This document shows positions 1-64,000 of a stretch of DNA of 64,000 nt, in pieces. Under the pieces are notes generated by a model. That model was not told the DNA's origin. It saw nothing but the letters and a program-made list of their open reading frames with translations, and searched no databases. Within the stretch, counting starts at the first letter, position 1. Each line of letters opens with the position of its first letter. Source of the stretch: Thermococcus peptonophilus (GTDB taxonomy: Archaea > Methanobacteriota_B > Thermococci > Thermococcales > Thermococcaceae); NCBI RefSeq assembly GCF_001592435.1, contig NZ_CP014750.1, positions 186,001 through 250,000 of the forward strand. Reading direction: 5' to 3'. Both the position numbers and the translations under genes were made by a program.

Positions 1-161
1 TTGAGAAGCTGAGAGAGCTTGGAAAACTCCCGATAGCCTGCAAGAGGATCGCGGAGTTTGAGGGGTTTGAGGTCTCCCTGCAGAGATACGTCAGGACGGA
101 GTACGTCGGAAAAATCATAGCGGAGCACCTGGAGAAGGGCTACGTTCCGATGACCTTTTGA
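1..161 (+). CDS. C-terminal end of an unidentified protein (partial)
   Basis: An open frame enters from the left edge (codons begin at base 3) and stops at TGA 159-161, giving about 52 residues that end in KGYVPMTF. The segment is charged and looks helical, with one cysteine. I do not recognise the family from this fragment. The codon choice resembles the neighbouring genes, and the next gene starts about 50 bases later behind its own TATA-like box, so this is probably the end of a separate transcription unit. Confidence 0.6.
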   Translation, partial: EKLRELGKLPIACKRIAEFEGFEVSLQRYVRTEYVGKIIAEHLEKGYVPMTF

Positions 162-183
162 TGAAAAACGCTTCAAGAAAAGT

Positions 184-191
184 CTTTTTAA
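184..191 (+). promoter_or_regulatory. TATA-like box for the thioredoxin-DsbD gene
   Basis: A TTTTTAA-type stretch lies about 25 bases upstream of the GTG at 214. By the usual archaeal spacing, transcription would begin at or next to the start codon, so the mRNA is probably leaderless. This is inference from spacing only. Confidence 0.4.
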
Positions 192-213
192 CGGCATTGG
201 AGAGGCAGTTTAG

Positions 214-1524
214 GTGGATAAAGTGCGGAGGGCGCTCCCAGTATTCATAATGTCCCTGCTCTTCACGGGCTTCGTGGTGGCCGGTGAGGTCTCCTACGGA
301 GGACTAAAGTTCCACGACGTTTCGAGCAAGGAAGAGCTCAACTCCCTGATATCCGCTCACGAGGGAGAGTACTTCTTCATCTTCTACCACTCTGAGAGCT
401 GTCCCGCCTGCCAATACATGAAGGATAGCGTTTTCCCAACGGAAAAGGCCAAGAAAGCCCTCAAAGGACTTAATTTGGTCGCCGTTGACGTTTACAGAGG
501 GAGAGAGATAACGACGCTCCGCTATCGGGTTTATGACAAGGTTCTCGTGCTCCAGCCGGACAACTCCGGCTACTACACGCCCAAGAAGCCTGGCGAGGAA
601 ATCAGCGTTGGAGTACCTGGAACACCGACGATGGTGATATTCAAGGTCGTTAACGGGACGAAGGTTCTTAAGGGAGTGGCCGTTGGGGCGCTGAATCCTA
701 ATGGCCTTGAATTCTTCGTAAAAACTGCTGTAGGAGACGAGCTCCAAAACACCACCGGAGCCAATGGTGCTCAAAGCGAGACGGCAGAAAAGGGAGCCTC
801 GAAGGGAGCCCCCAACACAAACCTAAGCCTTGCCGTTCTTCTCCCGATATTCTCCGCGGGAATCGTGAGCGTGTTCTCCCCCTGCGTCCTGCCCATAATA
901 GTGGGCACGCTCTCGCTCACCTTTGCTAGGAGAAGTGTTGAGGCCATAGTTGCGGGGATGGTGGTCTCGTTTGCACTCCTCGGTGCCCTCGTGGGGAGCC
1001 TTGGGGAGTACGCCTCCGGGATACAGGGGGCCCTCTACCTCATCGGCGGGGCGGGCTTCATAGTCGTCGGCCTCAGCTTCGTTAGTGACAGGGTGAGGAC
1101 AAGGATGGAGAGGGTTCTAAGCTTCTCCCCATCGGACAGGGTGTCCAAGAATAGCGGCCTCGCCTATGACTTCGCCCTCGGCTCTGCCCTTGGGGCAACT
1201 TGGTTAGGGTGTATAGCGCCCTACGTGGGCTTCGCAGTTCTCACGGCGGCCCTGAGTGGAGACACCCTAAGCGGAGTCGTGGTCATGGGCACTTACGGCC
1301 TCGGGATGGGGCTCACGGTTTATCTTCTCACATCCTCGAAAGACCTCGCCGAGTGGGTCAACAGGAAGTTCCTCTCAAACCGGCTTTCACTGGGGGCTTC
1401 AAAGAGGGCAAAGTGGGAAATAGCCCTCGGAGTTGCCCTCATAGCCCTCGGAGTTTTGATGCTGACCGAAGTTACGCCGCTGAAGCTGTGGAGTGCGCTC
1501 TTCGAATCGCTCTCAAAACTTTAA
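214..1524 (+). CDS. Thioredoxin-DsbD/CcdA fusion membrane protein
   Basis: Membrane thiol-disulfide protein of 436 aa. Residues 1-24 form a signal peptide or membrane anchor. A thioredoxin-like domain follows, with CPAC at 63-66 and a cis-Pro-type GTPT loop near 137-140. A low-complexity Ala/Gly/Ser linker (about 178-200) leads to a DsbD/CcdA-type membrane domain with six or so hydrophobic segments and the two expected cysteines, C224 in FSPCVLP and C333 in WLGCIAP. By family knowledge, such proteins carry electrons from cytoplasmic thiols to extracytoplasmic partners; here both halves are in one chain. GTG 214 is the first start and a TATA-like box lies about 25 bases upstream. The DUF302 gene begins 12 bases after the stop, so the two are likely co-transcribed. 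Confidence 0.88.
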   Translation: MDKVRRALPVFIMSLLFTGFVVAGEVSYGGLKFHDVSSKEELNSLISAHEGEYFFIFYHSESCPACQYMKDSVFPTEKAKKALKGLNLVAVDVYRGREITTLRYRVYDKVLVLQPDNSGYYTPKKPGEEISVGVPGTPTMVIFKVVNGTKVLKGVAVGALNPNGLEFFVKTAVGDELQNTTGANGAQSETAEKGASKGAPNTNLSLAVLLPIFSAGIVSVFSPCVLPIIVGTLSLTFARRSVEAIVAGMVVSFALLGALVGSLGEYASGIQGALYLIGGAGFIVVGLSFVSDRVRTRMERVLSFSPSDRVSKNSGLAYDFALGSALGATWLGCIAPYVGFAVLTAALSGDTLSGVVVMGTYGLGMGLTVYLLTSSKDLAEWVNRKFLSNRLSLGASKRAKWEIALGVALIALGVLMLTEVTPLKLWSALFESLSKL

Positions 1525-1536
1525 GGGGGTGGTGAA

Positions 1537-1890
1537 ATGTTCAGGTACAGGAGAAAGGTTGGAATGTCCCTGAAGGAAGCCGAGGAGAAGTTTAAGGCAA
1601 GGCTTGAGGAGAAGGGCTACAAGGTGGTGCTCGAGTTCACGCCGAGCGATGTGGTTAAGGCGAAGCTCGGCGTTGAGATGGAGCCCTACAGGATTCTCTA
1701 CGTCTGCAACCCGAAGAAGTTCTACGAAATGACCAAGGTCGAGTACGAAATCGGTTCCTTTGCCCCCTGTCCGGTGCTCATCTACGAGAAGGGCGGAGAA
1801 ACTTACGTCGCCATAAACACTGCCGACGACATAGTTGAGGTTATCAAAGAACCGCTTGAGGATGTTAAAGCCGCTATTGAATCGCTTTGA
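1537..1890 (+). CDS. DUF302 family protein
   Basis: A 117-aa protein that matches the DUF302 pattern: an N-terminal segment that pairs a short helix with KGYKVVLEF-type strands, a central Tyr-rich YRILYVCNPK strand, and a C-terminal PLEDVKAAIESL helix. DUF302 domains are small alpha/beta folds of unknown biochemical role, often found near redox or sulfur genes. GGGGTGGTG just before ATG 1537 is a good ribosome binding site. It follows the thioredoxin-DsbD gene by 12 bases and probably shares its transcript, which suggests but does not prove a thiol-redox role. Confidence 0.82.
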   Translation: MFRYRRKVGMSLKEAEEKFKARLEEKGYKVVLEFTPSDVVKAKLGVEMEPYRILYVCNPKKFYEMTKVEYEIGSFAPCPVLIYEKGGETYVAINTADDIVEVIKEPLEDVKAAIESL

Positions 1891-1964
1891 GCCCGTTTGT
1901 TTCTTTCCTACCTTTCCCACAATTTTAATAAGGTTGAGACGCAAATTTTAATGGGGTGATTCTC

Positions 1965-2780
1965 ATGCAGAGGGCTCTCGTGACTTTGAGGCCTTCAGAG
2001 AGCAAACGTTTGATAGCCAAAGCCGTTGTCGCGATGGATGAGGTTCAGAAAGCCCTCAAGAACGGCTTCGTTTACATAGCGACCGGAACGACTGCAGCCT
2101 ACATAGCGGAGGAGCTTCTCGGCGAGAAGATCGAGAAGGAAAAGTGGACGGTGGGAACTATAAGCAAGGGGAGGACGTGCGTTACTCCGAAGGCGACCTG
2201 GCCGAAGCACCTCGTTCTCTACAAGGGAAAGCCCTTCGAAGGGGAACCGCTTGAGGCCCTAAAGGAAATGGGGCCAGAGGACGTTTTCATCAAAGGCGGC
2301 AACGCCATAGATATAAACTGGAACGTGGCAGTCTTTGCGGCAGCTCCCGATGGAGGGACTATAGGAAAGACTTTCGGCTGGACAATAACCAAGGGAGTCC
2401 TCACGATAACGCCCATAAGCCTTGAGAAGTTCGTGCCGACGCCCGTCGAGGAGAGCGCGAAGCTGACGGGGATTTATTCCTTCGACTGGGGAACCGGACT
2501 CTACGCTGCCCTCGTGCCCATACCCCATGCGCACCCGGTTACGGAGGTGGAGGCGTACAAAATACTGGCAGGCGTGGAAGCAATACCAATAGCCGCTGGA
2601 GGCGCCGGAGGGGCCGAGGGTAGCGTGACTCTCGTCCTTGAGGGAGATGGGGAGAACATGGAGAAGGCAAAAGAAATAACGAAGGCCGTCAAAGGTGAGC
2701 CACCTCTGGAGCCATACACCGAGGACTGCTCCATCTGTCCGTTCGCAAGGATCTGCGGCCTTGGAAGCGGAAGTTTTTGA
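1965..2780 (+). CDS. Conserved archaeal hypothetical with C-terminal Cys cluster
   Basis: A soluble 271-aa protein whose function I cannot assign. The N-terminal part has a GTGTTAAYIAEEL segment that resembles the nucleotide or sugar-phosphate loop of NagB/RpiA-type folds (inference). A glycine-rich AAGGAGGAEG loop lies near residue 215. The extreme C-terminus holds CSICPFARIC, a CxxCx4C cluster that could bind metal or an Fe-S centre. ATG 1965 is chosen over the in-frame GTG at 1956 because the GTG overlaps the ribosome binding site GGGGTGA. An AT-rich ATTTTAA element lies close upstream. It appears to be transcribed alone. Confidence 0.75.
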   Translation: MQRALVTLRPSESKRLIAKAVVAMDEVQKALKNGFVYIATGTTAAYIAEELLGEKIEKEKWTVGTISKGRTCVTPKATWPKHLVLYKGKPFEGEPLEALKEMGPEDVFIKGGNAIDINWNVAVFAAAPDGGTIGKTFGWTITKGVLTITPISLEKFVPTPVEESAKLTGIYSFDWGTGLYAALVPIPHAHPVTEVEAYKILAGVEAIPIAAGGAGGAEGSVTLVLEGDGENMEKAKEITKAVKGEPPLEPYTEDCSICPFARICGLGSGSF

Positions 2781-2796
2781 GCTTTCCGGCCTTTCT

Positions 2797-2921
2797 TTAA
2801 TACTCCACCACGTTCTCCAAGTTTGCGCCCAGTAAGAAGGTGTCCCCTTCATTACAGATCCGTCAGAGACCATCAGCAGTACATGAACTACAGTAAGCAC
2901 CATGTTCCCTTTTGACTTCAT
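2797..2921 (-). pseudogene. Possible tiny frameshifted ORF
   Basis: Read on the minus strand from ATG 2921, about 26 codons continue to a VSDGSVMKG segment. A one-base shift then gives DTFLLGANLENVVEY and a stop at 2797-2799. The rejoined product would be about 41 aa. I do not recognise it. The continuity across the shift is suggestive, but the piece is very short. Otherwise 2781-3072 holds nothing I can support. Confidence 0.22.
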
Positions 2922-3072
2922 CTTCAGACCAACTGCCAAACGCTAGTAGTTCTTTGCCTTGAATTCGGCTTTCAAAGATCCGAGAGATACAGACCTATAA
3001 ACAGAACGCTTGGAAAACTAACGCCCCTTTGAGGCTTTCAAGAGAATGAATGGCAAAAAGAGGAGAGAAAAG

Positions 3073-4443
3073 TCACTCCAACTCTTCCGCAAGTGGAGCG
3101 CTCTCCTCAACCCTTACCCCTTTGTTGAGCATGTCCCTAAGGTCCTTCTCAGGATCGCCTATGAGCCTCAGGTCGAACTGTCTCCTTAGGGCATCGAAGA
3201 CGTTAGGTGTGAGGAACTCCGGCGGTTTTGGTCCGATGTAGATGCCCTTTATGCCGAGGTAGAGGAGCGAGTAGAGTATCGCCACGGCCTTCTGCTCCAT
3301 CCAGCTCAGGACGATACTGACCGGCAGGGAGTTGACGTCCGTTCCCAGCTCGCTGGCGAGGGCCATGGCTATCTCGATTATGGAGTAGACGTTGTTGCAC
3401 TGGCCGAAGTCGAGGAAGCGCGGGATTCCCTCTATTGTGCCGTAGTCCCTCGCGTTGTAGCGGAACTTGCCGCAGGCGGCGGAGAGTATGAGGGCGTCCT
3501 TCGGAATCAGTTCTGTGAGCCTCTCGTAGTAGCTCATGCCCTTGTGCGGTGTGTCACAGCCGCCGACGACGAAGATGTGCCTTATCTTGCCCTCGTTGAT
3601 GAGTTCTATCAGCTTGTCTTTCATAGCCAGAACGTTCGTGTGGTGGAAGCCGGTGAGGAGCTTTCCTCCCTCAATATGTTCCATCCGCGGAGTTTCGAGA
3701 GCTCTCTCTATCACGGGCTCGAAGTCGTAGTCCTCTATGTGCGGCACTCCCTCAAGGCCCGCTATCCCTGTGGTGAAGATTCTGTCCTGATAGGCCTTTG
3801 TCGGCTGCTGAACACAGTTGCTGGTGCCCACTATAACCCCGGGGAACTCCGCGAACTCCTTCTTTTGATAGAGCCAAGACCCCCCCCAGTTGCCGTAGAG
3901 GGCCTTGAACTTTTTGAGCTCAGGATAGGCATGAGCGGGGAACATCTCAGCGTGGGTATAAACCTTTATCTCGTCCTCAAGGCCCCTCTCCTCTATCTGT
4001 CTGAGAAGTTCATATAGTGCTTTGTAGCTGTGACCGGTGACGAGTATGCCGTGTCCCTCGGCCGTTCCAGTTGGAACCTTGACCGGTTCGGGCCTTCCGA
4101 AGGTCTCAACGTAGGCCCTGTCAAGGAGCTTCATGGCCTCCAGGTGAACCCTTCCGTTCTCGAGGATGAGCTGGAGGAAGCGGTTCTTGTCGAAGTTGAC
4201 GTTGGTGAGCGTTGAATAGAGAGCCTCGGCCAAGAAGTGGCCGATTCTTGGATCGTCGTAGCCGACTTCAAGAGCATGATAGTAGTAAGCCGATGTTCCC
4301 TTGATCCCGTAGAGAAGGGCCTCCTGCAGTGAGTTGAGGTCGGGGTCCTTTCCGCAGACTCCCCTGATTGTGCACCCTCCAGCCAGGCTCATCGAGCACT
4401 GGTTGCAGAGCATACCAACTGCTTCAGGAACGCGTATAGCCAT
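3073..4443 (-). CDS. hcp: Hybrid cluster protein (hydroxylamine reductase type)
   Basis: Cytoplasmic Fe-S enzyme of 456 aa. The N-terminal cysteine motif (C13, C16, C24, C30) binds the cubane cluster. Further cysteines that would ligate the hybrid 4Fe-2S-2O cluster appear in TSNCVQQP, VGGCDTPHKG, SAACGKFRYN and FGQCNNVYS. Hcp proteins reduce hydroxylamine in vitro, and their physiological role is thought to be NO or nitrosative/oxidative stress defence. ATG 4443 is preferred over TTG 4452 and ATG 4449 because GGAGGT sits eight bases upstream. A perfect palindrome at 4464-4477 lies next to the predicted transcription start, pointing to tight regulation. A broken divergent gene (4605-4927) may be the remains of its regulator. 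Confidence 0.93.
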   Translation of the reverse strand: MAIRVPEAVGMLCNQCSMSLAGGCTIRGVCGKDPDLNSLQEALLYGIKGTSAYYYHALEVGYDDPRIGHFLAEALYSTLTNVNFDKNRFLQLILENGRVHLEAMKLLDRAYVETFGRPEPVKVPTGTAEGHGILVTGHSYKALYELLRQIEERGLEDEIKVYTHAEMFPAHAYPELKKFKALYGNWGGSWLYQKKEFAEFPGVIVGTSNCVQQPTKAYQDRIFTTGIAGLEGVPHIEDYDFEPVIERALETPRMEHIEGGKLLTGFHHTNVLAMKDKLIELINEGKIRHIFVVGGCDTPHKGMSYYERLTELIPKDALILSAACGKFRYNARDYGTIEGIPRFLDFGQCNNVYSIIEIAMALASELGTDVNSLPVSIVLSWMEQKAVAILYSLLYLGIKGIYIGPKPPEFLTPNVFDALRRQFDLRLIGDPEKDLRDMLNKGVRVEESAPLAEELE

Positions 4444-4463
4444 GTCCATCAACCTCCCTTTTT

Positions 4464-4477
4464 ATGACATATGTCAT
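4464..4477. promoter_or_regulatory. Operator-like palindrome at the hcp promoter
   Basis: ATGACATATGTCAT is a perfect 14-base palindrome placed between a likely TATA box (CTTTTATG on the minus strand, about 4505-4512) and the hcp ribosome binding site, at the expected transcription start. Two related sites follow upstream at 4543-4556 and 4605-4618. Such a position suits a repressor. The binding protein is unknown. Confidence 0.6.
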
Positions 4478-4542
4478 ATTTCGGATTATTATTGAACTCT
4501 TCTTCATAAAAGTCTTGCGGTTTCTTAACCTAAAAGGAGTCA

Positions 4543-4560
4543 ATGACTTATGTCATGACA
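4543..4560. promoter_or_regulatory. Second operator-like palindrome upstream of hcp
   Basis: ATGACTTATGTCAT (4543-4556) differs by one base from the perfect palindrome at 4464-4477. It overlaps a second perfect palindrome, TGTCATGACA (4551-4560). It lies about 30 bases upstream of the hcp TATA box, midway between the two divergent transcription units. Confidence 0.5.
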
Positions 4561-4604
4561 AAAGCGGAAAGGCTTTGAAGAAAACCCCAAATATGCTATC
4601 AGTC

Positions 4605-4618
4605 ATGAAATGTGTCAT
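4605..4618. promoter_or_regulatory. Third copy of the hcp-region palindrome
   Basis: ATGAAATGTGTCAT matches the 4464-4477 palindrome at 12 of 14 positions. It covers the putative start codon of the broken divergent gene, so this gene and hcp could have shared one regulator, possibly its own product. Confidence 0.4.
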
Positions 4619-4927
4619 GGAACCAGCACCCTTAAAGCTGCTGTAAGATACAACTGTCCTCCCCCGCAGAAAGCAGGTGGAGATTCTGAGGGAGAGAGAA
4701 CTAATCCAGACCCAGATAGAGGAGCTTCTGCACATAGTCCAGCTCGGCAGTTTTGGCACTTCAAACGAACTGGAAACCATCACCGGATATAGAGGTGGGA
4801 AATTTCAAGAGCTGATGGAAAGCTGAAGGAACTCGTGGAAATTATAGTGCGAGAAGAGTCCGACAAGTACTACATCCATGGAAAACTCGCGAAGATCGCG
4901 TTGAGGTGCTCGGGAAGGTCTAGATAA
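4605..4927 (+). pseudogene. Degraded small gene divergent from hcp, possible former regulator
   Basis: From ATG 4605 a reading frame meets TAA at 4644-4646, then stays open through a charged helical segment (RERELIQTQIEELLHIVQLG) to TGA 4824-4826. A one-base shift near 4814 restores coding sense (DGKLKELVEIIVREES, then KYYIHGKLAKIAL) until a stop at 4921-4927. Rejoined, it would encode about 100 aa, helical with a segment that could be a winged-helix wing (inference). It has one nonsense and at least one frameshift. Divergence from hcp, with matching palindromes at both promoters, makes a lost transcription regulator a reasonable guess, not a recognised family. Confidence 0.5.
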
Positions 4928-5033
4928 CTACGAAGCCGCTATCCTTTCAGAATATTCCGTTTTTATGAACCTGAAAGCACTTTCATAGATTCGTTTTTAA
5001 ATTTCTCCCACAAACTTCTTCGGGGGTGAGAGG

Positions 5034-5381
5034 GTGGACGAGCTGGAGATGATCAGGAGAAAGAAGATGCTCGAGCTCATGAAGAGGGCCGGCATGATAG
5101 AGGCCAAACCGAAGGGGCCGAAGGTAATCATCGAGGTCATAACGGCTCCCACCTGTCCGTACTGCCCGATCGCCCTCCAGATGGCTAAAGAGTTGGAGAG
5201 AAGATACGAAGGCGTCGTCGCGAAGGAAGTGAGCGTCGCAACTCCCGAGGGACAGAGAAAGGCCATGGAGCACAACATTATGGGCACTCCCACGATCCTC
5301 ATTAACAACAGGGTGGAGTTCATCGGAGTTCCGAACTTCGCGGAGTTCGAGAGTAGGGTTAGGGCTTACCTTTCACGTTAG
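5034..5381 (+). CDS. Small thioredoxin/glutaredoxin-fold protein, CPYC motif
   Basis: A cytoplasmic thiol oxidoreductase-like protein of 115 aa. After a basic helical N-terminal extension (about residues 1-28) comes a thioredoxin-fold core. The redox motif is CPYC at 41-44 and a cis-Pro loop MGTPTIL lies near 84-90. The C-terminus is the usual strand-strand-helix. CPYC is typical of glutaredoxins and of the archaeal protein-disulfide-oxidoreductase family; a single domain points to a Grx/Trx-like carrier, partner unknown. The GTG start at 5034 is supported by GGGGGTGAG just upstream. A TTTTTAAAT box near 4993-5001 fits a short leader. Confidence 0.83.
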   Translation: MDELEMIRRKKMLELMKRAGMIEAKPKGPKVIIEVITAPTCPYCPIALQMAKELERRYEGVVAKEVSVATPEGQRKAMEHNIMGTPTILINNRVEFIGVPNFAEFESRVRAYLSR

Positions 5382-5434
5382 CCTGAACCGCCCAATGCGG
5401 GGAGAATTCTAACCTAGCTTCAGCTTTTTCTTTA

Positions 5435-5451
5435 GTTTCAAACTTCCGGTT
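5435..5451. promoter_or_regulatory. SurR-type binding site upstream of the rubredoxin reductase gene
   Basis: The sequence GTTTCAAAC-TTCCG-GTT fits the consensus GTTn3AACn5GTT described for SurR, the thiol-switched sulfur-response regulator of Pyrococcus and Thermococcus. A further GTT-n4-AAC half-palindrome overlaps its right end. The TATA box CTTAAATACT begins about ten bases downstream, so the site sits just upstream of the BRE/TATA, the position from which SurR usually activates. Confidence 0.62.
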
Positions 5452-5498
5452 TTCAAACCCCTTAAATACTATCACGAGAAACCCCACCGGTGAAAGTT

Positions 5499-6584
5499 AT
5501 GAGAGTCGTTATCATCGGGAACGGCCCAGGAGGGGTTGAGCTTGCCAAAGAACTGTCCGGAGAGCACGAAGTGCTTATCATTGAGAGGGAAGAAGTCCCC
5601 TTCTACTCGAAGCCCATGCTGAGTCACTATATCGCTGGCCTGATAGAGAGGGAAAAGCTCTTCCCTTACCCCATCGACTGGTACGAGGGAAAGGGAATAG
5701 GACTGAGGCTTGGCGAGGAGGCAAAGCTGATAGACAGGGCGAGGAAAGTTCTCATCACGGATAAAGGAGAATACCCGTACGATATCCTGGTTATAGCCAC
5801 TGGGGCGAGAGCGAGAGAGCCTACCGTTGAGGGGAAGGAACACCTCCTCACGCTCCGGAGCATTGAGGATGCAGACAGGATAAAGGCCCTGCTTGAGGAG
5901 CACGGAGAGGCCCTAATAGTGGGAGGGGGATTTATTGGTCTCGAACTGGCCGGAAACCTCGCAAAGGCCGGTTACGGCGTCAAGCTAATCCACAGACGGG
6001 ACACTTTTCTCGGCCTCGACGAAGAGCTCAGCGGACTAATAAGGGAAAGGCTGGGAGAAGCAGGTGTTGAGTTTCACCTTGACGCGGAACTCCTGAAGGC
6101 AGATGAAAACGGCATTCAAACGAGCAAGGGGTACATAGAGGGGAAAGTAAAAATCTGCGCCATTGGGATAGTCCCAAACGTTGAGATAGCGAGGAGGAGC
6201 GGCATACAGACCGGGAGGGGAATTCTGATAGACGACCACTTCAGGACATCCGCTAAGGATGTCTACGCCATCGGAGACTGCGCAGAATACAGCGGGATCA
6301 TCTGCGGCACGGCAAAGGGGGCTACCGGTCACGCGAGGGTTCTCGCAAACATCCTTCGGGGAAAAGAGGACCGCTATCCCTTCGAACTCCGCTCATCAAT
6401 CTTCAAGTTCGGAGATCTGCCGATAGCCATCATTGGAAAGACGAGGGGAGATGGTGAGTGGATCGATGGGCACACTAAGGCATTCTTCCAGGATGGGAAG
6501 CTTGTTGGGGCAGTGGTTATTGGAGACATTAAAAGGGCGTTTTCCATAGAAAAAGAGCTGAAAGAAGAGCTTTACAAAGCCTAA
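5499..6584 (+). CDS. NAD(P)H:rubredoxin oxidoreductase
   Basis: FAD flavoprotein of 361 aa that passes electrons from NAD(P)H to rubredoxin, which in Thermococcales feeds superoxide reductase, rubrerythrin-like and flavodiiron proteins. The first dinucleotide fold carries GNGPGG near residue 8. The [12 protein letters not shown] and ATGARAREP motifs follow. The second fold has [11 protein letters not shown] and the FAD site is YAIGDCAEY. The sequence is close throughout to my recollection of P. furiosus NROR, so the assignment is firm. The upstream in-frame GTG at 5490 is rejected because it forms part of the ribosome binding site GGTGA serving ATG 5499. A SurR-type operator lies at 5435-5451. 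Rubredoxin and superoxide reductase are not in this window. Confidence 0.92.
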
Positions 6585-6660
6585 AGGTTCGGGGCTTCTC
6601 TTCCCACGTCTTCCAATGACCAAGGCATAAGTTTAAACCAGGGAGAACCGTTTCGATATC

Positions 6661-6670
6661 CTTATAAACG
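6661..6670 (+). promoter_or_regulatory. TATA box for the MFS gene
   Basis: CTTATAAACG is centred about 25 bases before ATG 6691 and there is no ribosome binding site between them. The transcript is probably leaderless. Confidence 0.5.
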
Positions 6671-6690
6671 CACCAATCGGAACTTCAACT

Positions 6691-7863
6691 ATGCTCAGCG
6701 GTTACGGAAGGGACGCAAAGGTACTCATCGTTGCCAACGCAGCCGGCCAGCTCTTTCTCCAGTTCTCGATATTCATAATGCCGTTCTACCTCCGCGCCCT
6801 CGGCTACGGCATGGACTCCATGGGGCTCTTCTTCTCCGTTCAGACTTTCACCGGAGGGATGTTCTTCCTTATAGCCGGCCAGATCTCCATCAGGCTCGGC
6901 TATAGGAAGACCCTTCTTTTGGGTGCAGTCCTCGGTCTCATGGGGAGGCTTTTCCAGGTTCTGGCGTTCAACAAATACGTCCTTCTCATTGGGTTCTTTC
7001 TCGTTGGAGCCAATATGGGTATCAGACAGCCCAACTTCTCCGCACTCCTAAGCGAGGAAGTTGGGGAGAAACTCAGACACCACGCCTTCTCGATCAGCTT
7101 CGGCCTCGGGACGATATTCAACGCCCTCGGAGTCCTTACGGCGGGCTTTGCCCCGGACTTTCTAACAGATACCTTTGGACTTACGCCGGAGATAGCCTAC
7201 CGCCTGGTCATCTCACTCGCGCTCCTCCAGTTTGCCCTGGTAATTCCGGCACTACTCGTTATTCAGGACGTCCCCGTGAAGAACCCGAGGATAAACTGGA
7301 ACAGGGAGCTGGTGATCAAGATACTGAAGTTCTCCCTCCCAAGCGCCCTCATCGGACTCGGTGCGGGAATAACAATCCCCTATATGAGCCTCTACTTCAA
7401 CATCCGCTTTGGCCAGACTTTGGCAGCCATAAGCGGCGTCTTCTTCTTCCAGCAGCTTGTCATGGGCCTCGGCTCCTTCGGCCTTCCAAAGCTGGTGGAA
7501 AAAATAGGGCCCGTGAACGTCATAACGTCCTTCCAGCTCGTTGCAGCCCTGCTCTTCGCCACTTTTCCTCTAATTGACGTCTTTCTTCTGGCGGCGTTCC
7601 TCTACATTGTCCGCTCAATCCTCATGAACATCGTCTGGCCGATAAACGACTCCTTCATGATGGGCTTCTTCACGACGGAAGAGAAAGCCACAGCCGCCGG
7701 GATAAGGAGGGCTTTCTCCACCTTCATGAGAGGCATCGGAAACTATATAGGGGGCATACTATTCTCGATCTCGCTCAGTTACCCCTTCTACACAACCGCT
7801 ACGCTATATGTAGTGGCAACGCTGATATTCTACGGCTTCTTTGCGAGATACAACAGGGGTTGA
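6691..7863 (+). CDS. Major facilitator superfamily transporter
   Basis: An inner-membrane carrier of 390 aa with about 12 hydrophobic segments in two sets of six. The loop after helix 2 reads GQISIRLGYRKTLLLG, a recognisable MFS motif A variant (G-x3-D/R-x2-G-R-R/K type). A hydrophilic central loop (VKNPRINWNRE, about 195-205) separates the halves, and an EKIGPVN segment occupies the equivalent position in the second half. The substrate cannot be told from the sequence; drug or metabolite efflux is common in this class. ATG 6691 has a TATA box at leaderless distance. The neighbouring genes do not form an obvious operon with it. Confidence 0.85.
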   Translation: MLSGYGRDAKVLIVANAAGQLFLQFSIFIMPFYLRALGYGMDSMGLFFSVQTFTGGMFFLIAGQISIRLGYRKTLLLGAVLGLMGRLFQVLAFNKYVLLIGFFLVGANMGIRQPNFSALLSEEVGEKLRHHAFSISFGLGTIFNALGVLTAGFAPDFLTDTFGLTPEIAYRLVISLALLQFALVIPALLVIQDVPVKNPRINWNRELVIKILKFSLPSALIGLGAGITIPYMSLYFNIRFGQTLAAISGVFFFQQLVMGLGSFGLPKLVEKIGPVNVITSFQLVAALLFATFPLIDVFLLAAFLYIVRSILMNIVWPINDSFMMGFFTTEEKATAAGIRRAFSTFMRGIGNYIGGILFSISLSYPFYTTATLYVVATLIFYGFFARYNRG

Positions 7864-7888
7864 AAGAGAATAGAAGGGGCAAAAGGCC

Positions 7889-8412
7889 TCAGAAGTTGAA
7901 GTTTATGTCCTTCGTAAGCTGGTCGTAGAGCTCCTCCTTGTAGATATCCGGATAGCGCATTATGTAGTCGTACTGCTTCCTTAGTATGTTGTAGTGATTC
8001 CTCTCCATGTCGGCGAGCATCTCAAGGAGGAGCTTAGTCTTTTCGTTGCTCGCGTACTTGGCGAGCTCCTTGTAGAGCTTCTCGCTTACCAGTTCAGCCT
8101 CCATCGCTATCTCATATATCTCGTCGAGGTTTATATCTGGCTTCTTGATGGCCTCGGCCATCTTTTCGGCTATGACCTTGAACTCTCCCATGACCTCTAT
8201 CTCTATCTTCTTCGGCTCGCCGGATTCAGAAGCGAAGCGCTCGGCCATCTTCTCTATTATCTCCCTGTGCTTGTCCTCCTCTTTGGCGGGAAGAGAAGCT
8301 CATCCTTTATGATGTCACTCTTCGTCATAGAAGCGAGCTTTTCATAGGCCTCCTTGGCTCTGATCTCGGAGTTCATGGCAATCTCAAAGATTTCCTTCTC
8401 GGTAACTTCCAT
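7889..8412 (-). pseudogene. Ferritin-like diiron protein (rubrerythrin family), frameshifted
   Basis: From ATG 8412 (GGTGATTCTGT upstream) the frame reads about 41 residues to DELLF. It then shifts by one base near 8290 (CCGCC where CTCGCC would be expected) and continues as AKEEDKHREIIEKMAERF to the stop at 7889. Rejoined, it gives 174 aa with two EAExxxx/ExxH-type repeats: E16 plus ExxH at 46-49, then MEAELVSEKLY plus MERNH. That is the diiron four-helix bundle of rubrerythrin-like proteins, without the C-terminal rubredoxin domain. The likely role is peroxide reduction or iron handling with electrons from rubredoxin. It is either inactivated by a one-base deletion or contains a base-call error. 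It stands divergent from a small winged-helix gene. Confidence 0.8.
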
Positions 8413-8466
8413 ACAGAATCACCATACTATGTTGAACACCGCCCTTATTAACGCTTTCGGACGTTA

Positions 8467-8478
8467 AACTTATAAGTT
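8467..8478. promoter_or_regulatory. Palindromic TATA element between ferritin-like and winged-helix genes
   Basis: AACTTATAAGTT is a perfect 12-base palindrome that contains a TATA box readable on both strands. It is overlapped on the right by a GTTCGAAC palindrome (8476-8483). Transcription could leave in both directions, giving leaders of roughly 30 bases to ATG 8412 and 20 bases to ATG 8522. Confidence 0.45.
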
Positions 8479-8521
8479 CGAACCTCAAAATTTCAAAATG
8501 CGAACCTAGGAGGTGAAGAAG

Positions 8522-8698
8522 ATGAGTGTCGAGCTCGTGTTCAAGGTCCTCAAGGAGGCAAGTAGGCCGCTCAAGTCTGCTGAAATAGCCGAGTTAGCTG
8601 GCCTTGATAAGAAGGAAGTTGACAAGGCGATAAAGAAGCTCAAGAAGGAAGGGAAGATAGTCTCGCCGAAGAGGTGCTACTACGCCCCGGCTGAGTGA
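8522..8698 (+). CDS. Small winged-helix DNA-binding protein
   Basis: A 58-aa protein consisting of a single helix-turn-helix domain. The order is helix (VELVFKVLKEA), recognition pair (KSAEIAELAGLDKKEVDKAIKKL) and a short wing (GKIVSPKRCYYAPAE). It is probably a transcription regulator or nucleoid-type factor of the MarR/ArsR-like winged-helix class. ATG 8522 is chosen because AGGAGGTGA precedes it; the in-frame GTG at 8513 lies inside that site. It shares its promoter region with the ferritin-like gene, which is therefore a plausible target. The single Cys near the wing could be redox sensitive, but this is speculation. Confidence 0.8.
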   Translation: MSVELVFKVLKEASRPLKSAEIAELAGLDKKEVDKAIKKLKKEGKIVSPKRCYYAPAE

Positions 8699-8732
8699 TT
8701 CAGGACAGGAGCCTTAAGGAGCAGAGATTAGT

Positions 8733-8988
8733 TCATTCCCGATTTTTCAGCTTTTCAAGGAATTCCCTTGCGGCTCTCCTCATGTCCATTACTTCTTCCA
8801 GGTCTTCCAGGAAGCCGAGCCTTGTGTAGAACTCCTCCATCTTTTCAGAGAGCGAGCCTTTCAAGGTCTTTCTCGCTGGAAGATGGAATAGAGAGATACT
8901 GGAGGCTTTCGTTAAAATAGACGACTAAGTACCAGGAATCCCTCCTGATCGGAAACTCCTGGTCTCCCGCTCTTATTACCGCCCCCAT
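8733..8988 (-). pseudogene. Small frameshifted gene of unknown function
   Basis: On the minus strand, ATG 8988 opens MGAVIRAGDQEFPIRRDSWY and about 30 residues, after which this frame ends. One base over, an open frame reads RKTLKGSLSEKMEEFYTRLG and ends at 8733 with a charged helix. Skipping one base near 8890 joins them into about 84 aa. I do not recognise a family; the shape (beta-rich start, helical end) is like many small antitoxin or adaptor proteins, but there is no toxin beside it. It is read as a broken gene because both halves have coding-like composition. Confidence 0.35.
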
Positions 8989-9013
8989 AGGCCTTCACCA
9001 ACTTCTCGGGTGA

Positions 9014-10031
9014 CTACCTAAAAATCACCTCGTAGGCGATGTAACCGTACCTTCTAAGCTCATCCCTCAGAATAAAGCGGAGTGCCGCGGAGTTTATGCA
9101 GTAGCGCTTTCCTGTTGGTGTGGGCTCGTCGAAGACATGACCAAGGTGTGAACATGCAAAGCGGCTCCTTACTTCCCGCCCGCAGAGGAATCCCTCGCAC
9201 TCATCAGCCTCAACGACGGCCCACTCCTCCGGGGGCTTTGTAAAGCTCGGCCATCCGGTTCCGGAGTCGTACTTGTCGAGGGGAGCTGAAGAGGGGCTCG
9301 CCTGAGATTACATCAACGTATATCCCCTCGTCCTGGTTGTCCCAGTACTCGTTGTGGAAAGACCCCTCCGTATCGCCGAGCTGTGTAACCCTACACTGGA
9401 GGGGAGTTAACAGGCTTTTAAGCTCCGCATCGCTGGGCTTAACATAGCCGAGCCAGTAGCGCTCCCTCTCAGGGAAGAGCCTGAAGTGCCGGTTTTCATC
9501 ACACACCGACTTTATAAAGCCCAGCCTTCCAGAGTAGAGCTTGTAGTGTTTGTAGTTCGTCTCAAAGCGGAAATAGTAGCCCTGGTGGTAGTCTTCAGCC
9601 GGATAAAACTCCTTCGCTGGAAGAATCTCGGTAGCTATCGGCTCGTCGAATATCCCGGAGAACTCTAATCTTTTCCTCGATTCCTCAGCTAACTTTTTCT
9701 GGTCCTCGTTGAGGTAGAATATCGCAGTTCTGTACTGGTCGCCCCTGTCAGCGAACTGGCCGCCCGGATCCGTGGGGTCTATGTTCTTCCAGAAGACCTC
9801 GAGAAGGCGCTCGTAGGAAATTTTCGATGGATTGTAGATTACCTTAACCGCTTCCCTGTGACCGGTATTCCCAGTGGAGACCAGTTCATAGGTGGGACTC
9901 CCCACCCAGCCGCCGGTGTAGCCAGAGATGGCCTCAATCACTCCGGGAAGCCTCTCAAATGCTTCCTCCATGCACCAGAAGCAGCCACCGGCAAAAACTG
10001 CGGCACCGGCTTGATTTTTGATACTCTCCAA
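9014..10031 (-). pseudogene. msrAB: Fused methionine sulfoxide reductase MsrA-MsrB, frameshifted
   Basis: The N-terminal domain is MsrA with the catalytic GCFWC (C17), the [12 protein letters not shown] helix and GYTGG. The C-terminal domain is MsrB with [19 protein letters not shown] and the catalytic RYCINSAAL. Together they reduce the S and R epimers of methionine sulfoxide in damaged proteins. The frame breaks after SGEPLFSS in a run of four G's (9280-9283, plus strand), which carries one base too many. Removing it gives a continuous 338-aa fusion that stops at 9014. The start appears to be TTG 10031 and is not certain. A TATA box (about 10063-10072) lies upstream. As it stands, only MsrA would be made. 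Confidence 0.88.
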
Positions 10032-10062
10032 TTCACATCCCCAACGGGATTGGGCCGGAAAT

Positions 10063-10073
10063 CTTTATATAGC
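10063..10073. promoter_or_regulatory. TATA box between msrAB and the oxidoreductase operon
   Basis: CTTTATATAGC reads as a TATA element on both strands. On the minus strand it is about 32 bases from the msrAB start, and on the plus strand about 32 bases from the small ORF at 10105. Confidence 0.5.
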
Positions 10074-10104
10074 TTTGCGTACTATTACCTGTTGGTGGTT
10101 AAAA

Positions 10105-10230
10105 ATGAACATAAGTGCTCTAAGGCGTGTTCTTTCCGTTTTTCGTTTTGGTCTGATGCTCGGCAAAGGATCCCCATTAAAAGGTACTCCCAGGGCCGTC
10201 CCGGTGGTGAGAAAGCATGACCAAGTTTAA
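10105..10230 (+). CDS. Possible 41-aa small protein ahead of the oxidoreductase operon
   Basis: ATG 10105 follows GGTGGTT, and the frame stays open for 41 codons. It overlaps the first 14 bases of the next gene, as expected for translational coupling. The product is basic, with a helical start (ISALRRVLSVFRFGLMLGKG) and a [12 protein letters not shown] end. I do not recognise it. It could be a real small protein or a leader that sets expression of the downstream enzyme. Confidence 0.4.
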   Translation: MNISALRRVLSVFRFGLMLGKGSPLKGTPRAVPVVRKHDQV

Positions 10231-11929
10231 GGGGGATGTCTCCATTGTTTTAGGCGGAGCAGCTGGACAGGGCATTCAGACGGTGGAGGAGATACTCACC
10301 CATGCACTTAAGAAGTCCGGCTACCACGTCTATGCAAACAAGGAATACATGTCCCGAATTAGGGGAGGAATAAATACCACGGAGATACGCGTTTCTTCAA
10401 AACGTGTTAGGGCCTTTGTAAAGAGGATAGACATCCTCGTACCTTTCAAGCAGGGCGTTCTAAGCTGGGTCAAAGATAGGCTCGGCGAGAACACCGTTGT
10501 CCTTGGAGAAAAGGAAAACATCGAGGAAGAATTTCTAGGAAATGTCAACCTTGTTGAGGTCCCACTTACGAAGATGGCAATGGAGGTGGGAAGCCAGCTC
10601 TATCTAAACACGACGGCAGCTGGACTAATAGTCGGCCTCTTCCACGGCGACTTTAAGGCGGTGGAAGAGTACTTAAAGAAGCGCTTTGGAAGCAAGGGCG
10701 AGAACGTCGTAAAGAAGAACATAGAAGCCGCTAAGAAGGGCTACGAGCTGGGAGTAAAGCTCTGCGAGGATGGGACTATAAAAGTTGAAGTGGAGAGGGA
10801 CGAGAGGGTTAAGGAAGAGGTTCTCCTGACCGGAACAGAAGCCGTCGGAATAGGGGCCTTCGCCGGAGGCATGAACTTCCTGAGCTTCTATCCGATGAGC
10901 CCGTCAACAGGGGTTTCGACCTTCGCGGCACAGCACGCGGAGGAGTTTGAAATAGTTGTCGAGCAGGTCGAGGACGAGATTTCGGCCATAAACATGGCCA
11001 TCGGAGCGTGGTACGCTGGAGCGAGGGCTATGGTTAGCACCTCCGGTGGCGGCTTTGCACTGATGAGTGAGGCTATAAGCTTAGCGGGGATGGCTGAGAA
11101 CCCAGTGGTAGTCCACCTTGCCCAGAGGCCAGGGCCGGCCACAGGTCTGCCAACGAGGACGATGCAGGGCGATTTGAACCTTGTCCTCTACTCCGGCCAC
11201 GGAGACTTCCCGAGGATAATCCTAGCACCGGGAAGCCTTGAGGAGGCGTTCTACCTGACTGCCGAGGCCTTCAACTTAGCCGACAAATATCAGGTTCCAG
11301 TGATAATCCTCACCGACCAGTACTTCGTTGATACCTACTACAACCTTCCGGCTCCCGATGTGGAGAAGGTCAAGTTCGAGCGCCACATAGTGGAGGCGAA
11401 GCCCGGCTATCGGAGGTATGAACTTACCGAGGATGGGATCTCGCCTAGGGCGGTTGCCGGCTACGGCGAGGACGTGGTGATAGCCAACGGAAACGAACAC
11501 GATGAGTGGGGCGACATAACCGAGGACGCTGAACTGACGGTGAAGATGCAGGAGAAGAGGGCAGTCAGAAAACTTGAGACCATAAAGAAAAACGCCCCCC
11601 TGCCGAAGCTGATAGGCAGAGAGAACGCAAAATACCTCGTTATAGCCTGGGGTTCGACGCTTCACGTGGTTGAAGAGGCCCTTGAGAAGCTCGGAAGAGA
11701 GGATGTTGCTCTGCTCCACTTCAGTTGGGTCTATCCGCTCAACCCTAAGGTAAGAGAGTTCTTCGAGGGTAAGGTTCTCATCGACGTCGAGAACAACATC
11801 ACCGGCCAGTTCGCAGAGCTCCTCAAGAAGGAGTTCGGCGTTGAGGTGCACCACAGGATTCTGAAGTACGACGGGAGACCGTTCTCGGTTGAAGAGGTCC
11901 TCGAGGGCCTCAAGGAGGTGATAGAATGA
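10217..11929 (+). CDS. 2-oxoacid:ferredoxin oxidoreductase, fused gamma-alpha subunit
   Basis: Catalytic subunit of 570 aa for CoA-dependent oxidative decarboxylation of a 2-oxoacid with ferredoxin as acceptor. Residues 1-190 form the gamma domain ([15 protein letters not shown] near the start). Residues from about 200 on form the alpha (pyrimidine-binding) domain, with [13 protein letters not shown] in place of the usual YPITPST, followed by [17 protein letters not shown] and [14 protein letters not shown]. The C-terminal part is the transketolase-C-like domain. Gamma-alpha fusions are typical of two-subunit archaeal enzymes of broad 2-oxoacid specificity; the preferred substrate cannot be read here. 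ATG 10217 has a GGTGGTGAG site. Its stop overlaps the beta subunit ATG by four bases. Confidence 0.9.
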
Positions 11930-12810
11930 ACGTCCAGCTTCCCACTGGTAGGGAGCTCTTCGAGCCTAAAAGGCCCGGAAGCCAGGACATAGCCTGGTGT
12001 CCCGGGTGTGGAAACTTCGGCATAAGGAACATCCTTATCACCGCTTTAGCCGAACTCGGACTGAAGCCTAATCAAGTGGCAATCATCAGTGGTATCGGCC
12101 AGGCCGCCAAGATGCCACACTACATCAACGCCAATGGCTATCACACGCTCCACGGAAGGGCAATCCCTATAGCAACCGGAGTCAAGGCCTCAAACCCTGA
12201 GCTTACGGTTATAGCGGAAGGTGGAGACGGCGACATGTACGCCGAGGGCGGAAACCACCTGCTCCACGCCATAAGGAGGAACCCGGACATAACGGTTCTC
12301 ATCCACGACAACCAGGTTTATGGCCTTACAAAGGGACAGGCCTCTCCAACGACCATGAAGGGCATGAAGACCCCCACCCAGCCATGGGGAGTTTTTGAAG
12401 AGCCCTTTAACCCGGTCGCCCTCGGAATTGCGCTAGACGCTTCCTTCGTTGCGAGGACTTTCATGGGTTATTTCAAGGAGAGCGTTGAGATCATCAAGAA
12501 GGCCATCCAGCATAAAGGCCTGGCAATAGTTGACATCCTCCATCCCTGTGTGAGCTTCAACAAGGTGAACACCTACGCCTGGTACAGGGAGCACACCTAC
12601 TGGATGGATGACCACGACCCCTATGACAGGGAAGCAGCTTTCAAGAGGGCCTTGGAGAGCGACCCGCTCCCGCTTGGAATATTCTACATCCACGAGAAGC
12701 CCACCTTCGAGGAAATGGTTCCTGCCTACAGGAAGGACAAAACGCCGCTCTGGAAGCGCGAACCGAAGCTCGGCCTCGTCAAGAAGTTCTTCGAGGAGAA
12801 GAAGCTATGA
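11926..12810 (+). CDS. 2-oxoacid:ferredoxin oxidoreductase, beta subunit
   Basis: Thiamine diphosphate and 4Fe-4S subunit of 294 aa that pairs with the preceding gamma-alpha chain. CPGCG (C25, C28) and HPCVSFN further on supply cluster cysteines. The diphosphate motif is [13 protein letters not shown] (about 99-111). It starts in an ATGA overlap with the upstream gene, so translation is coupled. There is no separate ferredoxin-like delta subunit next to it, as expected for the two-subunit type. A T-rich terminator follows at 12821-12843. Confidence 0.92.
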
Positions 12811-12820
12811 AGACGTGAGA

Positions 12821-12843
12821 GGTTTTCTTTTTGCTTTTGTTTC
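12821..12843 (+). terminator. T-rich terminator after the oxidoreductase operon
   Basis: Three T runs (TTTTC, TTTTTG, TTTTG) lie within 23 bases directly after the beta-subunit stop, the typical archaeal terminator pattern. Confidence 0.5.
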
Positions 12844-12878
12844 CACATGTTGAAAAAACTGATTTGGAGTGTGATCGT

Positions 12879-13337
12879 ATGAAAGTTGGTGAAAAGGCAC
12901 CAGATTTCGCCCTTAAAGACCAGAACGGTGAGGAGTTTAAGCTCAGCGACTTCAGGGGTAAGAAAGTCCTCCTTTCCTTCCACCCGCTTGCGTGGACTTC
13001 CGTCTGTGAGAAGCAGATGAAGGCTCTGGATGAGAACTACGAGCGCTTTGAGAAGCTGAACGTCGTCCCGGTGGGAATAAGCGTTGACTCGGTTCCCACA
13101 AAGAAGGCATGGGCCGAGCACATGGGGCTTAAGAAGCTGAGGATCTTAAGTGACTTCTGGCCGCACGGTGAGGTTGCAAAGCTCTATGATCTCTTCAGGG
13201 AAGACGGGGGCTTCTCTGAGAGGGCGAACGTGCTGGTCGACGAGGAAGGAAAGGTGGTTTTCTTCAAGGTCTATCCGATAAGCGAGCTTCCGGATCTGGA
13301 AGAGGTCTTTGAAGCGGCAGAAAGAGATAAAAAGTGA
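12879..13337 (+). CDS. Peroxiredoxin (AhpC/TSA family)
   Basis: Thiol peroxidase of 152 aa. The N-terminal GEKAPDFALKDQNGEEFKL is the classic peroxiredoxin opening. The peroxidatic cysteine lies in PLAWTSVCEKQM (TxxC arrangement, residue 47). No second conserved cysteine is evident, so a 1-Cys mechanism or an external thiol partner is likely. The small thiol proteins elsewhere in the window are candidates by function only. ATG 12879 is preferred to earlier in-frame starts because GGAGTGTGA precedes it. Confidence 0.9.
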   Translation: MKVGEKAPDFALKDQNGEEFKLSDFRGKKVLLSFHPLAWTSVCEKQMKALDENYERFEKLNVVPVGISVDSVPTKKAWAEHMGLKKLRILSDFWPHGEVAKLYDLFREDGGFSERANVLVDEEGKVVFFKVYPISELPDLEEVFEAAERDKK

Positions 13338-13345
13338 AAGAAACG

Positions 13346-14628
13346 TTAGGAATCGCTGATCTTCTTTCCGCCTTCAGTTCTTTCATAAACCTTCTCGATA
13401 ACCTTGGCCAGCTCGGGCATGAAGTCGTCGAAGGTCTTGTATTTATCTCTGTGCTTCATGTAGTCGTTCACGTATGCGTTGTAGACATCCCCGATGAAGT
13501 AGAATGTCACGTTTTCAATGCGGAGCTCCCTCATTGCCGCCTTTGGCCCCTCCGTTACGTTGAGGTAGTGCACCACGAACGCCCTAACGAACGTCTCGTA
13601 GAGCATGACCTTGGAGTTCTTGTAGGCCATAATCCCGAGTTTCGACGAAACAGGAGCGTAGAGAGCCTCGTAGGGCTTAAAGAGGTCGTAATGCTGTCAA
13701 CAGCAGGGTTAACGAAGCTGTGGGCGAACTCGTGGGCCAAAAAGTCAGAAGCTTCCACGTTGTAATGGGGCGTCCTGTTGTAAACGCTGGTAACCCCAAG
13801 GATGCCGTAGACGTACTTTCCACTCTCATTATCGAAGTAGTAGGCGAAGTCATCTCTGGCAAAAACGAGCTGGAGGTCTATAAACCAGGCGGAAGCGTTT
13901 TCCCCAAAGAACTCCTCTTCCATGCGGGTCAGGTTTACTACGTCCCCGTGCTCCCTCGCGAAGCTCTTGAGCGTATTTTCATAGAACCCTCTGTGCTCGT
14001 TGTAAAACCTCCAAAAGTCCGTTTTGTTGGCAAACTCCGCCACCGCTGAGGCGAACTCATCAAGTTTTGAGGCGTTGAGATACGGCCTGTATACTATCAT
14101 ATCGCTCCAGTTCATAGCCTTGGAGAAGTTCCTTGGACTCAGATGAAGTGCAAACTCCGGGATAGCGTCGTAGGCCAAACCCTGTTCATGGATCATCTCA
14201 CCTACCATTTTAACGGCAGTTAAGTTCTTGTAGGGGTCAAAATAAGCGTCTACCTCGCCCAAGTAGGGGCAGTTAAAGCTCGTTATTCCAATTAAGCCGG
14301 GATCAACATTGCGCTTGTACCAATCAGACTCGGCCCGACGGTAAATTGTCTCAACGAGCTCAATACGGGGGTCAATCTCAACGTAAACTCCCTCTGCAAG
14401 CTTGAGTGAAGCAGTGGTTGTGTTGTGGAGGTCAGCGATGTTGGTGAAATTTGAGTGAGTAAGGACTGAAGAACTGCTTGTGTTTTGGATCGGAGATGGT
14501 GTGGGGACACTCGACGAAATTGATGTTGTTCTATTGTCGCCATTCGACCTGGTCGAACCAGTTCAGATGCAACCTCCGACAACAGTTAAAAGAAGTAGCA
14601 TGAGAACTACCGACACAAATTTTCTCAT
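13346..14628 (-). pseudogene. Secreted lipoprotein zinc metalloprotease (DUF4932-like), broken twice
   Basis: ATG 14628 begins a lipoprotein signal (LLLLTVVGGC, lipobox Cys20). TGA at 14563-14565 follows two codons after that Cys, yet the same frame stays open for 290 more codons. The first part is a Ser/Thr-rich linker, then a domain with SDFLAHEFAHSFVNP, an HExxH zinc-protease signature. Near 13689 one base is missing; the other frame continues with DLFKPYEALYAPVSSKLGIM to a stop at 13346. Rejoined length is about 427 codons. The layout resembles DUF4932-type surface proteases. With one nonsense codon and one frameshift it is most simply a pseudogene. It is convergent with the peroxiredoxin gene. 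Confidence 0.75.
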
Positions 14629-14787
14629 AATTTCACCCACACTTTTTGAGTAAGGAAATTTTTAACGTTTGTTGTTATTCGGTGTCAAAAAATTGAGGGC
14701 TTTTGGGGAACGAATGAAGGTAACAGGACTACGCGACAAGACACCAGGAGAGAAAGCACGAAGTTTAGAACGGAAGGATGAAAAACC

Positions 14788-14796
14788 TTTTATATT
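14788..14796 (+). promoter_or_regulatory. TATA box for the flavodiiron protein gene
   Basis: CTTTTATAT is preceded by an A-rich BRE-like AAAAAC and lies about 40 bases before ATG 14830, leaving a short leader that includes GAGGTGATG. A GGTTTTTGAACC palindrome follows the box at 14799-14810; its spacing (n4) does not meet the SurR consensus. Confidence 0.55.
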
Positions 14797-14829
14797 TCGG
14801 TTTTTGAACCTATTCTGAGGTGATGAAAA

Positions 14830-16059
14830 ATGCCCAAAGTTCGAGTTGAGAAGCTCTGCACTGACCTGGAGTTGTACATCATCAGGGTTGACGATGATCA
14901 GATAAGGTACTTTGAGGCCACTTGGGAAATTCCGGAGGGGATAACTTACAACGCCTACCTGATGAAGCTCGACGGTGCAGTTGTCCTCTTTGACACAACA
15001 AAGAAGGAGTATACGGACCTTTTCATGGACGCACTAGAGAAGCTCGTTGATCCGAAGGAGATTACCCACATAATAGTCCACCACACTGAGCCTGACCACA
15101 GCGGGGCTTTGCCGAGGATTCTCGAAGAAAACGGCTACAAAGCACAGGTAATCGGAACCCAGTTCGCGAAGAACCTCCTCCAGGGTTTCTATGGAGACAG
15201 GGTCGTTGAGAACTTCAAGGTCGTCAAGGACGGCGAGGAGATGAAGATCGGCGGAAAGACCTTCCGCTTCATAGCGGTTCCGTGGCTTCACTGGCCGGAC
15301 ACCATGATAACCTACGTCGTTGAGGACAGGCTTATATTCTCCTGCGATGCCGGCGGTGGCTACTCAATTCCAGAGGCCATCGACGACAGCAATGAGGAAG
15401 TCGTAAAGAAGTACCTCCCGTACGTGGCCAAGTACATAGTTACGGTCATAGGACACTACCACAAGTACATAGTCCAGAACATCAAGAAGCTCAAAGAGCT
15501 TGGAATCGTCGAGGAAGCAAAGATGATACTCCCAGGACATGGCCTAGCCTGGTGCAAGAATCCGAAGAGGATATTCGAGTTCTATGAGCAGGTTGGAGCA
15601 GGAGTTCCAGAGAAGGACAAGGTTCTGGTCATATATGACTCGATGTACGGCTTCGTCGAGAAGAGGATAGAGATAGTTCTGGATGAACTTAAGAAGCTCG
15701 GAAAGAAGCCGGTCGTTTACCGCTTCACCGACAAGGAGGCTCCAGCGGTCAGCGACATACTTGGCGAAGTTCCAAGCGCTGAAGCCCTGATAATCGGCGC
15801 ATCAACGTACGAGGCAGAGATACACCCGAGGATACGCTACACCCTCTACGAGATCGTTGACAAGGCCAACTACGAGAAGCCGGTTCTCATCGTTGGAGCC
15901 TTCGGATGGGGCGGCGTGGCCGGGAGAAAGATTGAGACCATGATAACCAGAAGCAAGTTCGATCACGTTGCAACGGTCGAGAGCAGAGGGTATCCATCAT
16001 CGGAGGATGAGGAAAAGATTAGGGAAGCCGTCAGGAAGCTCGTCCAGTGGATTTCATAG
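14830..16059 (+). CDS. Flavodiiron protein (A-type flavoprotein, FprA family)
   Basis: Cytoplasmic oxygen and/or nitric oxide reductase of 409 aa. The beta-lactamase-like half carries the diiron ligands H85, E87, D89 and H90 in HHTEPDHSG, then H154, D173 and H237 (LPGHGLAW). The C-terminal half is a flavodoxin domain starting at VLVIYDSMYG (about 265-274) that binds FMN. In Thermococcales such proteins accept electrons through rubredoxin from NAD(P)H:rubredoxin oxidoreductase, whose gene lies at 5499. ATG 14830 has GAGGTGATG upstream and a clear TATA box, and a T-rich terminator follows. It appears monocistronic. Confidence 0.93.
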   Translation: MPKVRVEKLCTDLELYIIRVDDDQIRYFEATWEIPEGITYNAYLMKLDGAVVLFDTTKKEYTDLFMDALEKLVDPKEITHIIVHHTEPDHSGALPRILEENGYKAQVIGTQFAKNLLQGFYGDRVVENFKVVKDGEEMKIGGKTFRFIAVPWLHWPDTMITYVVEDRLIFSCDAGGGYSIPEAIDDSNEEVVKKYLPYVAKYIVTVIGHYHKYIVQNIKKLKELGIVEEAKMILPGHGLAWCKNPKRIFEFYEQVGAGVPEKDKVLVIYDSMYGFVEKRIEIVLDELKKLGKKPVVYRFTDKEAPAVSDILGEVPSAEALIIGASTYEAEIHPRIRYTLYEIVDKANYEKPVLIVGAFGWGGVAGRKIETMITRSKFDHVATVESRGYPSSEDEEKIREAVRKLVQWIS

Positions 16060-16068
16060 TCCCAGCGA

Positions 16069-16088
16069 CTTATTGATCTTTTTATTTC
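16069..16088 (+). terminator. T-rich terminator after the flavodiiron gene
   Basis: A CTTATTGATCTTTTTATTTC stretch directly after the stop codon has the T-run composition of archaeal terminators. Confidence 0.45.
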
Positions 16089-16122
16089 ACTTCAAAAAGA
16101 CATTAAATCCTTTAGAAAAAGT

Positions 16123-16578
16123 TCATGCCTCCTCCATCTCAGCCTTCAGCTTGAGGGATGTGTGCTCCTGCTTTAGCTCCTCTATCTTCTCCACAAGCTC
16201 ATCGGCTACTTTTTTGAGGTTGAGTGCAAGCTCCTCGACCTCCCGTATCTTCTGGTCAAGCTCACGTTCCCTTTCTTCGACTTCCTCCATAGCCTTGGCC
16301 AGCCTTTCCTCTTCACTCTTCTTATAAACCTCGATAGAGATGGTGTTGTAGTCCCATACTATTGAACCATCCTGGATCGAGAACTCAACGCTTATCCTTA
16401 CAACGTCGTCTTTTTCAACACCGAGCTTCTGAAACTCCTCAAATATCCTCGCGTTTAGCTCGCCAGCAGCCCTTACAACTTCTTTGGGATTGACTTTCCC
16501 TTTGACGAGGGCAAAGAGCACCCTCCTGACTTTATGAGCGTAACCACTGGCGCGGACATACCCGGTGCTCAGCTTCAC
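16123..16578 (-). CDS. DUF2258 family coiled-coil protein
   Basis: An archaeal protein of 151 aa. The N-terminal domain (KLSTGYVRASGYAHKVRRVL onward, about residues 2-85) matches what I recall of DUF2258. The C-terminal third is a highly charged heptad-like coiled coil (EERLAKAMEEVEERERELDQ). Its function is not known to me. GTG 16578 is chosen over the more distal TTG 16602 because GGTGGTG sits four bases before it. Its promoter interlocks with that of the divergent adenylate kinase gene. Confidence 0.7.
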   Translation of the reverse strand: MKLSTGYVRASGYAHKVRRVLFALVKGKVNPKEVVRAAGELNARIFEEFQKLGVEKDDVVRISVEFSIQDGSIVWDYNTISIEVYKKSEEERLAKAMEEVEERERELDQKIREVEELALNLKKVADELVEKIEELKQEHTSLKLKAEMEEA

Positions 16579-16591
16579 GCACACCACCAAA

Positions 16592-16623
16592 AGTTTATTC
16601 AATTTGAGTACATAAATATTTAT
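16592..16623. promoter_or_regulatory. Interlocked divergent promoters (DUF2258 and adenylate kinase)
   Basis: A 12-base palindrome ATAAATATTTAT (16612-16623) is placed correctly as the TATA box of the minus-strand gene. GTTTATTCAA (16592-16601) is placed as the TATA box of the plus-strand gene. Each box falls close to the other gene's expected start site, so the two promoters should compete. This is inference from spacing. Confidence 0.4.
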
Positions 16624-16635
16624 TGGTGGTCATCC

Positions 16636-17310
16636 GTGAACATACTTATGTTTGGCCCCCCGGGAAGTGGGAAGAGCACACACTCAAGGAGGATAGTGGA
16701 GAAGTACGGCCTCGTCTACATTTCTTCAGGGGACATCATCAGGAAAGAAATCGAAAGAAAGTCCTCCCTCGGCAGGGAGATGGAAGCCTATCTCAGCAGG
16801 GGAGACCTCATTCCAGATACTATCGTCAATACCCTGATAATTTCAAAGCTCCGCCGTCAGAGAGAAAATTTCATACTCGACGGTTACCCAAGGACGCCCG
16901 AGCAGGTGATCGCCCTTGAGAACTACCTCTTTGACCATGGCATTAAGCTTGACTTAGCCCTTGAAATCTTCATAGACGAGGACACGAGCGTTGAGAGGAT
17001 TTCCGGAAGGAGGATATGCCCCAACTGCGGAGCAGTCTATCATGTAAAGTACAACCCACCCAAAGTGCCGGGGGTATGCGATGTCTGCGGCTCTAAACTC
17101 GTCCAGAGAGCTGACGACAGGGAAGACGTCGTTAGAAAGAGGTACAGGATATACTCAAAGAACATGGAGCCAATAATTAAGTTCTACCGGGCCAAGGGGA
17201 TATATGTACGGGTCGACGGTGATGGTCCGATAAGTGAGGTGTGGAAGCGGATACAGCCCCTGCTGGACTACATCCACTCACGCGAGGAGAAGCGAAAGGA
17301 GCATGAGTAG
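16636..17310 (+). CDS. adk: Adenylate kinase with zinc-type LID
   Basis: Phosphotransferase (ATP + AMP to 2 ADP) of 224 aa. The P-loop GPPGSGKST is at about residues 7-15, the AMP-binding DGYPRTPEQ follows, and the LID contains four cysteines in CPNCGAVYHV and CDVCG that should bind zinc. This is the long bacterial-like form rather than the short trimeric archaeal AdkA type. GTG 16636 with GGTGGTCATCC upstream gives the canonical MNILMFGPPG start; longer in-frame extensions have no such support. The C-terminal tail is rich in Lys and Glu. Confidence 0.92.
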   Translation: MNILMFGPPGSGKSTHSRRIVEKYGLVYISSGDIIRKEIERKSSLGREMEAYLSRGDLIPDTIVNTLIISKLRRQRENFILDGYPRTPEQVIALENYLFDHGIKLDLALEIFIDEDTSVERISGRRICPNCGAVYHVKYNPPKVPGVCDVCGSKLVQRADDREDVVRKRYRIYSKNMEPIIKFYRAKGIYVRVDGDGPISEVWKRIQPLLDYIHSREEKRKEHE

Positions 17311-17314
17311 CGGC

Positions 17315-18061
17315 TCAGAGCTTTCCAAGGGCCTTCATTATGGCTCTGACGTCTTCGTTTCCGATGATAGCCTCTACCTCTTTCTCTGCAAGCTTGGCTT
17401 TTTTCATTACCTTTGCAACCACCTTATCACTTGGGTCAAGAACCCTAACAGATATCTCCATGGGTTTCTTTATCAAGAGTTTAACATATCCTGAAAGTTT
17501 TTCTCTAAGGGCCTTAACTAGTGACTCCTTTTCCGCTTTGTCAAGGGGTTTCTCCAGCTTTACCACCAGACCGATACGGTTAGGAGTTGTGGTGTCAACG
17601 TTCAGAGCCAGTGAGACAACCGGTATCCCCCAATCTCTTAGGGATATGATTAGCCCCTTTCCAATCCGCCTAACCGACTCTTCCAGGTCAGGTGGGACGT
17701 TGAGCACCAGTTTGGATTTGTCCCGGGGAATTCCGTATTTTCTTGGAAGATCCTGTTCAACATCAATCCCGTCGATGAGGAAGGTTACCCCATACACCCT
17801 CCCAATGGATTCGTTGGCTTCCATGGTGAGCTTTTCAATGAGCCCCTTAACTGTCGATTCAACGTCAATAGAGCCGGTAAGGCTCGTCTGAACGACCTTA
17901 AGATGGAATCTGAGGAATATGTCTTTTCCAGTAGGATTAACATGAATCAGAACGTCTTCTAACCTCATCCCCAGGGAGTCTAGGGCGTCGGACATTCTGG
18001 ATATGAAGAGCCCCTGCATCAGGGGGTGGTATTTATTGGGTATAACCTTTGCCAACTCCAT
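17315..18061 (-). CDS. Conserved hypothetical protein
   Basis: A soluble 248-aa protein that I cannot assign. It shows an N-terminal helical region (NKYHPLMQGLFISRMSDALD), mixed alpha/beta segments such as DIFLRFHLKVVQTSL and LVLNVPPDLEESVRRIGKGL, and a C-terminal helical tail that ends MKALGKL. The tail (KAKLAEKEVEAIIGNEDVRA) resembles a UBA/NAC-like three-helix tail, which is only an impression. No catalytic motif is visible. ATG 18061 has a TATA-like stretch at leaderless or near-leaderless distance. Its stop is five bases from the adk stop, convergent. Confidence 0.65.
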   Translation of the reverse strand: MELAKVIPNKYHPLMQGLFISRMSDALDSLGMRLEDVLIHVNPTGKDIFLRFHLKVVQTSLTGSIDVESTVKGLIEKLTMEANESIGRVYGVTFLIDGIDVEQDLPRKYGIPRDKSKLVLNVPPDLEESVRRIGKGLIISLRDWGIPVVSLALNVDTTTPNRIGLVVKLEKPLDKAEKESLVKALREKLSGYVKLLIKKPMEISVRVLDPSDKVVAKVMKKAKLAEKEVEAIIGNEDVRAIMKALGKL

Positions 18062-18185
18062 CGCCCGGTGTTAGTATATATTGTTCAGAATTTAAAGTTT
18101 CCTGTTCGTATTGTGTAGAATCCAGGTAGAATTTGTGAAGATTATAAAATATAACAAAATAAGAGGGATAAATATTGGAGAATCT

Positions 18186-21100
18186 TTAATGACCTTCCCA
18201 CAGCATGTACTCCTTCTGGGCCAGGAAGATCGGCTCAAGGCGCTTGCTGACGATTACGACCTTGTTTCCGTACTCCTTCTTCAGCTTCTGAACGTATGAA
18301 TCGAAGAAGTCCTTCGGGACGCTAGCCTGGCCGCTGATTACGTTGTCTCCTCTCTGAACTTTGTCCAGTTCTGCAACTGGAATATATCCAATTATGTCCA
18401 TGTGCGGTTCAAGGTAGAACTCTGGCTTGTATATGTCGTTGCCGTTTGGTGTCACGTAGTAATAGACTACACCCCTGAGGGTGAACTTGACGTTCGTGTA
18501 CCCCTTCTCAAACGCTTCTGTAAGCTCAATTTTGCCGCTTTCACCAGGCTTTAAGGGCATGCTCGGGTTGGCAATCTTCCCATTAACGTACACTGGACCG
18601 TTTGTAACCCCAACAGGACCCTCCTGGAGCAGGACGAAGCGGTACTTGTCTGCCTGTGGGATATTCACTGTGACTTCAACGGGGGTTTCGTTGAGATGGT
18701 CTATGTTGAGGCCCTCAACAAGAACCTGTCTGTCAACCAGCTTCGTGCCGTTGTAGGCCTCAAATATCAGCGTTCCGTTCTTTACATCTCTTCCAAACGC
18801 CGAAATGTAGAGCTTAAGCTTCTGCTCGCCCGTTAGTGGTAGAGTAGTGTTGCCGCTCTTAACCTCCAGTCCACCGCCGTTAATCGAGTCATAGACCTTA
18901 GTCCATGTTCCGTTCTCCATGGCCTCAATGCGGTATATTGCGAAGGGTGTGAACTTATAGACCCTAACGCTTGGGTCATAAACGCCCTGTCTCTTCACGT
19001 AGCCGTTGTAACCGGTGTATTCGAGCTTGAAGTTTGCAAAGAGCTTTGCTGTGTCGTTTCCTGCCAGTGAAATTGGGATTCCAAGGCCCAGCTGGAGGTA
19101 GTTGCTGAAGGCGATCTTTTCATAGGCAATGATTCCAATGGGGTAGAGTTGGTTGTTGGAAGTCCTGTAGGGATAAATGTAGAGAACAAACGGATAAGTT
19201 TGTCCTTTGTTTTTGAAGACCTGTCCTCTGATTAAATCTACCACAATCTCGGGCACTACGTACCCGTTGCCAACTTTAACTGCTATGGTCTCGTTAGTAG
19301 TTACAATGTCGTTGTAAGAAACGTAGCTGAACATCGGATACCTCTCCCCGTAAGCTATTGCACCGCCTAGGTAGGCTATGGCGTTGAACTTGCCAAAGTC
19401 GCTCTGCTGGTCAAACGGATCAAGGAAGGTTATAACGTAGTCATCTCCCCACGCTTCCAGGTCAACCTCCCCGGCGTTTCCGCTGTGGGAGAAGAACTTG
19501 GCTATGATGTACCTCCTGTCGTAGCCGTGGCCACCATCGCTCACTGCCCTGCGGTGGCTTAGAAGGCTGGACTCTTCCCAATAGCCGTAGTCCCACCAGC
19601 TTAGAAGGGTTGCGTAGGGGTCGCTGTTGTTTTTAAGCCACATAAGGGCGTCGGTCCAGGCCTCTGGAACGCTACCCGGCATTTTGGGGTTTATGGTTTT
19701 GTAGGAATTCATCATGCTCTTCTGGTTGTTGTAGGAATAGATGGCAGCTACGTATGGCATTGGAACTAGCATCAGTATGAGGAACGCGGTGTAGAGTGCC
19801 TTTACAGTAACCGTATCCTTCATCCTCTCAACGTACAGGAAGGCCTCACCCATTGCTATGGCGGCCAGAATTATTGCCGCCACGGATGCCTGGAAAGAGA
19901 AGCGAACTGCCTGCTTAAAAAGGTATATAGTCCCGAGATAGTGGAACAGGGGTATGAAGTGCTTGTAGGTCTCGTAGCGCTTCTCTTTTACCTCCAGATA
20001 GAACTTCCATCCGAGGATGGCTAGGCCTATAATGGAGAGTATGAATATGATGCTGTCGCCATTTGAACCCTTGGGTTTGAGGCTGAACGTTGCGATGACC
20101 TCCCTCCAGCTGGGAGTCTGAAGCTCGGCGACGGTCTGGTAGAGAGGCGTTGACTGGGTGGCCGCTCTAAGGAAGTTGAAGAGGGCCTTTCCAAAGTACG
20201 CATAGAAGGCCAGGAAGCCTGCGATTCCAATGGCGATCACCGTTCCAAGTCTGTGTATCCAGTCTGAGAAGTTCAGGAATCTTTCGCCGTACAGCATTAT
20301 CAGGACGAGCACCGTGCTTGCTATGAGGACCTCAAAGGAGAACACAAGGAAGTTCCTAATGCCAACGAAGCCGCTCCGAGCAAGCAGGATTCCGGTCACA
20401 AGGGAGAGTCCAAAGGTAGGGTAGTACTCAACGACAAAGCGCTTGAGATTGCTGGTGTCTCCTATCGTGAAGAATATTACCGGCACTATCACGCCAGTTG
20501 CGAGCAGAATCATGATGCCGAGCGAGCTCCCCGCCCAAACCCCCATGTACAGCGGACTGAGGGTGATGAAAAAGACCAGCCCAAGGACTTTCTTCCAGTT
20601 CCAGTGCTCTTCATCGAGATAGAGGAGCAGGAAGTAGATTGCAAACAGGAAAAACATCACGAAAGGTCCCTCTCCACGGTTGTTGCCAGAATAAGTCTTT
20701 GTGATAGCTCCCCAGAAGCCCGTCATTAGGGCCGCTCCCCAGAAACCGGCCCAGTCCGAGTGGAGCTTTCTGACGACAAGGTAGACCGCTATAACTGTCA
20801 TCGCCCCTACGAAGGGCGGCCAGACCTTGAAAGCCCCAAACTCGTTCATGCCGAACAGAGCATGGGCCACCTTGTAGAACACTGCCTGAACCGTGTAGAG
20901 GCCGAGATATCCCCCGGGTTTTATACCCATCGGAGGCTCTGCGTAGGCAAAATACTTGGGAATCCAGTCCTGAATCGCCAGCTTATACATTTCAAAGTGA
21001 TAGAACGTATCGGGATCGAGGAACAGCTTGAAACTGGAAGTCACTGCCCTAATTTTATATCCAACGTATGCCAGTAGCAAGACAAGGAGAGCCAGCCCGT

Positions 21101-21188
21101 ACTCCCTAAAATAAAAGTAGACCTTAGGGAAGGCCCGTCCCTCCCCGGGTTTCGACTTTTTCAATTTTTCTTTGGCTTCAGTCTTCAT
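18186..21188 (-). CDS. aglB: Oligosaccharyltransferase AglB (STT3 family)
   Basis: Membrane glycosyltransferase of 1000 aa that moves a lipid-linked glycan onto Asn in N-x-S/T sequons on the outer face. The N-terminal half has about 13 hydrophobic segments with an early acidic loop (LDPDTFYHFEMYK) for metal and lipid. The soluble C-terminal half begins near residue 500 and bears the hallmark WWDYGYW at 531-537. Beta-rich domains follow. ATG 21188 is preferred over upstream in-frame codons because GGTGATCC precedes it. It lies ten bases behind glmS, so sugar-precursor synthesis and glycan transfer seem co-expressed. AT-rich sequence with T runs on the coding strand (18100-18185) follows the stop. 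Confidence 0.94.
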   Translation of the reverse strand: MKTEAKEKLKKSKPGEGRAFPKVYFYFREYGLALLVLLLAYVGYKIRAVTSSFKLFLDPDTFYHFEMYKLAIQDWIPKYFAYAEPPMGIKPGGYLGLYTVQAVFYKVAHALFGMNEFGAFKVWPPFVGAMTVIAVYLVVRKLHSDWAGFWGAALMTGFWGAITKTYSGNNRGEGPFVMFFLFAIYFLLLYLDEEHWNWKKVLGLVFFITLSPLYMGVWAGSSLGIMILLATGVIVPVIFFTIGDTSNLKRFVVEYYPTFGLSLVTGILLARSGFVGIRNFLVFSFEVLIASTVLVLIMLYGERFLNFSDWIHRLGTVIAIGIAGFLAFYAYFGKALFNFLRAATQSTPLYQTVAELQTPSWREVIATFSLKPKGSNGDSIIFILSIIGLAILGWKFYLEVKEKRYETYKHFIPLFHYLGTIYLFKQAVRFSFQASVAAIILAAIAMGEAFLYVERMKDTVTVKALYTAFLILMLVPMPYVAAIYSYNNQKSMMNSYKTINPKMPGSVPEAWTDALMWLKNNSDPYATLLSWWDYGYWEESSLLSHRRAVSDGGHGYDRRYIIAKFFSHSGNAGEVDLEAWGDDYVITFLDPFDQQSDFGKFNAIAYLGGAIAYGERYPMFSYVSYNDIVTTNETIAVKVGNGYVVPEIVVDLIRGQVFKNKGQTYPFVLYIYPYRTSNNQLYPIGIIAYEKIAFSNYLQLGLGIPISLAGNDTAKLFANFKLEYTGYNGYVKRQGVYDPSVRVYKFTPFAIYRIEAMENGTWTKVYDSINGGGLEVKSGNTTLPLTGEQKLKLYISAFGRDVKNGTLIFEAYNGTKLVDRQVLVEGLNIDHLNETPVEVTVNIPQADKYRFVLLQEGPVGVTNGPVYVNGKIANPSMPLKPGESGKIELTEAFEKGYTNVKFTLRGVVYYYVTPNGNDIYKPEFYLEPHMDIIGYIPVAELDKVQRGDNVISGQASVPKDFFDSYVQKLKKEYGNKVVIVSKRLEPIFLAQKEYMLWEGH

Positions 21189-21198
21189 AGGGATCACC

Positions 21199-23007
21199 TC
21201 ACTCCACAGTAACCGATTTGGCAAGATTTCTCGGCTTGTCAGGGTCGTTGCCCCTCAAAACGGCCAGGTGATAAGCGAGGAGCTGGAGCGGAACAACATA
21301 CACGATTGGACTCAGCAGCTCATCAACCCTAGGCATCTTTATCAGAACGTCCGAGACCCTGCTGAGTTCTTCCCTATCGGAAAGGGAAATTATCATAGCC
21401 CCCCTAGCCTTTGCCTCCTCGATGTTGCTCACCATTTTGTCGAAGACCTTTCCGCTCGGGTTTATTGCAACCACAGGGACACCGTCTTCAAGCAGTGCAA
21501 GCGGGCCGTGCTTCAGCTCGCCCGCGCTCAGCCCCTCGGCGTGGATGTAGCTTATCTCCTTAAGCTTGAGCGCACCTTCAAGGGCCGTTGGAACGCTTAT
21601 GCCCCTGCCAATGTAGAAGAAGTCCCGCTTGTCCTTGAGTACATCGGCAAGCTCCCTGATAGCGTTGTCGTGTTTTAGAGCTAGTTCTACAAGTTCCGGG
21701 ACTTTCATGAGCTCATTCTCGAGCTTCTTAAGGTAGTCTTCGCTCGCAGTGCCGAGAACCTTCGCAAGCTCTATTGCGAGCATTGTAAGGACTGTGAGCT
21801 GGGTTGTATATGTTTTTGTAGCGGCGACCCCGATTTCCGGCCCGGCGTGCGTGTAGAGAGTTAAATCGGCTATCCTCGTTGCCATACTGCCCACAACGTT
21901 GACTATTCCAAGCACCTTCGCTCCCTTCCTCTTTGCCAGCTTCATTGCCGCGAGGGTATCCGCTGTCTCACCGCTCTGGGTTATCGCTATGACGAGGGTC
22001 TTATCGTCTATCAAGTCCTCAAATTCATACCTGAACTCGCTCGCCTCTTCAACGATCGGAACTTTCTTGGCGAGCCTCTGGAAGAGGTACTTCCCAACGA
22101 GTGCCGCATGATAGGACGTGCCCATAGCCACGAAGATAATTCTGTCATAATTTGCTATCTCCTCAGCGACGCCCTTGATAATCTCTCTGTTGCCGTGAAT
22201 GGCGTCTTTAAGGGCCCTTGGCTGCTCGTATATTTCCTTCAGCATGAAGTGAGGATAGCCGGCTTTTTCGGCCATCTCCAGTGTCCAGCTTATTTCATGG
22301 ACGGGTTTCTCAACAACTTCTCCCGTGTCGATCCTCTTGACGACGTAAGAGTTCTTGGTCAAGATTGCATACTCCCCGTCGTCTAGGAAGACTGCCTTGT
22401 TTGTGTACTCGAGAAAAGCCGGAACGTCGCTCGCCGCGAACATCTCGCCGTCTCCGACCCCTAGAACGAGCGGGCTCTCATTCCTGACGACGTAAAGCTT
22501 ATCTGGTTCATCCGCATAAACTATGGCAAGGGCAAAAGAACCCCTAAGCTTATTCAGGGCCTTCCGGAGGGCCTCTTCAAAATCCTCAGAGCCCTTCAGT
22601 TCCTCTTCAATAAGATGAGCTATGACTTCGGTATCGGTATCGCTCCTGAAGACGTGCCCCTTTTTGAGGAGCTCCTCCTTCAGCTCCGCGAAGTTTTCAA
22701 TTATGCCGTTGTGAACGAGAACTATCCTTCCGGTGCAGTCCTTCTGGGGGTGGGCATTGATGTCGTTCGGGACACCATGAGTGGCCCACCGGGTGTGGCC
22801 GATACCTCTGTTGCCCTCCATCTCAAGAAAGCCGAGCTTCTCAGTGAGTTCGTCTATCCTCCCAGCCCCTTTTCTAACGTCGAGAGTTTCACCGTTTCCC
22901 GTCACGACTCCGGCTGAATCGTAACCCCTATATTCCAGCCTCTTAAGGCCCTTCACGATAACATCACAGGCTTTTCTGTCACCGATGTAACCAATGATGC
23001 CGCACAT
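21199..23007 (-). CDS. glmS: Glutamine-fructose-6-phosphate aminotransferase
   Basis: A 602-aa enzyme that makes glucosamine-6-phosphate from fructose-6-phosphate and glutamine, the entry to UDP-GlcNAc and glycan synthesis. The N-terminal Ntn-amidotransferase domain starts MCGIIGYIG, so C2 becomes the nucleophile after Met removal; GHTRWATHG and HNGIIEN follow. Two SIS sugar isomerase domains carry [13 protein letters not shown] and the end motif [11 protein letters not shown]. Upstream in-frame codons are rejected because the family requires Cys at position 2. A TATA box (AGCTTTTAACTC on the minus strand, about 23045-23056) and a small hairpin (23026-23044) lie upstream. Confidence 0.95.
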
Positions 23008-23070
23008 GGCTACCACCTTTACTTCTCCCGCTGATAAGCGGAGAGAGTTAAAAGCTTTCTGGAAAAAGCC

Positions 23071-23078
23071 TTTATACC
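23071..23078 (+). promoter_or_regulatory. TATA box for the 66-aa gene
   Basis: TTTATACC is centred 25 bases before ATG 23099 and supports a leaderless start there. Confidence 0.45.
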
Positions 23079-23098
23079 CAAAGTCAATTCATTACAGG

Positions 23099-23299
23099 AT
23101 GCCTATGGACAGAAAGCTCGATGAGTTCATCGGCGATGCAACCCCAAAGACGCGTCCCAAAGAGACCCCTCTCCGGAGAAAAAAGCGACTTAGGCCAACT
23201 AGCCTCGACTCCTTCCTACCTGAGGAGCACATAAACTACTTCAGAGACCTCAGGATAGGGGCAAAGAAGATAAGGAACGCGAAAATCGAGGAGTTATAG
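23099..23299 (+). CDS. Small basic conserved hypothetical protein
   Basis: A 66-aa, strongly basic product ([19 protein letters not shown] in the middle, [11 protein letters not shown] at the end). It has no recognisable fold and looks largely unstructured, so it may bind nucleic acid (inference). ATG 23099 is chosen because the TATA box at 23071-23078 sits at exact leaderless distance; ATG 23105, with an AGGA upstream, is the alternative. The last six bases overlap the convergent methyltransferase gene. Confidence 0.65.
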
Positions 23300-24442
23300 C
23301 TCTTCCGCTATTACCGCTTTTTCCCCAACTTTGAAGACGAAGGCCCTCCTCTCGCCCTTGAGGTTCTCCTCGATTTTCCTCCTGATCCTCCAGTACTCGC
23401 TCTCTGGGACACTTATCCTCAGCGTTGCCCTTCCAAAGCCTTCCTTTCTGAGGAAGTCGTTTATCCTGACTGGATGAAATGGGAGAACCTCTACGACGCT
23501 GTACGCCCTCTTGAGGTAGGGGCTTGTTACGGGCTCGTCGCCGGTAGCTAGAACTCTCCTCTTCTCCCTGAGCAGCATTCTAGCTTCGACCGGAAGCCTG
23601 TGGAAGAGCTCGTTTATCAGGTCGGCGTAGTCAACGCTCTGGGGTATCTCGTATAGATAATCGTCCGGCCCCTCGGCCCACTCAACAATGTTCTCGAGGG
23701 AGGGGTCGCTTTCAAGCCTCACTCCAGCTGGCAGGATAACAGCGCTCCTCTCGGCCTTTGCGAGTGGTTCCGTGTAAAACGTCAGCCTGTTCAGTGCCCC
23801 AAAGAGGTCTATGTACTCAAACTCGCCTTTCCACGGGACTTTTTCCCGCTTCATCTGCGGCGGAAGGTCGAAGATGAATGCCCGGGCCTTTTTTTTGTAG
23901 GCCTCGTAGACCTTTAGAGGACTTGGGAGAAGTCCCTCAAGGTTTCTCTCGGGGGCCTCAGGAGGTCTCGCAGGATCGGAGAACACAACATCCGCGTTCA
24001 CTCTCTCAACGGTCTCTGGGAGGAGAGAATCGGCGTTTATAAACTCAATGTTCGAGACACCGTACTTCTCGGCATTCCTTCTGGCGAATTCTATCTTCAT
24101 TGGGTCGATATCTATTCCATAGGCCTTCTTAACTTTCATAGCGTAGAAGATGAGCTGTATGCCGATACCGCAGGAAACATCGACGATGCTCTCCACACCG
24201 AACTCCCTCAGCCTCTCGGCACGGTATTTAGCGACGATCTCGTGAGTGGCGTAGCGGAGCCCTTCCATGTCCATCCAGAGATCGCTCCTTGAGAACTTGT
24301 CCCTTGCCCTTATCCTGGCCCTGGCTATCTCCGTTATCAGCTTCCAGCCCTTTCCAAGCCTGGCTTGGAGCCTTTTTTCGCCGTAACCTTTTCGTATAAG
24401 TTCTTCCGCTTCTCTGATTTTCTCTTCGGTGATTCCCTCAAG
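23294..24442 (-). CDS. Class I SAM-dependent methyltransferase
   Basis: A 382-aa protein. An N-terminal helical region is followed by a Rossmann methyltransferase core with [16 protein letters not shown] as the SAM loop (motif I), [16 protein letters not shown], and [14 protein letters not shown] as the motif IV region. The C-terminal 180 residues resemble the THUMP-like tails of some RNA methyltransferases (inference). The substrate may be tRNA or rRNA but cannot be told. ATG 24442 is chosen because TTTTTAAGC (about 24467-24475) is at leaderless distance; the longer version from 24493 would start upstream of that promoter. Confidence 0.78.
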
Positions 24443-24504
24443 CATGTTGCAAGGTTCGGGGAGAGGCTTAAAAACGTTGCCTGCAATGACCATTGGGGGT
24501 TGAG

Positions 24505-25917
24505 ATGGAGAAAGAGAGAGTAGCCAGGTTTCTTTTCATTGCAGTTGTTGTTCTTACAATGATCGGAACAATCTGGCATTCGTACAGCTTTGCATCACGC
24601 CCAGACCTGAACGATTACATCGGAGACGAGGTCTGGTACGTCCCTGCCAGCAGAAACCTCCTCCACAGGCTCGGCGTTGATGTTTACTACCTCCACAACG
24701 GAACTTACGGAGTCAACGTAATCTTTGCGAACAAGAGTGCTGAGATAAAAAACCTAGGCATGACGGATTGGATTGCGGCCATTAACGATGCCAGATACCG
24801 GCTTGAATACAGGGAGTTTCCTGGAGTATACTACGAGATACCGGTTGAAAACTACGAAGATTTTCTCAAGAAGCTAAAATCAAGTCTGCCCGCAGGAAGC
24901 TATGATGTAATCCCCGGTTTCCGGTATCCTGATGCCGACAACATACAGAACTACCTCAACACGGAGCATCCCTTCCTAGGCAAAGACTTGATAATGCTCT
25001 CCATGCTCCTGCTTGGAGACAGGCCAATCGCCTGGAGAATTCCGGGAATAATAGAGTTCGCTCTCATTGAGTTAATGGCTGTTCTCGCCACGTATCGGAT
25101 AAGCAGAAGCTATCTGGCGTCCCTTATAACACTCCTCTTCGTCGCCCTCGATCCAACGCTACAGGCAACTGCCATAACGGCCATGCTTGACATACACGTG
25201 GCATTTTTTGTTTCACTGTTCGTCCTCGCGGTAGTTTATGAAAGGAGAGTACTCTCGGCGGTGTCTCTTGGTCTCGCAGGAGCAACGAAGCTCAGTGGTG
25301 CCTTTGGGTGGCCTATACTCCTGTGGAAGTCACTTAAGAGCGAGAATTCTTTTATCAGGTTCTTTTCGAAAGTGGTCATAATCCCAGGGATTGCGTTTTT
25401 AATACCCGAACTGCCCGCCATTAAAGTCCTCGGCTTTAAATCCTGGCTCAACGAATTTCTTGGAAGCTTTAGATGGCACCTCAGCTACAAGGGAGGACAC
25501 CCCTACGCCTGTCCCTTCTGGGGATGGTTTATAAACTACCGCCCCTTCCCCTTCCACTTTAACCCCAACGTCTTCGTGTCAACTGACCCAGTACTTCTGA
25601 TGGGAATGGTCGTCATGATACTGGCCCTTCCCTGGCTCTATAAGAGAAAACCTGATGTGAGCGGGCCGTTCTTTATCTTCTGGAGTATGGTTGGGTTCTT
25701 TGCCATTCACTACTATCTTGGAGGAAGAACCCAGCTCAGCTTCTATGCAACGGTACTCGTTCCGCCCGCGGCGGTCTCCATGGGAGTCTTCCTGAACGAG
25801 CTGATAAGGTGGGATGCTTTCAGGGAGTCCCTGAACTTTTACAGGGCAAAACTCCTTGTAGTTGCCAGTTTTATATGGAAAAAGTTCAAGCCTTCCGAAG
25901 ATAGCGGTCAAGAGTAG
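24505..25917 (+). CDS. PMT/ArnT-like membrane glycosyltransferase
   Basis: A membrane protein of 470 aa with about ten hydrophobic segments. Just after the first one is YIGDEVWYVPASRNLL, the Asp-Glu motif (D41, E42) and flanking pattern of dolichyl-phosphate-mannose protein mannosyltransferase (GT39-type) enzymes, which use lipid-phosphate sugars. Loops rich in aromatic residues follow (SFRWHLSYKGGHPYACPFWG). It may glycosylate surface proteins or lipids, in keeping with aglB and glmS nearby, though it is not in their operon. ATG 24505 follows GGGGGTTGAG. Its end overlaps rnhB by 32 bases in convergent orientation. Confidence 0.82.
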   Translation: MEKERVARFLFIAVVVLTMIGTIWHSYSFASRPDLNDYIGDEVWYVPASRNLLHRLGVDVYYLHNGTYGVNVIFANKSAEIKNLGMTDWIAAINDARYRLEYREFPGVYYEIPVENYEDFLKKLKSSLPAGSYDVIPGFRYPDADNIQNYLNTEHPFLGKDLIMLSMLLLGDRPIAWRIPGIIEFALIELMAVLATYRISRSYLASLITLLFVALDPTLQATAITAMLDIHVAFFVSLFVLAVVYERRVLSAVSLGLAGATKLSGAFGWPILLWKSLKSENSFIRFFSKVVIIPGIAFLIPELPAIKVLGFKSWLNEFLGSFRWHLSYKGGHPYACPFWGWFINYRPFPFHFNPNVFVSTDPVLLMGMVVMILALPWLYKRKPDVSGPFFIFWSMVGFFAIHYYLGGRTQLSFYATVLVPPAAVSMGVFLNELIRWDAFRESLNFYRAKLLVVASFIWKKFKPSEDSGQE

Positions 25918-26572
25918 CCTGCTTTTCTTCGGCTTTTTTCTCGCCCTCAACTTTTTCCACTATCTTTTTCAGGGTCTTCCAGCCCTTCCTTACTATCGGC
26001 GGAAACTCGCCGTGCTCCCGATAATAGTTCTCAAGAAAAGCCCTTGTTCTTGGGTCGCTTGGATAACCGGAGCCTATCTCTCCATACTCTTCCTTTAGTT
26101 TTTCAATCGCTCTGTCCCTCGTAACCTTTGCGAGGATTGAAGCAGCTGAGACGACGGGAAAGATGTCGTCGGCCTTGTGCTTCGCGACAACTTCGGCCTT
26201 AAAGGTTAGCCTCTCCCCAAGCTCTCTCGCAAAGCGTTCCTCGTCAACGTCAGCCGCGTCCGCATAGACAACATCGGGCTTGATCTTGAGCGAGTTCAGA
26301 GCTTTCGCGAAGTTCTCAACCTCGAACTCGTTGAGCGTGCCCTCCCTGGAACCAATGACATCGGGGGACAATTCCAGAATTGCATAATCATCTAAAACCT
26401 CAATTATGTCATTAAACAGCCTTTCCCTTCTCTTCGGGGTCAGCTTTTTCGAGTCTCTAACATTCAGCTCTTCGAGCTTTGGAAGGTTCTTCTCGTCTAT
26501 CACGACCGCCGCTATCACCATCGGCCCTATAACTGGCCCTCTTCCCGCCTCGTCAATGCCCGCTAACTTCAT
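25886..26572 (-). CDS. rnhB: Ribonuclease HII
   Basis: Endonuclease of 228 aa that cuts RNA in RNA-DNA hybrids and removes misincorporated ribonucleotides. The start MKLAGIDEAGRGPVIGP carries the catalytic D7 and E8. VVYADAADVDEERFA and KHKADDIFPVVSAAS supply further acidic residues. The C-terminal helical extension after VRKGWKTLKKI is usual in archaea. ATG 26572 is fixed by AGGAGGTGA. It starts just beyond the stop of the metal transporter permease, so the three genes probably form one transcript. Confidence 0.95.
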   Translation of the reverse strand: MKLAGIDEAGRGPVIGPMVIAAVVIDEKNLPKLEELNVRDSKKLTPKRRERLFNDIIEVLDDYAILELSPDVIGSREGTLNEFEVENFAKALNSLKIKPDVVYADAADVDEERFARELGERLTFKAEVVAKHKADDIFPVVSAASILAKVTRDRAIEKLKEEYGEIGSGYPSDPRTRAFLENYYREHGEFPPIVRKGWKTLKKIVEKVEGEKKAEEKQATLDRYLRKA

Positions 26573-26576
26573 CGGT

Positions 26577-27398
26577 TCACCTCCTAAACAAGAGTGCGCC
26601 ATAGACTATGCCCAGCATTATCGTGGCTATACCGCTTGGTGGTATGGCAGTGAAGTAAGCAAGAACCACTGACGTAAGCTGGACTGTTAAGGTTAAGAGA
26701 AGACTTATGCCAAGAACGTTCCTGAGGTCAGAGCTTATCATCAGCGCTATCGCACCGGGAAGGATCGCAACTACCTGGAGCGTTATCAGACCAACCGTCT
26801 GGACTATAAGAGCACCGATTACACCAACGAGAACGTAGAGGATCGTGAGATATGCCCTTGCGTTGCCCCCGTAGCTCTCAACTCCCTCCATGTCAAAGCT
26901 GATGTACAGAAAGTCGCGGTAGAGGAGCAGCAGGACGAAGAATACGATGGCCCCTCCAACGATAAGGATTGTCAGGTCGTCGAGGGTGACGAGGAATATA
27001 TCGCCGGTTAGATATGAGACTATGCTTTGTGTCAGCGGGAAGTAGGGTCTCGTAGCCATGACCTTGTAGAGGACGCCGAAGCCAAGGACAGTGAGCCCAG
27101 CGACAAAGCTGGAAACTATACCAACAGCGGAGTCGGAGGTGAATCCTATCTTCTCCAGCTGGGCTATGAGGATGACTAGGAGCGTTGTCACTACTAAGGC
27201 CGTGAGAATGACGAGGCCGTAGTTGTTGAGGAGAAGGGCCAGTATCATTCCCAGGACTGCACCGAAGAGAAGGGCGTGAAAGAGGGCGTGGGTCAGGAAT
27301 GCAAGACCCTTCGTGTTGATTATCGGGCTTAGAAGTCCGAGGAGGACGCTGACCATTATGCTCGCGAGGAGAGCCCTGATGAGAAACTCTGGGATCAT
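26577..27398 (-). CDS. Metal ABC transporter permease (ZnuB/MntB type)
   Basis: A membrane permease of 273 aa with about eight hydrophobic segments and the family landmarks HALFHALLFGAVLGM, GIVSSFVAGLTVLGFG and LQVVAILPGAIALMIS. By family it imports zinc, manganese or iron using the ATPase encoded just upstream. Its ATG lies in a four-base ATGA overlap with that gene. No substrate-binding protein is encoded in the visible neighbourhood, so the partner must lie elsewhere or the pair has another binding subunit. Confidence 0.88.
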   Translation of the reverse strand: MIPEFLIRALLASIMVSVLLGLLSPIINTKGLAFLTHALFHALLFGAVLGMILALLLNNYGLVILTALVVTTLLVILIAQLEKIGFTSDSAVGIVSSFVAGLTVLGFGVLYKVMATRPYFPLTQSIVSYLTGDIFLVTLDDLTILIVGGAIVFFVLLLLYRDFLYISFDMEGVESYGGNARAYLTILYVLVGVIGALIVQTVGLITLQVVAILPGAIALMISSDLRNVLGISLLLTLTVQLTSVVLAYFTAIPPSGIATIMLGIVYGALLFRR

Positions 27399-28186
27399 AT
27401 CCGCTCACCACCCACGTGGACATGGAAGTCTCCGGTTATACAGTAGACCTTTCCTCCAATCGGGATCACCTTTGCCATCGGGCCGTAGACTGACTTTATA
27501 ACTTCATCAGTTAGTACTTCTTCGGGCCTACCAAAGGCTATCAGCCTCTTGTTTATGAGCATCACGAGGTCCCCTATCTCCAAGAGAGGGTTGATGTCGT
27601 GGGTCGTAATTATCATCGTTACTCCTCTCTCACGCTTTATCTTGCTGAGGACGTTGGCAACTTCAGCTCTGGCACTGGGATCAAGGGCTGAAAGCGGCTC
27701 ATCGAGGAGGAGAAGCTTTGGATCGCTCATGAGTGCCCTCGCGAGGAGAACTCTCTGCTTTTGACCACCAGAAAGCTCGCGGAAGAGCCTGTCTTCGATT
27801 CCGCCGAGGCCGACGAACTCCAGAACTTTTTCGGCTTTCTCTACTACCTCCCCCGGAATCTTGAAGTGGACGAAGCCCCTTCCGTAAACGCCGCCCATGG
27901 CAACGACCTCGAGGGCCGTTAGAGGCACTCTCTCGTTCAAGCTCTGGCTCTGGGGGACGTAGCCTATCAGATCCCTCGCCTTGCATGGGGGCTTTTCGAA
28001 CACCCGGAGCTCCCCAGTGTACTCTCTGTGAAAGCACGCTATGGTCTTTAGAAGAGTAGTTTTCCCGGCCCCGTTTGGCCCAAGGAGGAGCAGTGTTTTT
28101 CCTTCCTCCAGAGTGAACGTTACATCGCTCAAGGCGGGACGTCCGCTGTATAAGATCGTTAGATTCCCGGCTTCAACCGCTTTCAT
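27395..28186 (-). CDS. Metal ABC transporter ATP-binding protein (ZnuC type)
   Basis: An ATPase of 263 aa. The Walker A motif is LGPNGAGKTTLLK, the Q-loop is in YVPQSQSLNE, the signature is ELSGGQKQRVLLARAL, Walker B is LLLLDEPLSALD and the switch histidine is in TTHD. It energises the adjacent permease. ATG 28186 is supported by GGAGG six bases upstream and replaces the longer in-frame start at 28204. The transcript seems to run on through the permease gene into rnhB. Confidence 0.92.
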   Translation of the reverse strand: MKAVEAGNLTILYSGRPALSDVTFTLEEGKTLLLLGPNGAGKTTLLKTIACFHREYTGELRVFEKPPCKARDLIGYVPQSQSLNERVPLTALEVVAMGGVYGRGFVHFKIPGEVVEKAEKVLEFVGLGGIEDRLFRELSGGQKQRVLLARALMSDPKLLLLDEPLSALDPSARAEVANVLSKIKRERGVTMIITTHDINPLLEIGDLVMLINKRLIAFGRPEEVLTDEVIKSVYGPMAKVIPIGGKVYCITGDFHVHVGGERI

Positions 28187-28364
28187 TTTTCCTCCCGTAC
28201 TCACAATATTCAGCTCTCTTTTAAACTTTGATGTGTACTAAGTGGACAGAATTGTGAATCTCTTTTTGCAAAAATTTTTTAAACCTCTGTCATTATGGGC
28301 TTTGGAGAATTTTTGCAGGGCTAAGCTTATAAGCCCTCACCACGACTCACTGGAGGTGATGCTC

Positions 28365-28718
28365 ATGGCAGGTAAAAAGAAGAACGACAGGCATGTTGAA
28401 GGTGATGAGGTAATTCGCGTTCCTCTCCCTGACAGGAGTAAGGGGCAGCTCTTCGGAGTTATTGAGCAGGCCCTCGGAGCCGGGTGGATGGACGTCCGCT
28501 GTGAGGACGGCAAGGTAAGGAGATGCAGAATCCCAGGTAAGCTCAAGAGGAGGATGTGGATGCGCGTTGGCGATGTTGTCATCGTCCAGCCCTGGCCCGT
28601 CCAGACCGACGAGCGTGGGGACATCGTCTACCGCTACACGAGAACCCAGGTGGACTGGCTCCTGAGGAAGGGCAAGATAACCCAGGACTTCCTCAGCGGC
28701 GGCGAGCTCCTCTTCTGA
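28365..28718 (+). CDS. eif1A: Translation initiation factor aIF-1A
   Basis: A ribosomal initiation factor of 117 aa with an OB fold. After a basic tail (KKKNDRH) come [21 protein letters not shown] and the [22 protein letters not shown] core, which bind the small-subunit A site. A C-terminal helix follows ([17 protein letters not shown]). ATG 28365 after GGAGGTGA is the usual start; ATG 28359 is less well spaced. The TATA box GCTTATAAGC (about 28325-28334) lies upstream. It leads a collinear run of information-processing genes. Confidence 0.96.
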
Positions 28719-28749
28719 GCCGCTTTTCACCGATTAGCAGGGATGGACA

Positions 28750-29526
28750 ATGAGGGAAGACTTCCTCGACAGGGAAATCGAGGAGATGCTCGGCCTCAGG
28801 GAGAGGCGGGAAAAGGACAGCGAGCTCTACAAGATAGCCAACGAGGTCTTTGATAAGACGACGAAGGAAACGCTTGCCTACCTTCACAGGAGAGGGAAGA
28901 TAGAGACTCTCTACGGGGTCATCAGCACCGGAAAAGAGGCCAACGTCTTCGCGGGAATTGACAGCGAGGGGGAGAAGATAGCGGTCAAGATATACAGGAC
29001 TTACACCACAGAGTTCAGGCGGATATGGGAGTACCTGGCGGCCGATCCAAGGATCGGCTACCTTCCGAAGGACATGAGGAAGCTCGTCTTCGTGTGGACT
29101 AGGAGGGAGTTCAAGAACCTCCAGAGGGCGATAAAATATGCGGTCAGGGTTCCAGAGCCCGTGATCTTTAGAAACAACGTCCTCGTCATGGAGTTCGTCG
29201 GCGATGAACTGCCCGCCCCCCGGCTCAAGGACATGGAGAAGGAGTTAAATAGAGAGGACTTTGAGGAGCTTTACGACTTCACGATGGGCGTTATAGAGCG
29301 CCTGTGGAAGCGCGGCGACATGGTTCACGGCGACCTGAGCGAGTACAACATACTCCTCCACGATGGACCGGTGGTGATAGACTGGTCGCAGGCCACCGTG
29401 AAGAGGAACAGAATGAGCCTTGAACTCCTGAGGAGGGACATAAACAACATCACTAACTACTTCAGGAAGAAGGGGGTTGATGTTGAAAATCCAGAGGAGA
29501 AGTTCCGCGAGCTTGTTGAGAGGTGA
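28750..29526 (+). CDS. RIO-family serine protein kinase (Rio1 type)
   Basis: A 258-aa atypical kinase or ATPase involved in small ribosomal subunit maturation. The N-terminal part is a short helical segment. The glycine loop reads STGKEANVFAG, with a catalytic Lys in IAVKIYR, the hinge in VLVMEFVGD, the catalytic loop VHGDLSEYNILL and the metal loop VIDWSQA. ATG 28750 follows GGGATGG. Its neighbours aIF-1A and the KH-domain protein have linked ribosome-assembly roles. Confidence 0.93.
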   Translation: MREDFLDREIEEMLGLRERREKDSELYKIANEVFDKTTKETLAYLHRRGKIETLYGVISTGKEANVFAGIDSEGEKIAVKIYRTYTTEFRRIWEYLAADPRIGYLPKDMRKLVFVWTRREFKNLQRAIKYAVRVPEPVIFRNNVLVMEFVGDELPAPRLKDMEKELNREDFEELYDFTMGVIERLWKRGDMVHGDLSEYNILLHDGPVVIDWSQATVKRNRMSLELLRRDINNITNYFRKKGVDVENPEEKFRELVER

Positions 29527-29530
29527 GATT

Positions 29531-30247
29531 ATGGACGAGTTTGAGAGGCTCCTTAAGAAGTACGAGCGCGTTGATAAAGACGGCAGGTTTGGGAGAGAAG
29601 AGGATGGGGAAGAGATCACTTTCACCGCTCTTGGTGAGCAGGAGGAGTTCGTTAAAATCCCGAAGGAGAGGATAGCGGTACTCATCGGAAAGAAGGGACA
29701 GACGAAGAAGGAGATTGAGAGAAGAACCAAGACAAAGATAGAAGTGGACAGCGAGACCGGTGAAGTCTTCATAACAGCGACGGAAGAAACCGAAGACCCG
29801 CTGGCAGTGTGGAAGGCCAGGGACGTGGTCATGGCAATCGGAAGGGGCTTCTCTCCCGAGAGGGCTTTCAGGCTCTTCAACGAGGGGGAGACCCTTGAGG
29901 TGGTGAACCTCACCGACATCGTTGTCGGCAACGAGAAGAACGCCCTGCCGAGGGTTAGGGGCAGGATCATCGGAAGAAAGGGAAGGACGAGGGAAATCAT
30001 CGAGGAGATGAGCGGTGCCGACATAAGCGTCTACGGAAAGACCGTCGCGATAATCGGGAACCCCATACAGGTTGAAGTGGCTAAGACCGCTGTTGAAAAG
30101 CTCGCTAGGGGTTCCCCGCACGGGGTTGTTTACCGCTACCTTGAGCGGAGGAAGAAAGACCTCGAGCTTGAGGCCACAACCTACTACGAGGCCCTCGAGG
30201 GCAAACTGCCCGAAGACCTTGATGAATCTGGGGAAGAGGAGGAGTGA
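29531..30247 (+). CDS. KH-domain RNA-binding protein (Pno1/Dim2-like)
   Basis: A 238-aa protein with two KH domains. The first carries VLIGKKGQTKKEIERRTKTKI, and the second carries IIGRKGRTREIIEEMSGADI with the canonical GxxG loops. The C-terminus is acidic. Archaeal proteins of this type correspond to eukaryotic Pno1/Dim2, which works in small-subunit rRNA processing alongside Rio1. ATG 29531 with GAGGTGAG upstream is preferred to the earlier in-frame ATG that overlaps rio. Confidence 0.92.
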   Translation: MDEFERLLKKYERVDKDGRFGREEDGEEITFTALGEQEEFVKIPKERIAVLIGKKGQTKKEIERRTKTKIEVDSETGEVFITATEETEDPLAVWKARDVVMAIGRGFSPERAFRLFNEGETLEVVNLTDIVVGNEKNALPRVRGRIIGRKGRTREIIEEMSGADISVYGKTVAIIGNPIQVEVAKTAVEKLARGSPHGVVYRYLERRKKDLELEATTYYEALEGKLPEDLDESGEEEE

Positions 30248-30249
30248 TT

Positions 30250-31953
30250 ATGGCCGAGGCTAACCAGCTATTCAAGGAGTTTAAGATTCAGAGCGTCAGC
30301 GAGTTCTTCAGGCGGAACGCGGCAATGCTCGGCTACACGGGCAAGGTCCGCTCGCTGACAACTTTAGTCCACGAGGCAGTAACCAACTCCCTCGACGCCT
30401 GTGAAGAGGCTGGAATCCCACCCTACGTCAGGGTAGAGATTGAGGAGCTTGGAAACGAGCACTACAAGGTTGTAGTTGAAGACAACGGGCCGGGAATACC
30501 AGAGAAGTACATCACCCACGTCTTCGGGAAGATGCTCGCCGGAACGAAGGCCCACAGGAACATACAGAGCCGCGGTCAGCAGGGTATCGGTATAAGCGGC
30601 GCCGTCATGTTCGCCCAGATAACGAGCGGAAAGGCTACGCGCGTAATAACCTCAACCGGAGACGACGAGATAATTGAGGCATGGGTTAAAATAGACGTTG
30701 ACAAGAACGAGGGTAAAATCGTCAAGAAGGAGAAGCACCCGAACCCGAAGGGCTGGCGTGGGACGAGGATAGAGCTTGAGGTTAAGAACGTCAAGTACAT
30801 GCGCTCCAAGCAGGGTGTCTTCTGGTACCTCAAGCTCACAGCTATAGCCAATCCTCACGCTCACATCGAGCTTATCGAGCCCGACGGAAAGCTCATAGTC
30901 TTCCCGAGGTCGAGCGATGAAGTTCCTGAACCTCCTGTCGAGATGAAGCCTCATCCCAAGGGAGTTCTCACCGATGACGTTTACAGATTAGCCAAGAAGA
31001 CGAGGAGAAACACCGTCAGGAGGTTCCTTATCGGCGAGTTTTCGAGGATAAGTGACAAGAAGGTAGACGAGCTTGTGGAATACATAGCCGCCCTCAGGCT
31101 GATAAAGACCGTGCAGGACAAGAAGCTCCAGGAGCAGTACTACCAGAAGCTCATGGAGGGGCACGTTAAAGCCGTCCTCAGGGCCTTCAGGGGCTACACG
31201 AAGGTCGTCAAGCAGGTAGCGAAGATAATGGAGAAACCCCCCGAGAAGCTCACCTGGCACGAAGCTGAAGAGATAGTCGAGGCCTTCAAGTACATGAAGT
31301 TCCTCGCCCCGCCGACCCACGGTCTGAGGCCCATCGGCGAGGAGAACATCGAGAAGGGCCTTGGAGGAATCCTCAAGCCGGAGTTCGTTACCGCCGTTAC
31401 GAGACCGCCCAAGGTCTATTCCGGCGGTATTCCCTTCCAGGTCGAAGTTGGAATAGCCTACGGCGGTGAGATTCCTGCTGGCTTCGACCTCTACCGCTAC
31501 GCCAACAGGGTGCCGCTCCTCTTCGACGCTGGTTCGTGTGTGACAACTCAAGCGGCCCGCTCCATAGACTGGAAGCGCTATAAAATAGACGACCTCGACA
31601 GGGCCCCGCTCGTCCTTATGATAAACGTCGTTTCAGTCCACGTCCCCTATACAGGAACCGGAAAACAGAGCATAGCGAGCGTTGACGAGATTTACAACGA
31701 GATACGTTTGGCCATAATGGACGCCGCAAGGAGGCTTCAGACTTACCTGAGCGGCAAGCACAGGAGGCTTGCGCAGGTCAAGAGGAAGAAGACCTTCGAG
31801 AAGTACGTCCCCGAGATAGCGAAGGCCTTAAGCGTACTAACCGGAGAACCCGAGGAGAAGATTAAGGAGTACTTCATCAGGTTTATAGAGAGCAGGTTTG
31901 CAAGTCCAGAGGTTGAAGAGGTAGCAGCCGAGGAGGTGGCCGAGTATGCCTAA
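30250..31953 (+). CDS. top6B: DNA topoisomerase VI subunit B
   Basis: ATPase subunit of 567 aa of type IIB topoisomerase, which relaxes and decatenates DNA. The GHKL ATP-binding site is visible as [18 protein letters not shown] (N-box), [13 protein letters not shown] (G1) and [13 protein letters not shown] (G2). A helix-two-turn-helix linker and a transducer domain follow, with the lysine-containing [10 protein letters not shown] switch. ATG 30250 has GGAGGAGTGA upstream. The gene overlaps top6A by eight bases, which favours equal production of both subunits. Confidence 0.97.
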
Positions 31954-33103
31954 GCGCAAAATCCACAGGGAAAGACCCAAGGAAAAGTTTTCCTACGATC
32001 CAAAGAGAGTCTTGAAGATGCTCGACGAGCACGCGAGGAAAATCCTTGAGGACATCAAGGCCGGCAAAAACCCGCACTTCGACATCCCGATGCGCGGGCT
32101 GAGCAACGTCTACTTCGATGAGAAATCGAGGCTCATCAGAATGGGTGACAAGCTCTCAAGGCGCTACTTCCTCAACGTGGCCCATACAAGGAAGTTCATG
32201 CAGACACTCCTCATAATGGCCTATGTGAAGAGACTCGTAAGCGAGGGCAAGCACGCGAGCCTTCGTGAAGCCTACTACGCCAACAAGCACACCATTCCAG
32301 GAACAAGGGAGAACACGTTTGAGGATCAGCGCGAGAGCGACCCAATCATTGAGGACCTTGAGAGGATGTTCGGCGTTTTGAGGGAGGAGATGCACATCAC
32401 CGCTGATAGGCGCGGTTACATCTACGGCGACATCGTCATCCGCGATGGTGAGGACGAGTTCAACGCGAGCAAGCTTGGAAGCGGCGGCTGGGCTGTCCCC
32501 GGAACGGTGGAACACATCCAGTTCCCGGAAATCAACGTTGATTATGCCCTTGTCGTCGAGACCGCCGCTATGGCCGACCGTCTCATTGAAGAAAAGTTCC
32601 CAAAGAAGGAAAACGCCCTCATCATAGCCACCCAGGGTCAGGCCTCTCGCGGCGTTAGGAGGCTTATCCACAGGCTCCACTACGAGGAAGGGTTACCTAT
32701 CATCGTCTTCACCGATGGCGACCCCTACGGTTGGTACATCTACTCTACCATAAAGCAGGGCTCGATAAACCTCGCCTACCTCAGTGACAAGCTGGCAACG
32801 CCTGAATCGAAGTTCGTGGGTATGACGATGGACGACATCAAGAAGTACGGCCTCGAGAACGTCACCGAGAAGCTCAAGGGCATCCCGCCGAACAAGAAGG
32901 GCGGCCCAACGGGAGACTACAAGAGAATACTTGAGGAGATGGAATACCCGTGGTTCCAGAACAAGGAGTGGCAACGGCAGCTGAAGCTCGCCCTCAAGTG
33001 GGGAGTCAGGATTGAACAGCAGGCTCTGGCGAACAAGTCCCTCGAGTTCGTCGCGAAGGAGTACCTGCCAGAAAAGATAAACAACGGTGATCTCCTGCCA
33101 TGA
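31946..33103 (+). CDS. top6A: DNA topoisomerase VI subunit A
   Basis: DNA-cleaving subunit of 385 aa, the archaeal relative of Spo11. The 5Y-CAP domain contains [14 protein letters not shown], with the catalytic tyrosine in the YY pair. The Toprim domain has the acidic [15 protein letters not shown]. It acts as an A2B2 tetramer with the preceding gene product. The ATG overlaps the end of top6B, and the stop overlaps the DUF530 start (ATGA). Confidence 0.97.
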
Positions 33104-34344
33104 CGACGACGGAAGAACTCGTAGCCCAGGTCAACAAGATACTGGACGATATCGGGATAGACCTGGGCGAGCTCTTCCAGGAATTCGATCCCGTCAGGTT
33201 AGCCCGCACTCTGAACCGCAACCTTTCCCTCCTTGAGGAGCTTGAGGAGGAGCTTGAGCGCAGGGTGGGTGAAGGCGGCCCTTCAATCCCAGTCGGAGAC
33301 AGAAAAAACCGCGACCCTCACCTCCAGTGGCTCTACAGAAAAAGGCACTACAGGACTCTCGCCCTTGAGAGGCTCCGCTCGGCGATAACGGCCCACAAAA
33401 TCGCGTTAGCTATTCTCGACGCCAACTACACCTTCAAGAGGGGAAGCGGTGAGATAAAGGCGACAGAGATAAAGGACGAAAAAGTAAAGGCCATCAGAAA
33501 ACCCTACAGCATCGGAAGAGTGGAGATACTGCCGTATCTAGCGTACTCCGGAGACGTCCTTAAACTCCTCGCAAGGGAGAGCCTCTCCGTTAGGGATGCA
33601 TTCAAGGAAATAAAGAGCAGGCTGAGAGAGCAAGGAATGGTTAAAACCAGGAGCATAAGGCTTGAGGTGGAGTACTTTGAGAACAACCGCCTTAAGAAGG
33701 CCCACGTCAGCCTTCCCGCCGATGCAGACATTGAGGCCGAGCTGAGAAAGCAGTTCGGGAGGCGCTTCCGCTGGAGGGTTCTCAGCCTCGTCAAGACGAG
33801 AGGAGTGCTCATAAACAACCACTACACGGTGGACAACTTAGCTTTGGCCTACGCCTCATTTAATCCCGAAAAAGGTGCTGAACTGCTGGGACTCGACATA
33901 TTCCGCTACTACTTCCTCACGTCGCCAGCAGACAGGGAAACCCTTGGGGTTTTCCCGGGGATAAAGAGCTGCCTCGACTGCCACTACTCAATCCTCGACC
34001 TGCCTTTCAGGTGGGATCCAAACTTCAAAACGGGTCAGGGAAGCCTCTACGTCATAAGAAAGTGCGAGATGGAGGAACAGCTCGTTGGGAGGAAGAAGGA
34101 CCTCAGCGGTGTCCCGAACTTCCTCCTTGGAGGTGTCCTGCTCTACGGCATAAGCCACTATGACGAGAAGAAGGTCGCGGAGATACTGGGGATTCCGGAG
34201 GACGAGCTTACCGGGGCTATGAAGAAGTTCGTGATATCCGGCCTTGCAAACGTCCTGTTCACCAAGGAGGAGACGAAGAAGTTTGACAAATTCATGCCGA
34301 AGAGCGACAAGGCAAAGCAGTTCCTCGCCCTGCTCCAGGGGTGA
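33100..34344 (+). CDS. DUF530 family protein
   Basis: A 414-aa protein that I recognise as the archaeal DUF530 family, of unknown function. The N-terminal region is helical and charged ([17 protein letters not shown]). The central part is mixed. [17 protein letters not shown] segment supplies a CxxCH motif, with another Cys in VIRKCEMEE, so metal binding is possible (inference). The ATGA overlap with top6A shows tight coupling and suggests a link to DNA topology or chromosome processes, though no direct evidence is visible. Confidence 0.78.
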
Positions 34345-34348
34345 TTGG

Positions 34349-34768
34349 ATGAAGGTTAGGGTAAAGGCGAAGACGTACTCTGAACTCATCAGGAAGCTGG
34401 ACGAGGCCCTGAACGAGGATGTGAGCGAGGTTTATGTGAACCTAAGGCCGACAAAGGAGGTAATCGTCAAAATCCTAGAGCGCTCGCCGAACGTCAGGAA
34501 GATCACATGCCCGCCAAGCCTTTACCCGAAGGTGTCCCAAAAAGTCATCATTGCCCTGAACCAGCTTGGAGTGGAGCTTTTACCCGAAAGCTACCCAAGG
34601 GGCAGGCCAAAGAAGTACGATGAGAAGACGGTAAAACAGGTCGTCGAAATGGCCCGGAAGGGCGTGCCCATGAAAGAGATCAGCAGAAAACTCGGAATAC
34701 CGCTCAGAACCGCTTACTATTTGGCAAATTTATACGCTTCTTCCCACACATCTTTTCGCGGAGAGTGA
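34349..34768 (+). CDS. DUF1699 family protein with C-terminal helix-turn-helix
   Basis: A 139-aa protein. Residues 1-85 match DUF1699 (VRVKAKTYSELIRKLDEAL, then VYVNLRPTKEVIVKILERS). The C-terminal part, KYDEKTVKQVVEMARKGVP then MKEISRKLGIPLRTAYYL, is a resolvase/Hin-like helix-turn-helix, so DNA binding is likely. ATG 34349 follows GGGGTGATTGG and lies four bases after the DUF530 stop. It closes the collinear run that starts at aIF-1A. Confidence 0.8.
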   Translation: MKVRVKAKTYSELIRKLDEALNEDVSEVYVNLRPTKEVIVKILERSPNVRKITCPPSLYPKVSQKVIIALNQLGVELLPESYPRGRPKKYDEKTVKQVVEMARKGVPMKEISRKLGIPLRTAYYLANLYASSHTSFRGE

Positions 34769-34792
34769 GTTTTCATACTACCTGGTGCAGTT

Positions 34793-34802
34793 ATGATTAT
34801 AT
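34793..34802 (+). promoter_or_regulatory. TATA box for the McrBC operon
   Basis: GATTATATAG lies about 40 bases before the GTG start at 34836. It gives the defence genes their own promoter, separate from the DUF1699 transcript. Confidence 0.5.
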
Positions 34803-34835
34803 AGGAGTTGCCTCATATTACTCCGGTGGTTTCCT

Positions 34836-36938
34836 GTGGGCAGATTTGAAATTTCCGAAAACGCGCTTGAAAAAATAGCTGAAAGTCTCAGGGAGGAATA
34901 CGAGGGAAGCAACGTCGATTACGTTATCGAAGATATGAAAATTTCGGAAAACGGGGAATATTTATCGGTACTGATAAGGGACGACTACGACTCCCGGTTT
35001 CTCCACCTCTTTGACGCGAAGGGAAGTCCACTTCCTGGGTGGAAAAGCGGGGTTGGAATTCCCTGCCAGGAGGACGTTGTAATTTTTCCGGGCGTTGAAA
35101 ACGTGGCAGTGTTCATGAAGTGTGGGACAGGGGAAATAACACTCTATCCGTTTCAGGATGAAAACCCAAAAGAAAACGCCCTAAGGGTAACTTTCTCAAG
35201 ACTACCCATCTACGTGAGCCTGACCAACATGGAAAGGGTCGTTATTTTTGGCGACATGAGACTGGACTTCAACGCTCCCGGGGATATTGAGACTGTTTTC
35301 ATACCCCGCCTTCAAGGAGGCTATGCTTTCTTCCATGCAATTTACGATACTGAAGACGAGGTCTACATTCTTCACACGTTCAAAGAGCCCGGGAAGAGGA
35401 ACCCCGTGCTTAGGGTAGGGAGGATAAACTACCCGCCCCACCCGTACTACTCCCCGCTCGAGTTCTGGGATGGTGTGGAGACAATTTCAGCCCATTCCCC
35501 TGCTCCTCCAACAAAGGGAGCGATAGGGGACATCATACTGAGGGACAACGAGCCAATTGCAGTTCTCGGAACAAAGCTTGGAAAAGAGCTATACATCCTC
35601 ACCCCAAAGAAAGCAAGGATAATCCCCCTTCCAGGCGAGCTAGTGTTCACGAAGTTTACCGAAAAGGGCCTCTTCCTGCTTATAGGCCAGTTCAGGGGCT
35701 ATCTTTATGGGGGCTTCGTCACCTATGAAGACCTCCTCGGGAAGAGCTCCCTCAAGCTGGAAGACATTGAGGACAGAACGGTCTTCGGTAGGTACAATCC
35801 GGAAGCCGTCGATCCGAAGTTCTCTGGGATTTCAAGAAATGGCAATATCCTGGTCTTAGGGAAGTCTTCGGGAAAGATAAGCGCCAGTGGCAGATTCTAC
35901 TACTACGTCCGCCCGGATTCGAACTATCTATACTCTTACGTGTCCACGGAGACCATCCAGGGGGAAGAGGAGGTTACCTACGATCAGTACACCCAGCTCG
36001 AAGAAGTGCTCAAAAGGTTTGGAGGGATCATCCTTTATGGCCCGCCTGGAACCGGAAAGACAAAACTAGCCCTAGACCTCTCAAAGGGTGCCGATAGGGT
36101 TGAGGTCGTCACTTTCCATCAGTCATACAGTTATGAAGACTTCGTTGAGGGCTTCAGACCTGTCGAAAAGGACGACAAGCTCATCTACGTCGTTGAAGAT
36201 GGAGTACTGAAGAGGCTTGCAGTTGAGGCGATTTTCCACGGCCTCCATCCCAATTCCGGAGAAACTGACTACGAGAAGAAAAAAGAGGTCGTCCTTAACT
36301 ACCTCCAAACTGGGAACGGGACCTTTAAATCGCGTGGGAAGTTCTACCTCATCATAGACGAGATAAACAGGGGAAACATCTCACGGATCCTTGGAGAAGT
36401 CATAACCCTCATTGATCCAGATAAAAGGCTTGGGGCGGAGTACGAGACCAGGATAACCCTCCCATATTCAAGGGAGCCGTTCGCACTGCCGCCCAACCTC
36501 TACATAATCGGGACTATGAACTCAACTGACAGGAGCATTGCCTTCCTAGACATGGCCCTCAGGAGGCGCTTTGCGTTCCTTGAAATACTGCCCCGCCCAG
36601 AGGAGCTCGGTGATATCGAAGTCGGCGGTGTAAACCTCCAGCACCTCCTCTCAACTCTAAACAGGGTAATCGAAGAGGAGCGCGGGAAAGACTACACGAT
36701 AGGTCACGGCTACTTCAGAGAGGTCATAAAGGCGAAGCCGGAGGAGAGGGCAAAGGCCCTAAAGGACGTCTTCTACTACAAGATACTCCCACTGCTCCAG
36801 GAGTACTTCTACGGAAACTGGGAAACGATACGGCGTTCCCTGCCAGGATTCGGGTTCATAGATGAGAAGGGCAGAATAATCGAGATGGACGACGACGAGT
36901 TCATTGAAGCCCTGCGCAAGCTGGTGACCGAGAAATGA
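34836..36938 (+). CDS. McrB-type AAA+ motor with beta-propeller-like N-terminus
   Basis: Motor subunit of 700 aa of a modification-dependent McrBC-type restriction system. The C-terminal third is the McrB AAA+ domain: Walker A GPPGTGKT at 402-409, Walker B and the McrB hallmark in LIIDEINRGNISRILGE, the MNSTDRSIAFLD sensor region (McrB GTPases carry MNTADRS-type) and ALRRRFAFLEI as arginine finger. Residues 30-385 show at least six repeats of about 45-60 residues, each strand-rich (EYLSVLIRDD, NVAVFMKCGTGEITLYPF, GLFLLIGQFRGYLYGG), which I read as beta-propeller blades. This is not the usual short DNA-reading domain. The GTG start has GGTGG upstream. The mcrC start overlaps the stop by four bases. 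Confidence 0.88.
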   Translation: MGRFEISENALEKIAESLREEYEGSNVDYVIEDMKISENGEYLSVLIRDDYDSRFLHLFDAKGSPLPGWKSGVGIPCQEDVVIFPGVENVAVFMKCGTGEITLYPFQDENPKENALRVTFSRLPIYVSLTNMERVVIFGDMRLDFNAPGDIETVFIPRLQGGYAFFHAIYDTEDEVYILHTFKEPGKRNPVLRVGRINYPPHPYYSPLEFWDGVETISAHSPAPPTKGAIGDIILRDNEPIAVLGTKLGKELYILTPKKARIIPLPGELVFTKFTEKGLFLLIGQFRGYLYGGFVTYEDLLGKSSLKLEDIEDRTVFGRYNPEAVDPKFSGISRNGNILVLGKSSGKISASGRFYYYVRPDSNYLYSYVSTETIQGEEEVTYDQYTQLEEVLKRFGGIILYGPPGTGKTKLALDLSKGADRVEVVTFHQSYSYEDFVEGFRPVEKDDKLIYVVEDGVLKRLAVEAIFHGLHPNSGETDYEKKKEVVLNYLQTGNGTFKSRGKFYLIIDEINRGNISRILGEVITLIDPDKRLGAEYETRITLPYSREPFALPPNLYIIGTMNSTDRSIAFLDMALRRRFAFLEILPRPEELGDIEVGGVNLQHLLSTLNRVIEEERGKDYTIGHGYFREVIKAKPEERAKALKDVFYYKILPLLQEYFYGNWETIRRSLPGFGFIDEKGRIIEMDDDEFIEALRKLVTEK

Positions 36939-38368
36939 GGGACTTTAGGGTCGTGACCCTCTACGAGTTCGAGAACAGGCCTCTTTCCGAGTTGAAGAGC
37001 CTAGGGCTTCAAGCGACTGAGCGGGAGATTATGAGGTTTACAGAAGCGGTGAACGCCCTTTACGGCGGCGACAGCCCTGTCTTTACCGTCACCTATGACC
37101 CGAGGAGGGACGAGTACCACCTAAAGACCCACGGAAGCGTTGGGTTCGCTTACTACTTCAGCGGTGATGAGGTTGTGCTCGTGCAGGTACTCCCAAAACC
37201 CTTCAGGTACGACCGAGAAGACGGCCGCTCCCTACTCTTCTTTCTTCAGCTCTTCAACATGTACTACCAAATGGGTCTCGAACCTAGCGAGATAAGGGAA
37301 ATAGTATCTGAATACGGCAGACAGAAGGCACTGGACGAAATTTTCAGGTACCTCTACGTCCTTATGTTATCTCGAGCACTGTCCCGGGGGCTTTACTACG
37401 AATACGGGGATCTCGAAGAGAGCTCCCAGACGATTCGGGGCAAGATTCTAGTAAACGAACTCGCCCGACGACCACCCTGGAAGGCAGATCTGCCGATAAG
37501 GTACTCCCTTCTTCTTGGGGACAACCCCCTAAACAGAATTCTAAAGGGGGCCCTTGAAGTCGCCGTGAAGTCCGCCCGCCTCAGCGAGACAAGGAAAGTT
37601 GGTGGAATTCTCCTCGACCTCTTTAAGGATGTTGACGACCCCAAAGCCGGGGACTTTGAAAAAGTGTCCTTCAACCACCTGAACGAGAGGTTCAGAACTG
37701 TCTTCAGGCTGGCAAGGGTGATGTACTTTGGGCTGACAACCGGAGGTTCGAGGAGGTTTCTCCCGGGGGTATTCATTAGGATGGACGAGCTTTTTGAGAC
37801 GCTCGTTTACAGAACGCTGAAGACCGTTCTCGGCAATGAGGCTGAGGTGAGATTCCAGGTTCAGCTGCCCCACGTCATAAAAAACGCTGGCGAAATCGAG
37901 GCCAGGTTTGGGGCGCTCTTCATGATGGGCAACCCGCTCCCAGATATAGTCGTGAGCACCAATGAGGGAACCTGCGTCGTTGAAGTGAAGTACAGGAACC
38001 TCTACGTGTACCACAGAGGAGAGAACAGGGCCCATAGAAAACTCGTGAGGAAGAGCGACGAGCTTTATCAGGCCTACACGTACTCCCGACTGGTCAGCGA
38101 GTACTGGGGGACCAGGGAGGTTCCCGTTCTTCTCATATACCCGAGGCTTGAAGGTATCTACAACCACTGGATTCCAAACCTCTTCAGCGCACGCCCAGAG
38201 GATACTTTCGAGTTCTTCGACGGAACTAGAGTTGGGGTCTTCGGGTATGAGCTTTCAATGATAGGGGACGAAATTCTGCTGAGGAAGAACTCGGTGGTCA
38301 TCGACGAGGACACCGCTGAAAACCTGAGGTCGTTCATCCTCGGCCTCTGCTCTTCGGGAGAGGTTTAA
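36935..38368 (+). CDS. McrC-type restriction nuclease subunit
   Basis: A 477-aa partner of the preceding AAA+ protein. The N-terminal 300 residues carry the McrBC system-specific fold (YEFENRPLSEL early, QLFNMYYQMGLEP, then ETIRGKILVNEL-like SSQTIRGKILVNELARR). The C-terminal domain is a PD-(D/E)xK nuclease with D337 in LPDIVVS and E350-x-K352 in VVEVKYR. By family it cuts DNA when the motor translocates from a modified site. ATGA overlap with the motor gene shows translational coupling. Confidence 0.9.
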   Translation: MRDFRVVTLYEFENRPLSELKSLGLQATEREIMRFTEAVNALYGGDSPVFTVTYDPRRDEYHLKTHGSVGFAYYFSGDEVVLVQVLPKPFRYDREDGRSLLFFLQLFNMYYQMGLEPSEIREIVSEYGRQKALDEIFRYLYVLMLSRALSRGLYYEYGDLEESSQTIRGKILVNELARRPPWKADLPIRYSLLLGDNPLNRILKGALEVAVKSARLSETRKVGGILLDLFKDVDDPKAGDFEKVSFNHLNERFRTVFRLARVMYFGLTTGGSRRFLPGVFIRMDELFETLVYRTLKTVLGNEAEVRFQVQLPHVIKNAGEIEARFGALFMMGNPLPDIVVSTNEGTCVVEVKYRNLYVYHRGENRAHRKLVRKSDELYQAYTYSRLVSEYWGTREVPVLLIYPRLEGIYNHWIPNLFSARPEDTFEFFDGTRVGVFGYELSMIGDEILLRKNSVVIDEDTAENLRSFILGLCSSGEV

Positions 38369-38401
38369 AAACCTGCTGACCAACTCCCGTCGGGTGAGAG
38401 A

Positions 38402-39205
38402 ATGTTCGTCGAGACACAGGAAGAAGTTCCCGAAATCAGAGAGCCGCTCCGGAGAGTCGGCATAACTAACCTAAGGACTGTCGCTAAGATAAACTGGAAG
38501 GGAAGGGAGTACACCTTCCTCCCGCTCATAGAGGTAACCATCGACGTGCCAGCGGAGAAGAAGGGCATCCACATGAGCAGGCTCGTGGAGAGCATAACCG
38601 AGGCTATGAGCGAAGCTGTCGAGGAAGAAGTTGCAAAAGTCCACAGCTCCCTAGAGGAGCTTGGAAAGTGCGTCATAGGGCGGCTCGAAGGAAAGCACCC
38701 GCACAAGAGGGCTGAGGTCTGGATCAAGACTCACCTCATCATCCCGAGGATCACTCCGGCCAGCAAAAAGACGAGCTACGAGCCCTACGACGTTGAGGTA
38801 GGCGTCATAAAGAACGAGGACGGCTCCTTCGAGAAGGTTCTGCGCGTCAGGGTGGTAGGGAACACGGCCTGCCCGCACGCCATGGCGAACAACAACGGCA
38901 AAACCCACATCCAGAGGGCCATCGGCGAGCTGGAGATAAGGGCACCCTTTGAGGAGGAAATCCCGCTCGAAGAGATGATAGACGTCGTCGAAAGCTCCTT
39001 CAGCCATCCGACTTACACTCTCCTGAAGACAGTGGACGAGAACGCCGTAGTTCAAGGAATGTACAGAAACCCGAAGTTCGTTGAGGACGTTGCCAGGGAG
39101 ATATTCGCAAAGGCGAAGAAGAAATTCAAAGGCAAAATCCACGTGAAGGTTATCAGCAACGAGAGCATTCACAAGCACGACGTCATAGCCGAGACGTGGA
39201 ACTGA
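38402..39205 (+). CDS. mptA: GTP cyclohydrolase MptA (FolE2 type)
   Basis: A metal-dependent enzyme of 267 aa that opens GTP to 7,8-dihydroneopterin 2',3'-cyclic phosphate, the first step of methanopterin-type pterin synthesis in archaea. Family landmarks are [42 protein letters not shown] with Cys and His ligands, and [18 protein letters not shown] 38402 follows GGTGAGAG. It ends in a T-rich terminator. Confidence 0.94.
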
Positions 39206-39209
39206 AGTA

Positions 39210-39232
39210 CTTTTTGCCTCTTTATTTTTCAA
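39210..39232 (+). terminator. T-rich terminator after mptA
   Basis: TACTTTTTGCCTCTTTATTTTTC contains three T runs directly after the mptA stop. A further T-rich run readable on the minus strand (39232-39245) serves the convergent UPF0179 gene. Confidence 0.5.
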
Positions 39233-39260
39233 ATCAAAAAGATGTAAGAAAAGAGGTGCT

Positions 39261-39695
39261 TCAATTCTTCTTCCTCATGACCTTGGCTATCTTGTAGGTC
39301 TTGCCGTTGCACTCGACTTCTCCCGTTATTTCGATTATCTTCACGCTGTCTCCGTCAAAGAGCCCTTCCGGTCTGAAAAGGTCCCTTTTGTCCAGGTCGG
39401 GGCAGTCCTCGAGCTTCAGCGTTATCACTGACCCCACTACCGCCAGCCTGGGCTCTATTGCCACCTCTATGCTCGGCTCGACTACTTCCACTACCCTGAC
39501 CTTTCCCTCGTGCAGCGGGCAGGAGTGGGAAGGCATACTCCTTACCCTGAGAATCTTGTAGCGCCTTCCAGGTTCAAGGTTGCCGACACAAACGCCTGCG
39601 AGCTTGCAGGTCTTGCACGGCTCGGCCGGGCCGTAGAATATGAACTCAACTCCCGGTTTTGCGAGCTTTTCCCCAACTAACGTGATTATGGCCAC
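39261..39695 (-). CDS. UPF0179 family protein
   Basis: A 144-aa archaeal protein of unknown function that matches UPF0179. It has many cysteines: [10 protein letters not shown] near residue 30, SHSCPLHEG in the middle and LEDCPDL later, which look like a metal or Fe-S site. GTG 39695 is chosen because GGAGGTG is six bases upstream and because the family length is about 145; ORF extension to 39722 would overlap the previous gene's stop. It probably follows egsA on one transcript. Confidence 0.85.
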
Positions 39696-39718
39696 TTTCA
39701 ACACCTCCTGATGGATGA

Positions 39719-40774
39719 TCATATAACTCCCGTGATTTTAGCGGCCTTTTCAGCGGCCTCCCGAGTTAAACCGTCCTTTCCGAGGATGGTGTAGCGCTCG
39801 GGCCTTATGGTGTGGGCTATGGTGAGCGCCTCGATTATAACCTCGGGATCAATCCCAAGTTCGTATGCGTTTGTAGGTGCGCCGACCCTCTTTAAGGTTT
39901 CCCTAACGCGCTCCCATTTCATACCGTGGAGGTATGCCATAATTATCGTCCCAACGCCCGTCTGCTCACCATGGAGGGCGGGCTTGTCGAGGAGCATGTC
40001 TAGGGCGTGGCTGAATAGGTGCTCTGCACCGCTTGCTGGTCTTGACGAGCCGGCTATACTCATGGCCACACCGGTGGAGATAAGCGCCTTGATGACCTTC
40101 CTGACGGACTCCTCGTTTCCGAGGCGGATTATATCGGCGTTCCTCATCACCATCTTGGCACTCATGAGTGAGAGGGATGCGGCGTACTCGCTGTAGTACT
40201 CACCTTTTATCCTGTGGGCAAGCTGCCAGTCCCTTACGGCGGTAAGGTTGCTTATCGTGTCGCCAACACCGGCCGCTAAATAGCGGTAGGGGGCCGTTTT
40301 AATAACCTTGACATCTGCAATGACGGCAACTGGTGGAACGGCCTTTACCGAGGTTTTTGAACCGAGATCCTTTATAGAGGCGTTTGCACTCGCTATGCCG
40401 TCGTGAGAAGCAGTTGTTGGAAAGCTTATAAAGGGAACGCCCGTTTTGAAAGAGGCGAGCTTGGCGACATCTATTATGCTCCCGCCGCCAACGGCTATCA
40501 CCCAGCTGATACCTTCATCCTTGATCTTTTCAATAGTCCTCCCGACTTCCTCCATCGTTGCACCCTTCCTGATGGTGAGGGAGCTAACGTCATACGCGGA
40601 TTTTATCGCATCTTCCACATCATTTCCAGCAATTTCCTTCGTTTTTGGGCCGTAGATAACGAGCGCCTTTCCAGTAAGGCCTATCCTCTTGGCAACGCTA
40701 ACAACTTCTCCAGTGAGGTTCTCGCCCAGCAGTACCTCCCTTGGGAGCTGCATGAGATGAATCCTTCTCTCCAT
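39719..40774 (-). CDS. egsA: sn-Glycerol-1-phosphate dehydrogenase
   Basis: An enzyme of 351 aa that reduces dihydroxyacetone phosphate to sn-glycerol-1-phosphate, the step that sets archaeal lipid stereochemistry. The NAD(P) site is [15 protein letters not shown] (about 92-106). [15 protein letters not shown] follows, and zinc ligands are expected from ASHDG, the [12 protein letters not shown] histidine and [13 protein letters not shown] 40774 is the first start; M8 ([11 protein letters not shown] follows) is an alternative. UPF0179 lies downstream with a 23-base gap. Confidence 0.94.
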
Positions 40775-40842
40775 TTTTATCGCCGAAAAACTATTGGTGG
40801 GAAAAGCTTTAAGGCTATCGGAAAACTCCCTACGGTGGTCGA

Positions 40843-41652
40843 ATGGGAGTTGAGGAGTTTTTTTACAGGTATTTCGTGGAGCCGATAAAATACAACCAGG
40901 GCTACAACCCCGTTAATACTCTCGTCTACGCGATAATCCTTGGGGTAATGGTTCTTCTCCTCTACAAGATGCTTAAGAGGATGGGGATAAAAGTAGACGA
41001 GCGCTTTTTCCTTGCCCTGGTGCCCTACATAGTCCTCGGCCCTCTGATGAGGGCCATAACAGATAAGGGCCTGCTTCCGAGGACTTACCTGACGGTCAGC
41101 CCGGGCGGCTACTTCGTCATAGCGGCCTTTGCGATAGCTTCCCTCTTTGCGGTGTGGAGACATCTGGGCCCGGATGAGAGGCTCTACCCGATATACCGCG
41201 ACTTCGGCTGGGTGCTCGTGGGAGGGCTGGTTTTCATAATCATCATCAACTGGGGAAAGCTCTCTGCCAGGTGGGAGTACTTCAAGTACTTCATTCCGAG
41301 CCTTGCTGTCTCCGAGGCCTTTATCTGGGCTCTAGCAAAGAAGTTCAAACTGATAGCCGACAACAAAGTGCTGTTCTACACCCACTTCTACGACGCGACC
41401 ACGACCTTTGTTGGAATCCAGTTCTTCGGCTTCTGGGAGCAGCACGTCCTCGCAAGGACGCTCATAGACCTAACGGGCACACCTGCAGTAATGTATCTGG
41501 AAAAACTGCTGGTTTTGATTCCAGTCGTTTACATACTCGACCGGATGATGGAAGATGAAGACCCCGAACTGATAAATTTCGTCAAACTGGTAATATTCGT
41601 CCTCGGTTTTGGACCCGGGACGAGAAACCTGCTTATAACCTTACTGGGGTGA
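40843..41652 (+). CDS. DUF63 family membrane protein
   Basis: A 269-aa integral membrane protein with about seven hydrophobic segments. It matches archaeal DUF63: an N-terminal FFYRYFVEPI amphipathic stretch, the LVPYIVLGPLMRAITDKG loop, and HFYDATTTFVGIQFFGFWEQHV with conserved His/Asp/Thr in a membrane segment. Its function is unknown. It lies four bases before the phosphatase gene and forms an operon with it and the rhomboid gene. Confidence 0.85.
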   Translation: MGVEEFFYRYFVEPIKYNQGYNPVNTLVYAIILGVMVLLLYKMLKRMGIKVDERFFLALVPYIVLGPLMRAITDKGLLPRTYLTVSPGGYFVIAAFAIASLFAVWRHLGPDERLYPIYRDFGWVLVGGLVFIIIINWGKLSARWEYFKYFIPSLAVSEAFIWALAKKFKLIADNKVLFYTHFYDATTTFVGIQFFGFWEQHVLARTLIDLTGTPAVMYLEKLLVLIPVVYILDRMMEDEDPELINFVKLVIFVLGFGPGTRNLLITLLG

Positions 41653-41656
41653 TATT

Positions 41657-42427
41657 ATGGAGTTCAACTGGAGTGAGATAGCGCTGAATACCGCCAAGGA
41701 GCTTGAAGAGAAAATAATGCCGCTCTTTGGGACAAAAAAAGCCGGCGAGAACGTCGGTACTAACGTGAGCGGAGACGTGACAAAATACGTGGACAAGGTC
41801 GCCGAAGACCTCATACTCAAAAGGCTCGTCCCCCTTGGAGTGAACGTCGTCAGCGAAGAGGTCGGGACGGTTGACAACGGGAGCGACTACACAGTTGTCG
41901 TCGACCCTCTGGACGGCTCTTACAACTTCTCTGCTGGGATACCAATCTTCGCCTTCAGCATGGGAGTCTTCAAGGGGAAGAAACCGGTCTACGGAGCGAT
42001 CTACGAGTTCCTGCCAAAGAACTTCTATGAGGCAAAGCCCGGGAAAGGTGCGTACCTCAACGGAGAGAGGATGAGGGTGAACGAGCCAGAACCTGAAAAG
42101 GAAGCCCTGAGCTTCTACACCCGGGGAAGATGCCTCGGTCTCGTGAGGAAGGTGAAGAGAGTCCGCGTGCTCGGGGCGATAGCAGTGGAGCTTGCCTACG
42201 TCGCGAGGGGCTCCCTTGACGGAGTCTTTGACATTAGGAACTACGTTAGGCCGACGGACGTTGCAGCCGGAGTCCTCCTCGTGAGGGAAGCAGGTGGAAT
42301 AGTAACGGATGAGGGGGGAAGAGAGTTTAAAGTCAAGCTCAGCGCAGCGGAGAAGACCAACATAATAGCGGTCGCAAACGAGAGGCTCCTGAACACCATC
42401 CTGGAGGCGATGAAGGATGAGCCTTGA
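41657..42427 (+). CDS. Inositol monophosphatase / fructose-1,6-bisphosphatase family
   Basis: A metal-dependent phosphatase of 256 aa. Ligands are seen as E68 in VSEEVG, D83 and D86 in VVDPLDGSYNF, and a later Asp in YVRPTDVAAGVLLVREAGG. Archaeal members hydrolyse myo-inositol-1-phosphate and often fructose-1,6-bisphosphate; Thermococcales make di-myo-inositol phosphate as a heat-stress solute. The particular substrate is not resolved. ATG 41657 follows GGGGTGATATT. The rhomboid gene begins eleven bases before its stop. Confidence 0.9.
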   Translation: MEFNWSEIALNTAKELEEKIMPLFGTKKAGENVGTNVSGDVTKYVDKVAEDLILKRLVPLGVNVVSEEVGTVDNGSDYTVVVDPLDGSYNFSAGIPIFAFSMGVFKGKKPVYGAIYEFLPKNFYEAKPGKGAYLNGERMRVNEPEPEKEALSFYTRGRCLGLVRKVKRVRVLGAIAVELAYVARGSLDGVFDIRNYVRPTDVAAGVLLVREAGGIVTDEGGREFKVKLSAAEKTNIIAVANERLLNTILEAMKDEP

Positions 42428-43037
42428 GCGCTACTTCCACCGCTACGGGAGGGCAACCTTCACGCTCTTCCTAATCAACGTCGCCGTTTACGTAGTCGAG
42501 GCACTGTTGAGCGGCGGGAACTTTCTGAGCATAAAGGGCGGAGTTCTTGCCTTCCTCGGTCAGTGGAACTACGCGGTTCTCAACTACGGCTACTGGTGGC
42601 AGCTCTTCACGGCAATGTTCGTGCACGTCAACATAATCCATATCTTCTTCAATATGTACTTTCTCCTGACGATGGGGAGACAGCTTGAGAGGGTCCTCGG
42701 CCCGAAGAGGGTAGTACTGACATACATTGTCTCTGGGCTTGTCGGAAACGTCCTGACGCTCTTTCTCATGCCCCCAATGACCATCAGCGCGGGAGCCAGC
42801 GGTGCTCTCTTCGGAATAGTCGGAGCACTGATAACGATAAGCGGCGTCGTCGGTGGAAACATGCAGGGGGCCCTGATGAACGCCTTCTTCCTGTTCCTAA
42901 TAAACAGCGTCCTTCCTGGGGTCAATGCATACGCCCACCTTGGGGGCCTGCTGGCGGGCATCGCTATAGGCTACTACTACGGAAAGGTCATCAAGAGAAG
43001 GCTCACGTGGCAGTACGCGTACGGCGACTACTGGTGA
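42417..43037 (+). CDS. Rhomboid family intramembrane serine protease
   Basis: A 206-aa membrane protein with about six hydrophobic segments. The catalytic dyad is S128 in GASGALFG and H174 in NAYAHLGGLLAG. HVNIIHIFFNMYFL (about 70-83) carries the His and Asn that form the oxyanion hole. It cleaves transmembrane substrates within the membrane; the targets are unknown. ATG 42417 overlaps the end of the phosphatase gene, so translation is coupled. Confidence 0.93.
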   Translation: MSLERYFHRYGRATFTLFLINVAVYVVEALLSGGNFLSIKGGVLAFLGQWNYAVLNYGYWWQLFTAMFVHVNIIHIFFNMYFLLTMGRQLERVLGPKRVVLTYIVSGLVGNVLTLFLMPPMTISAGASGALFGIVGALITISGVVGGNMQGALMNAFFLFLINSVLPGVNAYAHLGGLLAGIAIGYYYGKVIKRRLTWQYAYGDYW

Positions 43038-43046
43038 TGCCGAAAG

Positions 43047-43056
43047 ATTTAAAAAT
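43047..43056 (+). promoter_or_regulatory. Promoter of tRNA-Met
   Basis: A GATTTAAAAATG TATA-type element is preceded by a CGAAA BRE-like segment, about 40 bases before the tRNA 5' end, as for other archaeal tRNA genes. Confidence 0.55.
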
Positions 43057-43092
43057 GCCCTCCTTGAGGTATATCCCGGGCGCTCGGGAAGT

Positions 43093-43200
43093 GCCGGGGT
43101 AGCTTAGCCTGGTCAGAGCGCTCGGCTCATAGGGCCGCTCCCCTTCGGGGGAGCCTGAGAAACCGAGAGGTCCGGGGTTCAAAGCCCCGCCCCGGCACCA
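43093..43200 (+). tRNA. tRNA-Met (CAT), elongator type, with 30-nt intron and encoded CCA
   Basis: The acceptor stem GCCGGGG pairs with CCCCGGC near the 3' end. The D arm is AGCTTAGCCTGGTCAGAGC, the anticodon stem is CTCGG/CCGAG, and the T arm is CCGGGGTTCAAAGCCCCG. The anticodon CAT is at 43128-43130. An intron at about 43132-43161 interrupts the loop one base 3' of the anticodon, the canonical 37/38 position. It folds into a GC-rich hairpin (CTCCCC-TTCG-GGGGAG), as expected for a bulge-helix-bulge substrate. CCA is encoded at 43198-43200. The G1-C72 start argues for elongator rather than initiator; tRNA-Ile with a modified CAT anticodon is less likely. Confidence 0.92.
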
Positions 43201-43203
43201 TTA

Positions 43204-43227
43204 CAAACTTCGCCTGCGCGAAGTTTG
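43204..43227. repeat. Hairpin A1: 10-bp stem, 4-base loop
   Basis: CAAACTTCGC (43204-43213) and its exact reverse complement (43218-43227) flank a CTGC loop. It begins three bases after the tRNA CCA. Its right arm (GAAGTTTGATCAA) resembles that of hairpin A2. Confidence 0.75.
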
Positions 43228-43324
43228 ATCAAGGTTCGTGGTTCTTCTTAGAATTGCTTCACTACAAGGATTCTCAGGATACTCAAGCTAAACATTAGTG
43301 AATTTCCCAATTTTAGCCTTCTAA

Positions 43325-43359
43325 AAGGAGTTTTCTCTCCTTGACGCCCTATGGGCGTC
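43325..43359. repeat. Adjacent hairpins: 6-bp and 7-bp stems (B1)
   Basis: AAGGAG/CTCCTT (43325-43330, 43337-43342) is immediately followed by GACGCCC/GGGCGTC (43343-43349, 43353-43359, loop TAT), so the two stems could stack. Confidence 0.65.
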
Positions 43360-43473
43360 CATTACAAAGCAAACTCGCAGATGAAAAGCCCACTAAAAGC
43401 AGAATTCACAACCCAAGACAGCATTCAAAAGGAAAATCCGCCCAAAACAACCCGTTAAACAAGAACCACAAAC

Positions 43474-43508
43474 TTTGATGAAACTTTGCCCAGCAAAGTT
43501 TCATCAAA
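43474..43508. repeat. Hairpin A2: 16-bp perfect stem, 3-base loop
   Basis: Arms 43474-43489 and 43493-43508 are exact reverse complements around the loop CCA. This is the longest perfect inverted repeat that I found in the window. An A run follows on the plus strand, so it is not a usual plus-strand terminator. Confidence 0.8.
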
Positions 43509-43591
43509 AAACGAATGTCCTTTTTGAATTGCCATGTTTTCTAGGATTCTCTCACTTCAATTGGCTGTTTTCGAGGGGTTTGCTCGCAATA

Positions 43592-43610
43592 TAACGCTCT
43601 TCGAGCGTTA
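43592..43610. repeat. Hairpin B2: 8-bp stem, 3-base loop
   Basis: TAACGCTC and GAGCGTTA flank TTC. It occupies the same relative place after A2 that B1 occupies after A1. Confidence 0.7.
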
Positions 43611-43752
43611 AAAAGAAGAAACCCACAGCTCTCCGCCCATTCATCAAGAAAGAGAATCCAACTGCATCAAGCCAACTCCAAGAAGACATTCAAGCTTTTG
43701 GTGGAGCTTTTTTCTAAAAGCTACTATCCCTAGACAGGATGCAGGATATTAA

Positions 43753-43778
43753 AGCAAATGCACTGATTGCTTTTTCCT
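43753..43778 (+). terminator. Hairpin with trailing T run
   Basis: AAAGCAA and TTGCTTT form a 7-bp stem around a nine-base loop and run into TTTTCC, giving a terminator-like shape on the plus strand. It would end any transcript that crosses the hairpin region. Confidence 0.4.
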
Positions 43779-43851
43779 TCCGAAGCCCTGCTCAGGTACC
43801 TCAACTATTTCTTGCGAAAACCTTTTCTAGAAAAGTGCGTATTCTGTTCCG

Positions 43852-44214
43852 ATGAAGATAATTAAAGTCCCATCCAAGGACAGCGTTGGGATTATACCCT
43901 ACGGTTCTCCTCCAGAGGTCGAGCTTGAGATACAAGTGAAGCAGCGAAAGGGCGAGCTTATTCTCTGGGTAACAAACCCGAACACCACGAAGGTCGAGAT
44001 AGACAACGAGGTGGAGCTTTACGAGTACATAGGCTACTGGCAGAAGCTTGACCCGGGGATCGTATTCCTGAGGAAGAGGATCGTACTCATACCGGGTGAG
44101 ACGATCGAGCAGAAGCTCCCCCTTGAGCTTCCTCCCGGCAGGTACAGGGTAGTCAAGCACGCCTACGTGAACGGGGCGAGAGTCAGGGTAGAGAAGGAAT
44201 TCACCGTCCGTTAG
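43852..44214 (+). CDS. Hypothetical beta-sandwich protein
   Basis: A 120-aa protein of unknown function. Alternating short strands (VELEIQVKQRKGELILWVTN, PGRYRVVKHAYV) and the ending VRVEKEFTV suggest an Ig-like or BsuPI-type beta sandwich. There is no signal peptide, so it is likely cytoplasmic. ATG 43852 is the first start; no strong ribosome binding site is seen. It follows the hairpin-rich region, and its last 14 bases overlap the convergent XPD-family gene. Confidence 0.6.
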   Translation: MKIIKVPSKDSVGIIPYGSPPEVELEIQVKQRKGELILWVTNPNTTKVEIDNEVELYEYIGYWQKLDPGIVFLRKRIVLIPGETIEQKLPLELPPGRYRVVKHAYVNGARVRVEKEFTVR

Positions 44215-46114
44215 ACCAGAACCTTTTGAGGTAGAGTCTCATCGTCGGGAGCGTTACGGCCTTCATAGTTTCTGTCATCCAGTCTGGCAAATCCTTCCTT
44301 ATGCTCCTCCAGAGGACGCGGTAGTCGAGGATTACAATGCTCCCCTTCTCCTCAGCGGAGCGGTGAACCCTCCCGGCAGCCTGGACGAGCTTTCTATGTG
44401 CGGGAAGATAGTAGCCGTAATACCTGCCCTTTCCGGGAAACTTCTTCTCGAAGTACCTTATTTGAGCCTGAACTCTCGGCGTCGGCCTCGCATAGGGGAT
44501 TCCGACAAGGACAACGCCGTTCATCTCGTCGCCAGAATAATCCTGCCCCTCGCTGTTCCTGCCACCCATCACCCCGAGGAGAACAGCGCCGTTGCCCTTC
44601 GCGTGGGCCTTAAACTGAGCTATCATGAGGTCGTTGTCCCTCGAAGAGGCGCCCTGCTGTTCTATGAAAACTGCTTTCCCGGTTTCTTCAAGCTTGACGT
44701 CGAGGTTGGCCGAGAGGAGGCCCTGAAGAACCTCGTAAGAGGCCGTAAAGACGCCGACGTTCTTGGGAATAAGTTTTACCGCCTCGACTATGTACTCCAC
44801 CATCTTCCTGTAAGCCTGGAGCGAGCGCTCGTCTCCCCTCGTCGAGACGTCTTTGGCAACGAGCACCTGGGCGTTCTCCCTCTTCACCATCCTTGGGAAC
44901 TTCTTCATCCGGGCGTTCTCAATGCCCATAACATCCCTGAAGGCCTCAAGTGGCGTGAGAGTTCCGGACATGAATATCGCACTCTGGACGTCTTTTATGA
45001 AGGCCAGCGCCCGTGATGGGTCGAGGGCAACGAGCTCGAGGCTCATACCCTTTTCCCGCGTCATCAGGAAGAGGTAGTCGTCTCTACCGATGAGGGAGAG
45101 CCACAGCAGGAGAAACTCTCCGACCCTGCCGACGTAACTCCTCGGGGGCTTGCCCTTCTCTATGCGGTCTTCCCGTATGGTATCTCCAACGGAAACCATC
45201 TCATTGAGAGTCTTCACGAGCCAGCGTTCGTTTATCCCAAGAATATCAACAACGCGAGCAAACACCAGCTCTGGCTGTACTGGGGCCTCTTCTACGTCCC
45301 TTTCTGCCAGCTTTTCCGAGTACAGCTTCTCAATCCCCTTCCCAAGAATGCTCAGGAAGTTAGCTATCTCGTGTTCCCTGTACTCGTCGGCCTCCTTTAT
45401 TGCCCTGTTTATCGTGTGTATGCTCAACCTGTCGCTCAATGCCGAGATTGCCTGGTCTGGGAGGTTGTGAGCCTCGTCAAAGATGACAATAAGGTCGGAG
45501 TAATCAACGCCGAGGGAGCTTATCAGGCTCTCCCTTATGCTTGGACTTAGGGCGTAGAGGTAGCTGGCCACTATTACGTCGGCTTTCTCCGCTATTCTCT
45601 TGGTGAGGTCGTAGGGACACAGCTCAAGAGTCTCGGCGTAGTTGAGGATCTCAGCCGGATGACTCGGTTCGGTCAGGAAAAACCGTATGACTTCCTCAAA
45701 CTCGGCCTTTTTCTTCTTCTCGTTCTCATAGAAGGGACACTTCCCGAGCTTCTTCAGGTTTTTACAGACGACCATGGCGTTGTATGCATCGGTGGTGAAC
45801 TGCTTGAGGTAGGTGTGAAGGCACAGCTCCTTCCTGCTCCTAAGCTCGACGCCAGAGACGGGCTTTTTTCGGTGGATGGCCTTCAGCTCTTCAATAACCC
45901 TGTCCATCTGCCTGTGGGTTCTGGCAAGATAGAGAACCTTGTAGCCGTACTCTTTGGCAAAGGGAAGAACACCGGCAAGAACGCTGATCGTCTTTCCAAA
46001 GCCCGTTGGAGCTTCGACTATCGCATTCTCGCCGTTCTTGACGGCCTCGCTGATGAGGTCTATGAACTCTTTTTGGTTAGGTCTGAGCTTCTCGTAGGGA
46101 AAGTACTCACTCAT
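44201..46114 (-). CDS. XPD/Rad3-family DNA helicase
   Basis: A 5'-3' helicase of superfamily 2, 637 aa. The Q-motif region is FPYEKLRPNQKEFIDLI, Walker A is VEAPTGFGKTISVLAG, and the Walker B/DEAH box is IVIFDEAHNLPD. Between them an Fe-S domain shows cysteines in KELCLHTYLKQF, MVVCKNLKKLGKCPF and LELCPYDL. HD2 motifs include QGASSRDND, GGRNSEGQDYSG and QAAGRVHRS. Role: repair or R-loop/replication maintenance. ATG 46114 fits a leaderless promoter (46137-46146, minus strand); the extension to 46195 reads through that promoter and is rejected. Confidence 0.93.
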   Translation of the reverse strand: MSEYFPYEKLRPNQKEFIDLISEAVKNGENAIVEAPTGFGKTISVLAGVLPFAKEYGYKVLYLARTHRQMDRVIEELKAIHRKKPVSGVELRSRKELCLHTYLKQFTTDAYNAMVVCKNLKKLGKCPFYENEKKKKAEFEEVIRFFLTEPSHPAEILNYAETLELCPYDLTKRIAEKADVIVASYLYALSPSIRESLISSLGVDYSDLIVIFDEAHNLPDQAISALSDRLSIHTINRAIKEADEYREHEIANFLSILGKGIEKLYSEKLAERDVEEAPVQPELVFARVVDILGINERWLVKTLNEMVSVGDTIREDRIEKGKPPRSYVGRVGEFLLLWLSLIGRDDYLFLMTREKGMSLELVALDPSRALAFIKDVQSAIFMSGTLTPLEAFRDVMGIENARMKKFPRMVKRENAQVLVAKDVSTRGDERSLQAYRKMVEYIVEAVKLIPKNVGVFTASYEVLQGLLSANLDVKLEETGKAVFIEQQGASSRDNDLMIAQFKAHAKGNGAVLLGVMGGRNSEGQDYSGDEMNGVVLVGIPYARPTPRVQAQIRYFEKKFPGKGRYYGYYLPAHRKLVQAAGRVHRSAEEKGSIVILDYRVLWRSIRKDLPDWMTETMKAVTLPTMRLYLKRFWSNGR

Positions 46115-46121
46115 GGGAAAG

Positions 46122-46145
46122 GGTTTTAACCGGCCGGTTTTAACC
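46122..46145. promoter_or_regulatory. Symmetric divergent promoter with two leaderless starts
   Basis: GGTTTTAACC occurs twice (46122-46131, 46136-46145), joined through the perfect palindrome AACCGGCCGGTT (46128-46139). Each TTTTAA/TTAAAA element lies about 25-28 bases from a start codon, ATG 46155 on the plus strand and ATG 46114 on the minus strand, so both mRNAs could be leaderless. Confidence 0.5.
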
Positions 46146-46154
46146 TTTGCCGTG

Positions 46155-46466
46155 ATGAAGATGAAGGAGCGGTGGGAGAAAATAGCAGAGTACATCGTGG
46201 AGGCAGTGCTGATAGCGTGGCTCGGCTATCTGTTCCTCTACCAGAACTACCTGCTCCACAACTGGCACCGCGGTCTGCCACTTCCGAGTAAAACGCCCTA
46301 CATAATCCTTGGTGTCATTATGGGAATCACGTTTCTGGCCTTCGAGCTGTGGAGGAACAGGGATGTACTCTTCAACAAGAAAAATCAGGTGATCGCTGAA
46401 ATTCATCCCGAAAACTCAGCCCCAGAGAACGTTGAAGACGTATCGCCCTCCGATGCCGAGGTCTGA
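46155..46466 (+). CDS. Small membrane protein with two transmembrane segments
   Basis: A 103-aa protein of unknown function. Hydrophobic segments at about residues 13-30 (VEAVLIAWLGYLFLYQ) and 49-66 (YIILGVIMGITFLAFEL) are joined by a basic/aromatic loop (LLHNWHRGLPLPSKTP). The C-terminal tail is acidic (PENVEDVSPSDAEV). ATG 46155 is at leaderless distance from the symmetric promoter. The 3' end overlaps the convergent gene by 51 bases, which could make antisense RNA. Confidence 0.62.
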   Translation: MKMKERWEKIAEYIVEAVLIAWLGYLFLYQNYLLHNWHRGLPLPSKTPYIILGVIMGITFLAFELWRNRDVLFNKKNQVIAEIHPENSAPENVEDVSPSDAEV

Positions 46467-47102
46467 AAGTTCATCCTCCGAAACGTCGAGAAGAGGCTTT
46501 TTGATTTCCACTATTGCTAGAGTTCCATCTTCTCTGAACTCGATCCCTTCGAGATCTCCGCCTTTCACCTTAATTTTGATTTCCCCCTTCCCGGTTCCGA
46601 TGATCTCGAAAGTGTCTTTTCCTCCAAAGAAACGGACGTATCTGGCCAGATGAATCAAATCTCCAGGTTTCAGGTCAGATGCCACGATCTTGCTGTGTTC
46701 CTGCCTTATTTTTGGTATAACTCTCTCGTAGCTCTCAGAAAACGCCAGGACAGTCCTCCCAAAGCCCTCCGCAATTTTAAGAAGCTTTTTCCGCAGGAAT
46801 CTCTCATTTAGGTCTGCCGAGGCCCTACAAACCAGAAACTTCTCCCCGAGCTGAATGGTGACTATTAGAAGCCCCAGAGGGGACTTCATTATGTACGTTG
46901 CGGTTTTATCGGCGTACGTCATCTCAAAGCTTCCGGAGAATTCGAAACCGAACACCCTTCCAGGGATGCGTATTGAGACAGTTTTTCCATCAAGCGACCC
47001 GGGAAACGGCAGGGAACCTATGAGGATGTCTGGCCTTGATGTTATCCTCTTCAAGGCTTCCCATGAAAATCTAGCCTCGGCTTTGAATATTCCTGATTCC
47101 AT
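46416..47102 (-). CDS. Hypothetical protein, SRPBCC-like N-terminus (tentative)
   Basis: A soluble 228-aa product. The first 140 residues (FSWEALKRITSRPDILIGSL, then GFEFSGSFEMTYADKTATYI) have the rhythm of START/SRPBCC ligand-binding folds. The last 70 residues form a beta-rich tail with EIIGTGKGEIKIKVKG. I have no confident family. ATG 47102 is the first start, and an AT-rich promoter-like stretch lies at about 47128-47140. Confidence 0.6.
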   Translation of the reverse strand: MESGIFKAEARFSWEALKRITSRPDILIGSLPFPGSLDGKTVSIRIPGRVFGFEFSGSFEMTYADKTATYIMKSPLGLLIVTIQLGEKFLVCRASADLNERFLRKKLLKIAEGFGRTVLAFSESYERVIPKIRQEHSKIVASDLKPGDLIHLARYVRFFGGKDTFEIIGTGKGEIKIKVKGGDLEGIEFREDGTLAIVEIKKPLLDVSEDELSDLGIGGRYVFNVLWG

Positions 47103-47157
47103 ATCGAAATCAAGACTCGAAGAAGGGGTTTATAAAAATTTGGGGAACAGGGAAAGC

Positions 47158-48236
<1,079 letters not shown>

Positions 48237-48253
48237 GGTGGCGCCCAGAATAT

Positions 48254-49609
48254 TTAAGGGTTTAGGTGGGAGAGCAGTTCATCAACTGTTATGCAGTCAT
48301 CACATTTTCTTCTAAAGCCCTTTGCCACGAGCAGGTAGCGCCTCTCGCCTTTCCACGGAACTAGCTGGGACTTAGCGACTAGTTTTCCAATCTCTCTGGG
48401 GCCATCAACATCTCTGCTCCACTTAGCCTCTATGAAAGTAGCCTCTTTTTTCTCCCTGTTTACGGCAACGAGATCTATCTCGTAGTTTCTGCCCCACTGT
48501 GGGCCCATTTCCTCAAAAGTCAGCATCTTTCCATTGAGCTCGTGGAGGATGTCCCTCAGGGTTCTCTCGAAGGCCCTTCCCAGGAAGCCCTCGAGCCTTC
48601 CCTCCAGGAACCTTCTAAACACCTTAATGTCTCCAGCTTCGATGTTTTTCCTCTGCGGCTCGATGAGGGAAAACCAGACGTTCATGAATGGGTCGCTTAT
48701 AACGTAGCGGGAGCGTCTGCCACCGAGGATAGGTTTTTCACGCTCGATGAGACCGTAGTAGTCTTGAAGAGCTTCGAGGTACTTGGAGACGCTCCCCGGC
48801 TTCATCCCCAGGGCGTTGGCTATCTCGACGAGCCTGTTCTTCCCCTCTGCTATCGCCCGAAGGATTGAGAAGTATGTTCTGTAGCCCTTTCCGAACTCGT
48901 CCATCAAAAGCCCTTCTCCCTCGGAAACAATGAACGTGGAGTATTCAACGGCCCTCGTGAGGAGCTCTAGGGGTTCGTCCTCACCGAGCAGTTCCAGGAG
49001 TTCGTAGTATTTGGGCACACCGCCAAAGAGGGAATAAAAGGCCACCTTACTTTCAGCCTCCTCAACCCCCATATCCCCGAGCATTCTGAAAACGTGGGAG
49101 GGCCTTAGGGGCCTGAGCTCCATGAAGACTGAACTCCGCCCGTAGAGCGGTGCCTTCCGCGAGGCGAAGAGCTTCTTCATCATGCCTAGGTATGAGCCCG
49201 AGAGCACAATGAGGAGCGGCTTCTCCGCGTTTCTGTCTATGAACCTCTGGAGCTCGAACGCCATTGACGGGTTGATCCTGAGGACGTTCTGGAACTCGTC
49301 GAGGAAAACTGCCTCCAGGCTTATCCGCTCCAGATACTGAAGAAGGTCGCGGAAAGTGGTGAATTCTGGGGAGTAACCGAGCTTCTCCCGTATCTCCTCG
49401 GAAAAATCTTCCATCAGAAGCCTCTCGCTTTTAACGCCAACGAAAAAGTCCAGGAACTTCACGCCGTTTCTCTTAAAGAACTCCCGCACAAGTCTTGTCT
49501 TACCTACCCTCCTCCTGCCGGTTATCACAACCACCACGAGCCTTGAGCGGGAGGCTTCCAGGGCCTTCTCAAGGGAGGCCATCTCGCTTTCCCTGTCGTA
49601 GAACTTCAT
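48254..49609 (-). CDS. Archaeal STAND-like ATPase with DUF234 nuclease-like C-terminus
   Basis: A 451-aa protein of the Thermococcales-expanded archaeal ATPase family. It starts with MKFYDRESEMASLEKAL; the P-loop is ITGRRRVGKTRLV (about 29-41), Walker B is EAVFLDEFQNVL, and sensor-like IVLSGSYLGMM follows. A winged helix (VEIANALGMKPGSVSKYLEAL) comes next. The C-terminal DUF234 domain carries EIDLVAVNREKKEATFIEAKW, with E/D and ExK residues of a PD-(D/E)xK fold. Its role is unknown; links to mobile elements or defence have been proposed. A four-half-site operator spans its promoter. Confidence 0.9.
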   Translation of the reverse strand: MKFYDRESEMASLEKALEASRSRLVVVVITGRRRVGKTRLVREFFKRNGVKFLDFFVGVKSERLLMEDFSEEIREKLGYSPEFTTFRDLLQYLERISLEAVFLDEFQNVLRINPSMAFELQRFIDRNAEKPLLIVLSGSYLGMMKKLFASRKAPLYGRSSVFMELRPLRPSHVFRMLGDMGVEEAESKVAFYSLFGGVPKYYELLELLGEDEPLELLTRAVEYSTFIVSEGEGLLMDEFGKGYRTYFSILRAIAEGKNRLVEIANALGMKPGSVSKYLEALQDYYGLIEREKPILGGRRSRYVISDPFMNVWFSLIEPQRKNIEAGDIKVFRRFLEGRLEGFLGRAFERTLRDILHELNGKMLTFEEMGPQWGRNYEIDLVAVNREKKEATFIEAKWSRDVDGPREIGKLVAKSQLVPWKGERRYLLVAKGFRRKCDDCITVDELLSHLNP

Positions 49610-49612
49610 TAT

Positions 49613-49646
49613 TATCCACCAACTGGATTATCCAGTAACTGGATAA
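49613..49646. promoter_or_regulatory. Multi-half-site operator at the DUF234 ATPase promoter
   Basis: A perfect palindrome ACTGGAT-T-ATCCAGT (49622-49636) is followed by a further ACTGGATAA and preceded by TTATCCA, so four half-sites occupy 34 bases with a symmetric outer TTATCC/GGATAA. It lies between the minus-strand TATA (CTTTTTATCC, about 49644-49653) and ATG 49609. Its size and position suggest cooperative autoregulation, perhaps through the protein's own winged helix. Confidence 0.6.
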
Positions 49647-49671
49647 AAAGTTTGCGCTTGAATCTTGCACC

Positions 49672-50277
49672 TCATGGATAAATCCTTACCCCCATCGCCC
49701 TCTCGCCGTTGTCGTAGATCTCCTTAATTTTGAAGAGGTAAGCCGGTGTCCTGCTCCAGTTCCTCGGCTTCTTCGGTCTGTGGAAGACGTCGTGGACAGC
49801 GTTTGTGTACTCCCAAACTTCATCACCTTCGTGAACTTCAACCTCACACCGGACTTCATAGGAAGTGCTTGGTGGGGTAAAGAAGAGCACCGTCGCCTCC
49901 CTGCTTCCCCCCGTGACGTTCGCCCACGTGTGCTTTTTGGCCAGCTCAAGGGATACCAGCTTGGTGAAGTCTATCTTCTCTCTCACGTATATCTCGTTGA
50001 GGAGAAAGTTGAGGGCTTCTCTGGGGTTATAGGGCCTTTTCAGCTCCTCGCGGAGCTTCTGGAGGGTCTCTTCTAGATATTCCTCTTCGTGAATGAAGCC
50101 AATACCCTTGATCGACCCGTTCGGTCCGGCCCCTCCACAGGTTATTATCGCCGGGTTGTGCCTTGTGAAGCCGAGCAAAACTGAGGGGTCGAACTTCCTC
50201 TCGGCGAGCTTTCTTATTCCAGCCACCCTCTCCTCGAAGGCGTATTTGATGAACTCCTCGGGTATCACGGGTATCAT
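49672..50277 (-). CDS. Conserved hypothetical protein
   Basis: A soluble 201-aa protein that I cannot assign. It has an N-terminal helix (PEEFIKYAFEERVAGIRKLA), a Gly-rich strand-loop (AIITCGGAGPNGSIKGIGF), a helical centre and a beta-rich C-terminus (VRCEVEVHEGDEVWEYTNAV). No catalytic signature is clear; the GGAGPNGS loop might bind a ligand. ATG 50277 with GGTGG upstream is preferred over the earlier in-frame start at 50304. Confidence 0.65.
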   Translation of the reverse strand: MIPVIPEEFIKYAFEERVAGIRKLAERKFDPSVLLGFTRHNPAIITCGGAGPNGSIKGIGFIHEEEYLEETLQKLREELKRPYNPREALNFLLNEIYVREKIDFTKLVSLELAKKHTWANVTGGSREATVLFFTPPSTSYEVRCEVEVHEGDEVWEYTNAVHDVFHRPKKPRNWSRTPAYLFKIKEIYDNGERAMGVRIYP

Positions 50278-50337
50278 TGAACCACCGTTCCTTTTTGTCA
50301 CCAAGGTTTAAAAACGTCTTTCGATGTAGGTTTACTC

Positions 50338-51051
50338 ATGGCAAAACCCGTACTGCTCACCCTTAAAGTCATCCCGTGCACGTTCCTTAAGCGTCTCAAC
50401 CGCTTCGTTGCTCTAGTCGAGATAAACGGTGAGACCAGGAAAGCATTAGTAACGAACACTGGAAGATTAGAAGAGTTTATGATCCCTGGCAGAAAAGCCT
50501 TCTGCGTTCCGAAGGAAGGGGGGAAGACGGACTTTGTTTTAGTAGCATTCGAAGATGAAGAGGGTAAAGGAGCAGTCATCGACACCAGAACGCAGGCAAA
50601 GGCCTTTGAGAAGGCCGTCGAACTCGGCCTGGTTCCCTGGTTGAAGGACTGCTCCATAAAGAAGAAGGAGATCAAAGTCGGAAGCTCCCGCCTCGACTAC
50701 CTCTTTGAATGCCCCGGCGGTGATGTCTACGCCGAGATGAAGAGCGCAGTCCTTAGAGGCGGCGAGAAAGGGGAATACGCAATGTACCCTGACTGTCCAT
50801 CAACGAGGGGGCAGAGACACATAAGGGAGCTCATCGAGCTGTCGAAAGCTGGAAAGAGGGCCATGATATTCTTCATCGGCGCAATGCCGGGTGTTGAGAA
50901 GTTCAGACCCTACGAGAAAGGCGATCCCGAGATAGCGAGGCTCCTCAAAGAGGCCAGAAAAGCGGGCGTTGAAATCCACGCCCTCAGCATCTCACTCCTG
51001 CCCGATGGAAAAATCGTCCTCGAAAGGCCCGAGCTTGAGGTTGAAGTATGA
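50338..51051 (+). CDS. sfsA: SfsA family protein
   Basis: A 237-aa protein of the sugar fermentation stimulation family. Landmarks are RFVALVEINGE, LVTNTGRLEEFMIPGR, FEC-type FECPGGDVYAEMKSAVLRG and YPDCPSTRGQRHIRELIEL. The C-terminal half has a PD-(D/E)xK nuclease-like fold (E-M-K around residue 129), the N-terminal half an OB fold. E. coli SfsA was linked to maltose genes and binds DNA without clear specificity; the real activity is unknown. Start ATG 50338. Confidence 0.93.
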   Translation: MAKPVLLTLKVIPCTFLKRLNRFVALVEINGETRKALVTNTGRLEEFMIPGRKAFCVPKEGGKTDFVLVAFEDEEGKGAVIDTRTQAKAFEKAVELGLVPWLKDCSIKKKEIKVGSSRLDYLFECPGGDVYAEMKSAVLRGGEKGEYAMYPDCPSTRGQRHIRELIELSKAGKRAMIFFIGAMPGVEKFRPYEKGDPEIARLLKEARKAGVEIHALSISLLPDGKIVLERPELEVEV

Positions 51052-51096
51052 GAACGGTTTTAAACCCGATGTCCAAGATGAGTTTAGGTGGTAAGG

Positions 51097-52008
51097 ATGG
51101 CGATAGTCGACGTAAGGATTCTAGTAGAGGGTGCGAGCGACGTGGAGGTCGTAAGCAAGGCCCTCCAGGGTCTCGCCCTTGGAAGCGAGTACAACATCAC
51201 GATATCAGCGATAATCCCGACTACCAACGTTGAGATAGCGAAGAGCGCCGCGGCTGGTGCTGACCTGCTCATCATAGCGACCGACGCGGACAGAGTGGGA
51301 AGGGAGCTTGCTGAGAGGCTGTTCAACGAGCTCGGTGAAATGGTCGGCCACATTGAAAGAATGAAGCTCCCGCTCGGCCACGACCTTGAGCACGTTGACG
51401 TTGAGCTCGTCAGGAAGGAGCTCAAAAATACCCTGGTAAGGGCCGGCCTCAAGAGCCTTCAGGTTCTCCCGGAGTATATGGAGCTCAGGAAGCAGCTCCT
51501 CGATATCAAGGGCAGGTACGACGAGCTTGCCAACGAGTACGAGGCCCTCTATAACGAGCACGAGGAGCTTCAGAAGAAGTACGACGAGCTCTACTCAGAG
51601 TATAAGAGGCTGACCAGCGAGAACGAAGGCCTTAAAGAGCTCCTTGAAAAGAGAGCCAGGCCCGTGAAGATAGAGGACGCCTGGAAGAACCTCTTCCCGG
51701 CAGAGCCCGTGCCCGACGAAAGGATCCTTGCACTGGCAGTCGAGAAGCTCGGCCTGAACGGAAAGATAATAGTCGGCCAAGGCTACATCTTTGCCGAGGA
51801 GGATGCCCTGATAGAAGAGCTCCTCAGGACTGTTTACCTCAGCCTCGCGGTCAAGGATGAGCTTGAAAGCGAAAAGCCCAAAGCGGAGCCAATAGCCTCC
51901 CCCTCAGAGCCAAAACCCGTGGAGCCGGAAACCGAGAACATAGTTGAAAACCCCGAGGTGAAGCCGGAAGAGCTGGAGAGGCTCCTGAAGGGTATGGACA
52001 ATGAGTGA
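51097..52008 (+). CDS. Toprim domain protein with central coiled coil
   Basis: A 303-aa archaeal protein. The N-terminal Toprim domain has the catalytic-type Glu in [16 protein letters not shown] and DxD in [16 protein letters not shown]. Residues 145-200 form a strong coiled coil ([20 protein letters not shown]). A globular segment ([31 protein letters not shown]) and a Pro/Glu-rich tail follow. Toprim folds handle nucleic-acid phosphodiester chemistry (primases, topoisomerases, OLD and RecR/M5-type proteins). ATG 51097 follows GGTGGTAAGG. The xerA ATG lies eight bases inside its end, so the two proteins are made together. Confidence 0.82.
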
Positions 52009-52849
52009 GCCGAACGAGGTAATTGACGAGTTCGGGACCTACCTGGACCTTGAGGGTAAAAGCCCTCATACCATTAGGATGTACACCTACTACGTTAGGC
52101 GATACCTTGAGTGGGGCGGCGATCTGAACGCCCGCTCCGCCCTCCGATTTCTTGCCCACCTTCGAAGAAACGGCTACTCTAACAGGAGCCTCAACCTCGT
52201 CGTCCAGGCGTTGAGGGCCTACTTCCGGTTTGAGGGCATTGACGATGAAGCCGAGAGGCTGAAGCCTCCCAAAGTCCCGAGGAGCCTGCCGAAAGCCCTA
52301 ACTAGGGAAGAGGTTAAGCGGCTTCTCTCTGTTATACCGCCAACAAGGAAACGGGACAGGCTCATCGTTCTCCTCCTCTACGGCGCTGGATTGAGGGTCA
52401 GCGAGCTGTGCAACCTCAAAAAGGATGACGTTGACATTGACAGGGGACTGATAGTGGTGAGGGGCGGAAAGGGAGCGAAGGACAGGGTTGTGCCGATCCC
52501 GAAGTACCTCGCCGACGAGATAAGAGCCTACCTCGAGAGCCGGTCAGACAACAGTGAGTATCTCCTAGTCGAGGAGAGGAGAAGAAGGAAGGACAAGCTC
52601 TCAACAAGGAACGTGTGGTACCTCCTCAAGCGCTACGGCCAGAAAGCCGGAGTTGAGGTAACACCACACAAGCTCCGCCACAGCTTCGCGACACACCTCC
52701 TTGAGGAAGGGGTGGATATAAGGGCCATACAGGAGCTTCTCGGCCACTCAAACCTCTCAACGACCCAGATATACACCAAGGTAACGGTTGAGCACCTCCG
52801 GAAGGCCCAGGAGAAGGCAAAGCTCATAGAGAAGCTTATGGGGGAGTGA
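52001..52849 (+). CDS. xerA: Tyrosine recombinase XerA
   Basis: A site-specific recombinase of 282 aa. The N-terminal SAM-like core-binding domain starts [20 protein letters not shown]. The catalytic domain has R132 (AGLRVSELC), K157, H223 and R226 ([11 protein letters not shown]), H249 ([11 protein letters not shown]) and nucleophile Y258. By similarity with Pyrococcus XerA it resolves chromosome dimers at dif without FtsK. No candidate dif site is seen in this window. Translation is coupled to the Toprim protein upstream by an overlap of eight bases. Confidence 0.95.
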
Positions 52850-52856
52850 GAAAGCT

Positions 52857-54113
52857 TCATTCTTCTCCGAGCTCCTTTCTCAGGCTTTCCTGGGCGAGAG
52901 TCAGGAGATCCTCCGGGGTGAGCACTTCAACGGTTTTTGGCTCTGACTCAAGGACGCTTTCATCGGGAACGACGAGCACTTTTCTACAGTTGAACCTTGA
53001 AAGCTTTTCCTCGATTTTCCAAACTTCCTCTCTCTTTACCCTGCTCTTCCATTTCACTTCCCCCACTAGCTCAAGACGCTTGAAGCCCTGAAGGGCTACG
53101 TCCACTTCAAGGTCAGGTTCTTCGATTCTAACTGGCCTGAGCCCGTATACCTTTCCCAGCAGGTTCTCGATGTATTTTTCAACGTGTCTTGGGACTTTCT
53201 CATTAACGGCATTCCTTATGAACTCAAGTGGGGTCTCCAGCTCGGTGTACGCGTACTTGGAGCTGAGGTAGAAGTGCAAATCCAGCAGGGGGGATGCTAT
53301 GGAGTAGCTAAACCTCCTGCGTTTTCGGAAGATGGGCACTTTCCGTATGATGTCCATTGTGGAGAGAACTTTGAGGTACTTCTGGATGCTTGACGGTGAG
53401 TCAAGAAGTCCCTGGGACAGCAGGTAGCTTGCTATCTCGCCGCTCTTTGACTTTCCATCCGCTACTGCGTGAAGAATCGCTCGATAAACCTCAGAAAACA
53501 GGATTTCTTCTTCAGTGAAAGCCTCGCCGATTAAATCTTCAACGACCGGCCCTGATGAGTACAGGTATTGAGCCATGAACTCCCTCAGTGGTGGCTTGTA
53601 AAGGGGAACAAGCATAGGTTCTCTAAGATATGTGGAAGCTTCCACAAGCTCTTTTCCACTTACTTCCTTTGAAAGCTCGATGATAACTTCTCTCTCATCG
53701 ATAAGCCCAATTTTTATCGGAAGCACTATCCCAAGTATGGGGCTTTCCTTTTTGGAGAGAAGCCGCAGTGAGAGCCAGAGCGTTGACGTGAGGAGAATTA
53801 GATCGCTCTCACCCCTTCCAGCGTTTGCATGCAGGAAATCAAGAAACTCTTCGGGAAGTCTATGGAACTCATCAATAACGATTGTTTTCTTTCCAAGGTT
53901 CTTGGATAGCTCTTTCAGCAGTTCATGATATGATAACCTTGCACCGCTCCTCCTCTCAAGGATGGCTCCATCTCGCTGTACAAAGTAGTAGAGGTCGTGA
54001 TACAAGAACCTGCTGGCTATAAAGCTCTTCCCGGTTTTTCTGCGCCCATAGAGCATCTTCCAGCCGGGATATCTTAGGGTTTTCATTTCAATTCTTCTGG
54101 GAATGATTCTCAT
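52857..54113 (-). CDS. Archaeal ATPase with DUF234-like C-terminus (second paralogue)
   Basis: A 418-aa member of the same broad ATPase class as the gene at 48254. The P-loop is MLYGRRKTGKSFIA near residues 20-33, Walker B is KTIVIDEFHRLPEEF, and the sensor is LILLTSTLWLS. A winged helix (GEIASYLLSQGLLDSPSSIQ) precedes the nuclease-like end, LEVDVALQGFKRLELVGEVKW. ATG 54113 is chosen because the minus-strand TATA AGCTTAAATT (about 54132-54141) is at leaderless distance and MRIIPRRIE fits family N-termini. That ATG lies inside a perfect palindrome, so the operator overlaps the start. Confidence 0.85.
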   Translation of the reverse strand: MRIIPRRIEMKTLRYPGWKMLYGRRKTGKSFIASRFLYHDLYYFVQRDGAILERRSGARLSYHELLKELSKNLGKKTIVIDEFHRLPEEFLDFLHANAGRGESDLILLTSTLWLSLRLLSKKESPILGIVLPIKIGLIDEREVIIELSKEVSGKELVEASTYLREPMLVPLYKPPLREFMAQYLYSSGPVVEDLIGEAFTEEEILFSEVYRAILHAVADGKSKSGEIASYLLSQGLLDSPSSIQKYLKVLSTMDIIRKVPIFRKRRRFSYSIASPLLDLHFYLSSKYAYTELETPLEFIRNAVNEKVPRHVEKYIENLLGKVYGLRPVRIEEPDLEVDVALQGFKRLELVGEVKWKSRVKREEVWKIEEKLSRFNCRKVLVVPDESVLESEPKTVEVLTPEDLLTLAQESLRKELGEE

Positions 54114-54134
54114 GAGAATGATTCTGTTAGGAAT
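54101..54134. promoter_or_regulatory. Operator-like repeats over the start of the second ATPase gene
   Basis: ATTCTCATGAGAAT (54106-54119) is a perfect palindrome containing the start codon. GAATGATTCT occurs twice (54101-54110, 54116-54125), with a third related GAATCAATT just beyond. The arrangement parallels that at 49613-49646 but with a different half-site. Confidence 0.5.
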
Positions 54135-54181
54135 CAATTTAAGCTTTTCGGCAAATGGGATAAAAAGATTGCAGAGAGTCC

Positions 54182-55198
54182 TCAGAGGAACTTCTCCTCT
54201 ATATAGGCCCTTATCAGCTCCTTCGTGGCGAGCATTCCCTTAACGTGCGTTCTCTCCATACCGTGGCTGGCGTGAACTCCCTGGCCGATAAGAGCAACCC
54301 TGAAGTCCCAGCCTGCCCTCAAGGCCGCGCTTCCGTCTGAGCCGTAGTATGGGAAGACGTCCACTGTGTAGGGGATTCCCCTATTCTCGGCAAGTTCGAT
54401 TAGTTTGGTCGTCATCTCGTAGTCGTAGGGGCCGCTTGAATCTTTGGCGGCTATTGAGACGGCCGTCTCCTTCCCAACCACACCCTCACCAACGACGCCC
54501 ATGTCAACGACTAGGAGTTCCTTCGTGCTCCTGGGGTAGCCCGCCGAACCGCCGTGGCCAACCTCCTCGTACGGCGAGAAGAAGAACGCCACAGGGAGCT
54601 TTTCAAGGGTCTCGGCGCCGAGGTCGAGCATGAGGTCAATTAGCACTGCCACGCTCGCCTTGTCGTCCAAGAAGTGGGCCTTGACGAAGCCGTTCACGTA
54701 CTCGAACTTCGGGTCGAAGGCAATGAAATCTCCTGGCCTTATGCCGAGCTTTTCGGTGTCTTCTTTCTTCTCCACCTCTGCATCGAGGCGGATGTACATG
54801 TTCTCCTCTGTTCTCTCCTTCTTTCCTGCCTCTTTGTTCACATGAACGCTCGGATTCTTGAGTAGAAGGGTTCCACGGTAGCGCTTTCCTGAGCGGGTGA
54901 TTATCGTGCAGTACTCTCCCTCAAAGGCAGGAAGGAGAAGGCCACCTACCCTCGTGAAGCTCAGGTGTCCATCGGGGAGGATGCCCTTCACCATAGCACC
55001 GAGCGTATCAACGTGGGCCGCCATCACGAGTTCAGGCTCTGGGTGGTTGCCCGCTATCAGGGCACCTTTGTTGGTGTAGTAGGTCTTAATCCCTGCCTCG
55101 TTGAGCTTTCTCTCAATGTGTTCCATAACTTCCTTTGTGTAGCCTGTTGGGGACGGTATCTCAAGTATCTCCTTCAGAATCTCGACGACGCGCTCCAT
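54182..55198 (-). CDS. M42 family aminopeptidase (second paralogue)
   Basis: A 338-aa dinuclear metallopeptidase related to the gene at 47158 but clearly divergent. H62 and D64 lie in MAAHVDTLG, an Asp pair in FLDDKASVAV, the Glu pair in FSPYEEVGHGG, an Asp in LLVVDMGVVG, and the late His in IGQGVHASHGMERTH. The paralogues probably differ in residue preference, as Thermococcales TET peptidases do. ATG 55198 has GGTGATAAC upstream; the longer frame to 55240 lacks this. Confidence 0.93.
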   Translation of the reverse strand: MERVVEILKEILEIPSPTGYTKEVMEHIERKLNEAGIKTYYTNKGALIAGNHPEPELVMAAHVDTLGAMVKGILPDGHLSFTRVGGLLLPAFEGEYCTIITRSGKRYRGTLLLKNPSVHVNKEAGKKERTEENMYIRLDAEVEKKEDTEKLGIRPGDFIAFDPKFEYVNGFVKAHFLDDKASVAVLIDLMLDLGAETLEKLPVAFFFSPYEEVGHGGSAGYPRSTKELLVVDMGVVGEGVVGKETAVSIAAKDSSGPYDYEMTTKLIELAENRGIPYTVDVFPYYGSDGSAALRAGWDFRVALIGQGVHASHGMERTHVKGMLATKELIRAYIEEKFL

Positions 55199-55243
55199 GT
55201 TATCACCGTTAGAAGTCTCCTTAAGGGTTGAAAAGGGCATCGG

Positions 55244-56125
55244 TCAGAACCCAAGGGCCTTCAGAGTTATGAAGAAGATAAGGGTAATCAGCGTCAGCAC
55301 CACAGTCACTCCAATTCCCTCTTCAGCCTTCAACCCGTAATGGGAGAGTATAACGTTTGCCATTATGGCTGGAGGCATCGCTGACTCGACGAGGACTGAG
55401 TAAAACATCTCTGGAGGAGCGTTTCTGAGCGTGAGGAGAACGAAGAAGAACGGAATCACACTCCTAAAGAGGCCGACCTCGACAAGATGCCTCAGCCGGA
55501 ACTCCTTAAGGTTGATTATCGAGCCAAAGTATATGAGGAGGAGGGGAATGCTCCACCACCCGATCTCTTTCACCGGGTTCAAAAACCAGTCGGGTAGGCG
55601 TATACCGATGAAAACCAACACTAGCGCCAAGAGGTTTGCAGCGGTTGGCGGGAACTGGATTGCCCTGATGAGGCTCTTCTTTACAGAGGCCTTACCGCTG
55701 GAGTAGTGGGCGGCTATGAAAGTCGCTATGGGGAGCATCACGAGGGAGTTCGTCGTTGAGTAGAGTATCGCGGGCGTTATATCATCCAAAAAGAGGCTCG
55801 CCACCGGGAACCCCATCGCGGCCGTGTTTGGATAGGTGGAAAGAACCATCAAAGCCCCGCGCCAGGCATCGTCCTCTACGAAGAACCGTGCATAAATGTA
55901 CGAAAGGCTGAGACTAAGGGCTATAATGAGGAACACGTAAACAAAGACAGTTCTAATGCTGATCAGATATGCCAAGTCCTTGCTCGCAACGTTTCCAAAG
56001 ACAAAAAGTGTGAGGAGGATCCTCGTCGAAAACAGGTTTATCAGCTGGAATGGCTTCTCGTTTCTAACCAGCTTTTTTAGGACGTAGCCGAGGGCAATGA
56101 GTGCTAGCATCTCGTAGATGCCCAT
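55244..56125 (-). CDS. AEC family transporter
   Basis: A membrane carrier of 293 aa with about ten hydrophobic segments in two inverted halves. STYPNTAAMGFPVASLFL and VESAMPPAIMANVILSHYG are the paired discontinuous-helix motifs of the auxin efflux carrier family, which in microbes exports organic acids or amino acids. The substrate is unknown. ATG 56125 is the first start. The downstream M42 gene is on the same strand after a gap of about 45 bases and may share its transcript. Confidence 0.88.
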   Translation of the reverse strand: MGIYEMLALIALGYVLKKLVRNEKPFQLINLFSTRILLTLFVFGNVASKDLAYLISIRTVFVYVFLIIALSLSLSYIYARFFVEDDAWRGALMVLSTYPNTAAMGFPVASLFLDDITPAILYSTTNSLVMLPIATFIAAHYSSGKASVKKSLIRAIQFPPTAANLLALVLVFIGIRLPDWFLNPVKEIGWWSIPLLLIYFGSIINLKEFRLRHLVEVGLFRSVIPFFFVLLTLRNAPPEMFYSVLVESAMPPAIMANVILSHYGLKAEEGIGVTVVLTLITLIFFITLKALGF

Positions 56126-56207
56126 GTTAAAAGCTAAAGTTCAGCGTTTAAAAGTCTGTCGAATGTGCTTAGAAAATCAAGAAAAAACGCAAAAAAGAAA
56201 GAGGAGG

Positions 56208-59200
56208 TCACTCTTTCTTCCTCTCAGCGGTGTTTCTACTGTGGTTCTTGAACAGCGGCCACCAGGCCTTTTCTCCAAAGAGAGCCATGGTCGCCGGACC
56301 GATGAAGTAGACAGCCGCTGTTGCCGTGAGGAGCACCCCAAGGGCGAGGGCAAAGCCTATCTCTCTTATACCCCACGTCGCTCCCGTCATCAGCGAGCCA
56401 TAGGTGGCCGCGAGTACTGCCGCAAGACCAACGACGAGCGTGTCCATGGTTCCCGCAGCGACTACCAATGCCTCCTCGGGCTTCCTGCGCTCGAACTCGT
56501 CCCTGGCCTTTACCAGGTAGAAGCTGTTGTAGTCAATGCCAACTCCCATGAGCACGATGAAGACGAGCATGGGCAGGAACCACATCACCTGCTGCCCGAA
56601 GACCTTCTCGAAGAGCCAGCTGGAGACGCCGATGCTGAGAAGCACTCCGACGGCTATCGTGCCCATGGTTGTTATGACTGCTGGAAGTCCCTTGAGGGTC
56701 GGGATTAGCGACAGGAACATCAGGAGTAGCGCCACCGGGAATATCCTGTGCCAGAAGACGTCGTTGATGAGGTTGCTGAGGTCGAGGGCTAGAGCAGTGT
56801 TTCCTCCGACCATTCCGTCTTTTATCTTTCCTGAGCTCTCCTCATCTTTAACGATGCTCCTTATCTCCTTGACCATCTCCTTCGAGCGATCGTCGGTTGC
56901 GCCGTACTCGCCGGTGACCTGGATGAGAACCTTGTGCCTGTCTTTTGAGAGGTAGCGGTCTCCTTCAAACTTAGTCAGCTCATCGAGGGTCGCGTTGTTA
57001 ATTCTCTCTCCAAACGGCTGGGTGACTGTGTAAACGTACCTGACGCCCTTTACCTTTGATATCCTGTCTACCAGCGCATTTATCTTTGCGAGGTCGCCGT
57101 CGCTCACCGGGTGTCCGAGGTCAATAACGACGTATGTCGGGGAGGTAACTCCCGCTCCAACAGTGTCCTCGCTGAGCTGAAGGAAGTGGTAGGTCTCGCT
57201 GTCCTTTGGGATGAATAGCTTGATGTCGTGGGTTCCGTTAAAGTTGACGAAGTTGTACGCTGCCGGAACCGCTATGAGGAGCGCTATGAAGGTCACAATC
57301 TTTGCGTGCTTCACGGCCCACTCGGCTATCCTGCTCCTCTCGTGAAGGTCGATGTTCTCAAGGTGGTGCTTGATGTGCCTTGGCCACCAGAAGATCGGCT
57401 TGTCGCCGATGAGAACCGTTATAGCCGGTATGAAGGTCAGACTAGCCAGGAGGACGACTATTACCGCGAGAGGAGCTATGATGCCCATCGTCTTGAATAT
57501 TGGGAATTCGTAGGCGAGGACAAAGCTGGCAAAGGCAATGATGTCAGTTGAAGCACTCGCCAGAACGGCATCCTTGGCCCTCTTTAGAGCCTCGCTAGCG
57601 GCCTTGTTGTGGTCGTAGCCTTCAGCAAGATACTCCCTAAACCTGTGGAGATAGTAGGTCGAGTAGTCAATTCCAAGACCAAGGGCAGTAGTTACTGTCA
57701 GCATCTGCGCCCAGCTGCCGACGTTGAGCACGTCGCCCTTAGCGAGTAGGTAGAGGATTCCAAGGGCAGTTAGGGTGGCCGTTGCGACACCTGTGAAGGG
57801 TAGCAGAGTCGCCAAAAGGGCTACACCCATGAGAATAAGCAGGACTATGAACGCTCCAAGGACGCTGAACTTGGTGGTCTTGTCGTTGTCCTCCTTGCCG
57901 TACTTTATCATTTCGTAGGTCTGAATTGGCGTTCCTGTTATATAGACCTCAACCGATGGCGAGAGCTTTCCGAACTCCCTTAGCGCAATCTTCTTCGCCT
58001 TGAGCGAGTTCTCGTACTGGAACTTGCTCTGCTTCTCCAGGTCACTTATGCCTTTGAGGGCCTTGGGTACGAAGATAACCAGCATAGTCCTGTTGTCGTC
58101 GCTCTTGAGCATGTTGATGTAGAGCTTGGCCTTATTGTAGAGGGCTGTGTAAACGTCCCTCTCGATGGGCGCAACGTCTTCCCTGCCTATTTTCTCCGGG
58201 TTGTCCTTGAATTTGAACGCTATCTCAGCAAGTTTAGCTGAGTCAACCCTCATTCCGAGTTTGCTTTCAGTGTCTTCCATGAATCTGTCAATCAGTTCGG
58301 CCACCTTTTTCTTCGTTAGCTCCTCTATTTCAGTTTCGCTCATTGGATAGTTCTCGGCAACTGCAAGGAGGAGGTCCCTGAGGGCGTCCTTAACCTCTTT
58401 CGGAGCGTCTACTTCATTGAGCTTCTCGTTAACTCCATCGGTGTAGAGTTCCAGCGCTATCTCCCGGGCGCTCTTGCCCGAGTATATTTCGTTGACTACC
58501 CTCTCAACATCAATCGGCAGATTGCCAGCGAGCTTTATGATGACCTCTTTAACGGCTTCCTTAACGTTATCCCCCTTTGCAAGTTCATCGGCATGCTCGA
58601 TAACAACGCTGACTATTACTTCCGCCTTCTCCTCGTCCTTTACCTGCTTTGCGGTCTCTTCAATCAATATCTCCCTCACTATAGGTTCGATGTTACCGTT
58701 TGAGTCGTAGATCTTCAAGAGAACATCGTTCGGGAGTTCAATACCCTTCTCCTTCAGTATCTCGCTTAGAAGAGAAACGGTTGTCTCTTTTAGGGCGCTG
58801 GAGTTCTGGTATAGCACTCCTTCTGCCTTTGGATCGAAGGTTACCACAGCCTTGGCTATCGGCCCGGCCATTTCTTTCTGAACATATGGGAGCTTTTTGG
58901 CCAACGCATTAGTGAGAATGCTCTCCTCAAGTTCCTTCGTCGGGCCTCTTACGAGGAGGGTTTTTAGAATGTAATCAGCGTTTGGGATCGAGAGCAGTGG
59001 GTTTCCAGCTAGGATAACCTTTGCAACATTAACCGTGGCGTCTTCAACGGCTTTCGGCTCAGGATTTCTTCCCAGCCCGATTGCTACATTGAGAACCTTT
59101 GCCAGTACTTCCGCTGAAACTTTGCCGAATCCCGGGACTGTGTAAGCTCCGCCAGCCTTTGCAATGACCTCAGGAGTATCCTGAAGGGCATTTTCAGCTA

Positions 59201-60293
59201 TCTCGATAACGGTAGTTCTGGCGCTCTCGCCACTTTCCAGGAGGACATAGTTGCTTCCGTGTGCCCTGTCAAAGGCAATGACTCCTGAATAGAAGGCGTA
59301 GGAATAAGCCTTAACAAGACTCTTCTCAAGCGGATCAGTGGTGGTGTTTAAGATTATTCCCGCAGTAACGTTGGCGAGGAGTCCATCAGTTATCGCACCC
59401 GGCCCATAGGCGTGATAAACTGGATAAGTCGCATTGAAGACGGCATAAACAAACTCCACTGGAACACCGAGCTGAGAGGCAACAGCCTGAGCCGTCTGTG
59501 GATTGAGGTTGCCTGTCTGATAGGCGTTCGTCTTGGTTGCCAGAGCCTCGTAAACCCCCATAGCTCCGAGGTAAGCCCCAGCATAGGAATCGCTGAGGTT
59601 GTAGAGCTTGACGTTGAGCGTGGCTATTGTAGAGTTCAACTGCCTAAGCTGAACGCTGGCCTTGGTTAGATTATTGTGGAGCTGAACGTAGGCCATGTCA
59701 GTTTCGTTGAGTGCTTCCTTTAGCTGGATTGTCTGGTTGTAGAGGACAGTCAAATTGGTCTCAAGCTGGAGGTAAGCATCGGCCAGCTCTGGAAGGGTCT
59801 CGTTGAGTATCTCTACCTGATTTGTGAGGTTCTCAATTCCGAGAAGGAGCATCCTGTAGGTGTTACTGCCGTTTACGGCAGAATCGTAGAGTATCCCGCT
59901 CAAGTTAGCAGCAGTCTTTGTTATGTTCAAGGTGATGTTGTACGACTCGTTGTGAAGAAGATCAAGCGCATCGTAGTATGAGGTGAAGTTGTCGCCGTAG
60001 GGCTCGGCTTCTGCTTTGAACCTCTCGTAGGCTTCCCTCGTTTTTGGGTCGTTAACGTTGATCCCATGTATTATCACGTACGTCTGGTTCTCGCTTGTTG
60101 AAAAGCTCGGGAACTCCTCTTTGAGCGTATCCATGGTCTTAACCGACTCAACGTCCTTCGGCAGGAACTGATCCATGCTGTAGTTAGTTATGTCGTTCAG
60201 TCTGTAGGCCAAGGGTGCCGTAAGGATCACCACCAGGATCCAGAGCACAACGAGGGCCTTTGCGTGCTTCACAACCCAGTCGTTCCAGCTCAT
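56208..60293 (-). CDS. Large RND/MMPL-type transporter
   Basis: A membrane protein of 1361 aa with two RND halves. The first transmembrane helix (residues 12-35) is followed by an unusually long outer domain of about 750 residues, then a five-helix bundle with GIDYSTYYLHRFRE. A second outer loop leads to the last bundle with GVGIDYNSFYLVKARDEFERR, the MMPL-like GxDYxxF motif. The N-terminal outer region is packed with N-x-S/T sequons (at least 13 between about residues 100 and 240), so it is likely heavily N-glycosylated. Proton-driven export of lipids or other hydrophobic compounds is plausible. ATG 60293 has GGTGGTGG upstream. A divergent PadR gene probably regulates it. Confidence 0.9.
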   Translation of the reverse strand: MSWNDWVVKHAKALVVLWILVVILTAPLAYRLNDITNYSMDQFLPKDVESVKTMDTLKEEFPSFSTSENQTYVIIHGINVNDPKTREAYERFKAEAEPYGDNFTSYYDALDLLHNESYNITLNITKTAANLSGILYDSAVNGSNTYRMLLLGIENLTNQVEILNETLPELADAYLQLETNLTVLYNQTIQLKEALNETDMAYVQLHNNLTKASVQLRQLNSTIATLNVKLYNLSDSYAGAYLGAMGVYEALATKTNAYQTGNLNPQTAQAVASQLGVPVEFVYAVFNATYPVYHAYGPGAITDGLLANVTAGIILNTTTDPLEKSLVKAYSYAFYSGVIAFDRAHGSNYVLLESGESARTTVIEIAENALQDTPEVIAKAGGAYTVPGFGKVSAEVLAKVLNVAIGLGRNPEPKAVEDATVNVAKVILAGNPLLSIPNADYILKTLLVRGPTKELEESILTNALAKKLPYVQKEMAGPIAKAVVTFDPKAEGVLYQNSSALKETTVSLLSEILKEKGIELPNDVLLKIYDSNGNIEPIVREILIEETAKQVKDEEKAEVIVSVVIEHADELAKGDNVKEAVKEVIIKLAGNLPIDVERVVNEIYSGKSAREIALELYTDGVNEKLNEVDAPKEVKDALRDLLLAVAENYPMSETEIEELTKKKVAELIDRFMEDTESKLGMRVDSAKLAEIAFKFKDNPEKIGREDVAPIERDVYTALYNKAKLYINMLKSDDNRTMLVIFVPKALKGISDLEKQSKFQYENSLKAKKIALREFGKLSPSVEVYITGTPIQTYEMIKYGKEDNDKTTKFSVLGAFIVLLILMGVALLATLLPFTGVATATLTALGILYLLAKGDVLNVGSWAQMLTVTTALGLGIDYSTYYLHRFREYLAEGYDHNKAASEALKRAKDAVLASASTDIIAFASFVLAYEFPIFKTMGIIAPLAVIVVLLASLTFIPAITVLIGDKPIFWWPRHIKHHLENIDLHERSRIAEWAVKHAKIVTFIALLIAVPAAYNFVNFNGTHDIKLFIPKDSETYHFLQLSEDTVGAGVTSPTYVVIDLGHPVSDGDLAKINALVDRISKVKGVRYVYTVTQPFGERINNATLDELTKFEGDRYLSKDRHKVLIQVTGEYGATDDRSKEMVKEIRSIVKDEESSGKIKDGMVGGNTALALDLSNLINDVFWHRIFPVALLLMFLSLIPTLKGLPAVITTMGTIAVGVLLSIGVSSWLFEKVFGQQVMWFLPMLVFIVLMGVGIDYNSFYLVKARDEFERRKPEEALVVAAGTMDTLVVGLAAVLAATYGSLMTGATWGIREIGFALALGVLLTATAAVYFIGPATMALFGEKAWWPLFKNHSRNTAERKKE

Positions 60294-60331
60294 TTCCACC
60301 ACCCATGACAACTATCAACATGAAGATTCTA

Positions 60332-60355
60332 AACATGTTAATTTTCGACATGTCG
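60332..60355. promoter_or_regulatory. Paired ACATGT palindromes in the RND/PadR intergenic region
   Basis: AACATGTT (60332-60339) and CGACATGTCG (60346-60355) are perfect palindromes centred 15 bases apart, and a related TCAACATGAA lies at 60326-60335. They sit close to the RND gene's expected promoter. ATGT/ACAT pairs are common in PadR operators. Confidence 0.5.
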
Positions 60356-60379
60356 TTGGGAGAAGCATTTATAAGGGTT

Positions 60380-60399
60380 TTGGTCAAATATTTGAACAA
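60380..60399. promoter_or_regulatory. Palindrome at the PadR gene's transcription start
   Basis: TCAAATATTTGA (60384-60395) is perfect and extends to a 20-base imperfect palindrome (one mismatched pair). It directly follows the TATA box TTTATAAGG (about 60368-60376) and covers the expected start site, an autorepression layout. Confidence 0.5.
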
Positions 60400-60410
60400 A
60401 GGTGATGCCG

Positions 60411-60908
60411 ATGGAGAGAAAAACCGACGTTGAAAGGAGGATAATAAAGGGCCTATTCACGGTACCGCTGAAGGACATCATTCTAGTCATCGTCGGCCTT
60501 AAGGGAGAAGCCCATGGCTACGAAATCCTGAAGGAGCTCGAAAAGCTCGCAATAGGCCTCTGGAAGCCCAGCCACAGCAATCTCTATACGATCCTGAATA
60601 AGATGGTCGAGGAAGGCCTGCTGGAGCCAAGAGAGGAGTACCGAGGCAGGGTGAGGCGCATTAAGTACAGGCTCACAGATAAGGGATGGGAGTACCTCAA
60701 AACATCCAACAACCTCACCCTCAGGATACTCTACACTGCAGTTGAATACCACGAGGCTCTGAAGAAAAAACTTGAAGAGGTCGGAAAGACGAGACAGATG
60801 CGCAGGGAAACCGTCGTGGAGTACCTAGAACTTCTGAAGAGGATTAGAGACGTCCTCGATGAGGAAATATCGACGATAGAAAGGGAACTTGGGAGGGTTT
60901 CCTCATAA
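60411..60908 (+). CDS. PadR family transcription regulator
   Basis: A 165-aa regulator. The winged-helix domain contains AHGYEILKELEKLAIGLWKP and HSNLYTILNKMVEEGLLEPR, with wing GRVRRIKYRLTDKGWEYL, the classic PadR pattern. The C-terminal half is helical for dimerisation. ATG 60411 is preferred over GTG 60402 and ATG 60405 because GGTG lies at the right distance. It is divergent from the RND transporter, and palindromes mark both promoters, so ligand-induced derepression of export is likely. Confidence 0.92.
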   Translation: MERKTDVERRIIKGLFTVPLKDIILVIVGLKGEAHGYEILKELEKLAIGLWKPSHSNLYTILNKMVEEGLLEPREEYRGRVRRIKYRLTDKGWEYLKTSNNLTLRILYTAVEYHEALKKKLEEVGKTRQMRRETVVEYLELLKRIRDVLDEEISTIERELGRVSS

Positions 60909-61005
60909 CACTGTCTCCGAAGCAGTATCATGAATTGAACTGATCAACATTTATCACAATAGGGGGACAAAAATCGTTTTAATTAATTCTGAGTTTCCCT
61001 TAAAT

Positions 61006-61507
61006 ATGAGCACATCCACCTCATCTACAAACGCATTCCAAACAGGGTGCTTGAGAGAGAAGACGAAGTTATCGCTGACCTTGGGGAGGTAGTCGTTGCA
61101 AAATCGGAATTCTCAGGTATGCTGGTGCCCCTCTTTGTAAACGGCGTTAAGGTCATAGACAACGGCTATAAGATGGTGTACTTTGCATTCATCGGAAAAA
61201 CTACGACACCCTCAAAGTTTACGATGAGAACGGAAACTTCAAGGGACTTTACGTTGATGTTTTGGCCTACACAAGGCGCTATGGAGACACGATAGAGATG
61301 CTCGACCTGTTCCTAGATATTTTTGTCTTCCCGAACGGGGAGGTTTTTCTTCTCGACGAAGACGAGCTTGAGATGGCGCTCAACTACGGGCTGATAGACA
61401 GGAAAACCTTCGAGTTCGCTTATCAGGTTGCCCGGAGTATACTCGAAAAGCTTAAGCGGGATAAATTCCCGCCGGAAATAATCTGGAAGTATGAGTGGGG
61501 GGATTGA
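61006..61507 (+). pseudogene. DUF402 family protein, frameshifted
   Basis: The frame HIHLIYKRIPNRVLEREDEV continues through GEVVVAKSEFSGMLVPLFV and YKMVYFAFIGK. One A is then missing in an A run near 61200, after which NYDTLKVYDENGNFKGLYVD and DLFLDIFVFPNGEVFLLDEDEL follow to the stop at 61505-61507. The pattern (DxYxD, FPNG, LDEDEL) is that of DUF402/FAU-1-like proteins, which include an archaeal RNA-binding ribonuclease and nucleoside tri/diphosphatases. The only ATG (61006) is also one base out of frame, so there may be two deletions. Rejoined length is about 167 aa. TATA-like TTTTAATTAA is at 60976-60985. Confidence 0.78.
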
Positions 61508-61508
61508 A

Positions 61509-61796
61509 ATGGGAAAGTTCATCAAGGAGACAAAGGACGGGGTTCTACTCCTGATTTACGTCCAGCCGAAGGCAAAGAAGAACGCGGTTGAGGAAGTGGA
61601 TGAGTGGCGCGGAAGGTTGAAGGTCAGGATAGCGGCACCGCCAGTTGAGGGCAAGGCCAACAAGGAGGTCGTGAAGTTCTTCTCGAAGCTTCTCGGAGGA
61701 GAGGTCAGTATAGTCAGAGGGGAAACGAGTAGGGAGAAGGATTTGTTAGTTAAGGGGCTGAGCGTTGAAGAGATAAAGAAAAAGCTGGGAATTTGA
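61509..61796 (+). CDS. DUF167/UPF0235 (YggU) family protein
   Basis: A 95-aa protein. LLIYVQPKAKKNAVEEVDEW and RLKVRIAAPPVEGKANKEVV match UPF0235 closely, and VSIVRGETSREKDLLVKG completes the domain. Its function is unknown, although bacterial YggU structures suggest nucleic-acid-related work. ATG 61509 follows GGGGGGATTGAA. The stop TGA abuts the convergent gap stop with no spacer (TGATCA at 61794-61799). Confidence 0.9.
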   Translation: MGKFIKETKDGVLLLIYVQPKAKKNAVEEVDEWRGRLKVRIAAPPVEGKANKEVVKFFSKLLGGEVSIVRGETSREKDLLVKGLSVEEIKKKLGI

Positions 61797-62801
61797 TCAC
61801 TTCAAAATCCCAAGGCTCTTGTTCGTCTTCTTTATGCTCTCCCACTTGTCGGCTATCTCAAACATCGCCCTTATCGAATCCACGTTCTCTGGAACGACGT
61901 CGCTCTCCTGGTGAACCGCTTGGATGTAGAAGAGCCTGTTGCCCTTCACGCTTATGCTTTCCTTCCAGACCGCTATTTCATACAGGTTGTTCCACTCGCG
62001 GTGGAGATCCCTTGCGAACTCAATGAGCTGGGCCGTGCTCTCAAAGCCCTTCTCCTTCTCAAAGAGGAGAACCCTCGTTGTGTTCTCGAAGACCTCAATC
62101 ACATCCTCCCTCGTTATCGGCTTCTTGAGTTCAATCATGACGCTGTGGACGTGCATGAGTGTAGTGGGCACGACGAAGGCCATCGTCTCGATGTTTATTG
62201 GGATTACCGTCTGGACGTCCGGCCCGTGGTGTGAAGGAACCTCAACCGTGGGCTTTATTGCGTTGATCGGGCCCCTCTTCGAGTCGTTCGGGTCTGCAGC
62301 CCTCCTAATCATGACGGCATAGACGTAGTCGATGTACTCTTGAAGGGCTGAGAGTGTTCTCGTTAATCCCGTCGTGTTGCAGGAGACGACGCGAACGTAG
62401 TCCTTCCCGAGGGCCTTTTCGTAGTTGGCCTGGGCCACGAATGATACTTGAGCAACTTCTGCCTTCTCCCCGCCCTGGAAAACGGCCTTGATGCCGGCCT
62501 TCTCGTAGAGGGCCTTGTTCTTGGCTCCCATTCCACCGGGAGTGGCGTCAACGATGACGTCAACTTCCTCGAGGAGATCGTTGAGCGTTCCAGCGACCTC
62601 AAAGCTGGCCTTCTCGAATCTCGGCAGGAATTCCTCACTTGCAGCATAGACCGGAATGCCACTTTCCCTCGCCAGATAAGCCTCGAAATCGGGCTTCGTC
62701 TTGGTTACGCCGATGAGCTCCATGTCGTCCTGCTTGGAGACGGCGTAAGCAACCCTCTTCCCTATTGTCCCATAACCGTTTATCCCGACTTTCACCTTCA
62801 T
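61797..62801 (-). CDS. gap: Phosphorylating glyceraldehyde-3-phosphate dehydrogenase (archaeal)
   Basis: An enzyme of 334 aa that interconverts glyceraldehyde-3-phosphate and 1,3-bisphosphoglycerate; in Thermococcales it serves gluconeogenesis, since glycolysis uses GAPOR/GAPN. The Rossmann start is [14 protein letters not shown], the catalytic cysteine is in [12 protein letters not shown] (about 139-150), and the catalytic His region is [12 protein letters not shown] 62801 follows GGTGG. A TATA box lies at about 62831-62840, and a 19-base perfect palindrome at 62847-62865 fits the Thermococcales glycolytic motif. Confidence 0.96.
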
Positions 62802-62846
62802 CTTTGCCACCCAACAATTTTATGGCTGTAAAATACTTAAGGCTTG

Positions 62847-62865
62847 TTTTCACCGACGGTGAAAA
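62847..62865. promoter_or_regulatory. Thermococcales glycolytic motif (TGM) upstream of gap
   Basis: TTTTCACCG-A-CGGTGAAAA is a perfect palindrome and reads TTTCAC-N5-GTGAAA. This is the TATCAC-N5-GTGATA pattern bound by Tgr/TrmBL1, with one change per arm. It lies about seven bases upstream of the TATA box, on the far side from the gene, the placement that gives activation of gluconeogenic genes. Confidence 0.65.
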
Positions 62866-62963
62866 GTGGTATAATCCGGAACACATTTTTACACAGGCAA
62901 AGCAAATAAAGTCAGAAAAATCATTAGGGCATCTTAAGCGTTTTGAACGGTTAAAAAGCCCAA

Positions 62964-64000
62964 TCAAGTGGCGTTCTTCCCTATTAGAGCCATTATCTTC
63001 CTGTGGAGGGCCTTTATCATCTCTCTCCTGTCCTCCATCAGAACGACATCGCTCGAACCTATCGCCTCGAGGTTGAAGGCGAAGGGACTCGGAAGCTCGT
63101 TCCTCTCAAAGACGACCTTAATCTTTCCCCCCCTCACCCAGCTCAAGAAGAGCTCTGCATTTTCAACGTCCATCTTGTCCTCCATGATCTCCCTGTAAAC
63201 CTCCTTCAGGAGCGGGAAGTCTGGGTAGTGCTCCTTGAGGACTTTGAGGAGCGAAACCGCTATGACCTGCTGTCTGCCGAGCCTCTTCTTCCTCCCCACG
63301 TACCTCCTCAGGATAAGGAAGCCCCTGTTCGCCACATGCCTGAAGCGCCTCTTCAAAAGCTCCGTGTTGTCCAGAGCCCTCTTTAGTATCTCCCTAAGGT
63401 CTTCAAGCTGGAAGAGCTCCTTAACTTCGGCCTCGCTCAGCCTCGCCTCCTTTGGAACCCTCAGGAGGAAGCCGTTGTCGTTGAGGGCTATGCCGACGTT
63501 CACCCCTTTCCACCGGCTTACAGCGTAGGCGAAGGCCCTGCTGAGGGCGTCGTTTGCCCTCCTACCTATCAGTGTATGGAAGAAGTATTCGTAAGTATTC
63601 TCCTTCTCAACTTCCTCCACCAGAACCGTCTCATCGTCGGGGACGGTTGAATACCTTTCCTGCTCGCGGAAGTAGGCTATTATAGCCTTGGCCGCCCTCT
63701 CGTCTATTCCGTACTTTCTCATCAGCCTCCTGATGGCGTCCCTCCTGTTGAGAATACCCTTCACTTCCCTCCTGAAGCGCTGGACGTCGAGGGCAAGGTC
63801 AAAGCTCAGCGGGAGCATCTCCGAGAACCAGGCGGGGATTGTTGGCTTTGCCCCCTCGCGTGGAACGACGTATATCTTGTTGCCCCTACTCTTCACGAAC
63901 TCGTAGGTTCTTCCGGCTAAGACGAAGATATCGCCCGGCATTAGCCTCTCGGCGAACTCCTCCTCAACCGTCCCAATCATCTGCTTGTCCATCGTGTAAA
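62964..64000 (-). CDS. C-terminal part of an Lhr-type ATP-dependent helicase (partial)
   Basis: The frame runs off the right edge; 345 residues are visible and no start is needed at 63992 because upstream codons (YT before MDKQMIGTVEEEF) are in frame. MPGDIFVLAGRTYEFVKSRG is the beta-barrel-like segment after the helicase core. NTYEYFFHTLIGRRANDALSR and YVGRKKRLGRQQVIAVSLLK match the Lhr C-terminal module. Lhr helicases unwind RNA-DNA hybrids and branched DNA during repair. T-rich minus-strand sequence follows the stop. Confidence 0.85.
   Translation of the reverse strand, partial: YTMDKQMIGTVEEEFAERLMPGDIFVLAGRTYEFVKSRGNKIYVVPREGAKPTIPAWFSEMLPLSFDLALDVQRFRREVKGILNRRDAIRRLMRKYGIDERAAKAIIAYFREQERYSTVPDDETVLVEEVEKENTYEYFFHTLIGRRANDALSRAFAYAVSRWKGVNVGIALNDNGFLLRVPKEARLSEAEVKELFQLEDLREILKRALDNTELLKRRFRHVANRGFLILRRYVGRKKRLGRQQVIAVSLLKVLKEHYPDFPLLKEVYREIMEDKMDVENAELFLSWVRGGKIKVVFERNELPSPFAFNLEAIGSSDVVLMEDRREMIKALHRKIMALIGKNAT

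What the first reader, a model, noticed from the sequence alone, without database searches (positions are those of the whole stretch)
34836..38368. McrBC-type restriction pair whose McrB has a beta-propeller-like N-terminal half
The AAA+ and McrC nuclease parts are standard, but the first 385 residues of McrB are strand-rich repeats of about 45-60 residues, unlike the short DUF3578, EVE/YTH or B3-like readers known for McrB proteins. A YTH-like reader was reported for another Thermococcus McrB. A propeller could sense a phage protein or RNA, or act as a new modified-DNA reader, which would make this a different kind of McrBC defence system. It has its own promoter and sits between housekeeping genes.
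Basis: partly seen in the sequence, partly recalled or inferred. Interest (0 to 1): 0.62.

Follow-up and report, generated by a model that had tools for sequence, protein, structure and literature searches.

The report
McrBC restriction pair with propeller reader
A two-gene archaeal DNA-cutting defence system (McrBC) carries, where other such systems have a small methyl-DNA reader, a seven-bladed propeller-shaped domain; the same system, under another name, has already been knocked out in a laboratory relative and shown to limit plasmid uptake, but its unusual sensor seems to have gone unnoticed.

Summary
Window 34836-36938 encodes McrB and 36935-38368 McrC, with intact GTPase and nuclease motifs. 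McrB residues 1-371 match no Pfam, NCBIfam, PADLOC or PDB sequence. AlphaFold2 on 21 homologues gives a confident all-beta model of 7 x 4 strands (pLDDT 88.5, pTM 0.86), and the recognisable top Foldseek PDB hits are beta-propellers.

In all 19 testable carriers it sits at one chromosomal site, between topoisomerase VI/DUF530/DUF1699 genes and folE2; non-carriers have 55-948 bp there. It is a stable genus-level locus, not a mobile island. The 91%-identical T. kodakarensis orthologue is TK0795-TK0794 ("McrBC1"). Its deletion strain was the most transformable reported and grew less well, and TK0795 was found on isolated chromosomes. Best reading: a working McrBC restriction system whose propeller supplies DNA or chromatin recognition. 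The ligand, and whether base modification is needed, are unknown. New variant of a known kind; no description of the architecture was found in the open-access library.

The parts
34797..34803 (+). TATA-box-like element (TTATATA), likely promoter of mcrBC
   Evidence: sequence, and T/A-rich boxes at similar distance upstream of most of the 20 homologues; inference
34836..36938 (+). mcrB, 700 aa
   Evidence: the T. kodakarensis orthologue with the same GTG start has computed mass 79.68 kDa against 79.7 kDa listed for TK0795
34836..35948 (+). N-terminal 7-bladed beta-propeller domain, residues 1-371 (helix 8-25, then 7 x 4 strands)
   Evidence: AlphaFold2 pLDDT 88.5, pTM 0.86; Foldseek PDB hits are propellers
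35949..36017 (+). linker, residues 372-394, low confidence and variable
   Evidence: pLDDT below 50 for 373-395; alignment A1
36018..36935 (+). McrB AAA+ GTPase domain, residues 395-700: Walker A 402-409, Walker B 508-514, MNxxDRS 561-567, tandem arginines 576-577
36935..38368 (+). mcrC, 477 aa, nuclease partner; overlaps mcrB stop (ATGA)
37943..37990 (+). McrC PD-(D/E)xK active site: D337, E350, K352, invariant in the 20 McrC sequences aligned
34349..34768 (+). left border gene of the site: DUF1699/HTH protein
38402..39205 (+). right border gene of the site: GTP cyclohydrolase FolE2-type (GCHY-1)

Best explanation
This is a functional McrBC-type restriction system in which the usual small base-reader of McrB has been replaced by a seven-bladed beta-propeller. 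McrB forms the GTP-driven ring, McrC docks on it and cuts, and the propellers on the ring choose the target by binding incoming DNA, or a DNA-bound feature, through the conserved face of their loops. Shown here: gene content, motifs, predicted fold, conservation, fixed locus. Shown by others for the 91%-identical orthologue: deletion raises uptake of replicating plasmids, and the McrB co-purifies with chromosomes. Inferred: that the propeller is the recognition module and that it contacts nucleic acid or chromatin. Open: whether base modification is needed.
For: Motor and nuclease are complete and their key residues invariant across homologues. The propeller model is confident and the Foldseek hits agree. 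Propeller and McrC distances correlate at r 0.92, and propeller and AAA at 0.94, as expected of one co-evolving machine. The bc and da loops, one face of a canonical propeller, are more conserved than the ab and cd loops (mean entropy 1.09 against 1.38, Mann-Whitney p 0.008) and carry invariant D52, S53, K95, C96, D140, K247, K328. TK0795 is identified as the orthologue by gene order to top6B (TK0799), mass 79.7 against 79.68 kDa, contig length 2,088,737, and deletion sizes of about 3.5 and 3.9 kb. Deletion of TK0794-TK0795 gave the most transformable strain. TK0795 is in the mass-spectrometry list of isolated chromosomes. A 7-bladed propeller joined to an Mrr nuclease is an experimentally found anti-phage protein in E. 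coli.
Against: No direct DNA-binding or cleavage data. The propeller is acidic overall (pI 5.1; 40 K+R against 52 D+E), unlike a general DNA-binder. Chromosome co-purification lists also hold likely contaminants. The transformation paper was read as text only, its figures are not held. TM-scores to known propellers are modest (at most about 0.5).
Confidence: 0.6

Rival explanations
1. The propeller is a modified-base reader like DUF3578 or YTH, only with a new fold: it flips or cages a modified base (5mC, 4mC, or a hypermodified viral base) in an aromatic pocket, and the system is a classical Type IV enzyme. (A sub-case of the best explanation as to the target.)
For: The best-studied McrB readers do this. 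Many aromatic residues are invariant (W69, Y104, Y126, Y204, Y205, W211, Y320, Y355, Y356). The T. kodakarensis authors assume 5mC, and 5mC was below detection in the host. Lysate of the parental strain, which has McrBC1, left dam-/dcm- plasmid uncut, though GTP may have been missing.
Against: Strain trends in transformation were similar with dam-/dcm- plasmid. Methylated plasmid was still degraded by lysate of TS904, which lacks both McrBC systems, so that activity is not McrBC's. T. kodakarensis carries m6A made by TkoI and TkoII, so a general m6A reader is unlikely.
Confidence: 0.3
2. The propeller is a protein-interaction module, sensing a viral or plasmid protein or a host chromatin protein, and DNA cutting is triggered indirectly.
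For: WD40-like propellers are mainly protein-binding scaffolds (general knowledge; many one search hits are of that kind). The domain is acidic. Association with chromosomes could be through a protein.
Against: The orthologue limits uptake of purified plasmid DNA, where no viral protein is supplied. McrB readers of known function bind DNA.
Confidence: 0.2
3. The locus mainly serves a housekeeping role in chromosome maintenance, not defence.
For: Fixed position next to topoisomerase VI in 19 of 19 testable carriers. Chromosome association without infection. The deletion strains reach lower density.
Against: Absent from 40 of 61 species, so dispensable. It evolves much faster than its neighbours (propeller 53%, McrC 57% mean identity against 89-91% for topoisomerase VI). 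It limits plasmids.
Confidence: 0.12

Closest known systems
T. kodakarensis McrBC1 (TK0795-TK0794; PMC13385129)
   Same: Orthologue: 91% identity over the whole McrB and 91% in McrC, same locus, same propeller domain
   Different: Described only as a 5mC/5hmC Type IV system; main text has no occurrence of 'propeller' or 'DUF'
T. gammatolerans McrBC (YTH reader; 6ut3, 6ut5, 6ut7)
   Same: Same motor and nuclease families and the NxxD GTPase motif
   Different: Reader is a short YTH domain that binds 6mA DNA; N-terminus and locus differ from ours
E. coli K-12 McrBC (DUF3578/ADAM reader)
   Same: McrB AAA+ GTPase plus McrC PD-(D/E)xK nuclease
   Different: Reader is DUF3578 for 5mC; none here
E. 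coli anti-phage 7-bladed propeller with Mrr-family nuclease (PMC9519451)
   Same: A propeller joined to a DNA-cutting domain in defence
   Different: Mrr nuclease on the same protein, no McrB-type GTPase motor mentioned; no sequence relation tested
T. kodakarensis McrBC2 (TK1009-TK1010) and the G014 relative
   Same: McrB with a beta-rich N-terminus of about 385 aa and McrC next to it; low-confidence model whose Foldseek hits are also mostly propellers
   Different: No significant sequence relation to our domain (hhalign probability 2.9%)
CoCoNuT McrBC-like systems (PMC11090510)
   Same: McrB-like GTPase with unusual accessory domains
   Different: NxD motif, coiled coils, nearly absent in archaea; ours has NxxD and no long helices in the N-terminal model

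Membership tests
McrBC (McrB GTPase + McrC nuclease) | McrB AAA+ domain with Walker A/B | tested here: met
   AAA_5 2.7e-17; GPPGTGKT 402, DEINRGN 508
McrBC (McrB GTPase + McrC nuclease) | MNxxDRS (NxxD) signature of McrB GTPases | tested here: met
   MNSTDRS at 561, N562 and D565 invariant in 21 sequences
McrBC (McrB GTPase + McrC nuclease) | McrC encoded next to McrB with PF10117 and an intact PD-(D/E)xK site | tested here: met
   PF10117 1.9e-70; D337, E350, K352 invariant; next to mcrB in 20 of 21 genomes, the last cut by a contig end
McrBC (McrB GTPase + McrC nuclease) | GTP hydrolysis, hexamer, DNA cleavage | not testable with these tools
   needs purified protein
Type IV (modification-dependent) restriction | cuts only modified DNA | not testable with these tools
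   published data on the orthologue are equivocal: strain trends similar with dam-/dcm- plasmid, but parental lysate did not cut such plasmid
McrB with DUF3578, EVE/YTH or B3-type reader | one of these domains at the N-terminus | tested here: not met
   no Pfam match at E 1 to residues 1-386; model is a propeller
beta-propeller fold | closed disc of four-stranded blades | tested here: met
   7 x 4 strands, pLDDT 88.5, pTM 0.86; Foldseek PDB hits are propellers, best TM about 0.5. Coordinates could not be inspected, so closure is inferred
WD40 / Kelch / PQQ sequence families | match to the family profiles or repeated blade motif | tested here: not met
   no Pfam match; no blade-to-blade sequence similarity
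CoCoNuT | NxD GTPase motif and coiled coils | tested here: not met
   NxxD present; only one helix of 18 residues in the ordered N-terminal model
mobile defence island | variable genomic location, mobile-element genes nearby | tested here: not met
   same site in 19 of 19 testable carriers; no match in plasmids, phages or viral contigs

The most novel reading that the evidence does not exclude
The propeller reads something other than a modified base (unmodified, oddly supercoiled or histone-free DNA, or a DNA-bound protein). That would make these McrBCs a modification-independent branch of 'Type IV' systems, held at a fixed chromosomal site in Thermococcus and patrolling the cell's own chromosome. 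Divergent propeller McrBs (TK1009 type) would be a second family of the same kind.
Probability: 0.25. Interest if true: 0.75.

Novelty: new variant of a known kind. Interest (0 to 1): 0.56.

Why it matters
The readers known for McrB (DUF3578, YTH/EVE, B3) are small DNA-binding domains, and what the others recognise is an open question. What the propeller recognises is therefore directly testable. If it does not need base modification, the label 'Type IV' would be wrong for this branch.

Tried and rejected
Known reader fold (DUF3578, EVE/YTH, B3): rejected by Pfam and by the model. WD40, Kelch or PQQ sequence families: no profile match. PDB sequence match: only weak chance hits (E 0.05 or above). 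Internal blade repeats: none found by all-against-all profile comparison. Mobile element or defence island: rejected by fixed synteny and absence from plasmids, phages and viral contigs. The same N-terminus on other effectors: none found; all 21 are McrB with McrC. Homology of the TK1009 N-terminus to ours: not shown by BLAST or hhalign; its model is low confidence, so a second propeller family stays a lead. The sigma-70 and terminator scan is uninformative for an archaeon. The weak hit in G109 (E 0.003, 79 residues) was taken as chance. Phyla beyond Thermococcus's own could not be searched exhaustively: genome contigs allows one scan, and its exact-pattern prefilter returned only Thermococcus MAGs.

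Full report
WHAT IS THERE. Two overlapping genes on the plus strand, mcrB (34836-36938, 700 aa) and mcrC (36935-38368, 477 aa), overlap by ATGA. McrB residues 398-579 match AAA_5 (2.7e-17), and its AAA part matches solved T. gammatolerans McrB (6ut3, 5e-69). McrC matches PF10117 end to end (1.9e-70). Walker A (402), Walker B (508), the MNxxDRS signature (561) and McrC D337/E350/K352 are present and conserved in all aligned homologues. The first 386 residues of McrB match nothing in Pfam, PADLOC or NCBIfam, and nothing convincing in the PDB by sequence.

THE FOLD. An alignment of 21 homologous N-termini gave an AlphaFold2 model with mean pLDDT 88.5 and pTM 0.86. It has a short strand (3-6), helix 8-25, then seven consecutive groups of about four strands (about 29-75, 81-120, 126-157, 163-220, 229-264, 268-319, 331-369), followed by a disordered linker at 373-395. 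Foldseek against the PDB gave 166 hits at E <= 0.001. Those with recognisable names in the top 50 are WD40, prolyl-oligopeptidase, RACK1-, Cdc20-, WIPI4- and NirN-type propellers. The best TM-scores are only about 0.5, so this is a divergent propeller. Blade number is counted from DSSP; I could not inspect coordinates.

WHERE IT OCCURS. The domain is in 21 of 61 Thermococcus genomes and in none of the other genera of the order. A profile search of 115 genomes of the phylum added only one weak, chance-level hit. There were no hits in plasmids, phages or viral contigs. Every copy is an McrB. In 20 of 21 the mcrC gene follows directly; in the last the contig ends there, and an mcrC lies on another contig beside folE2. 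Of 28 Thermococcus genomes with any McrC, 21 have this type, so it is the main McrBC of the genus.

A FIXED SITE. Upstream lie topoisomerase VI B and A, a DUF530 gene and a DUF1699/HTH gene; downstream lies a FolE2-type GTP cyclohydrolase. In all 19 carriers with both border genes on one contig, the distance between DUF1699 and folE2 is 3.58-4.71 kb. In non-carriers with intact synteny it is 55-948 bp, of which the roughly 840-bp class fits the length of a DUF4129 gene that shares the site in several carriers. Distances between McrB/McrC copies correlate with those of the neighbouring genes (Mantel r 0.54-0.64, no permutation of 2000 reaching them), yet several groupings differ between trees. 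I read this as inheritance at one locus with local replacement and repeated loss. The propeller (53% mean identity) and McrC (57%) evolve much faster than topoisomerase VI (89-91%), which fits defence better than core housekeeping.

THE ORTHOLOGUE HAS BEEN KNOCKED OUT. Genome G024 is T. kodakarensis by these signs: contig length 2,088,737 (equal to KOD1, from memory); mcrB four genes from top6B, as TK0795 is from TK0799; computed McrB mass 79.68 kDa against 79.7 kDa listed for TK0795; and two McrC loci about 192 kb apart, sized as the published deletions of about 3.5 and 3.9 kb imply. Its McrB is 91% identical to ours, and the pair is the published McrBC1. In PMC13385129, the strain deleted for TK0794-TK0795 (TS902) had the greatest transformation efficiency. 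The trend among strains was similar with dam+/dcm+ and dam-/dcm- plasmid, and the McrBC deletion strains grew to lower density. Lysate of the strain lacking both McrBC systems still degraded methylated plasmid, so that activity cannot be credited to McrBC; on the other side, lysate of the parental strain, which has McrBC1, left unmethylated plasmid intact, though GTP may have been lacking (figure legend). The text alone therefore leaves open whether McrBC1 needs base modification. PMC7325993 lists TK0795 among proteins of isolated T. kodakarensis chromosomes, which fits DNA or chromatin contact without infection, with the caveat that such lists include contaminants.

HOW IT PROBABLY WORKS. Loops of one face (bc and da) are more conserved than the opposite ones (entropy 1.09 against 1.38, p 0.008) and hold invariant charged residues (D52, K95, D140, K247, K328). 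The domain as a whole is acidic (pI 5.1). I infer that this face binds the target, and that the GTPase ring and McrC act as in solved McrBC complexes. Whether the target is unmodified DNA, a modified base, or a DNA-bound protein is undecided. A 7-bladed propeller joined to an Mrr nuclease in an E. coli anti-phage protein shows that such domains do serve in DNA-cutting defence.

A POSSIBLE SECOND FAMILY. The other T. kodakarensis McrB (TK1009 type, L106) and one relative (L107) have a beta-rich N-terminus of similar length with no significant sequence relation to ours. Its model is low confidence (pLDDT 59, pTM 0.57), and the Foldseek hits are mostly propellers with TM below 0.3. This is a lead, not a result.

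NOVELTY. Library searches for McrB or Type IV restriction together with propeller or WD40 terms found no description of such an McrB. The main text of the McrBC census paper contains neither word. Subscription papers and supplements could not be searched, and the JBC paper on the T. gammatolerans reader was not held. I file it as a new variant of a known kind: ordinary McrBC motor and nuclease, new reader fold.

Noticed in passing
L106:1752-4238 (T. kodakarensis McrB2, TK1009 type) and L107:1519-3972: McrB proteins with another beta-rich N-terminus of about 385 aa, unrelated in sequence to the window's but possibly also a propeller.
   Followed up: partly
L048:5998-6825 and similar genes in eight other loci; window site 34769-38401: A DUF4129 membrane-type gene is an alternative or additional occupant of the same DUF1699-folE2 site, making the site a small indel hot spot in Thermococcus.
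   Followed up: partly
L108:3281-6043 and L109:1016-4378: Two McrB proteins with near-identical C-terminal halves and first 240 residues but different middle parts, and an EVE match between Walker A and Walker B of the AAA domain (tested in L108): recent reader shuffling.
   Followed up: no
G068:C6:56139-65857: In this genome the DUF1699 and folE2 genes are about 9 kb apart in opposite orientation, so the site has been rearranged.
   Followed up: no
L118:3001-4134 and L119:2986-4149: Short McrB-like AAA proteins (377-387 aa) without a recognisable reader domain, next to distant McrC matches: a different McrBC subtype in Thermococcus.
   Followed up: no
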